From Nannochloris sp. 'desiccata' (taxonomy: Eukaryota; Chlorophyta; Trebouxiophyceae; Chlorellales; Chlorellaceae): DNA of 64,000 bases. Of the stretch, positions 1-64,000 are shown in pieces. Below the pieces are notes generated by a model. That model worked only from the letters and a program-made list of their open reading frames with translations, searched no databases and was not told where the DNA came from. The position numbers and the translations under genes were made by a program. The stretch covers positions 620,001 to 684,000 of the forward strand of contig JAGTXX020000012.1 of NCBI GenBank assembly GCA_019044685.2. Direction: 5' to 3'. The stretch's first letter is position 1. Each line of letters opens with the position of its first letter.

Positions 1-1730
1 TTGCCTCGATTTGTGGCTACCAAACTGTATGGGGCGTTACCCCTGCTCTCCACTCTCCATTGATGTCTGTAACCAACGCCATATCTGGTCTGACTGCCGT
101 TGGTGGCATGGTGCTCGCCGGTGGGGGTTTGCTCCCGTCAACTCCAGCTCAAATTTTGGCAGGTACCGCTGTGGCTGCCTCTGCAGTAAACATCGGGGGT
201 GGCTTTACCATCACTCAACGCATGCTTGATATGTTCCGTCGTCCTACTGATCCCCCGGAATATAACCAACTCTATGCTATCCCTGCTGGTGCCTTATTAG
301 CTACCTATGCTGCGGGCCATTTACTGGGCTATCCAGAAATGCAAAACACCACCTACTTGGCCGCCTCGGGCCTTTGCATCGCTGCTATTGCCTGTTTATC
401 CAACCAAAGCTCCGCTCGTGTGGGTAATTCTCTTGGGTTAATCGGTGTTGGTACTGGATTAGCTGCTACATTCGGTGCAATGGATGCAGATCCAGCTACA
501 ATTGCTCAGGTAGCAGGTTTCTTAGGTGCTGGCGGGGCTCTAGGTGCCTTGGTGGCCAAAAAAATGGCTATTACTGATTTACCCCAGATGGTTGCTGGCT
601 TCCATTCTTTGGTGGGATTGGCTGCATGCACCTCTGCTATTTCTGCCTACATGGCAGGGGGTGATATGGACGGCGTCCACATGACGTCCACTTTCTTAGC
701 TACTTTTATTGGAGCGGTCACCTTGACCGGCTCTGGCGTTGCATTTGGAAAGCTTCATGGTGTCTTGCCTTCTGCTCCACTCAACATTCCTGGTAAAAAT
801 CTTATTAATTTGGGTTTATTAGCTGGTAATGTTGCTGCTGGGGCTGCGTTCTTTGCTACTGGTGATCCCACAACCGGTCTTGCCGCCTTGGCCGCTACCA
901 CTGGACTTGCTGGTGTCCTTGGAGCACACATGACGGCCTCTATTGGCGGGGCAGATATGCCTGTGATCATCACTTTACTCAACAGTTACAGTGGGTATGC
1001 GCTCGCTGCAGAAGGATTCATGCTCCAAAATGATTTGCTCACCACTGTCGGCGCCTTGATTGGATCATCTGGTGCTATTCTGTCATATATTATGTGCAAA
1101 GCAATGAATCGCTCCTTACCCAACGTTATTTTCGGTGGATATGGTACCCCTGCACCTGCTGTAGGTGCCGGTGCGGACGTGGATATGGGTGTGCATAAAG
1201 AAATCGACGTTCCTGGTACTGCTGAAGCTCTGACTCAAGCTCGGAGCGTTTTGATTGTCCCCGGGTACGGCCTTGCTGTCGCAAATGCTCAATACTCTAT
1301 CGCAGAATTGGTAAAAACATTGAAATCTAAAGGAATTAATGTGAAGTTTGGTATTCATCCTGTTGCGGGCAGGATGCCTGGCCAGCTGAATGTCTTATTA
1401 GCAGAAGCTGGAGTCCCCTATGACGTCGTAGAGGAGATGGATGAAGTCAACCCTGAGATGGAGCAATTTGACGTTGTACTGGTGATTGGAGCGAATGATA
1501 CTATTAATTCTGCTGCTGTAGATGATCCCAAGTCGGTCATAGCTGGTATGCCGGTGATTGAAGTGTGGAAGGCTAAGCAAGTTATTATCAACAAGAGATC
1601 AATGGGGGCAGGGTATGCCGGTGCTCAAAACCCTGTGTTTTATAAGCCGAATACAGATATGTTGCTGGGAGACGCGAAATCTGTGTGCGATCAGTTGAAG
1701 AACAGAGTTGCTGAGCTTGCTGGTGTTTGA
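1..1730 (+). CDS. NNT: Proton-translocating NAD(P) transhydrogenase, 3' part (5' partial)
   Basis: This enzyme transfers hydride between NADH and NADP+, coupled to proton movement across an organelle membrane. The frame is open from base 3 and matches the family before the first possible start: [19 protein letters not shown] reads straight into the ORF. The TTG near base 60 is therefore not the start, and the gene begins left of the window. The visible part holds the multi-helix proton channel domain (roughly bases 60-1180), with the RPTDPPEY and [14 protein letters not shown] signatures. The NADP(H)-binding domain dIII follows (bases about 1240-1720), with the [10 protein letters not shown] loop, a GANDTIN motif and [11 protein letters not shown]. 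It ends at a TGA at 1728-1730. It is single-exon within the window. The assignment is very secure; mitochondrial or plastid location cannot be told without the N-terminus. Confidence 0.96.
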
Positions 1731-2277
1731 TAAAAGATTAAATGAATTGCCTGTTAAAGGCTGACGTCAACATTTGTTTGATTGATTGTCGCTGAATACT
1801 AAAAGTCAAAGGAATCGTATTTGTGTGTTTGTTTATTCAAATTTTTCTCTCAACATAGATTGTGTATGTCCCTTTCTTCCCGGTTGATACAAGCCTCCAT
1901 CTGCTCTTTTAAAGCTTGGTTTGCTTTCTAGTTGGGAGCAAACAGAGGTCACAAGAGAGCTGGAAAGCGCAATGTGCTATTATGGCAATTTCTGCCTTGG
2001 CCATGCTACTTATTGATTTATTAACAAGGAATGCAATCTGCTGTAAGATAAATAATTTACTCCTAGAGAGTAGCAAAGCCAACAGTGAGAAAGAGCCAAT
2101 GACTGATTGAACAATCACGCTGAGCAACGGCTGCAGCTGTTATGCTGTGAGGAGTTTCAAGTTGAAAAAAACCATTTCACCTTTCCTGCCGCGTTTATTA
2201 TTTTATTCTTGGATTTGATTTTACTTATATAACTTCTGCTGCGCCCCTGTTCAGCTCAGTGTCAGTTTATCGGGTTC
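1731..2277. other. Intergenic: transhydrogenase 3' flank and Msp1 promoter
   Basis: Two short opposing ORFs near 1910-2127 have no recognisable protein and mirror each other, so I treat them as chance. A TATATAA-like stretch lies at about 2226-2232, some 50 bases before the Msp1 start codon, and could be its TATA box. Nothing else is evident. Confidence 0.4.
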
Positions 2278-4301
2278 ATGGAGGTAGCACCAGCAGCAGG
2301 TAGTTCGAGGTTCTGGAAGGAAGTAGCTCGTGTCTCGAACAAACTACTCAAAATGGCGAGCGTAAACGCACAGAATAACAAGTCGCACATCATCGAGGTG
2401 AGCTTTGACAGCCAAACTAACTGCATTAATTTTCGATTCTTGGTCAAAAAAAGTGCTTGAGCGTTACACCGTTTCCGGCTGAAGTGACTGTTCAACTTGA
2501 TAACCGCGCATAATAACAATGTTATTTACCCTGCGCAGTTCACTTATATGGGGCTCAGTCTGCTTGGCTCCTTCCTCATTCTTAGGTGGGCCCTCAACCG
2601 CTTGGACCCTAATAAAGCAGCCAAGGAAAAGGTAAGAGCGTTAATGGATGGTTGGCGATGGTCACAGCTAAGATCACCGATCGGGCTTGTAGTGCTTTGG
2701 GAAGCTGAACGTTTACTCCCCCCAAACGGCACAATTTCTTGATCGCCTCAATTCGATCGTTCTTAATTGATCTTGCCAACCTGACATTAAACCCTTCTCC
2801 TTTGCGCAGGTGAAAGACCGTAAAAAGCAGCTGTCCAAGCGTCTTGGTAGAAGCGTCAATTTGGAGGGACCATATGAAGATGTAAGCTTTCGTTTTTCAT
2901 CTAGTTTTACCTAAACACTAGTTTTCTTTTTTGGTACCTTACCACTTCCGCCACCGAGGGCTGATTTAGAAAACAAATTGAAGTATCTCACCCCCAGAGA
3001 GAAAATCGCTCTCTTCCCATAATAATACTAATACTGGCACTCCAATCAATATTGAACTTTTTACCTCCCTCTGTCTCTTTCTATCACTTCCTTTGCAGAT
3101 TATCGCTCAAGAGGTTGTCAACCCCCGTCAAATCGACATTACTCTTGCTGACGTCGGTGGCCTTGAAGACATCATCGATGACCTCCGCCGCAATATCATC
3201 ACCCCTATGCGCCGCCCAGAGCACTTCCGCACTAGTTTACTTCGTCAAAAACGCGGGGTCCTTCTCTACGGTCCTCCAGGCACTGGTAAAACAATGCTTG
3301 CCAAGGCGCTGGCGAGGGAGTGTGGTGCATCCTTCATCAATATTAAAGCTTCAACAATCTTATCTAAATGGTATGGAGACACCAATAAACTGATTAACGC
3401 TGTGTGGACTTTAGCATATAAAGTGCAGCCTACGATTCTCTTTATTGATGAAGTAGATTCACTTTTGGGCGCCAGACGGTCGATGGAACACGAAGCCTCC
3501 ACGGCAATGAAAACTGAATTTATGCAGCTATGGGAAGGATTTGAGACCATGCCTATGAACAATGTAGTCGTATTGGGTGCGACAAATAAGCGTGATTCGT
3601 TAGATGATGCTGTTTTAAGAAGATTTTCACTTCAATATGAAGTCAAGTTGCCGGAGTTGGCTCAGAGAGAGTCGATTTTGAAATTAATGCTGAGAAAGCA
3701 CGGCGCTGAAGTTGGACGTGGATTGGTGGATCCTGCATTGCTTGAAGAAGCAAATAGTGCTACTGCTGCTACCGCTGCTGGTAGTTTGTCCCCTACGACA
3801 AACGGCATTGCAGAGCCGGCAATCTCAACTACTAATAACAATAACAACCGCCGTAACAATCGTAACAACAATAACAATGTGAACGGTGCTTCTGCTGCCA
3901 CCGCTGCCGATCCTCGCGTTAGACCTTTGAGAGATATTGCTACCCGGACTGATGGGTACAGCGGAAGTGATCTTAGTGAATTGTGCTCACAAGCAGCAGC
4001 AATCCCTGTTCACGAGTACATTGCCGCAATGGAGAGATACGAAAGGGAACAAGGAGAGAAGCAACCTGTGCTTGAACCATTGTCTAAACACCACTTTGAA
4101 CAAGTGTTGGCGCACATTGTGCCCCCTTCTCGTGCCGCTCAGGCAGCTCAAGCGAGTGTAAGGCGCCGCAATGGCGGAGGCAGCAATGGGCTGGGTATGA
4201 TTAGTGGTGGTGATATGGATGCACTTGCTGCTGCTATTGCTCAAGGGTTGTCAAGAGGTATCAGGCCCTTTACAGAATTTCCCATTGATGATTCCGAGTA
4301 A
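2278..4301 (+). CDS. MSP1: Msp1/ATAD1-type AAA ATPase (membrane protein extractase)
   Basis: Msp1/ATAD1 pulls mislocalised tail-anchored proteins out of the mitochondrial outer membrane or peroxisome. Four exons join with phase 0 throughout: 2278-2397, 2539-2631, 2810-2881 and 3099-4301 (about 495 aa). An N-terminal membrane segment lies at residues about 44-57 (LSLLGSFLILRW), followed by the family-typical basic linker. The AAA domain has Walker A GPPGTGKT (about 153-160), the KWYGD pore loop, Walker B ILFIDEVDS and a conserved ATNKR sensor-1 region. Between the large AAA domain and the lid sits a low-complexity insert rich in Asn, Ala and Thr (about bases 3750-3905). The C-terminus is longer than human ATAD1 (361 aa). 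An alternative start at ATG 2353 would shorten the N-terminus by 25 residues. The family call is firm; the exact start is not. Confidence 0.93.
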
Positions 4302-4810
4302 AAACGTTTTAGAATAAATACATATTTTCTTTCTTTCTTTTATTATCTCTCTTGAAGAGATTGTCTTAGAGATTGGAAATCTACCTTACAAGTAGAACAC
4401 ACACTATGTTAAACTCATCCTGGAAGCCAGCCAACTCTCTCCAAAACGAGAGCCCCTCTGCCTCTCTATCCTTGAAGGTGGCAAGAGCGTTGGCGGTGCT
4501 AATTTTTCAATGAAGAATGCATTTGACTACCCTTTTTATTCATTACTATTCTGCCCTTGTCTCTTTGAAAACTTGACATACACGCACTTTTCGTGCTTCA
4601 TACTCTTCTCTTCTATAGCGAATTTATTTCTATTCTATTGTGTAACATTTTTTATGCATTTGAAAGTTCAACTGATTTTCATTTTCAAATGATGATTAGG
4701 TGATCCTTGGCCAAAATTTGAGTGAGACTGAGCGGGCCTCTCACTTTCCGACCTCAAAAAACCTGCTTCCTTATAATGCATTGCATAACAATTAATTAAA
4801 TCAATATACA
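4302..4810. other. Intergenic: Msp1 3' flank and NEET promoter
   Basis: An AATAAA at about 4313-4318, a few bases after the Msp1 stop, is a likely poly(A) signal. The rest is T-rich with only a 60-codon unsupported ORF. No RNA gene or repeat was seen. Confidence 0.5.
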
Positions 4811-5209
4811 ATGATGACTACTTGTGCTCCTAACCGCGTTTTCGCTGCCCGCGTCGCTGTTGTCCAACATCAGCGGAAATCTGTCGTGGTTTACTCCAAT
4901 GGAGCTATTAATCCCGACATTAAGAAGGATGAGGCGAAGGTTGTCGACACTGTGGTAGCCAGTGAACTAGCCAAGCCTATGGTCGCTTATTGCCGCTGCT
5001 GGAGGTCCAGCACCTTCCCTTTATGCAACGGTAAATTCTTTATGCATTTGAATCCCGTCACGCCCCCCTCGTTACTTCTGTTCATTTCATTCACAAGGTT
5101 CTCACTCCGTCTTTCTACTTCTAATTTATGCCAAACTCCAGGTGCCCATGTCAAGCACAATGAAGCTTGTGGTGACAATGTTGGCCCTCTCCTTGTCAAG
5201 AAAGAGTAG
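4811..5209 (+). CDS. NEET: Plant-type NEET iron-sulfur protein (CDGSH domain)
   Basis: NEET proteins bind a labile 2Fe-2S cluster through three Cys and one His, and act in iron and redox homeostasis; the plant protein is found in chloroplasts and mitochondria. Exons 4811-5030 and 5142-5209 give 95 aa. The first 28 residues are basic and hydroxylated, as in a transit peptide. The block INPDIKKDEAKVVDTVVASE is close to Arabidopsis At-NEET. Cluster ligands are C61, C63 and C72, with H76 after the splice. The core reads CNGAH where the family has CDGSH or CDGAH, so the Asp after the third Cys is Asn. The intron is 111 bases, a multiple of three without an in-frame stop, so retention would still encode a protein, with the cluster motif disrupted. 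The splice is supported by the conserved HVKHN tail. Confidence 0.94.
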   Translation: MMTTCAPNRVFAARVAVVQHQRKSVVVYSNGAINPDIKKDEAKVVDTVVASELAKPMVAYCRCWRSSTFPLCNGKFFMHLNPVTPPSLLLFISFTRFSLRLSTSNLCQTPGAHVKHNEACGDNVGPLLVKKE

Positions 5210-5681
5210 AGACATAACTGCATTTCTCTAGCTGCGCCTGGCTAGCCGGCTCTGCCACTCACGGAAAAGAAAATTTACTTTTGCTGACAAAGCAGCGTTT
5301 TGATTGAGATACTCATGGACACTGAAGATTCATGATTGTTGATACGTACTGTGATATGTAATAGTACGATGTTAGCTCTTCTGAGAGATTCCCTGCTATC
5401 TCCTACTCTATTAAAGCAAAAAGCTTTCAGAATATTTTCTGCAAAATTTTAAATTTACAAATCTAGAATTTTTATATATATATTGCAAATTACATTACTG
5501 CAGGAAAAAGCGTATCTCTAGTACTAAATTCATTGAGTTTTCTAATACCAGAGGAGAAAAAATAAGAAGAAGAAGAGAAAGAAAGGAAGGCCCGCAAAAC
5601 TAAAACAAAAAAAAAATCAACATTCCATCCTTGTTTTCCCGCTGATCTTTATCCTCTATATAGATATCTACATTTAAATAT
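5210..5681. other. Intergenic between convergent NEET and SnRK2 3' ends
   Basis: This is an AT-rich 3' flank shared by two convergent genes, with purine-rich stretches at about 5550-5620. No coding or RNA feature can be supported. Confidence 0.5.
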
Positions 5682-7192
5682 TTAATCTACTAGCTCTTCA
5701 TCTTCCAGAAGATCTGAATCCATATATTCTTCTTCATTAAAACTTCTACTTGTATGCTGCCCCGAAATCTGCGTCTTTGTCCTCGCCTCCTCAACTATCT
5801 TTTTTACCACTTCCACGCTTTGAGGCGGAGCAGGCACCGAGTTTGCGGCAGCTGCTCCATCGTCTCTCAGCTCCGGTGGTAAGTTACGCAAAAACCAAGG
5901 ATGTTTTTTAATCTGTTCAATGGTAATACGCTGTGCAGGGTTGGCTACGAAAGTTCTGGCCATTAAGTCGTGGCATTCACGACTCAATTGCAAATTCGCG
6001 GGAAAAGAATATTTGACTCCCATGATTCTTTGGATTGTTTTTCTGAAGTTTCTAGGATCTGCTGGATCTTCAAACGGATACGCCCCGACAAGCATTACGT
6101 AGAGTGTGACCCCACATGACCAGACATCCGCAATTTCACCGTCGTATTGCTTTCGGGAGAGTACTTCTGGGGCGATGTAGGCGGGAGTGCCCACGGTAGA
6201 TTTCGGTTGGGAATCAAACACCGCAGACTTTGAGTATCTGTTAAAAGAGAAGAAATAAAATAGGGAGCAATTATACGCTAGATTTAGCTTATGGGTAGAT
6301 AGGGAATGAGATTAATGTAGAAATAGTAGAGGGAAGATAGTTAAATACATAAATAAGAAGATGGGGTCGGTAGCGGGAAAAAACAGATATACACATTTTT
6401 ATCTTACCCAAAGTCACAAATTTTCAATCGAGGCGCAGGTCTTCCATCCAGCAAGGTATTCTCCAACTTGAGATCTCTATGGCAGACTCCCCCACGATGA
6501 CACCATGCTACGCCTGAAATGAGTTGCTGGAAGAAATATCTCGCTTCATCTTCACAAAATCTTCCTGCTTTGACGATTCGATCAAATAGCTCACCACCGG
6601 CTGCGTACTCCATTGAGATGGCGAGGTGAGTGGAGGTGAGGAAGACTTCAAAGAAACGGACAATGTTGGGGTGGCCAGAGAGTTGTCTATGGTTGATGAT
6701 CTCACGCTCTACGTTCTTATCAATCTGTAGAGAATAAGTTAGTAAAATAGAAAGTGAGCTGGAGCGGGGGTAATGAAAGCTTAGGTTCTTGGAATCTAGG
6801 AGTTGGTTTTATTTCAGAGATACCCCTAGATGAGTGCTGTGAGTCTTAGATTACTCATTGAGCTGCGATATCTAAGATAAACTGTTTCTTCAGGGTCTCT
6901 GTTTGTGGGCAATAAAGAAGAGCGTGAATAACAAGGACCGCTGGCCTGTTTGAAACGCACCTTTTCCCCTCGCTCGATAAACTTGACCGCAACTAGTTGA
7001 CCGGATTGCTTATCCTTCATGAGCTTGGCGACACCGAAGTTTCCGGAGCCAATGTCGCGGACCTGCGAGCCACGAGAAAGATGAAAATTAATTTCTGGGT
7101 CAGACATTCAAGTTGTAACAGCCAGTTGACAACCCGACTCCATGAGTATCACACAATCTTACCAGCTCGAATCTATCTGGGTTCATATCCAT
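5682..7192 (-). CDS. SnRK2: SnRK2-family Ser/Thr protein kinase with acidic C-terminal tail
   Basis: SnRK2 kinases transduce osmotic stress, and in land plants abscisic acid, signals. Four exons (7163-7192, 6961-7062, 6408-6724, 5682-6237) join to 334 aa with consistent phases. The start is [10 protein letters not shown] at the end of exon 1. The Gly loop GSGNFG is at 15-20, the ATP lysine K37 in VAVKFIE, the catalytic loop HRDLKLEN with D128, the DFG at 148-150 and the APE at 172-174. The activation loop [11 protein letters not shown] is nearly identical to Arabidopsis OST1/SnRK2.6; S159 corresponds to the OST1 activating serine. After the kinase domain come a SnRK2-box-like stretch and an Asp/Glu-rich end ([13 protein letters not shown]) resembling the acidic domain II of ABA-responsive members. 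Family is certain; subgroup is inferred from the tail only. Confidence 0.96.
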
Positions 7193-7651
7193 GGTGACAG
7201 GCGAGGCCTAAACGCACGCGGCGTTTGCTTGATCACAGTTCTCAAATTAAAAACAGGACTACAATGACCTATCTAAAAGCGTATCAGACGAAAACTTATA
7301 GATCAAACCACTCTATGAACTTTAAGCAAACTCTAAAAAAGATAATCTGTTTGGAAACAGACTTGGTACAGCTTTTCATCACCAACTTTACAGCTGTGCA
7401 CCTCCAAGTTGGCTTGAGCTTCCAAATAAATGTCGATCTCTCTGTTGCCCACTGGGCCACCCCTTGTCTTTAGTAAAATTACTGCACCACTGCTCGACTT
7501 GCAGAAGCAACTAGTCTATTAAAACTTTGTATGCACCTAGTAAACAGAAGTTTATAGTCAGAGAGAAACAGGCATTAATTTAACCTTTGCTTACTATTCA
7601 TTTCCTGTAAAATAAATTCATCGACCCGGCTTTGAAAATATGTCTAAACTT
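7193..7651. other. Intergenic: SnRK2 promoter and ubiquilin 3' flank
   Basis: This AT-rich stretch lies between two genes on the minus strand. An 82-codon plus-strand ORF (7225-7473) has no recognisable features and no supporting neighbour. An AATAAA on the plus strand at about 7612 is on the wrong strand for either gene. Confidence 0.4.
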
Positions 7652-9454
7652 TTATGGCGGGGCTGATAAAAGCCTCTCTACAGCTGCGTTCACATTCCCC
7701 CTTGTAGCAACAAGCACTCTCACATTTGATTCACGATCCCAGAATCCCATATCATTTAACTGTTGAAGTTGATCGGCATAAGCTGTCTCGGGATCGGCAG
7801 GCGGTGGTGGCAAGCCTGCACCTGCACCAGCTCCACCCAATGCACCAGCACCACCCATCATTCTTTGAAAATTTGCAAGCTGTTCCATCATATCTGCGCC
7901 TCCAGCGCCAGCACCACCCAAGCCACCAAGCGCTCCAAGCCCACCGAGTGCTCCACCACCACCAGCACCACCGCCACCAGCAGCCATGGCTTCTTCAATT
8001 GTATTCATCATTTCAAACGATTCAGGGCTTGTCATAACATCTAAAAATCGATCCATGGAAGCAGGATTAGTTTCGATGTCGCCTAACCCCATCATTGCAA
8101 GACGGCTTCGTAGTTCAGGTTGAGCGGCAATCATGCTTGGCATCATAGCCCGATAGGTTTCTCTCATAGTTGGATTCTGCATCATTTGCATCATGGCTTG
8201 ACGGACTTCTCTGCTAGGCATACCTCCTGCGCCACCTAACCCGCCAAGACCGCCGGGCAAGCCACCAGCACCGGTACCACCACCCAACATGCCAAATATA
8301 TCACCAAGACCTCCTGCAGATGCCCCTCCAGCTCCGCCAGTGCCAGCACCACCTGCCGGTGGCACAGCCCAAGGAAGAGCTGCACCTTCAGATGCATTCG
8401 CACCTCCAGTGCCTGCACCGCTGCCGCCTCCAGCACCGCCAAATAGAGAAGCAAAAGGATTGTTTGCCTGCTCCGCCCTCCGCCTGCTCGCCTCTTCAGC
8501 TGCATCATCTGCAGCTTGTTCCATAAACCGATTCACCTGTGCAGAAGCAGAAGAAAGCTGCGCTCCAAACCCTGCAGCCTCTGCTTGATTAATTTGCAGA
8601 TCCATGCCCCTCAAAAATTCTCTTGAGAGACTAGGGTTTGACATGATTCTAGCAACTCTCTGCAACTCTTCTGGATTATTGAGTACTTCACGGAGCTCAG
8701 GAGACTCTTGCATCATTCTGCGCATCGCTGGATCAGCTTCCAACATGGTTCTAATGGTGTTCGGGTCTGAGAGAAGTGCCTGCATTTGAGGTGACTCCAT
8801 CATATCACGCATACGCTGTGCTTGTTGCTCAGCGGCTTGGTTGTCGAGACCCATGCCTTCGAAATGTTTGACGAGAGGGTCTTGGCGGGTGTTCATGTTG
8901 GTGAGTTGCTCAGCAGAGATGCCGGTGGCCGGGGAAGAGGCGGTGGCAGCACCGCCGGTGGAACCTCCAGAAGAAGGGGTTGCGCCAGCTACAGGCTTGG
9001 ATTTGACAAGATGGACCACATGTTCATGGCCAATTCCTGTATTATTTGATAAAGAGGAAAGTAATGAGATTATTGCTTAAAGCAAAAGAGCAGGGCAGGG
9101 ACTGGATGTGAGCGGCAAAAATAATAAAATGTGTGCAGAACAGAGCAGAGCTTCAACTCACCATAGCTGTCTACAGTCTGGTGGTCCTTCAATATTTGAC
9201 CTGCACAATGAAACGAGGTTGCTTAATAACGCTGTGGAGAGGTCTCTAGAATAATAAAAAAAGAATGATCCAAAAAAAATTTAAAGATCAGCTCTCAAAC
9301 CTTTATAGATCAGGCGTATGACGTCCGGAGTCGCTCCAAAGGTTTTGCATAGCTCCTCTTTGAGACCTAGAATAGTTCCAGATTTTGTAAAGTTCACAGA
9401 GAACATGTCTCCTGTCACTGGCTTGAGCTTGATCGTTAAATCTTGTTCTGCCAT
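7652..9454 (-). CDS. DSK2: Ubiquilin/DSK2-type UBL-UBA proteasome shuttle
   Basis: Ubiquilins carry ubiquitinated or aggregation-prone clients to the proteasome; the UBL binds the proteasome and the UBA binds ubiquitin. Exons are 9301-9454, 9162-9200 and 7652-9036, giving 525 aa. The UBL spans about 5-78 ([12 protein letters not shown], then [14 protein letters not shown] across the splices). Met-rich STI1-like repeats follow ([25 protein letters not shown]), separated by a Gly/Ala-rich segment around 200-280. A second Gly-rich stretch precedes the C-terminal UBA (about 480-523, [14 protein letters not shown]). The start ATG at 9454 is followed directly by the UBL. Length and order are typical of DSK2/ubiquilin; the Gly-rich linkers are longer than usual. 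The gene lies head-to-tail with eL24 and close to a second UBL-UBA gene. Confidence 0.96.
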
Positions 9455-9699
9455 TGTAACTAGTACCGTCACTAGGTACACACAACGAGAGAACTAACTA
9501 ATGTATAATAATTCAGATGGCACCCATGTCGCCTTACATGTCTAAGCGCATTTTTTCTCCCCCTGGAATAATGGAATTGATGGAAATACTGCCACTCACA
9601 TTCATTGCTATGCAAGTTAACTTGCTATTCCAAGTCTCTTATCTATTTAATGTTTTACATTATTGTTTTCTACAAAGTTAGCACTATTTCCAACAGCTT

Positions 9700-10645
9700 T
9701 TAACGGCCGCTAGACTTGGCACCAGCACCGCGGGGCATGTTCTTAACGGCACCCTTGCCGGCAGCACGGGCAGCCGACCTCTCAGTAGACTTCTCAGCCT
9801 TAGCCTTCTTTGCGCGTTCCTTGATTTCACGAAGAGCAGCCTCGCGGGAGGCCTTACGGGCCTCGGGCTTTTCGGCCTTCTTCTTGGCGATAACCTCAAG
9901 AGAGGCACCGGCAACAGAACGGGTGGCAGCACGGGTAACGTTCCTACGCTTCTTGCGGGCAACCTGCTGCTCCAAATCTTTACGGTGCTGCTTTCTGTAG
10001 AGAACAGTCCATGCAATCTTGGCAGGGCGCTTACGCTGATTGAACAGAGATTTGCATTTTTGCTTAAAGAAGAGGAACTGCTGTCCATCAGTTCTGATGA
10101 ACAACATTCCCTTTCCAGGGTAGATCTTCAAGCCGCTAAAGCGGCAAGTCTGGGTCCTGCGAAATAAGTAAAGACAAGAAATAGGATGAGCGAATAGTCC
10201 CTGGTAAACTCTCCTGTAGAGAAGAATATGCACCCCAGCGGTGATGGCTGTCGGCTGAAAGTCATCCAAATTTAAGCTGAAGATGCTGCCCAGCCACGAA
10301 AGTACGCTAAATGGCCCACTACTTGGACATCTATATTATTTTTTGTCTAATGACCAGCCTGCCGCCAGCCTAGACTCCAATCAGCAAACTAATATTTAAT
10401 TTCAGCTTCAGGATTAAAATTAAACATTTCTCAGTGGCTGCAAAGCTCCTCTGGTGAGCTAATTACTCCAGCTGCGCGACCTAAGATATTTAATAACTTT
10501 CAATGCCTTCTATTATCGAAGCTGCCTCCTTATTATCCCTTCACAAGCTTTCGCAAGGCTGAACAAATGGCTGAATGCACGACTTAAGAACGCCCGAATT
10601 CCCTACAGCCTACACTGCGGTCCAGATAACTTACTTGAGAACCAT
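9700..10645 (-). CDS. RPL24: 60S ribosomal protein eL24
   Basis: This is a large-subunit cytosolic ribosomal protein. Exon 1 is only 11 coding bases (10635-10645, Met-Val-Leu plus two bases of Lys) and exon 2 is 9700-10156, giving 155 aa. Splicing produces the canonical start MVLKTQTCRFSGLKIYPG. The zinc-ribbon-like N-terminal domain and a Lys/Arg/Ala-rich tail ending KSSGR are normal for the family. The intron, 478 bases, is long for this window, and the exon 2 frame stays open into it, so an ORF caller would add a false N-terminus. TTTGCAG sits immediately before the start codon on the minus strand, suggesting an additional intron in the 5' UTR. Confidence 0.95.
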
Positions 10646-11339
10646 CTGCAAAGAACAAACAATCAAAGTCAGTTCAATATGCTGAAATGTTTTGGTTTGA
10701 ATGCCAAATTAAGATGATGCAGCTTTTGATTATTGGCCAAAGCTTTAAATCAGCTGGCTGGTTATGCTAGATGCCTCACCTTGCTCCTTGTTGCCCAGAC
10801 AGAACACTCAAAGAGACAGAAAAAGGCGTCGGAGAATGGTTTTTAAGGCAGCCAGCACATTTAATTGAATGCTGTTTGACCCAGGCCAGGCTACCTCTCT
10901 CTCTTCAATAAATCTCTGTCCACTGCTGAAAAAGGGGGCCCCATAGGCAATTTCTTTCTGTTAACTAGGCTTCATGATTCTTAAGTGCTTACAAGGATAG
11001 AATAAAGGAAGTAAAATCTAGCAAAACAGAGGCGAAATTCGATTCTGTGAACTAAGGACCCGCCACCACTGCCGACGTGGTTTAAAAAAAAACCCTGCTA
11101 TTTCTTTCTAAAACTGCCCAACACGCCTCCTATCTTCCCTGTTTCTTCATTATTTAATAAGATTAGATGTCTAAAGATCGCTGCTCGAGCAAGCATGCCG
11201 CCTTTATGGTCTACATCAACCAATTAAAAGAAGTTGATCCATCTGCCCCGGTATCAGATGCCAGCCCAAGTAGGGCTCTCCCAGTTTTAATTTTATTTTC
11301 CAAGTTTCTATTTTACAATGAAATCTCGATATACACGCG
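10646..11339. other. Intergenic: eL24 upstream region and UBL-UBA gene 3' flank
   Basis: This probably includes the eL24 promoter and a 5' UTR intron whose acceptor abuts the start codon. A 63-codon plus-strand ORF starting at 11167 has an ATG but no recognisable features, and runs into the 3' end of the neighbouring gene. I see no RNA gene. Confidence 0.4.
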
Positions 11340-13210
11340 CTATCCGATACGCTTCTGACCACCAGCATCCCCATCATTACCTGAGCTTGGCGCAGGCTGC
11401 TGTGGCTGCGACGCAGGAGGAGCATCTTGAGCAAGTGGCGCTGCAGCTCCTGATGGTGCTGGTGGCACTCTGCCTTCTTCCCCTTCATTCATAGCATGCC
11501 CAGCATCATGGAACCTTTCCTCATCTTCAAAATCATCCTCATCTTCATCTTCTTCTTCAGAATAGTCTCTATCATCTTCACTATGCCACACTTCTTCAGC
11601 CATCCAATCCACGGCTCCCGCTGGAAGGATACCTTCAGCACCACCATCGCCTAGACCTCCAAACATAAGATCCATTGCATGCTCTATATCTGCACTTTCC
11701 AAACCAAGATCCTCACCCCCATCAGATTCCCAATCCTCATCTTCTTCGTCTTCGTGGCTATCGTCGTCATGATCCATCATGCCTTCTTGCTCGCCACCTT
11801 GACCTTGTTCTCCTGCCCCAGGCGCTGCTGCAGCTTGTACAGCGCCAGCAAGGGCAGCGGCAACATCAGCAGCATCTACATTACCTCCTTCACCTTCACC
11901 TCCTCCCGCTGCTGCTGCTTCTCCACTACCCCCCTCTCCAGGAACACCACCGGCAGCAGGATTTGGCTGCTGAGGTTGTTGCTCTGGCAACGGCGGCAGT
12001 GGCAAGCCATTAATTATTAATTGACACGCATCTTCTAATCTATTTCCAGTATACGCAAGTGCACGTGCTGATTGATCTCTATCAAAACCCATCTCCACCA
12101 TGGAATCTAGGGTCCCTGGATCAACTTGACCAGGAGGAAGGCGGGGACGTCGGGCCACCATAAATGCCCCCGCACCACCACCGCCACCTCCAAGGCGTCT
12201 CTGTGGACCGTACACCGCAGCTAATACATCTTCAGTCAATGGTTCATTCCCTTGCGGGTCATCGACATGGCTAAGCGCCCAATCGACCGCTGGTTGGAGT
12301 CGATTGCGGTGGAGAAGCAATGCATTTCTAGAAAGTTGGTCTGGGAAACCCATTGCTGATAGCTCAGCTAAGGCAGCTTCTTCTACTTGAGGGATTTGAA
12401 CAGGTCCTCCTCCACCCATGCCTCCCATTCCTAGAGCTGCAGCTACAGCAGCGACACCACGGGCAGTAGGATCGCCTTCTTCATCTTCATCAAGGTCTTC
12501 TTCACCCTCACCCATCCCGTCATCATCCTCCTCTTCCTCTTCATCCCCTGGCATTCCAAACATGATTTCATCACCTCCAATACCTTGACGTGCGACAGCT
12601 TCTTGTAATTGTTCTAAATATCCGCGCAGCTGTTCGAAATTGCCTTCTACCAAAGCGCGAATGGAGCCTTGTAAGCGATCGTTAGCGGCAGCACCTGCGC
12701 GGGCATGATCAGCCGCAGTAGTTGGTGGGGCGATAGGGGGTGGAGGTTCCCCTGCAGCTGCTAAACGCTCGTTTTCTTCTTTGATTGCAGCGTTGACTTG
12801 GGCTAGAGAGACTGGAGGGTGGGTTTCTAGAGGAGTAGGAGAGGCTTTTTCGCCGGTGTTGCTAGGTGAAACCTTGCGACGGGGCAAGACAACTAAATCA
12901 TCGCCAGCTTTGCACAAGGTCCTGATAGGTTCATTGTCGTCATCTCCACGAAGAAGTCGTCCATATGCATTGATCTGTAGGGAAGAGGTCACAAAAAGAA
13001 GGGTGAGAAACTTGAGATTTGATGGGCTTATGATCAAGTTTGTTAAAAAATAATTGTAAAAATACATACCAGCTTCTGCTCCTCAGGAGCGGGTATATTA
13101 AGAGTTGGCAAGCGTACATGAAGCTCCTTTTTAACCTGCGTTACGCTCCAGTTGGGATCCAAGGCTAAATGCTCCTTTTTGCCTTGGCTCGAAACTACAG
13201 TGACCTCCAT
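11340..13210 (-). CDS. UBL plus tandem-UBA domain protein (UBAC1-like architecture)
   Basis: Two exons, 13070-13210 and 11340-12974, give 591 aa. The N-terminus (residues 1 to about 75) reads as a ubiquitin-like fold (EVTVVSSQGKKEHLALD, then a KELHVRLPTLNIPAPEEQKL-type stretch), the splice falling within it. After a Pro/Ala-rich linker there is an acidic stretch, then two UBA domains: about 250-295 (LAELSAMGFPDQLSRNALL) and about 325-365 (LDSMVEMGFDRDQSARAL). The remainder is a long acidic, Gly-rich region. UBL plus paired UBA domains suggests a ubiquitin shuttle or ligase adaptor; human UBAC1 (a KPC complex subunit) has a comparable order. Domains are clear; the specific orthologue is inferred. 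Confidence 0.85.
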
Positions 13211-13334
13211 CCTGCTTCCGGAGTATCAATATCGAATGTTAATTTGCTTAAACTTTAGATATGCCAGAAAGCATGCTCGGAAGTTTTAAAGCAAATTATG
13301 TGAACCGTTCAACAACTGTCCAAAGTTTGGCTCA

Positions 13335-13740
13335 TAATAGACAATTTTTTAGCCCCTCAGGGACATAAGAGACAAGGAGAGGCTTTGGTTATATAGTCCC
13401 AGAAGGACCTCCGCATGACTATGTTTATTACGTCTGCGAAACCCTGCGGTGCTCAGACCACCGATATATTTGAAATGATCTTTTTTAAAACAGCGAATCC
13501 TTGAAATCGGTGATCCTCTCAGCGTCACCACTTGACACTCCTTCCCAGCAGGTATACAGCACCCCATGTGTTCCAGCGTGGGCATCAGCGCCCCGCTGCA
13601 GGCTGCTGGCCGCCCTCCTCCCTCCCAGCCTGAGTAGGCTGGCCGTCGCCACCGCCGCCAGCAGGAGTCCGCTGGGCGGGCAGCGGGGGAGCCCGCTTGG
13701 CGGGCCCGCGAGCGTGTAGAGTTCGCTCGGGCATGTGCCC
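13335..13740 (-). repeat. Diverged copy (A) of the island repeat
   Basis: Read on the minus strand, this stretch has a GC-rich block, then GGGGTGCTGTATAC (compare GGGGTGC...CTATAC in copy B), then a segment ending GAGGGGCTAAA (compare GGAGGGGCTAAATAAT in copy C2). Similarity is patchy, and part of the GC block matches better in the opposite orientation. Overlapping ORFs on both strands (13349-13907) are products of the GC-rich sequence and have no recognisable features. I treat it as a probable, decayed repeat copy. Confidence 0.4.
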
Positions 13741-13927
13741 AGCTCTTGATTGATTACCCAGACTTCGACGCCCTCTGAGGGGTTTCCATTGCTACGGCAG
13801 GTCCTCCCCAGCACCGATGCCGATAGCGTAGGCCCTTCTATTATATGCAAGTAATTTTTTCCCCACTGGTTTTCCACGTTGGACAAATGTATGGCTTTGC
13901 TCAGCAAAGGTTAGCTGTGTTGATGCT

Positions 13928-14119
13928 TTGTTAAAAAAAGTTTTGGCCGCATCGACCTTTCAGAAACCAAAATCGCCAAAGTACTTAACATGGCCACAAA
14001 TGAGACGCTTTGTTAAAGGAAACCACATGGATGACCTAGTCAAGAAACTGATAGGCAAAAATGAGCTCTCAAACATCGACCCTGACGTCATTGTAGTCGC
14101 CCAAATAGTAAGGTCTTAG
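13928..14119 (+). pseudogene. Unrecognised ORF fragment inside the island
   Basis: A 63-codon frame without an ATG start encodes a hydrophilic, helix-prone peptide (for example KYLTWPQMRRFVKG and DDLVKKLIGKNELS). Its composition looks like protein rather than antisense, but it matches nothing I know. It ends at a TAG just before an AT-rich stretch, and lies between repeat copy A and the virus-derived pseudogene. It could be another remnant of the inserted DNA. Confidence 0.3.
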
Positions 14120-14529
14120 TACTGCAGGATTTGGACAACTTTTGCTTTTTTGGCTATTTTGAAAAATAAAAAGCAGTTATTATTAATATTTTTTTTTCAA
14201 AGTATACAAATCGTCATGTATTTGGAAAATACTTAAATCCAAGTCCCATTTATGGCAAATAATTGGTTTTTCAAGTCAAAGAAAAAACTAGAAAGAAAGT
14301 ATTTTTCGGCGCATTTTTGAAGGTCTAGATAAAAACATGTTTTAACAGAGCGATTAACATGTTTTAATATTGATAACCAATGTTACTTTATTGTTCAGCA
14401 TTGTTAGGTGTTACAGATAGAAAGGTTAAACAACTACGTGCCATGCTGCGCCCTGTTTTGACCTTTGACTTTGAACCACCCAGCTAGCCATCGCCGCGTC
14501 GGTTTCTCTACCTGCAGCGGTGCACCCCC
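14120..14529. other. AT-rich island DNA without a gene
   Basis: Poly-T and A-rich stretches, no coding signal. From about 14440 onward the base composition changes abruptly to GC-rich, where the virus-like sequence begins. Confidence 0.4.
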
Positions 14530-15295
14530 ATGGCTAAAAATACATATAAAGAAGAACCGAGTATACATAATATCAAATCAATCATGCCCAACCCGAAAAC
14601 AATCGTCAAAGCCTCCGCCTTCAACCCTGCCCTCCTCAACTTTGACCCCGTCGGCCACTACTCCAAAGGTGGGAAGTTCATTCCTGTCAGCTACGGCCCA
14701 GAAAGGCAGCGTGTCTGCATGCAGACCATCAACCTCTCCTGACCCTTTGGTGTCAGCGTCTATGAAGACCCCAAGACCGGACAGAAATCCTACTCCATCG
14801 ATGTGGCCTTCAAAGACCTCGACGACCCCCAGACCAAAGGATTCTCTGACACCATGCTCGCTCTCAACCATGTCACCCTCAACAAGGCTGTGGAGCATTC
14901 CAAGGACTGGTTCGGCAAGGATATGCCCATGGAGACGATCCGCGAGTTCTACCGCCCTCTCATCAAGCACCCCAAGGACCCCAGATACAGCTCCACCATG
15001 AAGATCAAGATTCCCGTCGACAAATCGGGTGTGCCTACCCCAGTGGTCTACAACGAGGCCAAGGAGTTGGTGGGCTCGACGCCATCACCAAGGGAAGCAG
15101 CATCACCTGTCTTCTCGAGCTGGCTCCTGTCTGGTTTGTCAACAAGACCTTTGGCCTCACTTGGAAGCTGGTGCAGGCCGCGGTCACCCCCGGACCCCAG
15201 AATTTCACTGGCTACTCTCTCCTCGAAGAAGAAGACTGGCGAATACGGCGTGCTATGTCACCTGTTCCATGCTTTACCCTTGTTTCTTTCGAAAA
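14530..15295 (+). pseudogene. Broken DUF5871-like gene from a large DNA algal virus
   Basis: The reading frame resembles the DUF5871 proteins of prasinoviruses and other phycodnaviruses, a conserved late gene of unknown role with a possible nucleic-acid-binding fold. Recognisable parts, in order: an N-terminal segment (FNPALLNFDP), FGVSVYEDP, DWFGKDMPMETIREFYRPL, MKIKIPVDKSG, and a C-terminal VWFVNKTFGLTWKLVQ followed by NFTGYSLLEEED. It is disabled at least twice: an in-frame TGA at 14740-14742, and a frame change (consistent with loss of one base) at about 15073-15075, after which the C-terminal half is read in another frame. Third codon positions are strongly G/C, unlike nearby host genes. 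The likely start is ATG 14583. Family recognition is from memory; no search was run. Confidence 0.72.
14545..14567 (+). promoter_or_regulatory. TATA/TATACA block upstream of the virus-type pseudogene
   Basis: TATAAA at 14545-14550 is followed 17 bases on by TATACA at 14562-14567, and the first ATG of the broken gene is at 14583. The same two boxes recur in the three repeat copies of this island with almost the same spacing. Function is inferred from position only. Confidence 0.45.
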
Positions 15296-15473
15296 AATAA
15301 ATAAAAAAAGTAAAGTTTTTTTCCCAAGAGCGGCGGCTTGCTTGCCCGCACATCACAGTCAATGCGGTCCATCCTGCCCATGTAACAAAACCATCAGCAC
15401 ATCCTACAGATAGTAAATACATGATTAAACCTTTGAGCCCGCACCTCGCTGCGGTGGTGCGAGCACGATGCTC

Positions 15474-15905
15474 GCCTCTTGCCCTCACTGGGGCCGCTGG
15501 GGAGCCCACTGGTGGCGCGCGCATGCCGCAATGGCCGTGCGGGCCCCTATCCATGATGCCACAGGCATCTGTGCCCGATGCGCGCCCATCAGCGGGCCCG
15601 CCGACGGGAGGTGGGCGGACAGGCTTCCAAAGGCATATAAAGGGGTGCCGCGTCTATACAGTCATATGGACTTCATCATGGTGGCTTCTCCTACGTATAT
15701 AGCTGCCCACGCACCCAGCCTCTGATGAATTTATTTTTGAAAAAACAAATGATCTACGAAATGGCGATTCTGATCAGCTCGATAGAACCCATCGAAAAAA
15801 TTATCCCTCTAAGCAGATCCCCCAGTTGCTCAAAAAAGTTAAATAATGCCAATTCTCAATTCTTGGCACTAATTTATCACGGTCTCTAACTAAAGCCGGC
15901 ATGAA
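15474..15905 (+). repeat. Island repeat copy B, with TATA/TATACA block
   Basis: It starts with a GC-rich block nearly identical to copy C1 (GCCTCTTGCCCTCACTGGG..., one mismatch over about 34 bases) and contains CCCATCAGCGGGC. TATAAA is at 15636-15641, TATACA at 15655-15660, and an ATG at 15666 opens a frame of about 20 codons. Downstream homology with copy C2 continues: an AGAGGGATAATTTTTT-like stretch (minus strand), TTAAATAATGCCA at 15839-15851 and CACTAATTTAT at 15868. Element type is unknown. No terminal repeats or target-site duplications were recognised. Confidence 0.7.
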
Positions 15906-16285
15906 TATTGTTTTTTTAAATGAGTTATTACTACTATCCTCATAAGCTAACCATTTGTTTTTAATTTTATTCTCCTATTTCGCCTCTTTTAAACCACTGT
16001 TCTTCGAGGACTCTTGCTCCTCGTCGCGCGTGCTCGGTAGCAGAATCAAGACGAGGTAAGATTATAATCAAATATTGTATACAAATAAAAACTGGAGCTC
16101 AACCCCCTCTGCCGTTCCTTGGCCGCATTCCTACTATCAGCTGGCTTGAATTAATCCCGTTGCAGCTGCGCTTTCGCCTGAAGGAAGGCGGGAAGACGCT
16201 GCGATCTTAACTCTCTCCTAGCTAGTGTGATCAAGCTTTCCCGTTGGGCTGTTTGATCGATTCGCACCCACCTTCCACCAATCAG
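15906..16285. other. Intergenic: promoter side of the coiled-coil gene
   Basis: AT-rich then mixed composition. Short inverted GC motifs around 16010-16060 and 16180-16200, no gene. Confidence 0.35.
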
Positions 16286-16959
16286 ATGTCCAATTCAATG
16301 GATTTCCTCAGACGTAGTCTGGGACTAGGACGCCGGTTGACGACGGCGGCCCAAGCCGCCCCTGCAGGGGTGGAACAAGCCTCCCTAGCAGCGTCAGACC
16401 TCAAGGTAAGCCAACCTCACCAGCTACAGCTACTCCCCGTCTAGAGAATAGTACATGTTGCACGTGTTATCTCAATCAATCACTCTCTTTTTATTATGCG
16501 CAGGGCAAGCTTCTGGAGGATGTGAATAAAATAATCAAGGACAACCCGTCGTTGCGCTATGTTTGGGCAGTGGGTGGGGCTATTATTGTGGGGGGTTCTG
16601 CTCTCTACCATAAGATCCACAACGTAGAGGTCCAAGTTGAGAGAGTAGAGAAGGGCCTGAATGAAAAAATTCACAACCTAGAGGTCCAAGTCGAAAGAGT
16701 AGAGAAGGGCTTGAATGAAAAAATTCACAACGTAGAGGTCCAAGTCGAAAGAGTAGAGAAGGGCTTGAATGAAAAAATTCACAGTTTGGAGGTAGAATTG
16801 AAAGGCGAGCTGCATGACCAGCTAGGCCAGGTAAGGGGAGAACTCTCCAATAACCTGTCATCCATGCGTGCCAGTATGGAGAGAAGCGAGGATAAGCTCA
16901 GTGCTCAAATAGAGAAAACTAATGAGACCTTGGGGCAGCTTTTGAAAAAGCTGCCTTGA
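16286..16959 (+). CDS. Small single-TM coiled-coil protein with three 18-residue repeats
   Basis: Exons 16286-16405 and 16504-16959 join in phase 0 to 191 aa. The N-terminus (MDFLRRSLGLGRRLTTAAQ) is basic and amphipathic, like a mitochondrial presequence. One membrane segment follows at about 54-70 (YVWAVGGAIIVGGSALY). Next come three near-perfect 18-residue units (KIHNVEVQVERVEKGLNE) and a partial fourth, then a helical tail rich in Glu, Lys and Ser (SMERSEDKLSAQIEK). The repeats look like coiled coil. No family is recognised; function is unknown, and a membrane-anchored oligomerising or tethering role would be a guess. It sits between repeat copies B and C, but its base composition and intron look host-like. 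Confidence 0.72.
16612..16791 (+). repeat. 54-bp tandem repeat, 3.3 copies, coding
   Basis: Three 54-base units (from 16612, 16666 and 16720) differ by only a few bases, followed by a partial fourth. They encode the 18-residue units of the coiled-coil gene. The near-identity of the DNA points to recent expansion. Confidence 0.9.
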
Positions 16960-17264
16960 AACTACTGCCTCCACTCCTGTAGCAACTGTTATGTTTTAGT
17001 TTCTGTTCCAACATGATTTTTTTCATTCAATCTCGGTACCAACTTCTTCTGCTACTTTTCATTTCATTTTTTTTGTGTCTGTTTTTCCCGTCAGTTTTTC
17101 ATTTTGTTTTGGTTTTGATATTAGTGTTTGTAATTAGTTTTTTTGTAGTACTCTTAAGTGGTGGTTACGAGGATCAGAGAATTCATAATACAGTAGAATA
17201 CAATAGCAAAAAGAAAGAAAAAAAAAGTGAAATTTCAGTGGATTTTAGAACCATAACCCAAGCT

Positions 17265-17495
17265 GCCCGCCTCTTGCCCTCACTGGGCCCGCTGGGGAGC
17301 CCGCTCGTTTGCTGGCCTGCCCACATGACTTGCGGTCCCCTCTTCATGACGCCAGGGGCATATATGAACTCTGCGAGCCCATCAGCGGGCTGCGCTATTG
17401 AGCTTGGCCCGCCGGCGTTCACGGCAGGTGGTCGGGCAGGCTCGCAAAGGCATATAAAGAGATGCTGGGTCTATACATTATTATTATGAACTCCA
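17265..17495 (+). repeat. Island repeat copy C1 (GC block plus TATA/TATACA)
   Basis: This GC-rich block closely matches copy B and also contains CCCATCAGCGGGC. TATAAA is at 17453-17458 and TATACA at 17472-17477, the same 19-base spacing as B, followed by an ATG at 17486 opening a short frame whose first codons resemble those of B. Its downstream half is missing; copy C2 follows directly. Confidence 0.7.
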
Positions 17496-17519
17496 TCCTG
17501 TTTTGGTTTTCTTATTTAG

Positions 17520-17945
17520 GGTTCTTGCGAAGAACGATGCTCTCCTGATCGTGGTCAAGCTCCCCAACAGGCTTCAGCTGCTGCCCCTGAGTGAGGTATG
17601 GCAGGTCAGGCTGGGGCAAGCCGCCGGGGTGACGGCGGCGGGGAGGCTGAAGGCACATAAAGAAATGCCACGTCTCTAAAAGCAGAGGACTCCAGTCCTC
17701 ACTTCCGATCTCCCCAAATATGTCATTTCTGTGGATACAGCATGTTTTCAATCATCAAGTTGGGAAAACCATTGTGATCACTCTCCGATCCTCAGGGTGG
17801 ATCTCAATCAGCTTCAGATAGAACTCCAGAAAGTTGTCTTTCTGGGCCTTGTTTTTACCCCAATTGGTCGGAGGGGCTAAATAATGCCATTTTAGTGTCT
17901 CTCTCACCAATTTATGTTTGTCTCTCAAGCTAGCAATAGAAAAAT
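17520..17945 (+). repeat. Island repeat copy C2
   Basis: A more diverged GC block leads into CATAAA at 17656-17661 and TCTAAA at about 17675, 19 bases apart and so aligned with the TATA/TATACA pair of copies B and C1. Downstream, homology with B resumes: AGAAAGACAACTTTCT on the minus strand, TAAATAATGCCA at 17878-17889, CACCAATTTAT at 17905 and GTCTCTCAA at 17920. The minus strand holds a short protein-like frame (FLEFYLKLIEIHPEDRRV) of unknown origin. Confidence 0.55.
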
Positions 17946-18162
17946 TTCAACTTCAAACTGAACTTCCATGCATGATGAACGATCATCGGATGCGCCACGC
18001 AATTCATTATTAATCAAATCAGTGTATTTGGCATGCTGCCTGGGAGCAATTAGAATTGAGTGCGAGGTCTAGTATTTTCAATATTTCATTGAAATTAGAT
18101 TTCTGTAGATCACATCAAGCTTCCAGAACTTGCGCCCCATAACCAATAACCTGCACAGCAGA

Positions 18163-19359
18163 ATGCCATCTTTCAAGGTCTATTACATACTTGTCATCTC
18201 ATTGGCAGCACTGCAATACACCGTCATTGCCTCGTTAGAAAACCAAACACTCCCAACACTTCTCGTCGACAGCAAGGCTTCCGAAGACCACCCCTCTACT
18301 GCACCCACAGAAGATGCAGACCTACTAAAATGGGCTTTAAAACACAGTGATATTGATTCACTTCACCAACAAGCTCAAGCAGCGAAGAATGCAAATAAAA
18401 ATGACCCTGACGCAGCTGAACGAAGAGCTCGTGCTGCTGAACTGCTCCATGCTGCTGTGAACGCTATGCCAACAGAAAGCAGCTTGATGGAAGAGGCCGT
18501 GCTTGTTCTTCGTAATACTTCAACTACTGTAGAAGACAAACTTGCAGCGTTAGAAGCTCTTATTGTCCTTGTAGAACCTATAGACAACGCTAATCACCTT
18601 TTAAAAATTGCAAACGCCACTTCGGAGATCAACCACTTTTTAGGCTCTGCTCCTATTTTAGAGGCAGCTGCTGCTAGATTGATTGGTGTGGCTGCTTCAA
18701 ACAATGGGTTTTTTTGCAATGAGCTGATACAACGGCATCCTGATGTTATTCTCCGTCTGGTCCAGTTACAAAGTGCTTCGGCGGATGACACTGTAGCAGC
18801 AGCAATTTATGCAGCAGGCCAATTGCTGAGAAATAGTGGTCGCGCACGGAGTCTTTGGAATCCAGAGGTGTTGATCACATTGATACGTGGTGGGAAGCAA
18901 GTTTCGGAGAGGAGCAGGAAGAAAGCATTGACTTTAGCTGGAGATCTCGTACTGATAGATAATAACAACGATGAAATAAAGGGGGGAAATCGAGGGTGCG
19001 GCATCTTTGCTGGCTGTGATAGTTTAATTAGTGCGTTATTGGATGTACTAGAAGAGCAGTACAAAGGAGGAGATGGTACTTCTTCTGTTAAAAAAATGGA
19101 TTTAGATCTAGCGGAGAAGGCGTTGTTTGCGGTACAAGCAGCAGCTGCTCAACAAAAGAACATCATCAGTGGAGGGGGCGATGAAATTAGTAACGGCACT
19201 GGTGATAGAAGCGAGCGTGTGATTGGCACGTTGGTGGAGATATTGAGACAAGGGGATGAGCATGAGCATGTTTCTGAGTATGAAGCAGACGTTATTGCAC
19301 TGGCTGAACAGTTGTTGTTAGTTAATAAAAGTCCGAGTCGGCACCAAGACGAGCTGTAG
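18163..19359 (+). CDS. SIL1: SIL1/Fes1-like Hsp70 (BiP) nucleotide exchange factor, ER-resident
   Basis: Armadillo-type exchange factors of the SIL1/HspBP1/Fes1 group release ADP from Hsp70s; SIL1 does this for BiP in the ER lumen. The 398-aa intronless protein starts at ATG 18163 with a signal peptide (VYYILVISLAALQYTVIAS). The helical repeat core has EDKLAALEALIVLVEPIDNANHL, AAARLIGVAASNN and AAIYAAGQLLRN, typical of the Fes1/SIL1 fold. The protein ends in QDEL, a variant of the HDEL/KDEL ER-retention signal, which agrees with the signal peptide and argues for SIL1 rather than cytosolic Fes1. An in-frame TTG at 18130 upstream is not needed. The family is well supported; substrate specificity is inferred. 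Confidence 0.85.
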   Translation: MPSFKVYYILVISLAALQYTVIASLENQTLPTLLVDSKASEDHPSTAPTEDADLLKWALKHSDIDSLHQQAQAAKNANKNDPDAAERRARAAELLHAAVNAMPTESSLMEEAVLVLRNTSTTVEDKLAALEALIVLVEPIDNANHLLKIANATSEINHFLGSAPILEAAAARLIGVAASNNGFFCNELIQRHPDVILRLVQLQSASADDTVAAAIYAAGQLLRNSGRARSLWNPEVLITLIRGGKQVSERSRKKALTLAGDLVLIDNNNDEIKGGNRGCGIFAGCDSLISALLDVLEEQYKGGDGTSSVKKMDLDLAEKALFAVQAAAAQQKNIISGGGDEISNGTGDRSERVIGTLVEILRQGDEHEHVSEYEADVIALAEQLLLVNKSPSRHQDEL

Positions 19360-19859
19360 AAAGGAACACGTTTAAATTTAATTCTAATAGTTCATCATGC
19401 AGAGTGCGCTTACACGAAGTAATTTACTGTATATTGACGCAGCAAGGTCGTGTACTATATTCGTACTATGTTCTGTGTACTATATACGTATCCGACGGGA
19501 TTGTACTTTAATTTACATTTTAGGGTTATACGCTTCTTATACTAAGTTTGTTTAATTATTTGTAAAAATATAACACAATGCATGATGAAATGCAGGTAGA
19601 CATGCGAGTTAAAAAGGGGGACAGATAAGCAAAAATCAGCGAGTAGGAGCGGGTAAAAATTAGAGGTGGAGCTGTCAAAAAGAGGGTTCAGGCAAAGGCA
19701 CTCCTATTTTATTTTATTAAAAGATTTTATGCGCTTTGCCGTCATAAGAACAGCTCCGAAAATGGGTTGACATACCCAAAAATGTATATATAGCGAGGGA
19801 AATGTAACAAGAATGAAACGAAAAACACCTTGAACAAATTGTTGGGGAGATGATCAATA
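19360..19859. other. Intergenic between convergent genes
   Basis: This is the 3' flank of the SIL1-like gene and of the minus-strand gene beyond. GTGTACTATAT occurs twice near 19447-19487 in a GTACTATA-rich stretch. No gene is visible. Confidence 0.4.
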
Positions 19860-20690
19860 TTAATCCCATGGCGGTGGCGGTGAAGGAGGCATCACAGTTT
19901 CTCTTGCAGCAGGTATGACTGTTGCAGTGTTTACAGGTTCGATTGGTTCTTCTTTAGTAATCTTGAGACGTAGAACGCTGTGTACCTCCTTATGCTTAGC
20001 CTCTAAAGATAGCTTTCCCATAAACTGCAGCAGAAAAAAGGAGAGCCCGGGAGAGACCACCGGAAATAATGCATGATTGGTTAGGTAATCTAGTAGAAAT
20101 ATCTCTAAACTACGCTAGATAATTGCTGCTACAGTTGCTTGAATTGACAGCCACTCACTTTGCTAAAGGTGTTCTTCAATCATTGCTTATGTTCCTCTGG
20201 GCTCGCCTCAATAAATTCCTTGGCATGAGCTTTCAATCGTTGGAATTTCGTCTCTTCGGGTCCGTCCCCAGACGTACCCTCATTCGTGCAACTCATAGTA
20301 TTTGTGTTACTAAGGATATTGCGTTTTGGAATGCCCAAGGTGGCTTTTATGATCTGTTCAAATCAATCAGGGGAATTGTACATGCGACGGCCGTTGCTGT
20401 ACAGATCAGTTGCTGGGTTATTTTTTCACGTTATATGCTAATCTGACGCATTTAAAACCATAGATCCGTACCTGGGAAAGTTTAGAATACAGCAGGAGGC
20501 AGCCGTGTTCCCTGGATGCCCCTGTTATATTTGCATCTTGGTTGAACATTTTTTGTTGCAGTAGAGACATGGGACAACCAATCCCATTCCCATGTGCATC
20601 ACCATTATGCCAAACAGTGCATTCAACCGCAATAGAGGGGACATTCTTCAGCGCCCAGCAAATCTTCCAGAAAACCATTGGCGGAAACAC
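19860..20690 (-). CDS. Unrecognised gene, 3' exons, interrupted by an in-frame TGA
   Basis: Three minus-strand segments fit as phase-0 exons: one ending at 20472 (open to at least 20690), 20159-20353 (exactly 65 codons) and 19860-20024 (55 codons with stop). Splice signals are good (GTACGG...AACAG, GTGAGT...CTGCAG). The predicted protein has a region with WHNGDAHGNGIGCP, a charged helical region (KFQRLKAHAKEFIEASPEEHKQ across the middle exon) and a final domain LSLEAKHKEVHSVLRLKI followed by a Pro-rich end. The middle exon contains TGA at 20180-20182 in frame. Possible explanations are readthrough or selenocysteine, a pseudogene, or a mis-set acceptor. The opposite strand also has ORFs here, but they look antisense (Leu/Phe-rich). 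No family is recognised and the 5' end is not defined. Confidence 0.42.
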
Positions 20691-20878
20691 ACAATTGTGG
20701 GCTTGCTCTCTCGACCATAAACGAGAAGCTCTTCAAGCAATTCTTAAAGACCTACCCTTTAGACATTCTAAGCGTGGTTCTTAGGAGGCCAGCATATACA
20801 CGTATCCCCTTAAATAAAGAACAAGTCGAACAAATACAAGTAGAGAAGATAAAACTGTCGGCGGGCGTCTCTTATTGA
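20636..20878 (+). CDS. Possible terminal exon of an unrecognised plus-strand gene
   Basis: The frame ends with a protein-like stretch (KLFKQFLKTYPLDILSVV, then NKEQVEQIQVEKIKLS) and a TGA, followed about 40 bases later by AATAAATAAA. No start codon or family is recognised, and it overlaps the upstream portion of the minus-strand gene model, so at most one reading is likely to be right in the overlap. Function unknown. Confidence 0.25.
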   Translation, partial: RGHSSAPSKSSRKPLAETHNCGLALSTINEKLFKQFLKTYPLDILSVVLRRPAYTRIPLNKEQVEQIQVEKIKLSAGVSY

Positions 20879-21291
20879 AGTCTTATTGCATAACCCTTGC
20901 TCCTTTCCCGCTCCTAAATAAATAAATCAGTAGATTACCCAGTTTTACACTATTTTCTTTTTGTTAACGCCGTACTTGATTAATACATACGTCTACTTAC
21001 CTGCACTCGCTAGCTGTTCTTTCTTCTTTTAGTTTCGAAAATTTTCCCGTATTCACTCATTTTCCACATTTCTTTGTAAATGTTTCCAAGAGAATTACGA
21101 GCCCCTCCTCAAGGAGCCTAATAAAGTACTATAGCGTACTGTCAGAGCTAGGATCTGGTAGCGCAGATCAAACCTGTATACAGCACTCTGGGCAGCCACT
21201 TCCATCCAAGTTGGCGGGAAAACAGCTTAGGCAACTCAACTGCTGGACTAAAATTGAAAATGACCACTATATGATTCATTAAATTTAAATA
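20879..21291. other. Intergenic: promoter of the DCAF15-like gene
   Basis: A minus-strand ATG at 21205 opens a 36-codon frame with protein-like composition and a possible donor, which could be the first exon of the unrecognised minus-strand gene, but I cannot connect it. Otherwise empty. Confidence 0.3.
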
Positions 21292-23402
21292 ATGAAACGA
21301 AAATTAGATGAAATAGGTCCGAACGTTGTTCACAAGGTCCTTGGTGCCCAGCTTGGGCGACCTGGCAGTAATTTGATCCCTCAAATTACAGTCGGGAACA
21401 AATTTCATTCGATTAGAGACATCTTAGACGCCGATGAGGAACTGAAAAGTAGGTTTAAATGACAGTATTCCTCAAGTCGCTTCGATTTCCCTTACTGCAC
21501 CAGCTTGAACAATGCCTTGATCAAGGCCCTTTTTAGTTTTCACCGCTGACGCCCTTTTGTTGCATTCTAACTGATTTTCGAAACTGACGTACAAAATCTT
21601 CCCCTCTCTCTACAGCGTGCATCATTCTTGGTTTCTCCCGTGATGGGAACCACCTCATCTCGTACACCACCCAAGATTGCCCAGCATCGAATGGGTTGGA
21701 CGGTTTCAATCTTCAGCTTTGGAGTTTCACGCCTGAACAGCCTTGCCGCAAGCTCTGGTCCCTCCCACTTTTCAAACCACCTGTCCAAGATGAGGCTAAT
21801 GAACATATTTATGGTGGAGCGAGTTGGTTGACATGTGAAGTTAATATCTACGAGACAACCGATAGCAGTCTTTTGATTGTACATGGTCGCTCGGATGTAG
21901 ATAGACATAATGGTTATTCACGCGAGATAACACATCAATTTGCCGTATGTCCTGGAACTGGAGCCCTTGTTTCTTTCTACTCTTCATTTTCTTCATTAAA
22001 TAATAGCAACGGTAGTGGTGGTGGTGGTGGTGGTGCCGGCAATGGCGGTGCTTCATTAGATCAGACTTTGCATATGTCTACTGCGCATTTTGTTGCTATA
22101 TCCTCTGACCAGTCTCTTGCCTCTCGGTTCCCTGTTATGGAAACGGTCCTTGAGCCTGAGGTATCGATCATGGAGATACCCGAACTGGTTCCTACTCCTT
22201 GTGCTGCTGCTGCTGGCGGTGACGGTGGCGGTGCTGGAGATGGTTTTGGGACACCAACAACGGTGGCTATTGGAATTAACCATGGATCGATGGTATACTT
22301 TGCACACGTACGTCTAGGTCTCCCAAGCAGTGAACGAGAGGGCTGGACAACCTACACTGAACAATATGATCCCAAGGGAACATCAGAGCAGAGGCAAAAA
22401 CCACTGGATGCAAAGGCTTCTTTAGATTGGAGGTCCTGCTGGGGGATGAATGCTGAGTCCGGTCCACAGAAAGAAAATATATGGATATTAAGCGACGATA
22501 TGAGATGGCAAAATGAGCTGCATTTTAAAGAAACTTCGGTAGCAAGAGGCAGTACGATTACGGCTGGTACTGGTAGCGCCATTAGTAATAGACCTCCTAG
22601 ACCTCCTAGAACTGAAAAGATCCAGCAAGTAACGCGTGGTTTACATATTGCTGTGAGAATGCCAGCATTGCATCTTGATTTTGACGCTGTTCTTAGCGCA
22701 TTTCTCACGCGACACAAGCTTTCCATTTCATGTATTGACGATTATTATACTCAAAGAGTGGTTGATACAGGGCATTGTGTACACACTACTGAAGATGTCT
22801 TGGCGACTGAGAGGAGCAACGCATTTAATAGTAATCATTATTTTGAGATTCCGTGTGTTTCCTCCCATCTACCGAATGAGCCTGGTCTCGTTTTCGCTGT
22901 AGTCGTCAAATTCCACGATGCGGAACTCAAACAACAGCTTGCAGATTGCCACCTCCAGAACGAGCATAGTAGTAGCGACCACAACGAAGAGAATGAGCAA
23001 CAGCCTGCCGCTCGCCCTGGTGTTCGGCCCCTATTTAAAACGGGCATAGTAACTATCTTTGCCCACACCTCTGCTATGAGTGGGATATCTCACATCATGG
23101 CTGAGTTCCCAATTTTTGAATTTAAAGACCCTAAAAAGCCTGATTTATCATTTTATCAAGAGCCTTGCGAAAGAAACAAGTCAAAACCTCCTCTTCAAGT
23201 ATTTCAAGAAAAATTAGCGGTGTCATCGTCATTTGAAAACAGCCTTATGGTGCTTAGTAACTCAAAAATGATACGGGAACAAGGCTCGTTAAGCGCATTG
23301 TATCATCCGGTACTCCCGCAATGGTTGATTGGGTTCAATCAGTCCATCGAAAGAATGCAGAAACTGGCTACGGACCGTTGGAAAACTGGTGGTCTTTTTT
23401 AA
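21292..23402 (+). CDS. DCAF15-like protein (DDB1/CUL4 ligase substrate receptor candidate)
   Basis: Exons 21292-21448 and 21616-23402 give 647 aa. The N-terminus resembles the DCAF15 WD40 domain: a basic helical start, then ILGFSRDGNHLISYTT across the splice and FNLQLWSF, comparable to the human FLGFSRCGRYVLSYTS region. A later block LHLDFDAVLSAFLTRHKLS parallels the C-terminal DCAF15 segment. Two Gly/Ala-rich insertions (around 22010-22045 and 22200-22245) and an acidic, His/Glu-rich stretch near 22980 interrupt the domain. DCAF15 recruits substrates to the CUL4-DDB1 E3 ligase in the nucleus. The match is by remembered motifs and is moderate. Confidence 0.6.
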
Positions 23403-24330
23403 AAAGCCAATCTTCCAACGCTACCCATGGGTGGTGGTAATTTGGGCTACGTAGAGCGAGGGAAATGCTCTTTGGAGAAAGCAAAACTGCAGGGAGAAGG
23501 TGTTGAGCGTATTAATCAAGGTTACATGTGTAGGAGATCTAAAGAAAAGCGTGACTACAGACGGTCTCTCTCTGCTCGAAGCTCGGCGGCGGCGGTGGAG
23601 ATGCTACAATGATGCTCATTGTATAAAGCTAGAACCCAATGCGGCCTTATCAAAGCTAGAACCCTGTCAATGCTCTTTTATTAACCACAAATGATGAAAT
23701 ATAGTAGCAGAGGTAGTATAGACAGTATACACGTACGCACGGTCTTTAAAAACTTGAACCAAGTAGTTTACCATGGCCTGGGGAAGTTTCCAAAAATTTC
23801 TCACGAGCACTTTGCAGATGTCCAGAGGTCCGGACCCGCGCGTCGGTATGACGCGCTGGGAAATTTTTAATGCCTAAATGGTAGCGAACCCTTACCTATG
23901 GCTGAGATACGGTGGTATACTCGAGAGAAAGGTGCGGGGCAGTGTTAGTGGCGGTACTCGCAAAAGACACAAGGTAAAGAAAACCACGAATCGAAAGCTT
24001 GTTTATAGCATATTTACACAACGTATACAAGTTTTGAGAGAGAAAAAGATGAATATGTACACGGAGATTAAAGTTAAATATTCGTATTAAGGCCAAGACG
24101 ACAACGGTTAAAATTAAAAAATTAATTAATGTGAATAGTTATCTAAGTTTTGAGTTTAAGAAAGGGGAGTTTATAGTTTTACTTTGTTGTTATTCATTAC
24201 CGATATTGGTATTACCAAGTAACAAGTAATAAATGAGATTCAATACTCAAACCAATTTGACGAATTGTATTCAATCAGTCAATTAATCAGAAAGAAAGAA
24301 AGCGGCCACTTTGACTCTCAGGCAAATTAA
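23403..24330. other. 928-bp intergenic region between convergent genes
   Basis: No supported gene. A direct repeat AAAGCTAGAACCC occurs at about 23626 and 23651. A perfect 7-bp inverted repeat, GCGCGTC/GACGCGC with a 5-base loop, lies at 23838-23856. The rest is AT-rich. Confidence 0.45.
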
Positions 24331-26267
24331 TTAATTTTCTTCATCAGCAGTACGGAAAGGAAACGCTGCTTCCACACAAACAGGCAATTCCGCATGTGGA
24401 GCTCCCTTCATTCCAAAAAAGGGAGAGACCAACGCTTCCCCAGCAAGCAAACCAGAATTAAAAGGTTTGAAATGAGCTCCAAGGATCATTCTCGTTCGAC
24501 GGAATGCAGCAAAACACCGTACTCGAGCACCATACACAGCCTCACTCGCTTGTTGAGAGGTAGATTGAGCAGACTCTGGAGTTGCTTGACATCTTTTATT
24601 CTTTTTATTCTTCTTTCCCATCACTTTAAGGTGTGTGGGGTCTTCTAAAGAGGCAAAATATGCTCTCATCTTGACGCCCGTTACATGGTGTACTAAAGAA
24701 GCAAAGAGATTCACATCTCTTTCATCTTCTTTTGGCCAGACACGGTCATCTAGCGCAACAGCTAAGGCTAATAACAAGTGGAAAACGTCCCCTTTGCGTT
24801 CCCAAAAGTGCCTATACATTCTCTCGATTGGACCGCGAGGGGCAGTTGCCATTTGTATAGCGGATTTTGCTGCATTTTTGGCGGCAGCAAGCTTCTTATG
24901 CTTCCTTCTACATTTAGTAGACGGGTCAAGGATAGCAGCAAATCTATTACCCTTCAACTGACCAAATCTCCATCGCTGTAATCTACTGCTTCCCGACCCA
25001 ACGTTGCCTTCGTTGCTCACCATATCAATGATCTGTCGCTTACTATCTGCACCCAAAGGGATACCCTTTTGTGCAAATACTTCTTGAATATTTCTCAAGG
25101 TCTCTTCAGGTTCATGGCCACCGGCAGCTTGTGCTAACGTCTCATTAAATTCACCAACCCCATAATCAATAATTTTAAATTCAATATGAGGACCTAATGG
25201 CTCTAAATTTCCATCGGAATCACAAGAAAATCCAGCTATAGGAGGTGGAGCTGAACATCCCTTGCCTACTTGAGTTCTCCGCCACGCTGAGCTGCGACCG
25301 GGGAGCAACGACGCCCCTGTGGGACATGTGACGCATTTTTTAGCAGGGTTCCTCGCAGTTTCTAATGCTTCTACATTGGCATCTTGAGCTCCCTTTTGTA
25401 CATCGGGGAATAATGCAGGATAGTGCTCCATCACATTGCCTAGGCCTAGATCCGCGTGATTAAAACCAAGCGCCCGTTGTGCCCTATCAAGAGCCGAAAA
25501 AACCTGAAACAGCATTTCCCTAATAAAATGAATATTATGGAAGCTAGGATCAGCCACTCGTTTTGAAATGGGCCATCCATTGACACGTTCCATTATCATT
25601 CCTTGGAATGTCGCTTGACCTTTCTTTTCGTCGTGGACTATCACCATGCAATCACATGTGCGTACAAAACCGGGGAGACTGCCGTCTGGTTCTTCAAGTG
25701 CAGCTTTTAATTGCATTCCTAGCTCCCATTCAGCTTGTAAATTAAGCATAGAGGATGCCATGGAACTAAGGAAATTGTGGCTTAGATCTTGGTGGCCTAG
25801 TTTTAATACTTTGCCATTGGGAGTTCCATCGGCGTGGACGAGATCAAAAACTTTGGCTTGGACGCCAGCGCCGAGTTCTCTACCTAGGAATACACCCTCA
25901 GTGACCTACATGAGCGAGAGAGGATTATTTTTGAAGATTAGAAGTGTGATAGATAACTTGAATAATAATATAAGTTGGAATTAATTGCCAACAAAAGAGG
26001 CGTCCGGAAGGAATGAGAGATTTTGCACCCTTGATGATTTTTAAGGCAATGTCCCGGCAAGATGCACTGGCAGTAGGGTTACGCCATCTCTAAATAGCGC
26101 ATTTTCATAATCACAAGGAAATAGAAGCTCACCTCAACGCCAGTTTTGGCAACGAAGCCTTTGGACATCACTCGAGCACATGCTCGCGGCGATCTAGAGC
26201 CTGAAGAAGAGGGAGTCTCTGGCCCATCTAGGCTACCCTCATTTACTGGATTTTCAGAATTGATCAT
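24331..26267 (-). CDS. Atypical protein-kinase-like fold protein
   Basis: Exons 26133-26267 and 24331-25905 join in phase 0 to 569 aa. The second exon opens with a Gly-rich loop (FLGRELGAGVQAKVFDLV) and a candidate ATP lysine (GKVLKLGH). The catalytic loop is HADLGLGNVM, with Asp and Asn in the right places, and the metal-binding motif is IDYGVG instead of DFG. This arrangement recalls haspin- or RIO-like eukaryotic-like kinases. A large Ala/Lys-rich insert and a C-terminal region with no known domain follow. The kinase residues appear intact, so activity is possible; substrate is unknown. A short open stretch in the intron (about 26040-26095) could be an alternative exon, but its phase does not fit. 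Confidence 0.68.
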
Positions 26268-26667
26268 CTCAATGCAATTTGCTTGTCCTTTGCAAATCTA
26301 ATTTATCGAATCTTTAAATGTCAACTCTGTAATTTTAGCAAGCTATAGCTGGTTTAACGGCTTTCAGGCTTTGCCATATGTTAACTGGATATTCATACAG
26401 TGTCATATGCAGGTTATCAAGCCTTCATTCGTGAAAAAAAATGTCCAGCTTTTAGCTCACCCAATTTCTCGCGTTATGATGAGCTGGCAAGAAACTCGCT
26501 CCGAGCCGGGAGTTTGTATTACATAGAGATGCAGCGTATTGCGTTCAGTAGATAAATCTGATCATATAATATCTCTGGCCGCCTACTTCCAACTTAGACA
26601 CGTGCATTGGCGGCCCCGCTTAACAAGATCGAAAGAAGAAGAGAGCACAAACCCTCAGACTTTATCA
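26268..26667. promoter_or_regulatory. Shared upstream region of a divergent gene pair
   Basis: About 400 bases separate the start codons of the kinase-like gene (minus) and the lipid phosphatase gene (plus), so both promoters must lie here. The plus frame is open upstream of ATG 26668 to about 26539 but without an ATG. No specific motif identified. Confidence 0.4.
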
Positions 26668-27720
26668 ATGCGCGAAAACGGCCAAGTGCCGCAAAATGAA
26701 CAATTTTGGAAATTCCGTTCCATTCAATGGAAGCAGGTTATACGTCGTCAAGATCACGCAAATCTCATCTTAACCCTCGGCTTGATCATTGCCGTAACCT
26801 TAGTATCCTTTCTTTCCACCCCCAGACAAGACGTCTTCTATATATACGATGCCACTATCTCAAATCCAGATGCTACTAAACATGGATTCGAGCCAACTGT
26901 CCCAAACTGGGTTGCCGTGGTCATCCCCATTCTTATGATGATTTTAACTATAGTCGTTGGAGAGTTCTTTTATAGCAAAAAACAACATCACTCCATCACT
27001 GATGCCGTGGCAGTGACTCTCTACTTCCTTTTAGACGCATTTCAATCATTCTTATGCGCTGTCGTCGTCACCCAAGCCACAAAATATACTGTTGGAAGAC
27101 TCCGCCCTGATTTCTTACCTCGATGCAACCCGATCCCGCCTGCAAATGTCGTTATTCAGTTTGGACAGGACACCCGTAACCTCTATCCTTGCACAAATAC
27201 CGATGAAGATGTAATAAACGAAGGACGATTATCTTTCCCATCAGGGCACACCTCTTTATCTTTCAACGTCATAACCTACGCATCTGCCTATCTAATTTGG
27301 TGTTTCCATATGCGTAGAGAATGGGTTCCTCGATGTAAAGGCCCTCGAGACGAGTTTTTATCCGACTTGAAAAACGTCATTGCAAAGCTATGGATGTTGG
27401 TCATGTTGGCGTTGGCATGGGGTATCTCCATGAGTAGAATAATCGACAATCAACACCACCCTAGTGACGTCGTTGCTGGAATGGTTCTTGGGGTGTTGAT
27501 TGCTATCATGTACATAATGCGAGCAGTGCCCAGATACGCTCGAGTGCTGACCTCAACGTGTGTTGCCTGTGAGGAAATGAAGACGGAGGAAAGAGTGACG
27601 GGAGGGGTAACGGGGGAGATGAGTGAGATAGAGGTGGAAGAAATGGAATCTGGGAATGGGCCTGGGGCGAGTCATCGTAGTAAATTACTAAGTGATAACA
27701 ATCTGAACAAAGAATCTTAA
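26668..27720 (+). CDS. LPP: Lipid phosphate phosphatase (PAP2 superfamily)
   Basis: LPPs dephosphorylate phosphatidic acid, diacylglycerol pyrophosphate and related lipids. The intronless 350-aa protein starts at ATG 26668 and has six membrane segments, as expected. All three catalytic motifs are present: KYTVGRLRPD, PSGHTSLSF (general acid His) and SRIIDNQHHPSDVVAG (nucleophile His and Asp). A cytosolic, acidic Glu-rich tail ends the protein. Upstream in-frame codons lack an ATG. The call is secure; lipid preference is not visible. Confidence 0.95.
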   Translation: MRENGQVPQNEQFWKFRSIQWKQVIRRQDHANLILTLGLIIAVTLVSFLSTPRQDVFYIYDATISNPDATKHGFEPTVPNWVAVVIPILMMILTIVVGEFFYSKKQHHSITDAVAVTLYFLLDAFQSFLCAVVVTQATKYTVGRLRPDFLPRCNPIPPANVVIQFGQDTRNLYPCTNTDEDVINEGRLSFPSGHTSLSFNVITYASAYLIWCFHMRREWVPRCKGPRDEFLSDLKNVIAKLWMLVMLALAWGISMSRIIDNQHHPSDVVAGMVLGVLIAIMYIMRAVPRYARVLTSTCVACEEMKTEERVTGGVTGEMSEIEVEEMESGNGPGASHRSKLLSDNNLNKES

Positions 27721-27958
27721 AAAAAATACAATATAAACAAGAAAACCCTCTGTTTGTTGCTGTGTGCGCTGTTATTCCTCTGTACTGTCTGTGTCTTTTA
27801 AGTTAATATCCGTTGCATATATTTTTCTTTGTGTGTGAGTTATTATTTAAGTTTTTCATATATCTCACAGAATGAGCTCCTCCAGGAGAGAAGCAACTTA
27901 CTGAAGATTGACGCCAATATTTAAGTTTTACAATTTTTTTTGGTATAAAAAATGAATG

Positions 27959-28690
27959 TTATAGAGCTGTTTTTACAGTTTCAGCGGCACTTTCTGGAGT
28001 AATGCTACTCACTGAGGTGGCTTCACTAGCTATGGAATTCGAGCGACGGTGATGATGATGACCTGCGTGTGTAGTTATGAGATCTTTCCTACGTCTTCCT
28101 GTCCGCCTTGCAAGTTCATCTACGTTGATTGGCCTTTGGCACTTTGGCGTAGATTCTATAGTTGGAGAAGGAAGAGGGTTTTCTATATCGTGTTGTAATG
28201 CTTTTTGATTTTCTTGTTCTTGCTCCAACTGCTGCTGCTGCGTCCGTTCTTCTTTTAGTTTTTTGTAAGTTTTGAATCCTCTGACGACGAAATAGACCAA
28301 GACGATGAAGAAAGCAGCTGCAAGCCCTATCCCTAGCCAAAATTGCCATCTATCTAGAATCTGAAGTAGAGCAAAATACATAGAAAATATCGAGATTAAG
28401 GAGCGAATCCAATAAAAAGTAATGAAATGTTGATTAGAATTCTACATACCGGTTTTTCATCATTACCGCCAATGAGTGCACCAATTCCTGGAATGTTCTC
28501 TTGAGGATTAAAATCTACTGTAGCTTGTGATCTGAAAGTGTTAAAGAACAATAAGGAGCGTTAAAGGCGGTAATTGATGAACACAAGGGCAATTTTGGAG
28601 AGCATTTGTGTTCTGAGTTTGTCGTCGGGTTTCTTACCGTGCATGCTGAATTTGGCAAGCAACCAGTAAAATAACCCAAACAACCTCCAT
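27959..28690 (-). CDS. Small type I membrane protein of unknown function
   Basis: Exons 28638-28690, 28450-28531 and 27959-28360 join with matching phases to 178 aa. The product starts with a signal peptide (MEVVWVILLVACQIQHA), has a short lumenal or extracellular part (DFNPQENIPGIG), one membrane segment (WLGIGLAAAFFIVLVYFVV), a basic stop-transfer, and a cytosolic tail with Gln/Glu-rich helix and Ser-rich end. No family recognised. It is divergent from the PLAC8 gene. Confidence 0.7.
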
Positions 28691-29321
28691 TCTTTTGCTA
28701 TAGCTGCATTACAGTGGTAATTGTAGGCGGTGCTTAACGCTGACGAGCTTGTTTTTCAAACGTGAAAATGTTTTGACCGAGAGATTTAAATATAAGACCA
28801 AGAACGAGCATGCTCTGGGAAGATAACCTGGCTCTGCTCTGTGTATCCTTGCTCTGATTAGAAACAATTGCAATACGAGACGTAGCAGAAGCTATGCGCT
28901 TTTAACGCGGAACAACTGCAGTCACCTCTCAAACTCCGTGACGTCATCATGGCTTTAAAGTCATTATATTGGAACAAATTTCGTTGATTCGTTCATTATA
29001 TGTCTCCAAGCACAAACTAATTCAACAAATGGCGCCCACATTGACTGGTTGCAGTGTTGTGAAGTAAATGTATAAAATTGCAACTGCATCCCGGTTAATA
29101 AAAACCAAAGTATTCGTCTTTTCTGCTAAAACCTTGATACAATGGCTCTGTTATATCATACTTGAATTGAACCCAAATCGGCGCAATTGAACCATTCTGT
29201 ATAACAACTAATAACAATTTTCCGTCTCCACTGCCGCCGAATTCGGAGATCACCCAACAGTCCCCTTGCTACACAATTTCTCACAATTTGACAAGCAAAA
29301 CGAACTGAACTGGTCAAGGCA
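28691..29321. promoter_or_regulatory. 631-bp divergent promoter region
   Basis: It lies between the small membrane protein (minus) and a PLAC8 protein (plus). A GTGACGTCATCA-like element, containing the palindrome TGACGTCA, occurs at about 28939-28946, a classical bZIP/CRE-type site. No coding feature. Confidence 0.45.
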
Positions 29322-30581
29322 ATGTGCTCAATATTCGACCGAATATGCTGTAGCTCCTGGACCACTCACTGGACTCCAGATGAAGCTCTTAAAGAAAACT
29401 TCCCACCCCGTCACAGTGACTACCGAGACATGGCTCCACCAGACATGGCTAGCGTCTACGCTGCCCACCAATCTTTAATCCAAGAAGGCAAATGGACCTT
29501 TGGTTTGTTTGAATGTTGGTGCCCTAAAGTCAAAATGGTCAAGCATAGCACACATCTCCCCTGCTGGGATTCTTTTAAAATTAACCCGTGCAGGTGGCGG
29601 GGTATAGTCTTCGGACGTACTTTGGAGGAATGCTATTGGGACGGGCTACGGCAAACGCGATGGGCCCGTACAGTCTACGCTGCAAATTTGGGTAGAGAAT
29701 ATATTCTCCCGGTTCGAGGCGTCGGCAGGCACGGGTATAAAAGTGAAATAAAAGCACTGTGTTGGATGTATTTCCTCATGGGCTGCATCTTTTCTTGCGG
29801 TATTGGGCAAGTATTTTCCCTGTGTGGGAACTTCTGCTTCAATTTTTCTGCGTGCTATAGTTGTCATGCAAGAGAAAAGATTCGAAGAAGGTATAAACTG
29901 CCTCCGGTGTTTGGACTCCCGCCAGGGATTGATGATTTTGTAGCACATTTTTTTTGCCTTTATTGTAGTGTATACCAAGAAATGCGGGAACTTACAATCA
30001 GAGGGGTGGATGGTCCTGGTTTACATATACTAGATGTTCTTCCTGGGTCGTATGCTGCTGCACCAGGGGGGCTGGAAGCAATTTCAATCAGAAAAGCTGC
30101 GGTGGATAAAATGTTGTCAAAGCCTCCGTTGATGTTTGTTTCTAGGCCAAAAAACGATACCAAAACGACTAGTACGCAAGGAAAAACTGGAAAGTTTGTT
30201 AACGATAAGACTAGTAAAGTTGTGGTAGAAAGGCTTGACCAGGAGGAAGAAGGCGAAGTACCGAATGTGACCCTTGAAGGTTTGAAACAAGGTACCGCCA
30301 TCACTCTCCAGCGAATGAAAGGCGCCTTGCTCGGTAGAGAAGCAAGTGATGATTTAGATACAGGTAGTATTGCCTCAGATGATGGTCCTTTTGGATGGAC
30401 TTCAAATTGTACTGTGGTTCCGTGCGTTCAGGAAATGTCAAGAGAGCTGCCAAGGACCCAATCGCTGCCGACGTTGCAAAGTATTTTTGGAGTGGAAGAT
30501 ATAGAGGGAGGTGGAGCAGGGCAGTTGAATGACGTCGGAAGGAGGAATACCTTAGAGAGGTCATGGAGTGTGGTGTATTAG
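29322..30581 (+). CDS. PLAC8-domain cysteine-rich protein, long form
   Basis: The intronless 419-aa protein has a PLAC8 domain with the family pattern: KWTFGLFECWC near the start, a Cys-rich hydrophobic middle (MGCIFSCGIGQVFSLCGNFC), CYSCHAREKIRRRYKLP and the terminal FFCLYCSVYQEMREL. PLAC8 proteins in plants act in metal (cadmium, zinc) resistance or organ size control, usually at the plasma membrane. The usual CCxxxxCPC core is modified here. The C-terminal ~170 residues are polar, with Lys/Thr-rich and acidic segments, absent from typical 150-200-residue members. Domain is clear; role is unknown. Confidence 0.8.
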   Translation: MCSIFDRICCSSWTTHWTPDEALKENFPPRHSDYRDMAPPDMASVYAAHQSLIQEGKWTFGLFECWCPKVKMVKHSTHLPCWDSFKINPCRWRGIVFGRTLEECYWDGLRQTRWARTVYAANLGREYILPVRGVGRHGYKSEIKALCWMYFLMGCIFSCGIGQVFSLCGNFCFNFSACYSCHAREKIRRRYKLPPVFGLPPGIDDFVAHFFCLYCSVYQEMRELTIRGVDGPGLHILDVLPGSYAAAPGGLEAISIRKAAVDKMLSKPPLMFVSRPKNDTKTTSTQGKTGKFVNDKTSKVVVERLDQEEEGEVPNVTLEGLKQGTAITLQRMKGALLGREASDDLDTGSIASDDGPFGWTSNCTVVPCVQEMSRELPRTQSLPTLQSIFGVEDIEGGGAGQLNDVGRRNTLERSWSVVY

Positions 30582-30743
30582 GGGTTTCATAGATGAATAT
30601 AAAGTAGGACCAGGGCTGTCAGGGAGAGAAGAGGAGCAAAGCGCCCGGCCGATATCGATATTCCTCACAATGCTGAATTTTAATTAAATCAGAAATTCCT
30701 TGACGTATTTGCAAACACTAACATTATATCTTATTTAATAACT

Positions 30744-32446
30744 ATGGAGCTCCCTTCAGCGACGACAAGGACGTTGGCTGAGGTCAACTGCCGATGTAAG
30801 TTGTCTCGATCGTTAAATTAACTAGCCCAGTAACCCACCCTGATGAAACGAACTTGTTCAATATTTGCAGTATGTGATGTTGAAGCAAGCAGCCAAAACT
30901 TGGTAAGCAGCTTTTCTTTTGTAAGCTGTAATTTAAGATCAAAAACAATGGTTGTTCACACTTCAATTTTGTTCGTCTCTTTATGCAGCCTGGTCCAGCA
31001 TGCCCGGATATCCTCATTCAATTTGGACAAAATCCTAGTATAGATCCATCCATCATCCCTGTCCGCAGCCCTGCAGGAGTATGGCCTCAAGATTACACCG
31101 ACGGCACCGAGAGCGGTGCAACAGGCCCTTCACTCAGCTTGCAGACCATAACCAAGCCAGCTTTGGATCATATCAAGGCAGCAATGGCACAATTGCATAC
31201 CCTCTTAGGCTCTCGTATCATTGCACCTTTCGAAACCACAACTCAGCCATCACCGTCACTTGCATGGCATCCTCAGCAACCTTTGCTCGCGACAGTAGAC
31301 TCTCAACTAGATAGCAGTCTTCAAATTTTCAACTTTTCTGATAAAATCCCATATTTAGGTCAACAAGCACAGAACTCTTTACCTCCTGTATCCCCATCTA
31401 CTATTTTAAAACACGAATTACAGCAGGGCGCATGCTCCGGAGCCGTCGCATGGCGACCTACACACAGCACAAGCGTTGCTGTTGGCTGCTCCCGCGGTGT
31501 CTGTTTATGGCATAATGTGACAGATACATCTGCATCTGTGGTGTGGCTTCAATCTCCAGGGGAGGCTTCCGTGCATGCTTTGTGTTGGCATCCTCGTGGT
31601 CATCTTCTTGCAGGTGCATCCCTCCACCGCCCTGGCTTCTTTCTATGGGACGTAGCAACAGGTCTAGTGACTTCTATCCGTGCTGGGTTAGAGCATGTCA
31701 ATATATTGCGGTGGTCTCCGTGTGGATGCTACTTACTTGCAGGAGGAAAGGCAGGAAGTTTTAGAGTATGGGAGACGGTGAACTGGAAATCTGCAAAATG
31801 GGCTCTTGGTGGTGGCAGTACATTACGTGCTGGCAATAGTAGTAGTGGTGGTGAATTAGTAGGTGGTGAATTAGTAGGTGCAGAGTGGTCTCCAGATGGG
31901 AGAACTTTATTATTAGCGCATTCTCATCAAGTGGCCGCATTGCATCTGACGGCAGAGGTGCCCGCGTTGACGGCACAAGTGTTGCCTGTTTCTTTGGCTG
32001 AACTCACCACAGCGAGCTCTTCCCCCAAAGTACAGAGTGTTGCGTGGGATCCCAGAGGGCAACGGTTGGCGATCGCTTTAGAATGTAGTAAAAGAGAAGA
32101 ACAAGGAACGCACCCTCAGTCTTCTTCGGCCATGGAGGCAGTCTCCTCTATTGTGGCAATCTATGACGCCCGTTGCGATCCTATTCTAACAGCGAGATTT
32201 ATTGGGTACGCACGTGTAGCACCATTTGGAGCTTCTTCTGGAGCTGGTGGTGATGCGGATTGGGAGATGGTAGAGCCATTAGAAGAAGAAGAAGAGGGAG
32301 CAGCAAGAGTTGTGTTGACGGCAAAAGATTTTTCAAAGAGTGAGAGAGTTGCGATGGCGTTTATGCCGAGTTTCACTCAGGGAGCTGTGTTATCTGTGAA
32401 AAAAGGAGGGTTTATTGGTACTCTGCCTATGTATTTCTCTTTGTAG
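30744..32446 (+). CDS. AAAS: Aladin (AAAS) WD-repeat nucleoporin
   Basis: Aladin is a peripheral nuclear-pore component, also linked to spindle assembly. Exons 30744-30795, 30871-30902 and 30989-32446 give 513 aa with correct phases. The repeats show SLAWHPQQPLLAT, GAVAWRPTHSTSVAVGC, HALCWHPRGHLLAG, ILRWSPCGCYLLAGG, GAEWSPDGRTLL and SVAWDPRGQRLAI. The C-terminus MAFMPSFTQGAVLSV...GTLPMYF matches the aladin ending (FHPSFNKGALLSV...IPLYF in human). An acidic loop (EEEEEG) lies near the end. Two small first exons are supported by phase but have no strong homology. Confidence 0.88.
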
Positions 32447-32458
32447 ATATAGGTTTAA

Positions 32459-32749
32459 ATGGAACAAAAGAGCGATTTGTCATGCCTTAGAGCCGCTTCT
32501 AAAGAGCCGAAGCAGCCTCCCCAAGAGGCTTGGCCAAAGCAACCAGCTGACAGACCACACGGAGTCCTAACAAGCAGTGCATCACACGACACCGCTATCA
32601 TGCCGCGACCACCACCCCGGGCGCCTGATCCATTTGAGGTCGAGGGCTGGCTGGAGGAAAGATGACGTCGTCGTGCCACCAAAAATGAAATTGATGACGA
32701 TCTCAGCAACGATAAAGGCAATGAATATGCTTTTAGCTGTGATCAATGA
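32459..32749 (+). CDS. Small unrecognised ORF with an in-frame TGA
   Basis: The ATG at 32459 opens 68 codons (Pro-rich, ending FEVEGWLEER) to a TGA at 32663-32665. The same frame continues for 27 codons of protein-like sequence (RRRATKNEIDDDL, then NDKGNEYAF) to a second TGA at 32747-32749. Both parts together would make a 95-codon protein. No intron can remove the first TGA because no GT-AG pair brackets it. Possible readings are a 68-aa protein, stop readthrough, or a decayed gene. The start lies 13 bases past the aladin stop, so it could also be aladin 3' UTR. No family recognised. Confidence 0.3.
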
Positions 32750-32907
32750 GTTTAAAATAGAAACCTAATTGACTTCTTTGTTGTTCTGTGCCCCATATTT
32801 TACAAGACAATTGTTTTGGCATGGTGGGTAGGTACCGCAGAGGTAGAGGAAATATAATGCAAGACTTGGATGAGAGCATGCTATTATACATTTAACAATT
32901 CTTAATA

Positions 32908-33705
32908 ATGTCAATGAACGCATTACACGTGCGCAGGCTACTGCATTGCGTGCCTACTCCAACGCCCTTCGCAATTTCTCACGGATGCCATCATGTAAAT
33001 AGATCACTAAAAAGGCGTAGTTCACATACCACCGCTGCACAGAGACCAACCCTAGAAACTGAAGTTCGCAGACTAGACCCAGAACTGGATGATGAACTCT
33101 CAAAACGTCCTTTGAATCTTGATGCTGCCGGCTACTATTTGATTAGAATTGATAGAGACTCTAGAGAGATAGTTTCAGAATATTATACAAATATAATCAA
33201 TAAAAATGGTAAGAGAAGAGATTGAGCTAATTATTCATACAGGCGGTAGTGATTAATGGTTCACAGAGATCGATATTTATATGCACTCCCTGTTTCAAGT
33301 TCGCCGCCTCCCGCTGTTATAATTTTTTATCTTCTTCAATCCTTCTTCCCTTTAGGTCTAGCTTGTGATCCTGATACTGGAGAGGTCATTCCATGCACTC
33401 CTGACTACGTAAGGCCTCCTACTCGAATCTATAGGTACGTTTTTGTTGAAATCTATTCCACATTTAATTTCTTTTCTTTTCTGGACGGTTTTCACCGACA
33501 TTATGTGGGTCTAATCAATGCTTCTTAATTTCCTTTCTACAGAGGCAAGACTGCAAAGGAAATTAGCGTCCAAATTCTTGAAGTAAAGCTACCGGAGGGT
33601 CAATCTCCTGTCTGTACTCATTTAGAGCACGCTAATTACCTTGGGAGAGAATTTCAGAGAGCGGAGTTTGCTCTACTCTTCGGGCAAGATTATATCCAAG
33701 ATTGA
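32908..33705 (+). CDS. Plastid-targeted DUF4346-type protein
   Basis: Exons 32908-33208, 33356-33434 and 33543-33705 give 180 aa with phases 1 and 2. The first ~45 residues (ALHVRRLLHC..., RSLKRRSSHTT) look like an organelle transit peptide. The body has LNLDAAGYYLIRIDRDS, YYTNIINKNGLACDPDTGEVIPC and a C-terminal TAKEISVQILE...LEHANYLGREFQRAE. This pattern occurs in a conserved cyanobacterial/plastid protein (DUF4346), whose biochemical role I do not know. A cyanobacterial origin and chloroplast location are therefore likely. Confidence 0.82.
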
Positions 33706-33901
33706 TTCGAGGTTTTTAGAATAATAAAGTTTTCGTTGAATAAGATGTGTTTTAAAGATGTAAAATGTAGATACACCATCATATTATAGAATGCATTAAA
33801 GCTGAAGCAGAAGATAGAAAATGAAAGAAGGGTATGCATATCTAACAGCAGCTAAAATACACCCAATGCAAAATAGTGCTTCACCAAGGCCAATTTTCTT
33901 C

Positions 33902-36128
33902 TTAAAACTTGACAGACTTGGATATCTTTGATTTAATACCAGTTCCTTCACCTCCGTACACACCACCCCCATCCCGTACCTCCTGCACTTGTCCTTTCCT
34001 CCTAACATTCGCCTCTGCATACTTGACACGATGCTTCTTACGAGGATTTTTGAGCTCTTTGTTCCTGTGAGGAGTAAGACCCCTGTTTTTATCAATCGCA
34101 TTATTAATACGACGGGCACCTTGGGTCGTAGGATCTTCAGAAGGGGGTAATAAATCAGGTTGGGTATGGGCTTCTTGGCGAGCTCTCTTCTTGGTGGCTG
34201 CAGCCTCTTTGGCAGATCGATAAAAGTCGTCTTCCTCGCGTTCAATTCTGTTGGAATTATATTTACCCTCGAAATCGTCATCTTCATTGAAATCAACGGT
34301 GTTCTTGGCACGTATTCCATCCATTTTCGCTCTACGATCACTCAAACTCTCTCTGGTTGGCAGGTCAGCGTCACCGGAGCGGGGGTTTCTACGAGCAGCA
34401 GCAGCTTGCTGTGCAGCTAAATCTGCGCCGAATTTCTGGTTGGCCCGATGTTTCGAGAAACCAGGATCTACAGAGGCGTTTCCACCGTCGACCAAATCCG
34501 CCACGTCGTCAACAAAATTGTCCAAAAGAGCTTTTCCGGAGAGTCCCGCTCTTCTTTGTGCCTTCATTTGTTTGCGTTCATCTCTGCTTAACGGCACACG
34601 AACCATGAGCTCTTCTTCAATAGCATCGCGGGCAGCCATTTTCTGGCGTTGACGCAGTGCTGCGACTGTATCCATACCCAAGGGGGCACCGGCACCGACC
34701 TCTTCGGGTGCACCGGCAATCTCAGCAGCGAGCTCCTGTACCAGAGTGCTTCTGCTAGCACGAAGAGCAGCTTGCATTTCACGTCTACGTTCTTTGCGTG
34801 CTGCACCGCCTTCACGGCCGTCCAAGTCCATAGAAACTGGGTTAAGACGAGGAGGACGATATACACCGTCCCCATCCCCATAAGCTGCTTCTTTACCAGC
34901 ACGTCCAGCTCCTGCGCCGTCGCCACCATTTGCAAGTAATGCTTCAGGGCGAGGTCCATGGCGAAGAGCATCAGCATCATCAGCTGCAGCAGCACCATTC
35001 TCACCTTGGGCCCGTTGAGCGGCAGCCAAGAGCTTTTCAATTTGGTATTGCAAGCGCTTATCAATGGGTCTTACTTTTTCAAGGTAAGCACGGACTTCTA
35101 CAAGACGTTTAATCACCGGGTGATCACGTACAGGACGACCTTCGGCTTTAAGCAGCAAATAGAAAACAATCAATGCTGCATAATGCACAAGCAAGGTATG
35201 TTTCGCTTCTAAATAGCTTACTCCTTCAGCAGTAGCAAGCTCTCCACTGCGTACTTCACGTAATAAAGGTCCCAAACGGCCACGAACCTCACCTAAGATA
35301 GACCGTAATTCAGCAACGAGCGCTGATAATTCAAGAGCATCTTGTCGAACAGCAGCGGCACGAGCATCATCGTCACGTGGCACCACCGATTCTACCATAC
35401 CTCTAGCAGCACGAGCACCCATAGTAGGTTCCTCCTCATCATTTTCTTCTTCTTCTTCTTCGCTGCTTTCTTCATCTTCGTCAGCGCCAAAATCATCTGC
35501 ATGAAGAGCCGCAGCAGCAGCACGCTGAAGTCTAATTGCTTCTGCTTCTTCATCTGCTAAAGCTTCTTCTTCATCGGATCCTTCCAGATCTGCGACATCT
35601 GCATTGTAATATGCACGTTTACCAGCACCCCAACCGCGTTCGCGAGCACTGTCTTCGTCCTCGGCAGCACCGTCGTCTTCATCTTCGTCATCTTCACCAA
35701 AGTCGCCATCCTCTCCCTGAGCAACGCGGAGCTTGGCTTCTAATGCCTTGGCTTGACGAGCAACTGTTATAAATACGGGGAATGGTATTTTAGTTAATGC
35801 CTGAAGGAAATAAATTTAAAATAATCTTTGCATGCAGGGATGACATTTTTTAAATCTTACGTTTTCCATAACGAGTATCACGCTCAATTTCATCATCTGT
35901 ATCAATTGAATCATCATCATCATCATCACCATCATCAGATACATCTAATACAGCATCGTCTTCATCAGGAAGGCTATCATCGTCAGAAGGGTCGTCATCT
36001 TCCACGTTCAAGTGCAACTTTTCGCGACTTTTATGGAACTTTTCAACCTCATCCTCCATATCAGACGGTAGAGGACTATCCTTGGGCTCTGCCCGCTTCT
36101 TGCCGCCTTTTCCTTTGCGGGGAGGCAT
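33902..36128 (-). CDS. UTP3: Sas10/Utp3 U3 snoRNP (90S pre-ribosome) protein
   Basis: Sas10/Utp3 belongs to the small-subunit processome that matures 18S rRNA in the nucleolus. Exons 35861-36128 and 33902-35763 give 709 aa. The N-terminus is basic then highly acidic (Asp/Glu runs), followed by the Sas10/Utp3 domain (SYLEAKHTLLVHYAALIVFYLLLKAEG, PVIKRLVEVRAYLEKVRPID, QYQIEKLL). The basic C-terminal Sas10 domain is intact: GLTPHRNKELKNPRKKHRVKY. The exon 2 frame extends well upstream of its first Met, so the true N-terminus is in exon 1 (ATG 36128). Convergent with the DUF4346 gene. Confidence 0.95.
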
Positions 36129-36828
36129 GGCTTTTACTTTGTAAATTGATTTTGGGTATGCATGCGCAACACTTAATGTCTAAATTTAATAGGAAACTCT
36201 TCCTTAAGTAATTTGAAGAAAAGTCGTAGATGTTACATTGTTGTTATACAACGAATTTGTATATTTTAAAGAGGCATAGAGCACCGGGGGGTGCTGGGCG
36301 CAGCGGCGGCAGTCTGAGGCAAAATATTTTTAGTTTGGTCGCCTGAAAGACCCGACACCTCGGGAGTGCCTAAGGTGTTTCTGCGTCCTATTTGTCCCCG
36401 CTTTATTTGCTTTGTCTCTGCCGGTTTGCCCTTCTTAAGCAATCATAAGCTCTTACTGACGGCGTCACGGTGACGAACCTGGTATTATAATGGTAAATAA
36501 CTCTTAGAGATAGTAATGATACTCCTTGTCACGAAAATAAAACAAATTCCATTTTACTTAATTTGTAACAAGGTAGGCGCTCCAGCACAGTTTTATTGCT
36601 TGAGTATGACTTTTTTTTTTGATTTAATTAAGTTGTAGTTGATCTTGCTTTCACCTGATACCAACTCAACAGCAGAACAAGGCGCCGTACCTATGTTATT
36701 GAGCAGTTTTTAAAGAGCATAATCTATTTATTGCTTGAAGGTTCAAAGATTTCATTTTTATTCGATCACTAACTACCCTTGCATTATTACCGTCGATGCC
36801 ACCAACCTTTTTGCAGACTCTTATCACC
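36129..36828. promoter_or_regulatory. 700-bp divergent promoter region
   Basis: Shared by Sas10 (minus) and a PLAC8 protein (plus). A perfect 13-bp inverted motif CGTCACGGTGACG lies at 36463-36475, a possible bZIP-type site (TGACG core). A GC-rich patch at 36280-36320 is not explained. No gene seen. Confidence 0.4.
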
Positions 36829-37266
36829 ATGGCCACCCCTTCAACCATGGAACTCAAGCTTCAAGAATGGGAAAGCGGCCTCTTTGGTTGCTTCTCTGAC
36901 TGCTCGAGCTGCTGCCTTGGCTTCTGGTGTCCCTGCATCTTGTTTGGCCAAAACTATGAGAAGCTGGGCTCTGGTTCCAGCTGTGGAGGATGCTGCATGT
37001 ACTTCATCACTCAACTCTTCTTCCTGCAGTGCATCATGGGAACCGCTCAGCGTCAGAAAATTCATAAGGATTACAACCGCGAGGGCTCTTGCTCTGGCGC
37101 CTGCTGTACTTACTTCTGGTGTCCAGCCTGTGCAAATTGCCAGAACGCCAGGGAAATTAAGTCTGCACAAAAAGAAGCCCAGTTTGCTACCTCCACTGGA
37201 ACTGTCTTTGCTGCCCCTGTTGAGCAGCAGATGGCCCCTGCTGTTGTCGCCGCTCCTGCTCCTTGA
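36829..37266 (+). CDS. PLAC8/plant cadmium resistance-type small membrane protein
   Basis: A 145-aa intronless protein starts at ATG 36829; an in-frame ATG at 36796 would add 11 residues. It has the compact PLAC8 layout: ESGLFGCFSDCSSC, the FWCPC core, a hydrophobic Cys-rich middle, and FWCPACANCQNARE near the end, followed by an Ala/Pro tail. Members of this family are involved in metal export or organ size in plants. It is the second PLAC8 protein within 7 kb, but the two differ greatly in sequence and length, so this is not a recent tandem duplicate. Confidence 0.82.
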   Translation: MATPSTMELKLQEWESGLFGCFSDCSSCCLGFWCPCILFGQNYEKLGSGSSCGGCCMYFITQLFFLQCIMGTAQRQKIHKDYNREGSCSGACCTYFWCPACANCQNAREIKSAQKEAQFATSTGTVFAAPVEQQMAPAVVAAPAP

Positions 37267-37776
37267 GCAGCAGATGCTTGAACGTTTTCTTCTTTGAAAC
37301 CTTTTATCTTTTTCTCCGTCTTAAAACTGAAACCCTCAAATCAAGACCTGAAACTCAACCTCCCATCTCGTTTCTTTCCTCTGCTATTAAACTGAAAACC
37401 CCTTTTTTGCCTTCACTGTACATGAACTACCAAGGAGAGACAGTCATATTCGAGTTTATATCACGAATTCTATCCCACAGCCTTTTGTAATATTCAAATA
37501 AGCATTGTATGGTAGATGCCAGGCAACTGCCCAAAAATTTTCTTCGTCTTTCTTGCACCTCGGCGCCACAGCCGGTAGCCTTTGTTGCAAACTGTAAAGC
37601 CTTGGATTTGCTTACATACTATGATTGAATGATAATTTCATTCCTGGATCTCTTCCCTGACAAGTTCTCTTTACTTCTTCAACTATTTTTTTTCTGGCAC
37701 ACGTGTATACACAACAAGCCTTTCTCCCGGTCTCTCTTTCCAAATAATAATTAAAGGAAAAAAGACACCTGTAGAT
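37267..37776. other. Intergenic between two plus-strand genes
   Basis: 3' flank of the PLAC8 gene and promoter of the MFS gene. T-rich, with a 75-codon ORF that lacks any recognised feature. No repeat or RNA gene. Confidence 0.4.
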
Positions 37777-39633
37777 ATGAGGAGAGCCCATTTTGCGGAC
37801 GAGGATCAGATAACTCTTCCTCAACAACAGCTAGAAAACCAGCTTAATCAGCCATTGCTGGAAAGGCAGCCCAGCCAGCTACCTTCTGCATTTGACGAAC
37901 GAGCACAGCAGCCACCACCTCGGGCAGCTGGTGGCGTTTTACGGGATAAACATGGAAAATATCGCACACTGTACGACCAGAGAGCACGCACCACAGTCCT
38001 TGTAAATCTTGCTGGCATTTTAGAACGTTCTAACGAGCAAACCTTGCCTGCATTGTACAAATATGTAGGCCGGTCTTTCAAAGCAACGCCTCGACAACTA
38101 GGACTGGTCACCCTTGGCTGTGCCCTTGTTCAAGCTATTACATCTCCTATAGGTGGTCTTCTAGGCCACTATTTCAATAGAATTACTGTCCTGTCTATAG
38201 GATGTTTTGTATGGGCTACTATGGCTGCTGCCTTCGCGATGACACACTCTGTAGCCACTGGCGCCTTCTTTTGGGCCTTTAATGGCTTTGGGCTGGCTCT
38301 CCTCATCCCTAATGCCCAATCTTTAATAGCAGATTATTTTAAACCTGTGAGTCGAGGCGCTGCATTTGGCGCTTTGCAAATGACGGGAGCGTTAGGAGGA
38401 ATGGCAGGGGCTCTTTTTGCAACAAATATTGGTCACTTAAAAGTTGAAATTTTCGATTATCAAATAGAAGGCTGGCGTATAGCTTTCTTTTCTGTTGCTT
38501 TTCTATCTGCTGTCGTGGGTGTACTAAACCTTATCTTTTCCGTAGACCCTAGGTATAAGCTAGAAGAACCACAGTACGCTCAAGCGCCAGATATTTTTAA
38601 ACAAAGACCCATAAGTGTCGAGAGGATCGCTGCGGATATCGTCTCTGTGCTCGCAGTCCCATCTTTTATACTTATTGTGGTACAAGGGATTGTCGGGTCT
38701 GCCCCCTGGAATGCGCTTGTCTGGAATACTCTGTATTTGCAATTACTGGGGTTCACAGATTTTCAAGCTTCCTTGATTGCGTCGCTCTTTCTTGCCGGAA
38801 CCGCTCTCGGTGGTTTGATTGGCGGCTTACTCGGTGACTGGGCATCAAAGCGAAGCCCTAACCACGGGAGAGTTCTTATGGCGCAGTTTTCCGTAGGCTG
38901 CGGTGTCCCCCTGTCTGCTATAGTCTACAAGCTGTTACCTGCATCCTCTGGACCGGGCATGTTGTGGCTCTACGGTTCTATATTCTTTCTTTTTGGGACG
39001 CTTATCAGTTGGGCGGGACCGGCCTGTACTTCTCCTGTATTTGGAGATATAGTCCCCGCACAGCAACGAAGTATTATTTATAGTTTTGATAGAGCCTTTG
39101 AAGGAGCTATGGCGTCAATGGCGGCACCATTGGTGGGCTGGATCGCCGAAAGGATGGGGTTTTCAACTGATGACAGTGAGGGTGGCGGTAGCAAAGACTT
39201 GGATAGTGCAGCTGCGTTGGGCGATGCAATGCTTATTTGTACTGCTATACCTTGGGCTGTCTGTGCATTATTGTACTCGGGGTTGCATATTACGTACAGA
39301 AGAGATCGTGTGGCTGCGAAGGCCTACCAAAGAGCTCGATCGGGATTTATGTCTGTTACCACTATACCGTCAGTTGTGGACAATGTGGGAGAAGAAGAAG
39401 GACGCGGAGAAGAGGCTGAAGAAGAAGAGGAGCTGATGACTGAGGAAGAGGAAGAAAGGGCGCATGAAGCGGCACTAGCTGCGATAGGGTCTAGAAGAAT
39501 GCCTTTACCGGCTACGGTATTGCAGCAGCAGCAGCAGCAGCAGCCACCGCCGTTGCCAACGGTGACTGGCAGGAGAGGTGGAAGAGGTAGCCGAGGCGCA
39601 AGGATGGGGAGAGATGTAAGCAGAAGTGTTTGA
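37777..39633 (+). CDS. Major facilitator superfamily transporter
   Basis: The intronless 618-aa protein has a polar N-terminal tail with a dileucine-like QPLLERQ motif (possible vacuolar/lysosomal sorting). Twelve membrane segments follow. The pattern LGHYFNRITVLSIG after TM2 corresponds to the MFS loop 2-3 motif, and GDWASKRSPNHGR to its repeat in the second half. Overall it resembles the Spinster-like or uncharacterised plant MFS group. The cytosolic tail is acidic (Glu runs) and contains a seven-residue Gln run. Substrate cannot be deduced. Confidence 0.8.
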   Translation: MRRAHFADEDQITLPQQQLENQLNQPLLERQPSQLPSAFDERAQQPPPRAAGGVLRDKHGKYRTLYDQRARTTVLVNLAGILERSNEQTLPALYKYVGRSFKATPRQLGLVTLGCALVQAITSPIGGLLGHYFNRITVLSIGCFVWATMAAAFAMTHSVATGAFFWAFNGFGLALLIPNAQSLIADYFKPVSRGAAFGALQMTGALGGMAGALFATNIGHLKVEIFDYQIEGWRIAFFSVAFLSAVVGVLNLIFSVDPRYKLEEPQYAQAPDIFKQRPISVERIAADIVSVLAVPSFILIVVQGIVGSAPWNALVWNTLYLQLLGFTDFQASLIASLFLAGTALGGLIGGLLGDWASKRSPNHGRVLMAQFSVGCGVPLSAIVYKLLPASSGPGMLWLYGSIFFLFGTLISWAGPACTSPVFGDIVPAQQRSIIYSFDRAFEGAMASMAAPLVGWIAERMGFSTDDSEGGGSKDLDSAAALGDAMLICTAIPWAVCALLYSGLHITYRRDRVAAKAYQRARSGFMSVTTIPSVVDNVGEEEGRGEEAEEEEELMTEEEEERAHEAALAAIGSRRMPLPATVLQQQQQQQPPPLPTVTGRRGGRGSRGARMGRDVSRSV

Positions 39634-39762
39634 AAGATACTATGTCTAGTAACTTTTAAGGTAAGTGATTGGTAAACGTGCAGTTTTACAGGTGACATGT
39701 GTAGTGTTGCCATTATATCGGAGGATAAACTGTAATTGATAGATTGATTGTACAAAACTTCA

Positions 39763-40162
39763 TTAAACTCTCCAAATTAAAAAGCCGAGCGATGCCGAGC
39801 CTAAATAGAAAAATAAGTGTTGGCTAGAATGGGCGATACTGTACGAGAAGTCTTTACCAATAGCTACACAGAACGCAGAACCAAATTTCTTCTCAAGAAC
39901 TTCTTTGACGGCCTGCAGCAATTTACTGGAGACAAAGTTGGTGTTGGAGGCGGCGGCAAAAAAAAGGCGGGGGACGATATTAGTCATGATTTCTGAGGAA
40001 AGACCGCAGCTTTACCTGAGCGCAATGTTGGTATTCTCCAGGACGCTTTTCTAATGAAGTCATACATGCTTCAATAGCCTCCTGTTTCATCTCCGGCGCC
40101 ATTTGGCAGGCTTGGACAAGAGGTATTTTGAAACGGGCATCTTGACTAAAGATCTGCTCCAT
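39763..40162 (-). CDS. Dynein light chain (LC8-type)
   Basis: Exons 40016-40162 and 39763-39912 give 98 aa. The sequence follows the LC8 fold: MAPEMKQEAIEACMTSLEK (helices), EVLEKKFGSAFCVAIGKDFS, and the dimer strand HLFFYLGSASLGFLIWRV. LC8-type chains act in dynein motors and as general dimerisation hubs. The sequence is diverged from canonical LC8, closer to axonemal or plant LC6/LC8-like forms. It is divergent from the 7-TM gene, whose start is 305 bases away. Confidence 0.88.
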
Positions 40163-40466
40163 TTTTTCAAATAAAGTTATGAATGGTAGCTTTATGCAAT
40201 ATATAACATATTTTAGTATGATATACGTTCATTCTTTAGGAATATGCTTCAACTGGGGTTGAGAGGCACTGGTCAAAGTCTATGAGTTGTCGCCGCTGCC
40301 TGATTCCAGATCAAAAATAGAAAATTCTTTTTCTAGCTCGGCAAAAAGTAATTTCAAATTCTCCAGAATATTTCACACGTATTTATTCTACCAGTATCAT
40401 CGAACCGACATATTTCTAACTTGTGCCCTGTTAAATTTGACGTGTTAACTTTGATCATAAACAAAG

Positions 40467-41938
40467 ATGGCTGGGAGAGTATATACAAGTGTGGCATACG
40501 CAATAATCAGACTATGCATTTGGGCTGCTCTGTTAGCAGCCGCTGCATTCGATGGATTTAGACACCGTCAAGTTCGATCTAGAGGATGGCAGCTTTACCT
40601 CCTTTTAGTGATCTGCAATGCCCTATTTGTTCTAAAAAATGTGTGTTTCTTAGCAATATGCATTCAGGGCGAAGCTAACGAAGGATGGGCTTCAAAAGCA
40701 GCATATGGGTCCTATATCTTTTTCAGTAATATTGCAGAGAGTTGTTGGATCTTCCTCTTGCTCGCCATTTCCGCTGGCCTTTGGTAAGTTCCTTTGGTAA
40801 TGATTCATAAAGGAATTAGTAATGAACATTACTCATATCAATATCCTTCTTACGCCCATATCTGTCTCTCTCTCTCTCTCTTCGTTTCTGCAGCATCACG
40901 CGAACTAGTCTCGGTCCTCACAAAACCGTCTGCATCACCATCCCTTTAATCTTCCTCGTCACCTCGTTCGTGGTTGACTACGTCCTCTTTGCCGAAGCGG
41001 GAATTAAAGCATTTGACTATAAGACTGCGTATGCTTCTTCCGTACCACCAGAGGGATACGATCCAGAAACGTACGATCCAGCAACAGACCCATTATCCGG
41101 TGTGGGAGCCAGTATTGGTTTCGTCTTTATTTTCTGTTCTTTAGCCAATTTCATGGCATTTTTCATGAGTTGGTTCTACATGTATGATACTGCGCGTTCT
41201 GAATGGGTAGCGCTGCAAAATGCGGGGGCAGAAGGGGCTCAAGGGGCTCTCCCGCCTAATATGTCATATCCTTCGGATATCATCCCATCCGCGACCGATT
41301 CTTCTGGTGTAGGACACGCTGCTGTACCCAATAACGCTGCATTATTAGAGGAAGGTGCCAACGCCAGTCATCTGTATGGAGATATCGTTGGTGAAGACCT
41401 AGATGCCCCCAAGACGGTACAAGATCGAGTTGCAGATCGCGATAAAGTTAGATTGATGAAAAATTTCTTCTATGCGGTATCTGTGTACATTGTTATGGCC
41501 ATGGTAGTGTTCTTTCTACCCGTCTTTGTACCCATGAAGGTTGATGCGGCGTTACTTGTTGCCTATGATGCTTTGCTTTGGGTATTTCTAACCGGGTTGC
41601 TGATCGTTTTCAGGATGAGAGAATCGAACCAATTTTTGATGATTGGGGAGGATGGAGATGGAAATTTTGAGACAACGACAGAGTTAGGGGTGTTGTACAG
41701 ACATGACGAGGATGAAAATATCGCTACTGGGAATACTGTCAGTGGTGGGGGTGCAGGAGCTCGGTATACTCTTGGTGATGACGAGGATGAAGAAATTGCA
41801 GCAGGAGGGGTAGAGGATCATCCATATCCGAGTAGACCCCAGGGTGGCACCACGAAAGGTAGTGGTCATGGTAATGTGAATGCGTCAGCGGCATCACAGG
41901 GAGTGGTGGTTCAATCGCTACCTAGTCCTCATACTTGA
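40467..41938 (+). CDS. Seven-transmembrane protein, family uncertain
   Basis: Exons 40467-40783 and 40894-41938 give 453 aa. Hydrophobic segments lie at about 10-30, 43-66, 83-105, 118-140, 165-192, 297-316 and 321-340, so seven helices with a long polar loop between five and six. The stretch LAISAGLCITRTSLGPHK recalls the W.ITR pattern of GOST/lung-7TM-like proteins, but the lumenal domain of that family is missing. The tail is acidic and Gly/Ser-rich. A receptor or trafficking role is a guess. A (TC)n tract precedes the intron acceptor. Confidence 0.6.
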
Positions 41939-42208
41939 AAAGTTCAAATTTCAAATTGTTTCATTTTTGTTCGATTTTATCTCTTAAAAGTCGTTTATCT
42001 CTTCACGTCAATCAACAGAGCATGTGAATTTGTGATATTGGGAATATCAGGTTTGTGCGATTCAAAAAGTAAAGGCCAAAACTGGGAAATTGAGAAGAAA
42101 TAATTGTATAGTAAAAATGACGGGAGTTAAGCCGGGAAAAAAATTAAAAGAAGACTATGTAGTAACAAAGAAAACCAAAAGCAGAGATTGGTAATTTCAA
42201 TTAAAAAT

Positions 42209-43161
42209 TTAATCATCTTTCGCTGCTGCTGCTGCTACTGCTGCTACCCTTGCCCTCGTCTGTCTCTCTTCAAACGTGGCTGCCCTTTTTCTCGCAGCAG
42301 GCGAACTAGAATGAAGAGCTGGTGACATCAGCAGCTGATACGTATCTTTAACAAATCCGTATGTAAATGGCTGAGAAACGGCACATATTCCAATAGAAGC
42401 AATAATCCATATAGTTCTGTGTAATAGAGGAACATCCATCACTGCCACTTTATTGCACCACCAATAAGATGCTACGGGGCCACATCCAGTCCTAACAAGA
42501 GCGAAGAACGCAGTGAAAAGCGGTGCCCACCATCTGAAGATGTTCTCTGCAGTAGGGTGCCATGTACGAAGACCATTAAGGCAGTTGTAGACGTGGTAGA
42601 AGGGGCTGGTGACCTCACCGAGAAGGAGGCCAATTACACAGGCCGAACCTCCTCGGTTAAGATGGAGAGATGCGAGGAGAAAGGCAGCGCTAGCGACATG
42701 ATGGACAATGAAAACTGGGTCAGGCTCAAATGGAGCAAGATACACAATAAAATCCTGAAAAGATTGAGAAATTTATAAAGTTTGTGAGGAATGTTGTTGG
42801 AGGCGGGAGAATTACCCCAGAGTTTAAATCAAAGGTTCGAACTCAAGTGAATCATCACTTCTTGGCAAATTTGCAAATACAGAGTACTTCTTACTGCAAT
42901 AAAGTATCCCAGGCTAAGCGCTAAAGCAATATTTTGGCTTTCAGTGTTGGGAGAATTGAAGTTATGCCAATCATCTGCTGTTAACAACCACAGTGCGTAA
43001 AGAGAAATGAACAACCCGTGAGATCCCGCCATGAGGTAGCTACTAAAACCAGGCACAAGTTTGCTCTTCTCCTTGCCTAGAAGAAGCCTGCTCCATAGTT
43101 TGTAGCTCAGGAAAAAGATCACAGCAAACAAAATGGTAAAGGCTAAAACGTAGAGGTGCAT
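42209..43161 (-). CDS. TLC-domain (TRAM/LAG1/CLN8) membrane protein
   Basis: Exons 42895-43161 and 42209-42754 give 270 aa in phase 0. The TLC signature is present: SHGLFISLYALW, the DFIVYLAPFEPDPVFIVHH block with the double His, EVTSPFYHVYNCL, and a later FRWWAPLFTAFFALVR. Length and layout match TMEM56/TLCD4-type members rather than ceramide synthase (no Hox-like domain). The C-terminus is basic then poly-Ala, encoded by a GCT-repeat tract at about 42222-42245. Likely in the ER or plasma membrane, with a lipid-related role. Confidence 0.85.
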
Positions 43162-43374
43162 TACGCTACAGAACCCAGGGTGGTCTAGACTAGTAAATGG
43201 TGAGACCTAGATACTAAACATTTAAGTTGGAATATAGAAATGCAAACACGAGGGAGCACTGATAAGCGCCGTTGCCTCGCAACTGCCGGATACCGAAACA
43301 TCTCAAATTCTGTCACATTCAATCGACACGATGTTTTTGTTTTGATATTCTTACACACACGTGTCTATAAATTG

Positions 43375-44788
43375 CTATCCTTTTTCAACGGCATCATACC
43401 GTGTAAGACTCCCATCTTCATGACAAGATACAATCGTTTTCCCATCGAAAGACACAGCAGTTTGTCTCACCAGCAGTCGAGAGCCCTCTTCATTTTTCCC
43501 TGCCCGCCTCGGCTTCAATTTAGCCACATACTGCTCTTGTAGAGGGTGCATCCTATATACAAGCACTGCCCCGCGTGAGGTACCTTGTGCTAATATATTC
43601 CCACGAAAATCTAGCGAAAATCTCATCCACCAGACGTCTTTAGTACCCTCTAATCGCAACGTAGCAACAGCACGAGCCTCGCCCTCCTCTTGCCCTGGTG
43701 GAGCATCACCCTCTTTCCTTCTCCTTTGTTGCTTCCCTGGGATGCTTTTACCTACTTCAAAAGTACTTTTATCATCACTAATGCCTCTGGGTTCGTCATT
43801 TGGTAGCCAGCAAATAATGGTATTGCTCACAGACTTGGATACCAGCGCTGGACCAAACCACTTTATACAATCCACGTAATTCCAATGAATGCCTTGATAA
43901 TTATGTAGCGGGAATTCTACATTACGTGCAGGGAAACTGACCCCACTATTGAGATCCCAGTTGTTACTTTCTTCTATAAAATCACGAAATGGGGTTAAAT
44001 TCCAGATTTTTACTCGATTATCCATACCTCCAGACACAAGCATGAGATCATCGTGAGGGGTGCCGGTGGCCGTGGAAGCATTACTTTTGGTTCCTAAACG
44101 CCAGTCTGCGCAAAGAACCTCACTTCTATGCCCTCCATCGCCTTCAAACACTAGAATGCATGTCCTGCTGTGTAGGTTCCATAGCCGAAGGCAGTGATCT
44201 TTAGAGGCAGTGACGACGAGATGAGGTTTTGTTGGGTGGACAGCAATGTCGTTGATCGAATGTCCATGCCCTTCAAAACTAGTGACAAGCTGGCCAGTAC
44301 CGAAATCAAATACTTGTAAAAGGGCGTTTTTGCCAGCTAATAAAAGTAATGGAGATCCTGTGCGTACATCTATAGACCAACGGCAAACATAAAATTCTTC
44401 TTTGTCGTCGGCGTCTTGAATGACGTGAACTTTTTTGATAGAACCATCAGGAAGACATCTATATACAATAGCCTGCAGTTATAAAATGGTGTAAATAAAA
44501 CAAAGTGAGCTATGAAGCTAATGAGAATGTGGAAATTGTATGTATTTGGTATCTAAATTTGCCTGATCACCTTGCTGCTGCCAGTGGTAGCAAAAAGATC
44601 TCTATGCTCTACGTTGCAATAATTGAAGGCTACGCCGTATAGAGGCAGTTTATGACTTTCAATTAGCCTGCAAAGAGGTAACAGTAAGGGCATTCAGGGC
44701 ACAGAACACGAGTGAATTGAGTAGTTGATTTTGTCGGCAGCGAGGCTTACCAACCTGTTTCTCGCCAATTCGTGGCGTCGTGACCCAT
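43375..44788 (-). CDS. FIE: EED/FIE/ESC WD40 subunit of Polycomb repressive complex 2
   Basis: EED/FIE binds H3K27me3 and activates the PRC2 methyltransferase. Exons 44751-44788, 44571-44667 and 43375-44472 give 410 aa. Diagnostic family blocks are LPLYGVAFNYC, EEFYVCRW, EGHGHSINDIAVHP, LVVTASKDHCLRLWN, EGDGGHRSEVL, GGMDNRVKIWNL, HWNYVDCIKWFG, LVSKSVSNTIICW, VWWMRFSLDF and VRQTAVSFDGKTI. The order and spacing match animal EED and Arabidopsis FIE. An insert rich in Lys/Arg/Glu lies near residue 290. The start MGHDATNW is the first Met after an in-frame stop. It is divergent from the raffinose synthase gene. Confidence 0.95.
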
Positions 44789-45485
44789 CGCCGCCCCAAA
44801 CGCTCGTCCATAGATTCCTCAACAAGTAAATAAATAATTCAATGATGCAAAAGAAGCGGTGCTTGTGTAGAGAGCCGGCAAAACTGCTGGAAAACGGGCT
44901 GAGTTGGCAAGTTTCTCCCCGTTGCAGTTTCCGAAGGACGGCGAGCAAGGCCACGATAAGAAACCGAGCACCGTTTGCGAGTCTATTGACCTAATATATC
45001 ATAAATTGCTACCGAGTTGTCCTTTTGAGGCCCTACACCCGGCGCATTGCACACGGTTTCGATTGAAAAACCGTCCCTTGTTTCTGACAAAAAATAGTTC
45101 TTAGATTGGAAATGAGCCCTGGAAATTGTAAATAAAATTATGCTTGTGAGAGGATTACGCTCGTTTCAATACAGCTCTCTCCATTTGCAACTAATTCAAC
45201 GTAATTCATTGAATCTTTTCTCTGCTCCGAGGTCAGTTTGCTCGCATTGTACCCTAGAATACGTCGAATAGTGATTAAGTGCACAATGTGCCACCCTATT
45301 CACCTCTAGTCCTTAGCCTGCCTTGGGTCTTCCTTGAATTAAAGCATTCTTTTTTATTTCCCGACAGGCTTTGGTCTTCTTCCTGCCGGCAGCCTAGTCT
45401 ATTAGCTAGCCCTAGGCCGGCACTTCATAGTGTCCACCGCCATTCACGCTTCTTGTGCAACAACGTTGCTCAATCTAAAGAATCA
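44789..45485. promoter_or_regulatory. 697-bp divergent promoter region
   Basis: Between EED (minus) and raffinose synthase (plus). The frame before the raffinose synthase ATG is open back to about 45279 but has no ATG. A 66-codon ORF at 44904-45104 is unsupported. Confidence 0.4.
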
Positions 45486-48400
45486 ATGGGTAATAAAGCT
45501 ACAAAAAGTGCTTCGTTCAAGAGTGCTCAACAGCAAGGCTCTATTTCTGCACCACCGCCATTGCCACAACGTGACCCCTCTGCTCTTCCTGGCCTGGCTC
45601 CTCTTCCCAATTTAAAAACACTCACTTATGCTGACGGAAAAGTATGCACTGCAAATGGGTTACCTATCCTTGAAGGTGTCACCTCACAAGCTTGGGTAAG
45701 CAATGGCTCTGATGCTGAGCACCTCGTTCTTGGAGTTAAAAGCCCCGGTGGCGCAGTCAGTTTAGCTGATTTCGAGCTTGGTATTTTGAGGTGTAACCGT
45801 TGGCTGGCATGTGCACGTAATAAAATGTGGTGGATGACACCCGAATGGGGTGTTTCTGGACGGGAATTGCCTCCCGAAACTCAATTTTTATTATTGGAAT
45901 TGGCAGACGGAAGCTATGCCATTCTGTTACCGTTGATTGATAACGATACGTTTAGAGGGACTATTAGACCGCCTAGGTAAGTTTAGTATCTGTATCATCT
46001 ACCCTTGTAGGTTGAGAGGTTGATATAGCTAGTTGTTTCCCTTCCTTGTTGAGCAATAGACGGTGATTATTTTGTCGAGTGATGCTCTGTTTTCGCCTCC
46101 CCTTTGCTTTTCTTTTCCAAGGCAATTTCTCGTATTTATTACATTTTTACTTTCAAGCGTTCATTCCTACTCGTTGCTTTTCTTTTTCCAATTACATACA
46201 CGCGTTGTTGCCCCCATCTTTTTTATTTTTTTTGGCTTTTTCACCCTTGGGTATGTCTTTGGAAATTCTCCATTGTGAGGTTGGCTGTGAACGCTGGAAC
46301 GGATCTATATCGTTCTATAAAGGTTTCTACCTCTCTTGCCAACCTTCTGGTCGAGTACTCCGTCTTTACAAAGGCAATACGGCCATCTCGAAGCATTTTA
46401 AATGCCAGTTCAGATCCAGCTTCATCAGCGTGCTGAGGTCGAAGAATAAAATGAGCTCGAATTTCCTTGGCAGCTGGATCTGAAGTCATCTCTACAGAGT
46501 AGCCAAATAACCCTTTAATTGCATCACGGAAGGTGGCAATCTGTTTGGTGAAGACTTGCTGCAATCTGTCTGAAGTTTTCTGAGATTCTGCGAGACGGCG
46601 ACGGAGCAAGTTTGCTTCTCCTTCCAATTGAGCTACCCTTAAGCCGCCGCTTGCAGTAGGTACTGCTGCACCACCGGGAGTTGATGAACCACCCCCACCG
46701 CCTGGTGTAGCTGCGGCTGCTTCTACTCGTTGCACGCTTTGTCTCAAAGCTTCGTTCTCACTTTCCAGCTCTGCGATACGAGCTTCCTTGGCCGCTCGAA
46801 AAAGCTCTGCTTCAGGATTGCCTTTAAAATGAAGAACTTTTGTGGTCTCTGGGTTATATTCCCCTCGTCCTACTCGTTCCTGGAGTAATTCTACCTGCTT
46901 GAAGAGGTTTTCAACTTCAGATTCAGCTGCGTATGCTCTTGCTTCTGCTGCTGCTACTTTGCTGTTTGCCTCGGCAATCACATCGGCAGAACCAGCAGCA
47001 GCAACAGAACCTGCACCCAATTCTGCTTCTAAAGACTTCATATGGCCATGGAGAGCTTCGACAGTTGCTTCTAACTCGGCAATACGACGCTGCGCAGGAG
47101 AGATTTCTCCAGAGCCGTCTTCTTTTGAGAGATACTCTTCGTCATATGATGCCAAGACAGATTTCAAACTATTTCTTTCTTGGGTTAACAGCTGGGTTTT
47201 GCGTTCAAGCCGTGCTACATCAATTTCAATGGCTTCAGCACGTGCTGTAGCAGCATCTGCACGGGTTGTAGCGTCGCGAGCAGCTGCCAAGGCAGCTTCA
47301 GCTTCACCACGGGATGTCACGAGCTCCTCTGCTTGATCACCAGCACCGGCTTTTGCTGAGATTTGAGCGTCTTGAAGTTTACGAACCATATGCAGGACAT
47401 CTTCAGGTGTATCGCAGTCTGCCATCCCAGATAAAATCGCAGTCCATCGTTGCAAGTGTTCCTGTGCATTGGCAAGCTCGGCGTGCACAGCAGCCTCTCC
47501 TTCGAGGAGTTGCTCAGCACAACGTGCTCTGCTTTCTGCAGCGTCAAGCTTCTCACGTAAAGAAGCAGCAGTTGCAGCTTGATGTCTAAGTCGTGCAGCT
47601 TCAGCTGCCGCAGCTTCTGCAGCTGTTAACTGTTCACGGAGAGACTTTATTAAAATAGCATCACCTTCACTGGAATTGCGAGAAGCAGCAGCGGCCTGTG
47701 TTTGCATCACAGTTGCCTCTAAACCAGCAGCACGAGCCTGAGCTTCGCGTCTCGCAACAGCTTCAGCATCTGCTTGAGCTTCAGCTTCTTCAACACGGCG
47801 TTGAAGCGCTGCGACTGCTGCTGTTTCTGCTTGGATGCGTTGACGTTCTGCTTGAAGTTCCCCATCGATACGACTAATTTTGCCTTCTGCTTCAGCTTTA
47901 GTGGAAGCCAAGGCCATTTCAAGCTCAGAGACTTTGAGCTTCAATGCGCGAGTCACTTTGGCTTCTTCTGGAGCTAGGAAACCAGCAACCTCGTCTGCTA
48001 TTCTTGTTCCTGCTGCTCTTACATCACAGCTGCCGCTGACGGCTTCTGAACGTTGCTTAAGCTGGACTTCCAACACTGCTGCACGTTCTACTTCACGTTG
48101 CACTGAATTTTGCAATTGCTCGCATTTGAGTTTGAACTGGGCTTCACGGCCTTCATGTCTGGCAGCAGCAGCACCGAGCTCAGCCTTCATTCGGCTTAGT
48201 TGCAGTTCCGTGTCTTGAACACGTCGATCCAAAGCAGCTTCACGGGTTTGCAAGCGGTCCACTTCTTGCTCGAGCTCTTTGGAACGATTGGCACGCTGCG
48301 CAAAGTATTCAAAGACATCTGGCCTTTGCACTGGCTCCTCAAAGTCGTCTCCACCTGTGGGCTGAGGGGCGTGAGGAGCTGCGGCAGGAAGTCTTGGCTG

Positions 48401-51400
48401 CAAGGCAGCTCTTTGCCGTTTATTTTTACCTTCTGCCATGGGACTTGCTCCTTCTGAAGCTGAAGGAGGAATTGAGGTCTGCAAGAGGACAACGGGTGTA
48501 TTTAATCTGTTGTTGTTATTTGAATTGAAAGTGATCAGCAGGTCGTTGTGCGACTTGTCCTGGTCTCGAACTTTTTTCTTATTCAGTATAGTTATTACCT
48601 GTTCGTTTTGTGCGGATGCTCGTCTTTTTGTTCCTACCGCATTGCTCAGGTCATCCTCTAATTGTCGAGGTTTCAATCCTGGACTGGTGTTCATTATTCC
48701 CAGTTATTTGCCTCTTTATGGCCTGTTCATCCCCCTCTCGTCTCTATTTTTTACCCAAATAAAATGTAGCTGTCTATTTGTCTGATTTTGGTTTTCTCCC
48801 TCGACCTCCTTGGCAAAATTCATGCTTTGCCCGCCGCCATGCACTGCCTCATTTTTTACTATTCCACTCTATTTCTACTTCTTACCCTTCATTTCTTTCG
48901 CTTCATTCTTATTTTACTTTACAGGAATAGCGCTGATAATGGTTCTTCAGGCAATGGCTCAGATACCATGTACCTCAGAATGGAGAGCGGTGATGAAGCT
49001 GTCCTTGGCGAACGCTGGCCCCACGCCCTTCTCCTTGCCTGTGGAGACGACCCGTTTGCTCTGATTGAAGCTGCTGTCCCTGAAGCAGCAAGATACAGTG
49101 GCACAGCGAAACCTCTCCGTGAAAAACGTCTCCCTCCTTCGATCGATAAATTTGCTTGGTGCTCCTGGGATGCTTTTTATTCTTCCGTCTCTGCTCAAGG
49201 CTTGATGGAAGGTGTCCGCAGTCTTTCCGCTGGTGGAGCGCCTCCTAAAATGGTTATTATCGACGATGGGTGGCAGTCCACCGATCTTGATGCTCGGTTT
49301 AAGGGCTGGCAAGATCCTCGGGCGGCTATTATTGCCAACGCAAGAGAAAGGCTGCGTAGCTTAGGTGGAAGTGTGGATGGCAATGAAGAAGATTTTGAAC
49401 GTGCAGTCAAGGAAATAGCACGTGAGCTGTATATTGAAGGAGAAAGTGAAATGATCTCTGCTGTTCTTCGAGATGTTCCTGCCGGCTCGGCTACCGGCCA
49501 GCTCTTGCAAGAAATAAAAGCAGCTGATGACGTGAGTTTTGAGGCTATTGATTACCAAACAATGGCACAACAACACGACGCCGCAGGGTGTGGATCTGAA
49601 TCTGCTGAAGCTTTGGCTTTAAGAAGCTATGGGAATCGTCGAAGCGGCAACGTCATCACCAGAGCTTCTCTTGCTGTAATTCAATACGTTGCAGGGTTGA
49701 TTATGGGTGCATTCCAAGCTGTATTCATCCTATTTTACCAATGGGTGGTGGATCCAGCTGCAGATGGTACTTGGCCAGTGAAATTTTTCACCTACTTGGT
49801 CACAGGTCCTCTTCGGAACCCTATGCTTCAATTCTATGCAGATCAAACCAATTTTACTCGTCGTTTAGTCGATATTCGTGCAAATTCTAAATTCCACGGC
49901 CCTGAAGCTACCCCAGAATCAGTTCATTCTGGTAAAGAAGAAGATTTGGCTTCCGTCGTTGCCCACCTCCGATCGGAGATGAAAGTAGAATTCATCTACT
50001 GCTGGCATGGCTTATCTGCCTACTGGTCAGGAGTATGCCCTGACTCTCCTGCAATGCGTAAATACCGTCCACGTGTCGTCTTCGCCCGTCCTCCTCGTAG
50101 TTTACGAGAAATTGAACCTTCGATGATGTGGAACCCAAGTGTGCTTGGTGGTCTGGGAGCCGTCTACGACCCTACTTCTTTGTTCAAAGATATGCATTCA
50201 TACTTGGCTGCAGCTGGTGTGAATGGAGTCAAAGTTGATTGCCAAGCTGGCGTCGGTATGGTGGGATCAGTTACAGGAGGTGGTCCTGCAGTTGCCGCTC
50301 GGTACCATGCAGCTCTGGAAGATTCCGTAGCTGAACATTTCCCTGCTAACGATGCTATTAACTGCATGTGTCACTCTACTGAGAATATTTATAGGTGGAG
50401 AGATACTGCAGTCGCGAGAGCGTCTGATGATTTCTTCCCGACAGATACAGCCAGTCACATGCCTCACGTGGCTGCCTGTGCCTTTAATGGTTTGTTCCTC
50501 TCTGCATTGGCCTTGCCAGATTTTGATATGTTTCAATCTAAGCATGCAGTAGCACCACTCCACGCTGCTGCACGTGCCGTTTCTGGTGGTCCTGTCTATG
50601 TTTCTGACGCTCCAGGGCACCATAATTTTGAAATTTTGCATCAGTTGGTTTTGCCCGACGGCAGTGTTTTACGAGCAAATTTACCTGGTCGCCCCACCCG
50701 GGATTGCCTCTTCCTTGACGTTCTTCGTGATGAGAAATCTCTGTTGAAGATATGGAATGTGAATAACACCACTGGTGTTGTGGGGGTCTTTAATTTACAG
50801 GGATCTTCTTGGGATAGGTCGCGCAGAAGATTCAATTTTCATAACACAGCACCTCCAAGATTGTCGGCCAAAGTGAATGTCGCTGATGTAGAGATGTTTA
50901 GAATTAATTCAACTGCTTCTGCTGCCGATTCTAATTCTAATGGTGGGCGTGATGCCAGTGTTCGTCATGACGGTGCGACCGAGAAGGAGCAGGAAGCGAC
51001 GACCATGACGCAGGAGAAGAGAGCAAGTACCCCGAGCAGCGTCAGTGAAGGGACTCATTGGAATCAGCAATTACACACTGGCAGTGGCAGTAACGGTAAT
51101 GGTGCTGCTGCAGATAATGGATATGAGAGTGATATCAGTAGTGGCCCTGAATCTGTACACAACGGAGCGTCTACTTCTCCCCATAGCCACCAAACACGAC
51201 CCCACCAGCCTGCTGCGAACGGTGAAATTGCTGCTTTTGTGAATACTACTGGAAAGTTACATCGATTAGCATCAGATGGTGGTGTTGATATTGAATTAGA
51301 TGGTTCTCATGCTGCTATTGTCACATTTGCACGTATTTATAGCGATTTTGGAGTTGAATTCGCTCCTTTAGGATTGAAAAATATGATGAATACTGGTGGT

Positions 51401-51754
51401 GCTATTACATCATCTACAGTGGAACCCGACAGAGGCAGCCTTGGTGCAGCAGCAGCTGCGGCAGATTCTTTTGCTGATTTAGGGTTGACTGTTGATTATG
51501 ACGGCAACGTTGTTGGTGGTGGTACCCGTGATGGTGATTCTTCAGCTGTTCCGCCTGTTGTACCACGCTTCCATATTGGGGTGAGAGGGCGAGGCACTTT
51601 TATCGCCTTGTGTTCTCAAGAGCCGGAAGCGTGTAGTGTCGATGGGTATGCGGTGAGATTTAGTTGGGATAAGGAGGATTCACGGTTGGAAATAGAGGTG
51701 CCGCAAGTGGGGAAACATTCTGAACAGAAGCTTGTGGTTCAGTTTAGAAAGTAA
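45486..51754 (+). CDS. Raffinose synthase/seed imbibition (Sip1) family glycoside hydrolase 36, with nested gene in its intron
   Basis: Members transfer or hydrolyse alpha-galactosyl groups (raffinose synthesis or alkaline alpha-galactosidase). Exons 45486-45976 and 48925-51754 join as AG|G Arg to 1106 aa. Exon 1 supplies the family N-terminus (NKMWWMTPEWGVSGRELPPETQFLLLE) and exon 2 continues with the expected ESGDEAV, WCSWDAFY, VIIDDGWQS, YCWHGLSAYWSGV, the catalytic GVNGVKVDCQ (nucleophile Asp), RASDDFF (acid/base Asp) and DFDMFQSKH, SGGPVYVSD. The protein exceeds plant members (about 750-880 aa) because of a low-complexity Ser/Asn/Gly insert at about 830-930. The single intron is 2948 bases, far larger than others here, and holds the complete MAD1 gene on the opposite strand. 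A 3' TGTAAATAAA lies at about 51921. Confidence 0.93.
46241..48694 (-). CDS. MAD1: MAD1 spindle assembly checkpoint protein, nested in an intron
   Basis: MAD1 recruits MAD2 to unattached kinetochores. Up to 817 aa. A long coiled coil covers about residues 130-640 (Ala/Glu-rich), followed by the conserved C-terminal domain: KVLHFKGNPE, the RLQQVFTKQIATFRDAIKGLFGYSVEM helix, FILRP and the closing FIERYRSVPAFTANLTMENF, all diagnostic. Near the N-terminus, a GTAATA...TTGCAG pair (48598 down to 48479) could define a 120-base intron; it is a multiple of three and has no stop, so proteins of 817 and 777 aa are both possible. The gene lies wholly within the raffinose synthase intron on the opposite strand. 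Alternative Met at 48439. Confidence 0.92.
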   Translation of the reverse strand: MNTSPGLKPRQLEDDLSNAVGTKRRASAQNEQVITILNKKKVRDQDKSHNDLLITFNSNNNNRLNTPVVLLQTSIPPSASEGASPMAEGKNKRQRAALQPRLPAAAPHAPQPTGGDDFEEPVQRPDVFEYFAQRANRSKELEQEVDRLQTREAALDRRVQDTELQLSRMKAELGAAAARHEGREAQFKLKCEQLQNSVQREVERAAVLEVQLKQRSEAVSGSCDVRAAGTRIADEVAGFLAPEEAKVTRALKLKVSELEMALASTKAEAEGKISRIDGELQAERQRIQAETAAVAALQRRVEEAEAQADAEAVARREAQARAAGLEATVMQTQAAAASRNSSEGDAILIKSLREQLTAAEAAAAEAARLRHQAATAASLREKLDAAESRARCAEQLLEGEAAVHAELANAQEHLQRWTAILSGMADCDTPEDVLHMVRKLQDAQISAKAGAGDQAEELVTSRGEAEAALAAARDATTRADAATARAEAIEIDVARLERKTQLLTQERNSLKSVLASYDEEYLSKEDGSGEISPAQRRIAELEATVEALHGHMKSLEAELGAGSVAAAGSADVIAEANSKVAAAEARAYAAESEVENLFKQVELLQERVGRGEYNPETTKVLHFKGNPEAELFRAAKEARIAELESENEALRQSVQRVEAAAATPGGGGGSSTPGGAAVPTASGGLRVAQLEGEANLLRRRLAESQKTSDRLQQVFTKQIATFRDAIKGLFGYSVEMTSDPAAKEIRAHFILRPQHADEAGSELAFKMLRDGRIAFVKTEYSTRRLAREVETFIERYRSVPAFTANLTMENFQRHTQG

Positions 51755-52496
51755 TTGACGGTGGCGATGTTGGGAAAGGAAAAAAAAAACTTTGGAATGA
51801 AATTTTCACTGCTACGATCAAAAACAACTATAGTAATACCAATTTTTCTTTTACGTACCTTTGTGACTACCTATCTTTGCTTAATTTTGAGATAGTATTT
51901 CCACGTATCATACTATTTTTGTAAATAAATCTTGGCCTTCGTTACGCGTCACGGTGTGTTCTGAGAAATACTACACCCGTTATATATTACACAACCTACG
52001 CAGCTAGTTGCATCAATCTACAATGAGTTGGCTTCGTGTAAGCTCACTCTGTATGATGAACTAAATACACGTTCTGAAGAATATTAGTGCTTGCTTCAAG
52101 AGCGGGTCAATGGCAGCGAGGAAAAAGGGCAACATAGCATATGGCAGTGTGTTGACTTACGTATATAATATTAGAAATGCTCCAATACTTGTTAGTCGCA
52201 ATCTATTGTAGTAATATGTAGATACATGGCATCTCTTAGTCTTTAAGTAGAAATTCGACATCAGTTTTCCCAGGCCACCAAATTGGAAATGGACTCTGCC
52301 AATATTGTGGACAGAATTTCAGCAACAGATTATTCCGTCCATAATTACTTTTCTGCATAGATCATAAGCCGCATTAAAGCTTTTATGGTATAATACATTC
52401 TTTCACATGCTACCTGAATATTACGGAATTTGGTAAGAAGCGGGTGCAACGCTTTAAACTCGCTGATCAGCAGTTCAAAACTAAAATCGTTGGAAG
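51755..52496. other. 742-bp intergenic region
   Basis: 3' flank of raffinose synthase (AATAAA at about 51924) and promoter of the GBP gene. A short minus-strand ORF at 52345-52548 is unsupported. Nothing else is visible. Confidence 0.45.
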
Positions 52497-55096
52497 ATGA
52501 ATTATCTTTCAGGCTGGAGGAAAAGCGGTGCGCAAGCTGCCCATCCAAATATAGAATCCGCTCATTTTTCTTCAGGATCTGACGCGGGTTCTACGCGTTC
52601 TTTGGAGCTCGTGCGTTATAATGGCGACACTGGGAAATTTGAGCTTGGCGAGGAGGCTTTATCTGTGCTGCGCAACACCCACGGCCCTGTAGGCGTTGTT
52701 GCTGTTGCCGGACGTGCTCGTCAAGGTAAATCATACATCCTGAACCAGCTGCTAGGACGCAGTGGAGGCTTTACAGTAGGCCCTACTCACCGCCCATGCA
52801 CAAAAGGTCTATGGATGTGGTCAGCACCTGTGCAGCGCACAGCCGCAGATGGTTCTAAATACAGCCTGGTTCTCTTAGACACTGAAGGAATTGACGCATA
52901 CGACCAGGTAAGAAAATAAACTCCTTTTCCTTTTTTAGAAAATAAAGTGAATAAGAAGAAATAATACCGGGCACCGCCGCTCAGGTGTTTAAGAAATGAA
53001 AGCAACTTTTCATTCCCCCTTTTCCCCTCATACCAAATAATTATATTAAATCTATATCTCTCACTCTTCTTTCTCTTCTATCACTGCAGACTGGACAATA
53101 CAGCACTCAAATCTTCTCTCTAGCAGTCCTCCTTTCTTCCCTTTTTCTGTACAATCAAATGGGCGGCATTGACGAGGCGGCTCTTGATAGACTCTCCCTC
53201 GTGACAGAAATGACAAAACACATTCGGGTCCGTGCCTCTGATGGCGCCTCTGCAGATCCATCTGAACTCTCTGCGTTTACACCTTCTTTTGTATGGCTTC
53301 TTCGTGATTTCTATCTTAAATTAGAAGAAGATGGACGAAAAGTCACTCCTCGAGACTACTTGGAGTCAGCTTTGCAGCTGTTACCTGGAACAAACGCTGC
53401 TGTACAATCTAAAAACAACATCAGAGAGAGCATCAAAGCATTGTTTCCAGATAGAGATTGTTTTACTCTGGTAAGGCCAGTGAATGAAGAAGATGCCTTG
53501 GCGAAATTGGATACTCTACCCACTTCACAGCTCCGCCCGGAGTTTAAGCAAGGTCTAGCGAATTTGACGAAATTAACGTTTCAAAAAGCAATGCCAAAAC
53601 GTCTGGGAAGTCAAGTTCTTACTGGACCATCTCTTGCTGCCCTTGCGGAGGCCTATGTAGGTGCGATTAATGCCGGAGCTGTCCCGACAATTGCTACTGC
53701 ATGGCAAGGCGTGGCGGAGGCAGAGAGCCGTCGCGCAGCCGATGCTGCTGAAGTTGCGTATGCAGCTGCATTCCAACAAGATGTCCCTGCAGAAGATACG
53801 GCGCTGGAAAGCGCTCATCAATCTGCTCTCTTAGAAGCACAGAGAGCTTTTGATGCTGTAGCTCTTGGTGACGAGATCGTTAAAAAAGCAAATGAAAAGC
53901 GGTGGAGAGAATCTTGTGCTTCTCGATTCCGTGAATACCGTGAAAAGAAACTCGCAACAGCAGAGTTGGCGTGTGAACGTGCAATCAACGAAGCCTCTGC
54001 ACGTCTTGGTGAAATAGTTAGAAGTGACGGTGCCACCTTGGACGACTTGAGAAAAGAAGCAGCAGCCTTCCAGGAGCGGTATTCTGCATCAAGAGAGTGC
54101 GCTGGTCCTGCAAAATGGCGTCGTCTTGCTGATTTTATGCGAGATGTGTATGGAAATGCTCAAAGAGACATGGCTGCGAGGCAAGCAGAGCGGCAAAAGG
54201 TGGCTGCCCAGCAGGCGCAGCAGGCAGCAGCAACCGCTCAAGCTGCTGTACAGCAAGCTTCGGCGAGAGCTACTGCAGCTGAAGGGTCGGTAGGTACGAT
54301 GCAAGCAAGAATTGCAGATTTGGAGAGGCAGTTGACAAAGGCTCATGCAGATTTAGCAAATGAAAGAGCGGCATGTGCAACAGCATCTGCCAAACTCACG
54401 CAAATATCACAAAGCAATCAAAGTAGGGACTCTGAGCGAGCAGCAATGGCTGAACAGCTGCATAGAGCTCAAGAATCTGATTCTCAAGCTCGAGCTGAGC
54501 TTCTTAACCTTCAACACCAAGTAGGCGCTCTGTATCAACAGCTGGCAGAAGAGAGAACTAGGGCAGACGGTTTGCAGCGCCAAGTACAAGAGTCAGGTTC
54601 TGGTTGGGCATCAGAGAAAGGTCGCATGGAAGCTGCTCTTGACTCTGTAACTGCTGCAAGAGATGCAGCGCAAGCTGCCAGATCTTCATCAGAAGCAGCG
54701 AGAACTGCAGCTGAACAGCAGGCGGCGTCTCTGTCAGCACAGGTGGTTTCTTTACAAAATGAAATTGCAGCCTTGCGTTCTTCTGGAGCAGCCCGTACTA
54801 CTGCTGCTGCTCCTCCTAGTGTAGCAGCAGTTCCTTCACTTGATGATGAGATGTTTGAAGATGCAGCACCTGAGATGGATGCAGCTCCTTCTGCCCCTCC
54901 AGCTCCCATTACCACTGCTGCCCCTGCCGTCCCCGCCTCTACTCGTGGTGGTATTCCCGACACGGCCAAAATGACGGTAGCTGCAATGAAAGAATGGCTT
55001 ACAGAAACTGGACATGAAGCGAAGGTATGGGAAATGAGTCAATCAAAGGCAAAGAAAGCTGATTGGGCTGCTTACATCAACAGCCTGCAACCATAA
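52497..55096 (+). CDS. Guanylate-binding protein-like large GTPase with coiled coil
   Basis: Exons 52497-52907 and 53090-55096 give 805 aa. The GTPase domain has P-loop GRARQGKS, a switch region with GPTHRPCTKGLWMW, G3 DTEG and, across the splice, TGQYSTQIFSLAVLLSSLFLYNQMGGIDE, as in plant GBP-like proteins and the GBP/atlastin group. A helical GBP_C region follows, then a long Ala/Gln-rich coiled coil (about 490-690), an Ala/Pro linker and a C-terminal SAP-like helical segment (MTVAAMKEWLTETGHEAKVW). Plant GBPLs act in defence condensates and membrane processes. There is no membrane segment or prenylation motif. AATAAA follows at about 55133. Confidence 0.9.
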
Positions 55097-55420
55097 TAAT
55101 ACTAATAATAATTGTATATCTTATACACAGGATAAATAAAGGGAGTTGTGTACACTATTCGGTGTACTTGTCACTCGACAGCAACGATTTATACTTGACC
55201 TCAGAACGTAAGAATGAAAATGCACGTTGATTGATTTGTTATTGATTGTTAGTTCAGGTCGTTTGTACGACCACGATGTAAGAAAAATATACCAGGTTGG
55301 GAGTTGTCAGAGACCTTTTGAGGGTCTAGAAACTAGGGCTAGATCCCTCCGCTGACATTTTGCTTACAACGTAAATAAATATGATGGGAATATTTTAGCG
55401 TCCTGACTACTCCAAGTAAC
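55097..55420. other. Short intergenic region between convergent genes
   Basis: Holds 3' UTR sequence (AATAAA at about 55133 for the GBP gene). No gene seen. Confidence 0.5.
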
Positions 55421-55810
55421 TTAAAAAGTAAAAATGCCTTCATATTCAAGCCATGCAATAACAGCTGTAGCACCATATCCTACTAATGCTAACACCACCA
55501 TGATGGGGATGAACAGATCTCGCTCTTCCTCTTTTTCTGTGTCTTCATTGGCTCTTCCGACGGGACTTCGGCGCCGCAGCGGTGGGGGAGTTGATTGGGT
55601 GTCTGCTTGTGGTAGCTGATTGCGATTATTTTCCGGCCTTTTACTTGATCCTAATGGCTGATCATCTTCTTGGCTATTTTGAGCTCTTATAAGCTTCGTT
55701 CTTCTGGTAATTAGTGATTGGGATGTTTTAAAACTTAATGATCTATTTGCATATATTCCATACACATGGGGCTTAATTGCCCCTTGTGGAGCTATTGACA
55801 ATACCATCAT
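55421..55810 (-). CDS. Small single-TM protein, probably plastid-targeted
   Basis: An intronless 129-aa ORF starts with two Met codons. The first ~45 residues are Ser/Thr/Lys/Arg-rich without acids (RSLSFKTSQSLITRRTKL), typical of a transit peptide. A charged, Pro-rich middle is followed by one membrane helix (LFIPIMVVLALVGYGATAVIAWL) and a short end. The build resembles small thylakoid membrane proteins, but no family is recognised. Confidence 0.6.
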   Translation of the reverse strand: MMVLSIAPQGAIKPHVYGIYANRSLSFKTSQSLITRRTKLIRAQNSQEDDQPLGSSKRPENNRNQLPQADTQSTPPPLRRRSPVGRANEDTEKEEERDLFIPIMVVLALVGYGATAVIAWLEYEGIFTF

Positions 55811-56012
55811 TTGTCGATTTATAAAATTTCAATTCTGGTATTTTAGTTCTGGCATAGTAGACCTGCTTGAAATGGTTATTATAGATAGTTCAACGTCCAC
55901 AGTCTTTGAGCAACAACAGCTGTGGGAATGGTATTGAGGCTCATTCCGGCCCTTGCTGGCTGTCATGGTGGTCTAATGTACTTTCAATGCATCTATTATG
56001 GGATTTAGTGGC

Positions 56013-56288
56013 CTAGAAGCTGCGTGAGTATCCTTCAAGGCCTGTGAAAGTGCGGTGCAAGTGCACCGGGCCATGAAATGCATGCTGAGAGGAGCGTACG
56101 CCCTGCTCGCCCCTTGTTAAAGTCAAATTTGCTTCAAAACCAGCTTTTATAGCACATTCATCCAATTGTTCATTCTGACAGCGAATATTTAGTGGACTGA
56201 AAACGTCCTGGCCCTGGTTCCTGCCCTCGCATGCTAGCATTTTTCGAGTAAATTCGTGGGTACCTCGATTCCCAATCCCACCTTTCAT
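56013..56288 (-). CDS. Possible small ORF in a divergent promoter
   Basis: An ATG-started 91-codon frame has mixed, protein-like composition including three Cys, but no known domain. Its start lies only 30 bases from the start codon of the divergent plus gene, so their leaders would overlap. It may be chance in a promoter. Confidence 0.25.
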   Translation of the reverse strand: MKGGIGNRGTHEFTRKMLACEGRNQGQDVFSPLNIRCQNEQLDECAIKAGFEANLTLTRGEQGVRSSQHAFHGPVHLHRTFTGLEGYSRSF

Positions 56289-56318
56289 TTTCGTAGAAAT
56301 ATTTAGTTTGAATTAAAT

Positions 56319-57341
56319 ATGGCTGCCGTAAGCCATTACCGGGTCAGTGTATCGAAACACGGCGATTTTTTCGCAACTTGTGTCGCAACTCCCAATCGGT
56401 CGAAATCCTTTAGGCAGAGGACTCCTTTACCTGCAAGTCAAAGGGCCTCTAGAAACTCACTAGTCACCACAGCCTCATCATCAGCTGCAGCATCGTCCCT
56501 TAACAACCACGAGTTGGCTACCTATCGTCTTCCTCACCATTCTAGCGTCGGCCATTCATCTGCCGCACCTTGGTTCCAAGCTGCAGTCACAGAAGTCGTC
56601 AAACACTTAGAAAGCTCACCATTTCTACAACTCGTCCGGTTTCCAAACGTATCAGATCCTTTGACAGCGTCCAAAGAACCGCAATTCTCTTCATTTAGTG
56701 TCCCTGAAAGTGTCGTCAGTGTCCCTGAGCTATGGAGTTCAATTGCTGAAGCTGTCACAGCAGACAGCGCAGATGTAGTCATTCTAGTACAACGGGTCGA
56801 TCCCCACGGCACTGGAGCAATAGATACTACTGCAGCGACACAGCCAGTCGATGATTCTCTAAAAGCGCATGTTGAAGAAGCTTGTCAAAAACTTGTCGCT
56901 TCTGGAATAGGTGAAAGCATTCTCCAGGGCAAAGTTGGAGAATGCTGTGAAGGCCATGCTCATACTTCGCATCCTTCCTCTAGCTCGTCTATGCCTACCT
57001 CTACATCAGCAGGTATTGTGCCATTTAGTTCTTCCCATCGCACAATACCATCTGTGGCATCTTCGACTGTTCGAGGCGCCTCGGTCAAGGTGAAGGCTCT
57101 AGGCACTCCCGAGGCAGCAGCAGCTTCTTCCCCAGCTCCTTTAAGTGGATATTGGGGTGTGGTAGTACAATCAAAGCGTCATACTGGTGCAGAAGGGTGT
57201 TATTTACTGCGTGCAATGAGGCAAGTATGTCCACCGGTTGCAAGCGATGACCACGGATGCACATGCACTCACTACTCGCTGACGAAAGTTTGTAAAGGGG
57301 AGGATATGGAGAGGCAATTCATCGATAGCTGGCTGGTGTAG
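56319..57341 (+). CDS. Plastid protein conserved with land plants (DUF7804-type)
   Basis: An intronless 340-aa protein starts with a long Ser/Arg-rich transit-peptide-like region (about 1-75). Conserved blocks are VPESVVSVPELWSSIAEAV, ADVVILVQRVD, SGYWGVVVQSKRHTGAEGCYLL and the ending CTCTHYSLTKVCKG...QFIDSWLV. I recall the same blocks in uncharacterised Arabidopsis chloroplast proteins; the domain number is from memory and should be checked. The middle is Ser-rich and low complexity. Function unknown. Confidence 0.72.
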   Translation: MAAVSHYRVSVSKHGDFFATCVATPNRSKSFRQRTPLPASQRASRNSLVTTASSSAAASSLNNHELATYRLPHHSSVGHSSAAPWFQAAVTEVVKHLESSPFLQLVRFPNVSDPLTASKEPQFSSFSVPESVVSVPELWSSIAEAVTADSADVVILVQRVDPHGTGAIDTTAATQPVDDSLKAHVEEACQKLVASGIGESILQGKVGECCEGHAHTSHPSSSSSMPTSTSAGIVPFSSSHRTIPSVASSTVRGASVKVKALGTPEAAAASSPAPLSGYWGVVVQSKRHTGAEGCYLLRAMRQVCPPVASDDHGCTCTHYSLTKVCKGEDMERQFIDSWLV

Positions 57342-57822
57342 ATAGTACGCTATTTGAGCGAGATTTTCAAAATAATTCAAATGTACCTATCTGTATCTTA
57401 CTTTATTTATTGAACTTGTCTGATACCAATTGTTTTTAAAGGTTTCAACGCCTTTTGTTCATATCGTTTTCGTATTATTTCCGTTCAGCTTTACTTTCTA
57501 TCTTTCGTTCTTGTATTTCATTTTTCTCTCTTTGGTTATAACTATCATTCGCATTACAAAGGAATGGGAAAAGAGACTAACGGACGGCCACTTGTAAATT
57601 GACGAAGAAAATATTAAAGTTCAGCAACGGCTTGAAAATTTTCTCGGTGGAAAAAACAACAGCAAAAGAAATTTAAGGGTAGGGTAAGGTATTGTATATA
57701 TGTATGCATTATCATTAGCTCATTCATTCATTTCATGTATCCTAGTATATATATCCATAATCATTTTCACCGTTAAAATCAATCGCCTGCATTTTGGCTG
57801 TGTGTATGCCGTTCATTTTTTT
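57342..57822. other. Intergenic between convergent genes
   Basis: AT-rich 3' flanks of the plastid-protein gene and of cryptochrome. A plus-strand ORF at 57700-58020 overlaps the cryptochrome 3' end and is its shadow. Nothing else. Confidence 0.45.
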
Positions 57823-60546
57823 TTAATTGCTGCCTTGGCGTTGCCTCTTGGCTTCAGGAGGCCAGACAGGGTCCTCTTCGCTCTCTCCAGCTGTATTTTC
57901 ACTATCAGCTCTACCATTATGATGATCACCACCAGTTGTCCCCTCGGCTTTGCCGCAAAGAGCCACAGGAGGGGAGACAAGACCACTCCTTCCAGCGTGT
58001 CGTCCTTGGCCTTCTTGTGACAGCTGCAGTGGCAGTGGCGGCGGTCGATCATCTTCTCTGTTTTCAGTCTCTTCTCCCCCCTGCTGGTAATAATCGTCAC
58101 CTTGTGTCGTAATTGGAGCTGAGGTATCAGGAACCTGAACATCAAATGGATTCTCGGAGAGAGTAGGGACTACAGCAACTGTAAGAGACCCTCTGTTGCT
58201 GGCCCCGTTGCTGGCACCACCGCCACGACGGCCATTGCTACCACTACCGCCATTGCTGCCTGGAGTCGTACCTTGAACGAGAACAACTTCAGCAACAGGT
58301 ACGTTGACCATTTGGGGCTGGTTGCCACTTTGAGGAACTGGGAAAGGCGGCCTTGCCGCTACTAACAATGGATCCAACGCGCTATTATCTCCTCCACAAA
58401 CAGCTGCCGACGCCAATCCTGCATTTCTTTGTTGTTCCTCTTGCTGCTGCTGCTGCTCTTCATTGTGCATTACGAGCATCGAGGCATCGACGTTAATATC
58501 ATATTCTGCTGTGGTAGTAGGTGCTCCTCCACCACCACCACTACCTATGATACCAATAGCATTACTTTCTACTTCTTCATTATAAGATTCATCTACACTA
58601 CGCAAAGACCGTGCTGCGCGTGCTGCAGAGATAGGAACACCACCTCCAGCGGTACCATGCCGACCACCGCCATGGCCAGCATAGCCAGCGTCTGATAGCA
58701 CTACTGCGGCACCAGCACCCCATACTCTGTGCGCAGCTAAAGGATCAAGGATAGTACGTGGACGGAATGGGCCACTAGGATTATTTACAACAGCCGCACT
58801 AGGCGGAGCAGCTACAGGAGATGGAGAAGGAATGTCAACACCCGTCGCCGTTGCTATTCCTTCACGACCTCCACTATCTACGTTATAACTTGTATCTTTC
58901 GATTCTTCAACAATCTTCACTACAGCAGCTAAGGCTTCTTTGGATTCTTCCATATCCACTACAGGCCAGGGATAGTTCACACCCAGCTCTACGCCAGCAT
59001 CAGCCAAGACATGTGGCGGCGCTTCCCAAGGGGCATGGATATACTTTGCTGGCAATCGCGCTAATACTGGGATCCATCGACGGACATAATTTCCCTTTGG
59101 GTCAAACCTTTTCGCTTCACTTTCTAAATCGATGATGTGTTCGAATGGGTGAGCATCTGACAAACAGCCAGCACAGTACTGCCACCCCAGGGCATCGCAT
59201 TCTAAATCTGCATCTAATAGGGCATCCCAGTAGTGTTTAAGACCCCATTGCCATGGAAGTAACAAAATTTTGACCATGAAGGAGGCAGCGACAACTCGGA
59301 TACGGTTATGCATCCAGCCAGTGGACCAGACTTCTCGCATGCCGGCATCAATCAGTGGATAGCCGCTGTTGCCGGTGCGCCAAGCTTTGAATAAAGTTTG
59401 ATCAAAGCGCCAAGGAACAGCACGGAGATGTTCAAGTAAAGACCGTTCGTGGGTGAATGGGAAATGGAAGGAAAGATAGCGGGAGTATTCTCTATAACCA
59501 AGTTGGCGGAGAAAATCTTGGACTGCTTGAGCACCACTGCCGTCGCAACCACCACCGCCACTGTTGTTGTCGCTCCACTCTTTTCCTTTTGCTGTAGCGG
59601 CGGCGTAGACCCCACGAGCACTAATTTCACCAAAATGGATATGCGGGGATAGCTTTGAAGTGGAATTTCTATCAGTTTTGGCTCGATCTGCTGCAAATTG
59701 TCGTAATCGATCACCTTCAATAAATTCTCTGAGGAGACGGCGACCTCCAGCAGTCCCAGGCTGCCAATGGTACTCTAACTGGGCATTTGAAAGCTCTTCC
59801 TCTGGTGTCATTATCCCTAAATCATCATGGCCAAATGATTCTAAACTTGCATTGAGAGGGGGAAGAGACACTGGAGCTAGGACGGGGGCAGCGGGTGGCG
59901 TTGGAATAGCACAATGTGCAGCCCAGAAGCTATCAAACGAGCTGAATGGAACACCATTTGGGTCTAATACTTCCCACGGTTCACGTAAAACGTCTCCTGT
60001 GAAAGAACGGCATACTATGCCCATTGCAGTAAGTGCTGTTTTCACTTCATTATCCCGCACCATTGAAATGGGATCATATAAATGGTTGAAAAATACACCC
60101 TGTGCACCGAGGTTGTGTACTAATTTAGCAAGAGCCAGACCTGATTCAGCAGCACGGAACTTTAAAAGTCGAGAGCCGGCAGCTGTGAGGTCTGCTTCTA
60201 AAGATTTCAAAGACGAATCCAGCCACCAACGAGAGCACCGTCCAGGCTGAAATTGGCCTTCTTCTTCAGGTGCATAGATATATACAGGTACCTGTACGTT
60301 GTAAAATGTGTAAGTAACCTTGTAAGCAAGGGTCTAGGAGGAAAAGAAGACAAAAAATAACAACTTTCAAAGGCAGGAGCGAGATCCATGATAATTACGT
60401 ACCACCTCCACAGCAACTCCGAGAGCAGCATTTAGGGCAAGATTGTCATCTATACGAAGGTCTCGCCGGAGCCAGACAATCACACGGGGCAGCTTGGAAG
60501 GAACAGGTGGTGCCGAAAGCCCCCCTTGGAATTCTACCGGAATCAT
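57823..60546 (-). CDS. CRY: Plant-type cryptochrome blue-light receptor with long C-terminal extension
   Basis: Exons 60403-60546 and 57823-60291 give 870 aa. The photolyase-like N-terminal domain has VIVWLRRDLRIDDN, then the FAD-binding region with KLSPHIHFGEIS, QLGYREYSRYLSF, FTHERSLLEHLRAVPWR, TGNSGYPLIDAGMREVWSTGWMHNR and GWQYCAGC, all nearest to plant CRY1/2 rather than animal or DASH types. KYIHAPWEAP closes the domain near residue 495. The remaining ~370 residues are Gly/Ser/Gln-rich, probably disordered, ending in a basic KRQRQ, a possible nuclear signal. TTCTTACAAG just upstream of the start codon suggests a further 5' UTR intron. Plant cryptochromes signal through this tail. Confidence 0.93.
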
Positions 60547-60984
60547 GGCGTCTTGTAAGAAAAGGAAGAATGCTTTGGTGAGCAAAACTTATGTTATCAA
60601 TTCCTTATGATATATAGCATCATTTAAGAGGCAATGGGCATCTATATGATGCCAATAGCTTTAGGTTTTAAAGAAAACTGATTGCCCGAATAGCATACAA
60701 ATTAATTGTTTGTTTGCTCCCGCGTATCTACTGTATGGATAAAAATATCACAATAAAGGAACAACCTTCCCCGGAGCCGGAAGAGGGTTTATAGAGTTTT
60801 GGTGGTGGGAAACTTTTGCAATTGCAAATAGAAAGTGTTCAGTTCAGCAAGGCTATTTCTCTGATATGCAACTCTCAGGAACATTTGTTTTATAAAGTGA
60901 CCCTTTCACACCATCCTGAATATCTCCTAGCAGCGCCGTGTGTAGCAAAAGTTTACAACTGGCTCGAATTCTAAATCAGATCAG
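60547..60984. promoter_or_regulatory. 438-bp divergent promoter region
   Basis: Between cryptochrome (minus) and prefoldin 4 (plus). AT-rich; no coding feature or obvious motif. Confidence 0.4.
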
Positions 60985-61602
60985 ATGGTAATACCCTTGA
61001 CTGACCACCGTTTCCTTTATGCTATTCGTCTGCTCGCTGGCAGCACTCCATAGCACAAAGGTCATCTGATTGTATGTGTTTATCACCCTTCTTTGCAGAC
61101 TGACGTTTCCTATGAAGACCAGCAAAAGATCAACAAATTTAGCCGCCTCAACCTCCGAATGAACGACATTGAGGCACGCCTTACTGCAAGGAAACGTGCA
61201 GCAGAAGATTATGAGGAGGCAGGCAATGAAATCATGCTTTTAGATGACGAGACTGTGCCGTTCGTCATAGGAGAATGTCTAGCGCACTTGCCTAGGGAGG
61301 ACGTAGAGGAAAGGCTCCAAAAATGTAAGAACAGTGGCAACCGCCTGGCCTGTTTTAAAAGTTTTTTTTAACAGCTTTTTTCGCGTACTTTGCTTCTTTT
61401 TAATTCTTTACTTAGTAAATATCCATTCAGTAGATCTCTAATCAAGAATCACTCCTTATTTTTTCTAAATGCAGTACAAGAAGAGGCGGAGGAAGCTATC
61501 AGAACGCTTGAAGCCGACATTTCTAAAATTCAATCAGAAATGAATGAACTTAAAACTGTTTTATACGCCAAATTTGGAAACTCTATCAATCTTGAAGCTT
61601 AG
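60985..61602 (+). CDS. PFD4: Prefoldin subunit 4 (beta-type)
   Basis: Prefoldin delivers unfolded actin and tubulin to the CCT chaperonin. The model is three coding exons: ATG alone (60985-60987), 61099-61324 and 61475-61602, giving 118 aa. Exon 2 begins TDVSYEDQQKINKFSRL, exactly where the family starts after a short leader, and no Met exists upstream in that exon. An ATG immediately followed by GTAATA lies at the right phase, so the start codon is apparently its own coding exon. The C-terminal helix ends LKTVLYAKFGNSINLEA, matching the conserved YAKFG...INLE. The family is certain; the split start is inferred. Confidence 0.92.
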
Positions 61603-61687
61603 GAAAAACTCGATTTATTACAGATTTAATTAGCACAAATACAAAGAAATCATTAGCATCAGTCAACAGCTACCAAAGCGAATAATT

Positions 61688-62908
61688 TTAAGAAATAATT
61701 TTCATCTCTCGGAAGGCAACATCTAGAGCAGCAAAAGCTTCAGGCAGATTCTTTCTACCATACCCAATCCTCACCCTCCCTTCTCCATTACGCGAACCTT
61801 TACTGTCTTCATTATCATCGTAGACACTCCCAGGGAGCAACAGAACACCATGGTCTAAAGCCACCTCGGCACAAAACGCTTTGACTCCCCCCTTTTTTAA
61901 ATCAAATTTCAGCGCAGGAAGTGCGACTGTTCCAGCTTTTGGTGGACTTTCCCAAACAAACACCTTGCCTTGCCACTTATTATTCACATAATCATCAATG
62001 ACCGCTAGATTAGTTCTAATTATCTCCATTTGCTGCTCTACGATAGTATCCCAGGCCCTCAGCGCCATCAACGCCAGTACCTCACACGGAGCGGGACAAC
62101 AGATCGTAGTATAATCTTTCAGCGTAGCTATAGCCTTATACAGTTCAGCATCTGTAGTGGCAATCCATCCTATACGCAGTCCAGGTAAGCCCACTACCTT
62201 TGATAAGCCGGAGAGAGAAATTCCTCTGCCAGGTGGCATAATATCAGCCCCGGTTGGTAATTTATTTGACCCAGGATCCAATTCTAGGCCTCTATACATT
62301 TCATCGGAGAAAAGATACGCTCCTAGACCACCAGGGTAGGTAGATTTGGCACAAATATCGCGAATAGAGTCAAATTCAATGGGTGAAGGATGCCATCCGG
62401 TCGGGTTGTGAGGGCAATTGACCACGACGAGTTTCACCGGTTGAGCTGCGACTAGAGATCTTAAATCATCAACGTCAAAAATTAACGTATTCTTGATTTG
62501 ACGGGGGTACCACATTTTGACAGTTGCTCCAATGCTTTGTGCTATCTCATATAACGACTGGTAGGCTGGATGCATACAGACGACGACGTCGCCGGGTTGT
62601 ACTAGAGCATGCATTGTGAGAAAAACAAGTTCCTGGGGTGCAGCGACAAGAATTTGCGAGGGGGAGATTGTTGTAGAATAGTGACGTCTTGCTATTTCTT
62701 CACGCAATTGAGGTAGTCCATTTGATTCTGTGTAGCTGAGAGTTAAGTTTTCCCAAAGGTGTCGAGAGTCGGGGTCGGCAATAAACAAGAGGTCATTCAA
62801 AGTGAGAGGTTCACTGTCACTTGCACATGCCATGTACTTAACGGATGGATTGAATTCATAGGCTGCGAAGAATCTTTCCAAAGCAAAAGGTCGAAGAGGT
62901 CTGGACAT
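61688..62908 (-). CDS. PLP-dependent aminotransferase, class I/II
   Basis: A single-exon 406-aa enzyme starting at ATG 62908 (the frame is open further upstream but without ATG). Conserved elements are SYTESNGLPQLREEI, NCPHNPTGW (Asn for PLP and the helix after it), FSDEMYRGLE (Asp pairing with the PLP nitrogen), the lysine motif SLSGLSKVVGLPGLRIGW and RVRIGYGRKN (carboxylate Arg). The sequence is nearest to fold-type I family members such as capreomycidine-synthase-like or kynurenine/valine-pyruvate aminotransferase types; substrate is not evident. No transit peptide is clear. The 3' end is 85 bases from that of prefoldin 4. Confidence 0.88.
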   Translation of the reverse strand: MSRPLRPFALERFFAAYEFNPSVKYMACASDSEPLTLNDLLFIADPDSRHLWENLTLSYTESNGLPQLREEIARRHYSTTISPSQILVAAPQELVFLTMHALVQPGDVVVCMHPAYQSLYEIAQSIGATVKMWYPRQIKNTLIFDVDDLRSLVAAQPVKLVVVNCPHNPTGWHPSPIEFDSIRDICAKSTYPGGLGAYLFSDEMYRGLELDPGSNKLPTGADIMPPGRGISLSGLSKVVGLPGLRIGWIATTDAELYKAIATLKDYTTICCPAPCEVLALMALRAWDTIVEQQMEIIRTNLAVIDDYVNNKWQGKVFVWESPPKAGTVALPALKFDLKKGGVKAFCAEVALDHGVLLLPGSVYDDNEDSKGSRNGEGRVRIGYGRKNLPEAFAALDVAFREMKIIS

Positions 62909-63186
62909 GTTGCGTGACGTGGTGATCAAGGTGAAAACTTTACTCAAAAGTTAAGCTCTTAAGCTCTGCTGTAATCTCAATTTTGAAATAAGTTTTTTTG
63001 ATGAATGAATTGCCTAGGGTGGGTTCATTTTCATGCGTTTTGGTCCCATCGGCTTGAAAACTTACACTTGGCTAAAATCTCAAGTCTTATAGCGGCCCAT
63101 CAGAAAGTGGGCATCATAATATATTTTATATTAAATTGACTTTATACATGATTTACAGAAACTATAGGCGCTGAAAGGAAGACGGC
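62909..63186. promoter_or_regulatory. 278-bp divergent promoter region
   Basis: Between the aminotransferase (minus) and Utp21 (plus). No motif recognised. Confidence 0.35.
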
Positions 63187-64000
63187 ATGTCGCTGTTCTT
63201 ACCGTTTCGAGCCCTTGGCTACATCACTGACGATGTGCCTTTCGCTGTTCAAAGGCGTGGTAAAGAGACGTTTATAACAGTTAGCGTTGGCAAATCATGG
63301 CAGGTAAGTATGCATCTATTACTTGCTGCACTTTATCCTGCTGATCATATGTGCATGCATAGAATCCGCTCGGCATGTGAATTTCAACATCTAACCAGCC
63401 CTTATTATCCCTCTTTACACAGATATATAACGCTTCCAATCTACGTCTTGTCCTTGTTGGACCGCAGCTTAAACATGGCATTCATGCTCTTGCTTGCAAA
63501 CGCGACCTGACATTTGCCGCTGTCCGTGACACAATTGTAGAATGCAAGCGAGTTCACCGCACCGGCGAATATCGTGGCCACAATGCAGATATTATTCAGT
63601 TACTAGTTTTAGGCGACCATTTATTTAGTTTAGGCCGCGATGGAAAGCTCGTTATTTGGCGCATTGGTGATTACACGGGCCCCGAGCATGTCCTCCAACT
63701 TCCTCAAGGCTTCAATCCCACCTGTATGGCGCATCCAGACACCTACCTAAATAAAATGATAGTAGGATCAGATGATGGACGTATGCAGCTATGGAATTTC
63801 TCTTCTGAAAAGTGTATTCATGAGTTTGCGTCAGTTGGTGCTGCGATTAAATGTATAGTGTCATCGCCAGCACTAGATGTAGTGGGGCTTGGCCTAGCTG
63901 ATGGGTAAGCTGTAGTTTCTCTAATGTACTCTGACTATATTTTGGGTAGCTGGGATGTCTGCTTAACGAATAAAATAAAATAAAATAAAATAAATAAAAG
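63187..64000 (+). CDS. UTP21: Utp21/WDR36, 90S pre-ribosome WD40 protein (3' partial)
   Basis: Utp21/WDR36 is a UTP-B subunit of the small-subunit processome. Exons 63187-63303 and 63423-63904 are visible; the second ends at GATGG|GTAAGC in phase 2, so the gene continues past the window. The start SLFLPFRALGYITDDVPF and TVSVGKSWQIYN match the family opening (human ...YRALGLYSNHIPH, TCVGKSFHTYD). GHNADIIQLLVLGDHLFSLG, HPDTYLNKMIVGSDDGRMQLWNF and ALDVVGLGLADG are equally diagnostic. Sas10/Utp3 of the same complex is encoded 27 kb upstream. Confidence 0.95.
63969..63999 (+). repeat. TAAAA microsatellite in a Utp21 intron
   Basis: About five TAAAA units followed by TAAATAAAA at the window end, inside the intron that starts at 63905. 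Confidence 0.85.

What the first reader, a model, noticed from the sequence alone, without database searches (positions are those of the whole stretch)
14530..15295. Decayed large-DNA-virus gene in an algal nuclear genome
Motifs characteristic of the DUF5871 family of prasinoviruses/phycodnaviruses are spread over two frames. They are broken by an in-frame TGA (14740-14742) and a frame change near 15073, with GC-rich third positions unlike host genes. It implies past integration of an algal giant virus, flanked by intact host genes (UBL-UBA at 13.2 kb, SIL1-like at 18.2 kb).
Basis: partly seen in the sequence, partly recalled or inferred. Interest (0 to 1): 0.78.

Follow-up and report, generated by a model that had tools for sequence, protein, structure and literature searches.

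The report
Broken viral DNA-binding gene in alga
A small green alga carries a dead copy of a virus-type gene for a protein that probably coats single-stranded DNA, one of about a dozen copies in its genome, some still intact, which shows how virus replication genes can settle and multiply in an algal nucleus.

The parts
14530..14739 (+). first open piece of the broken DUF5871 gene; conserved start of intact relatives is at 14584
   Evidence: no Pfam match of its own
14740..14742 (+). in-frame TGA stop, not shared by the C8 duplicate
14743..15072 (+). second piece, same frame; DUF5871 21.5 bits (below the cut-off)
15070..15080 (+). frame change, shared with the C8 duplicate
15075..15251 (+). 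C-terminal piece in another frame; DUF5871 28.8 bits; the frame does not end where the intact C10:177k relative ends
14533..17947 (+). block collinear at about 93-94% with C8:523628-527050 (segmental duplicate)
13322..13714 (+). left GC-rich dispersed repeat; its outer end resembles, in decayed form, the inverted end of related units
   Evidence: in-window inverted pairing not significant
13932..14522 (+). repeat segment upstream of the gene, also at C10:276k, C8:428k and (in part) C3:644k
15300..15905 (+). GC-rich repeat that follows several DUF5871 copies, ending by eye in a degenerate copy of the unit end
15909..16967 (+). second repeat unit with a predicted membrane/coiled-coil gene (one apparent intron), also at C8, C10:172k and C1:27k
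   Evidence: gene structure is inferred
17264..17950 (+). right dispersed repeat; inverted 13-base end at 17918-17930
11340..13067 (-). flanking host gene with UBA domains
18130..19359 (+). flanking host gene with Fes1/SIL1-like domain

Best explanation
14530-15295 is a dead duplicate of a viral-type single-stranded-DNA-binding (SSB) gene, family DUF5871. Shown: the gene family, the lesions, 13 places in the genome, and the duplication relation to C8. Shown by a model only: the gp2.5/CP312R-like SSB fold of an intact paralog. Inferred: the gene entered the algal lineage in a DNA virus or virus-like replicon, where such a protein coats single strands at the fork and its acidic tail contacts other replication proteins. 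Inside the nucleus the gene was then copied with dispersed repeat units (units with inverted ends and an ATPase-like gene on C10, segmental duplication elsewhere). The window copy arose with its C8 sister after the frame change had happened, acquired its own stop later, and can make no intact SSB now.
Against: No binding test. The fold comes from a paralog, not from the window copy, and no PDB sequence matches it. The closest relatives of the host clade are unnamed metagenome proteins, so the viral nature of the nearest branch is not shown. An annotated record models the window gene with what looks like an intron over the stop (P0014), though that removes conserved residues and leaves the frame change. 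Three scans of viral contigs with the SSB confirmed no relative. The in-window inverted ends are no better than shuffles, and the C9 copy, in the virus-like locus, lacks the dispersed repeats.
Confidence: 0.82

Rival explanations
1. Direct scar of a giant-virus (phycodnavirus) integration at this very place, decayed in situ.
For: Viral-type gene with GC3 0.78 between host genes; chloroviruses carry the family.
Against: The copy shares 14533-17947 with C8, and the frame change too. Repeat segments on either side recur at many places. Capsid and VLTF3 families found nothing in the genome, but the controls were silent as well.
Confidence: 0.08
2. On the origin, and compatible with the best explanation: the gene family here belongs to a polinton-like-virus or virophage-like lineage (PolA-type polymerase/helicase, tyrosine recombinase, SSB) that lives in this genome, rather than to a giant virus; the window and repeat-borne copies are its debris.
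Against: The recombinase matches are weak: phrog_1 E=0.025 for C9, PF00589 16.2 bits under the 27.1 cut-off for C8, no Pfam integrase for C9 and no PDB relative. No capsid gene found (no positive control). The word SSB occurs in neither of the two papers. Borders of the C9 locus are not defined, and the C9 copy is only about 80% identical to the window copy.
Confidence: 0.4
3. The SSB has been domesticated: the intact host copies are kept by the alga for its own use, for example against viruses, and the window copy is a failed duplicate.
For: Open frames in 6 of 13 places and dN/dS 0.30-0.39 between the three distinct intact copies.
Against: Selection may have acted in the virus before entry; three C10 copies are identical, so recent amplification alone can explain open frames; no expression data.
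Confidence: 0.15
4. Contamination or misassembly: the copy is viral DNA wrongly joined to algal contigs.
For: None beyond the odd GC3.
Against: Copies on six contigs (C6, C8, C9, C10, C12, C16), shared mosaic repeats, host genes on both sides, and a protein of the same locus in another deposited record with contig length 1629954 against 1630598 here.
Confidence: 0.03

Closest known systems
DUF5871 (PF19196) proteins of chloroviruses, e.g. NY2A B435L, FR483 N327L, ATCV TN603.4.2 274L
   Same: same Pfam family, length 239-296 aa for the six named; the one chlorovirus tail printed (P0119) is acidic
   Different: host copies branch far from them, in a separate clade with unnamed metagenome proteins; the window copy is broken
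ASFV CP312R and T7 gp2.5 / Enc34 ssDNA-binding proteins
   Same: fold of the intact paralog; acidic tail in most relatives, as recalled for gp2.5
   Different: only 10-15% identity in the structural alignments; no sequence match in PDB; binding untested
Polinton-like viruses and virophages with TVpol-S3H and a tyrosine recombinase
   Same: polymerase/helicase and recombinase-like genes of the C8 and C9 loci
   Different: no capsid found; SF2/UL9-like helicase instead of S3H in C9; histone doublet beside it; the window itself holds none of these genes
Giant endogenous viral elements of green algae (title seen as ref. 4 in the reference list of PMC10120064; not read)
   Same: viral-type genes in green-algal chromosomes
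   Different: here a single gene copied with repeats, no run of hallmark genes seen at the window

Membership tests
DUF5871 (PF19196) | profile score over the curated cut-off (26.9 bits) | tested here: met
   C-terminal piece 28.8 bits; middle piece 21.5 (below); N-terminal piece none
T7-gp2.5/CP312R-like SSB | fold | tested here: met
T7-gp2.5/CP312R-like SSB | acidic C-terminal tail | tested here: met
   97 of 133 relatives; aromatic in last two residues in 43 of 133, both in 34; the host C10:177k protein ends in acidic residues and W, the C9 and C10:257k proteins end otherwise. That the tail contacts partners is recalled
T7-gp2.5/CP312R-like SSB | binds single-stranded DNA | not testable with these tools
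   needs purified protein
functional gene | one open frame over the conserved length | tested here: not met
   stop at 14740-14742, frame change near 15073
giant endogenous viral element | hallmark NCLDV genes (capsid, VLTF3) nearby or in the genome | tested here: inconclusive
   0 matches for PF04451, PF16903, PF04947, controls silent too
polinton-like virus / virophage (C8 and C9 loci, not the window) | PolA-type polymerase/primase-helicase | tested here: met
polinton-like virus / virophage (C8 and C9 loci) | tyrosine recombinase | tested here: inconclusive
   R/K/R/H/Y residues shared by C9, C8 and L041, but profile matches are weak or below cut-offs (phrog_1 E=0.025, PF00589 16.2 of 27.1 bits), PDB empty of relatives, L041 protein itself without Pfam match
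polinton-like virus / virophage (C8 and C9 loci) | capsid and packaging genes | tested here: inconclusive
   one single-sequence search with a putative capsid protein of L041 found nothing, no positive control; packaging ATPase not tested
TIR transposon unit | inverted terminal repeats in related units | tested here: met
   13-base inverted ends in five facing pairs (the 13-mer was picked from these ends); for one C10 unit 4 of 500 shuffles reach the pairing score of its ends
TIR transposon unit | inverted ends at the window copy | tested here: inconclusive
   80 and 48 of 500 shuffles reach the in-window score; right end carries the 13-mer, left end is decayed
TIR transposon unit | target-site duplication | tested here: inconclusive
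   none evident by eye in 16 left and 16 right ends

The most novel reading that the evidence does not exclude
The alga hosts a lineage of virus-like replicons that pair a PolA-type polymerase/UL9-like helicase, an SSB, a tyrosine recombinase and a fused H2B-H2A histone, i.e. a small integrating element that packs its own chromatin. A second element with inverted ends has taken over the SSB gene together with an ATPase and spreads it through the chromosomes; the window copy is debris of that spread.
Probability: 0.25. Interest if true: 0.78.

Novelty: new variant of a known kind. Interest (0 to 1): 0.55.

Why it matters
It gives a likely function (replication SSB) to a viral family still named DUF5871, shows a viral replication gene multiplied with repeats in a green alga with intact and dead copies side by side, and points to a compact virus-like locus (C9) where polymerase/helicase, SSB, recombinase and a histone doublet stand together. 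If the C9 locus is one element, it makes testable whether small integrating viruses of algae bring their own histone.

Tried and rejected
Viral contig scans with the SSB (one sequence, two alignments) gave 4, 54 and 14 pattern matches and no confirmed relative; a scan with the C8 polymerase/helicase gave 3 and none. This says little about viruses, as chloroviruses do hold the family. PHROGs had no match for three DUF5871 proteins. PDB sequence searches with the SSB and its profile were empty; only the fold comparison told the function. Capsid and VLTF3 searches of the genome were empty and so were their controls; a search with a putative capsid protein of viral contig L041 was empty. In-window inverted repeats are no better than shuffles. 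The AF2 model of the C9 helicase protein is poor beyond residue 300 (mean pLDDT 58.2); only its N-terminal domain was used. The PDB search with the C9 recombinase-like protein found no relative. No Rfam match in the window.

Literature: DUF5871 occurs in one held paper, in a gene table (listing, passage). No held paper holds both Nannochloris and endogenous viral. Two searches for NCLDV SSB papers gave 0 and 4 listings, none on the point by title. Listings only were seen for the searches, apart from the papers named in this report; passages of PMC10120064 and PMC12768974 were read and gave nothing that decides the case. The report of T7-like SSBs in NCLDVs (Kazlauskas and Venclovas 2012) is recalled; it is not held.

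Set aside: a genetic code with TGA as sense (not tested; the frame change would remain) and the apparent intron of P0014.

Full report
WHAT IS THERE. The window is bases 620001-684000 of contig C12 of a 21.55-Mb, 18-contig genome. Database proteins of this genome are named Nannochloris sp. 'desiccata', and the contig lengths 1060160 and 2785254 of two of them equal those of C10 and C6 here. The pieces searched apart give DUF5871 at 21.5 and 28.8 bits (cut-off 26.9), and nothing for the first piece. The window copy also runs on past the end of the intact C10:177k relative. GC3 is 0.779 against a median of 0.382 for 19 mechanical window ORFs, which were not checked to be genes.

NOT ALONE. A DNA search of the genome gives 13 places, the window included; a DUF5871 profile search gives 11, of which 10 pass the cut-off. 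Both are lower bounds by the tool's own note. From the frames of nine copies and ORF lists, six places are open over the conserved length: C9:908682-909341 and C10:177k, 257k, 263k, 268k and 295k. Seven are broken or cut short: the window; C8:523k with the same frame change but not the stop; C8:427k with a frame change near its start; C10:277k with deletions and a frame change; and the truncated C10:312k, C6:611k and C16:336k. The C8:523k copy is 96% identical and the block 14533-17947 runs on collinear at 93-94%. In a tree of 11 copies (the two shortest of 13 left out), C12 and C8:523k pair with support 98/99. The order of events, frame change first and stop later, is inferred from what the two share. 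Three C10 tandem copies are identical over 221 codons.

HOW IT SPREAD. By my count, 11 of the 13 copies have a GC-rich repeat match within about 3.1 kb upstream and 12 of 13 have one downstream; the C9 copy has neither, the C10:312k copy lacks the upstream one. In related places the unit ends are inverted: a 13-mer occurs 18 times in 294 kb of fetched sequence (0.009 expected; but the word was chosen from these ends and the sequence was fetched for its repeats) and forms five facing pairs 4.4-6.5 kb apart. Three of these five units, about 4.75 kb each, hold an open DUF5871 gene and, on the opposite strand, a gene in several exon-like pieces that resembles archaeal-type ATPases (PF01637, 21.0 bits, cut-off 33.2). 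For one such C10 unit, 4 of 500 shuffles reach the pairing score of its ends. In the window the right end keeps the 13-mer, the left end is decayed, and the inverted pairing is no better than shuffles (80 and 48 of 500). No target-site duplication was evident. I read this as a transposon-like unit that carries the SSB gene; the enzyme that moves it is not known.

ORIGIN. Of 66 relatives of the C9 protein the only ones with an organism name are five Nannochloris proteins. A profile of 18 metagenome members gave 187 hits, 120 listed; six of the 120 bear an organism name, all chloroviruses. In a tree of 49 proteins (48 chosen by me from the 140 found, plus the C10:257k ORF) the three host proteins form one clade (100/99) with P0004, a metagenome entry identical to the C10:257k protein, and two further metagenome proteins. 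It lies near other metagenome proteins and far from the chloroviruses (midpoint root). So the donor is viral by family but unnamed, and prasinoviruses are not indicated by what was listed. Chrysochromulina parva virus BQ1 also lists two DUF5871 genes (PMC12085832, one table passage read).

VERDICT. A real viral-type pseudogene, correctly spotted. It is a dead duplicate within repeats, one of 13 places, most likely of a replication SSB gene. What lies elsewhere in the genome is more interesting than the window copy itself.

Noticed in passing
L025 1774-8761 with L040 (G000:C9:901611-911761): Virus-like locus with polymerase/UL9-like helicase, intact SSB, recombinase-like protein and a fused H2B-H2A histone doublet, near a host chromatin-type gene.
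   Followed up: partly
L038 117-7770 (G000:C8:505117-512770): Sister locus with PolA-type polymerase/DUF5906 helicase and recombinase-like protein, about 11 kb from the C8 duplicate of the window copy.
   Followed up: partly
G000:C11:1259262-1259630: A further DUF5906 helicase match (63.5 bits) in a 443-aa open frame, not looked at.
   Followed up: no
L032 683-919 (G000:C15:944683-944919): Fragment 55% identical over 80 residues to the 172-aa ORF of the C9 locus, right beside the repeat that elsewhere follows DUF5871.
   Followed up: no
L024 5474-6208 (G000:C8:427474-428208): DUF5871 copy that looks mosaic: its C-terminal part equals that of the C10:177k protein, its N-terminal part resembles C16:336k, which suggests gene conversion or recombination between copies.
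   Followed up: partly
L016, L017, L020, L030, L034 and C9 loci: Dispersed family of archaeal-type-ATPase-like genes in exon-like pieces tied to the inverted-end units, with and without DUF5871.
   Followed up: partly
window 16612-16783: Direct repeats (64 bases, 92%) inside the predicted coiled-coil gene.
   Followed up: no
L041 (IMGVR_UViG_3300035698_007259): Viral contig that by my reading is polinton-like: capsid-like 834-aa protein (no Pfam match), polymerase-helicase fusion and recombinase-like protein.
   Followed up: partly
P0014 (KSW81_004952): The window pseudogene appears in a public record as a protein-coding gene, with what looks like an intron over the stop.
   Followed up: partly
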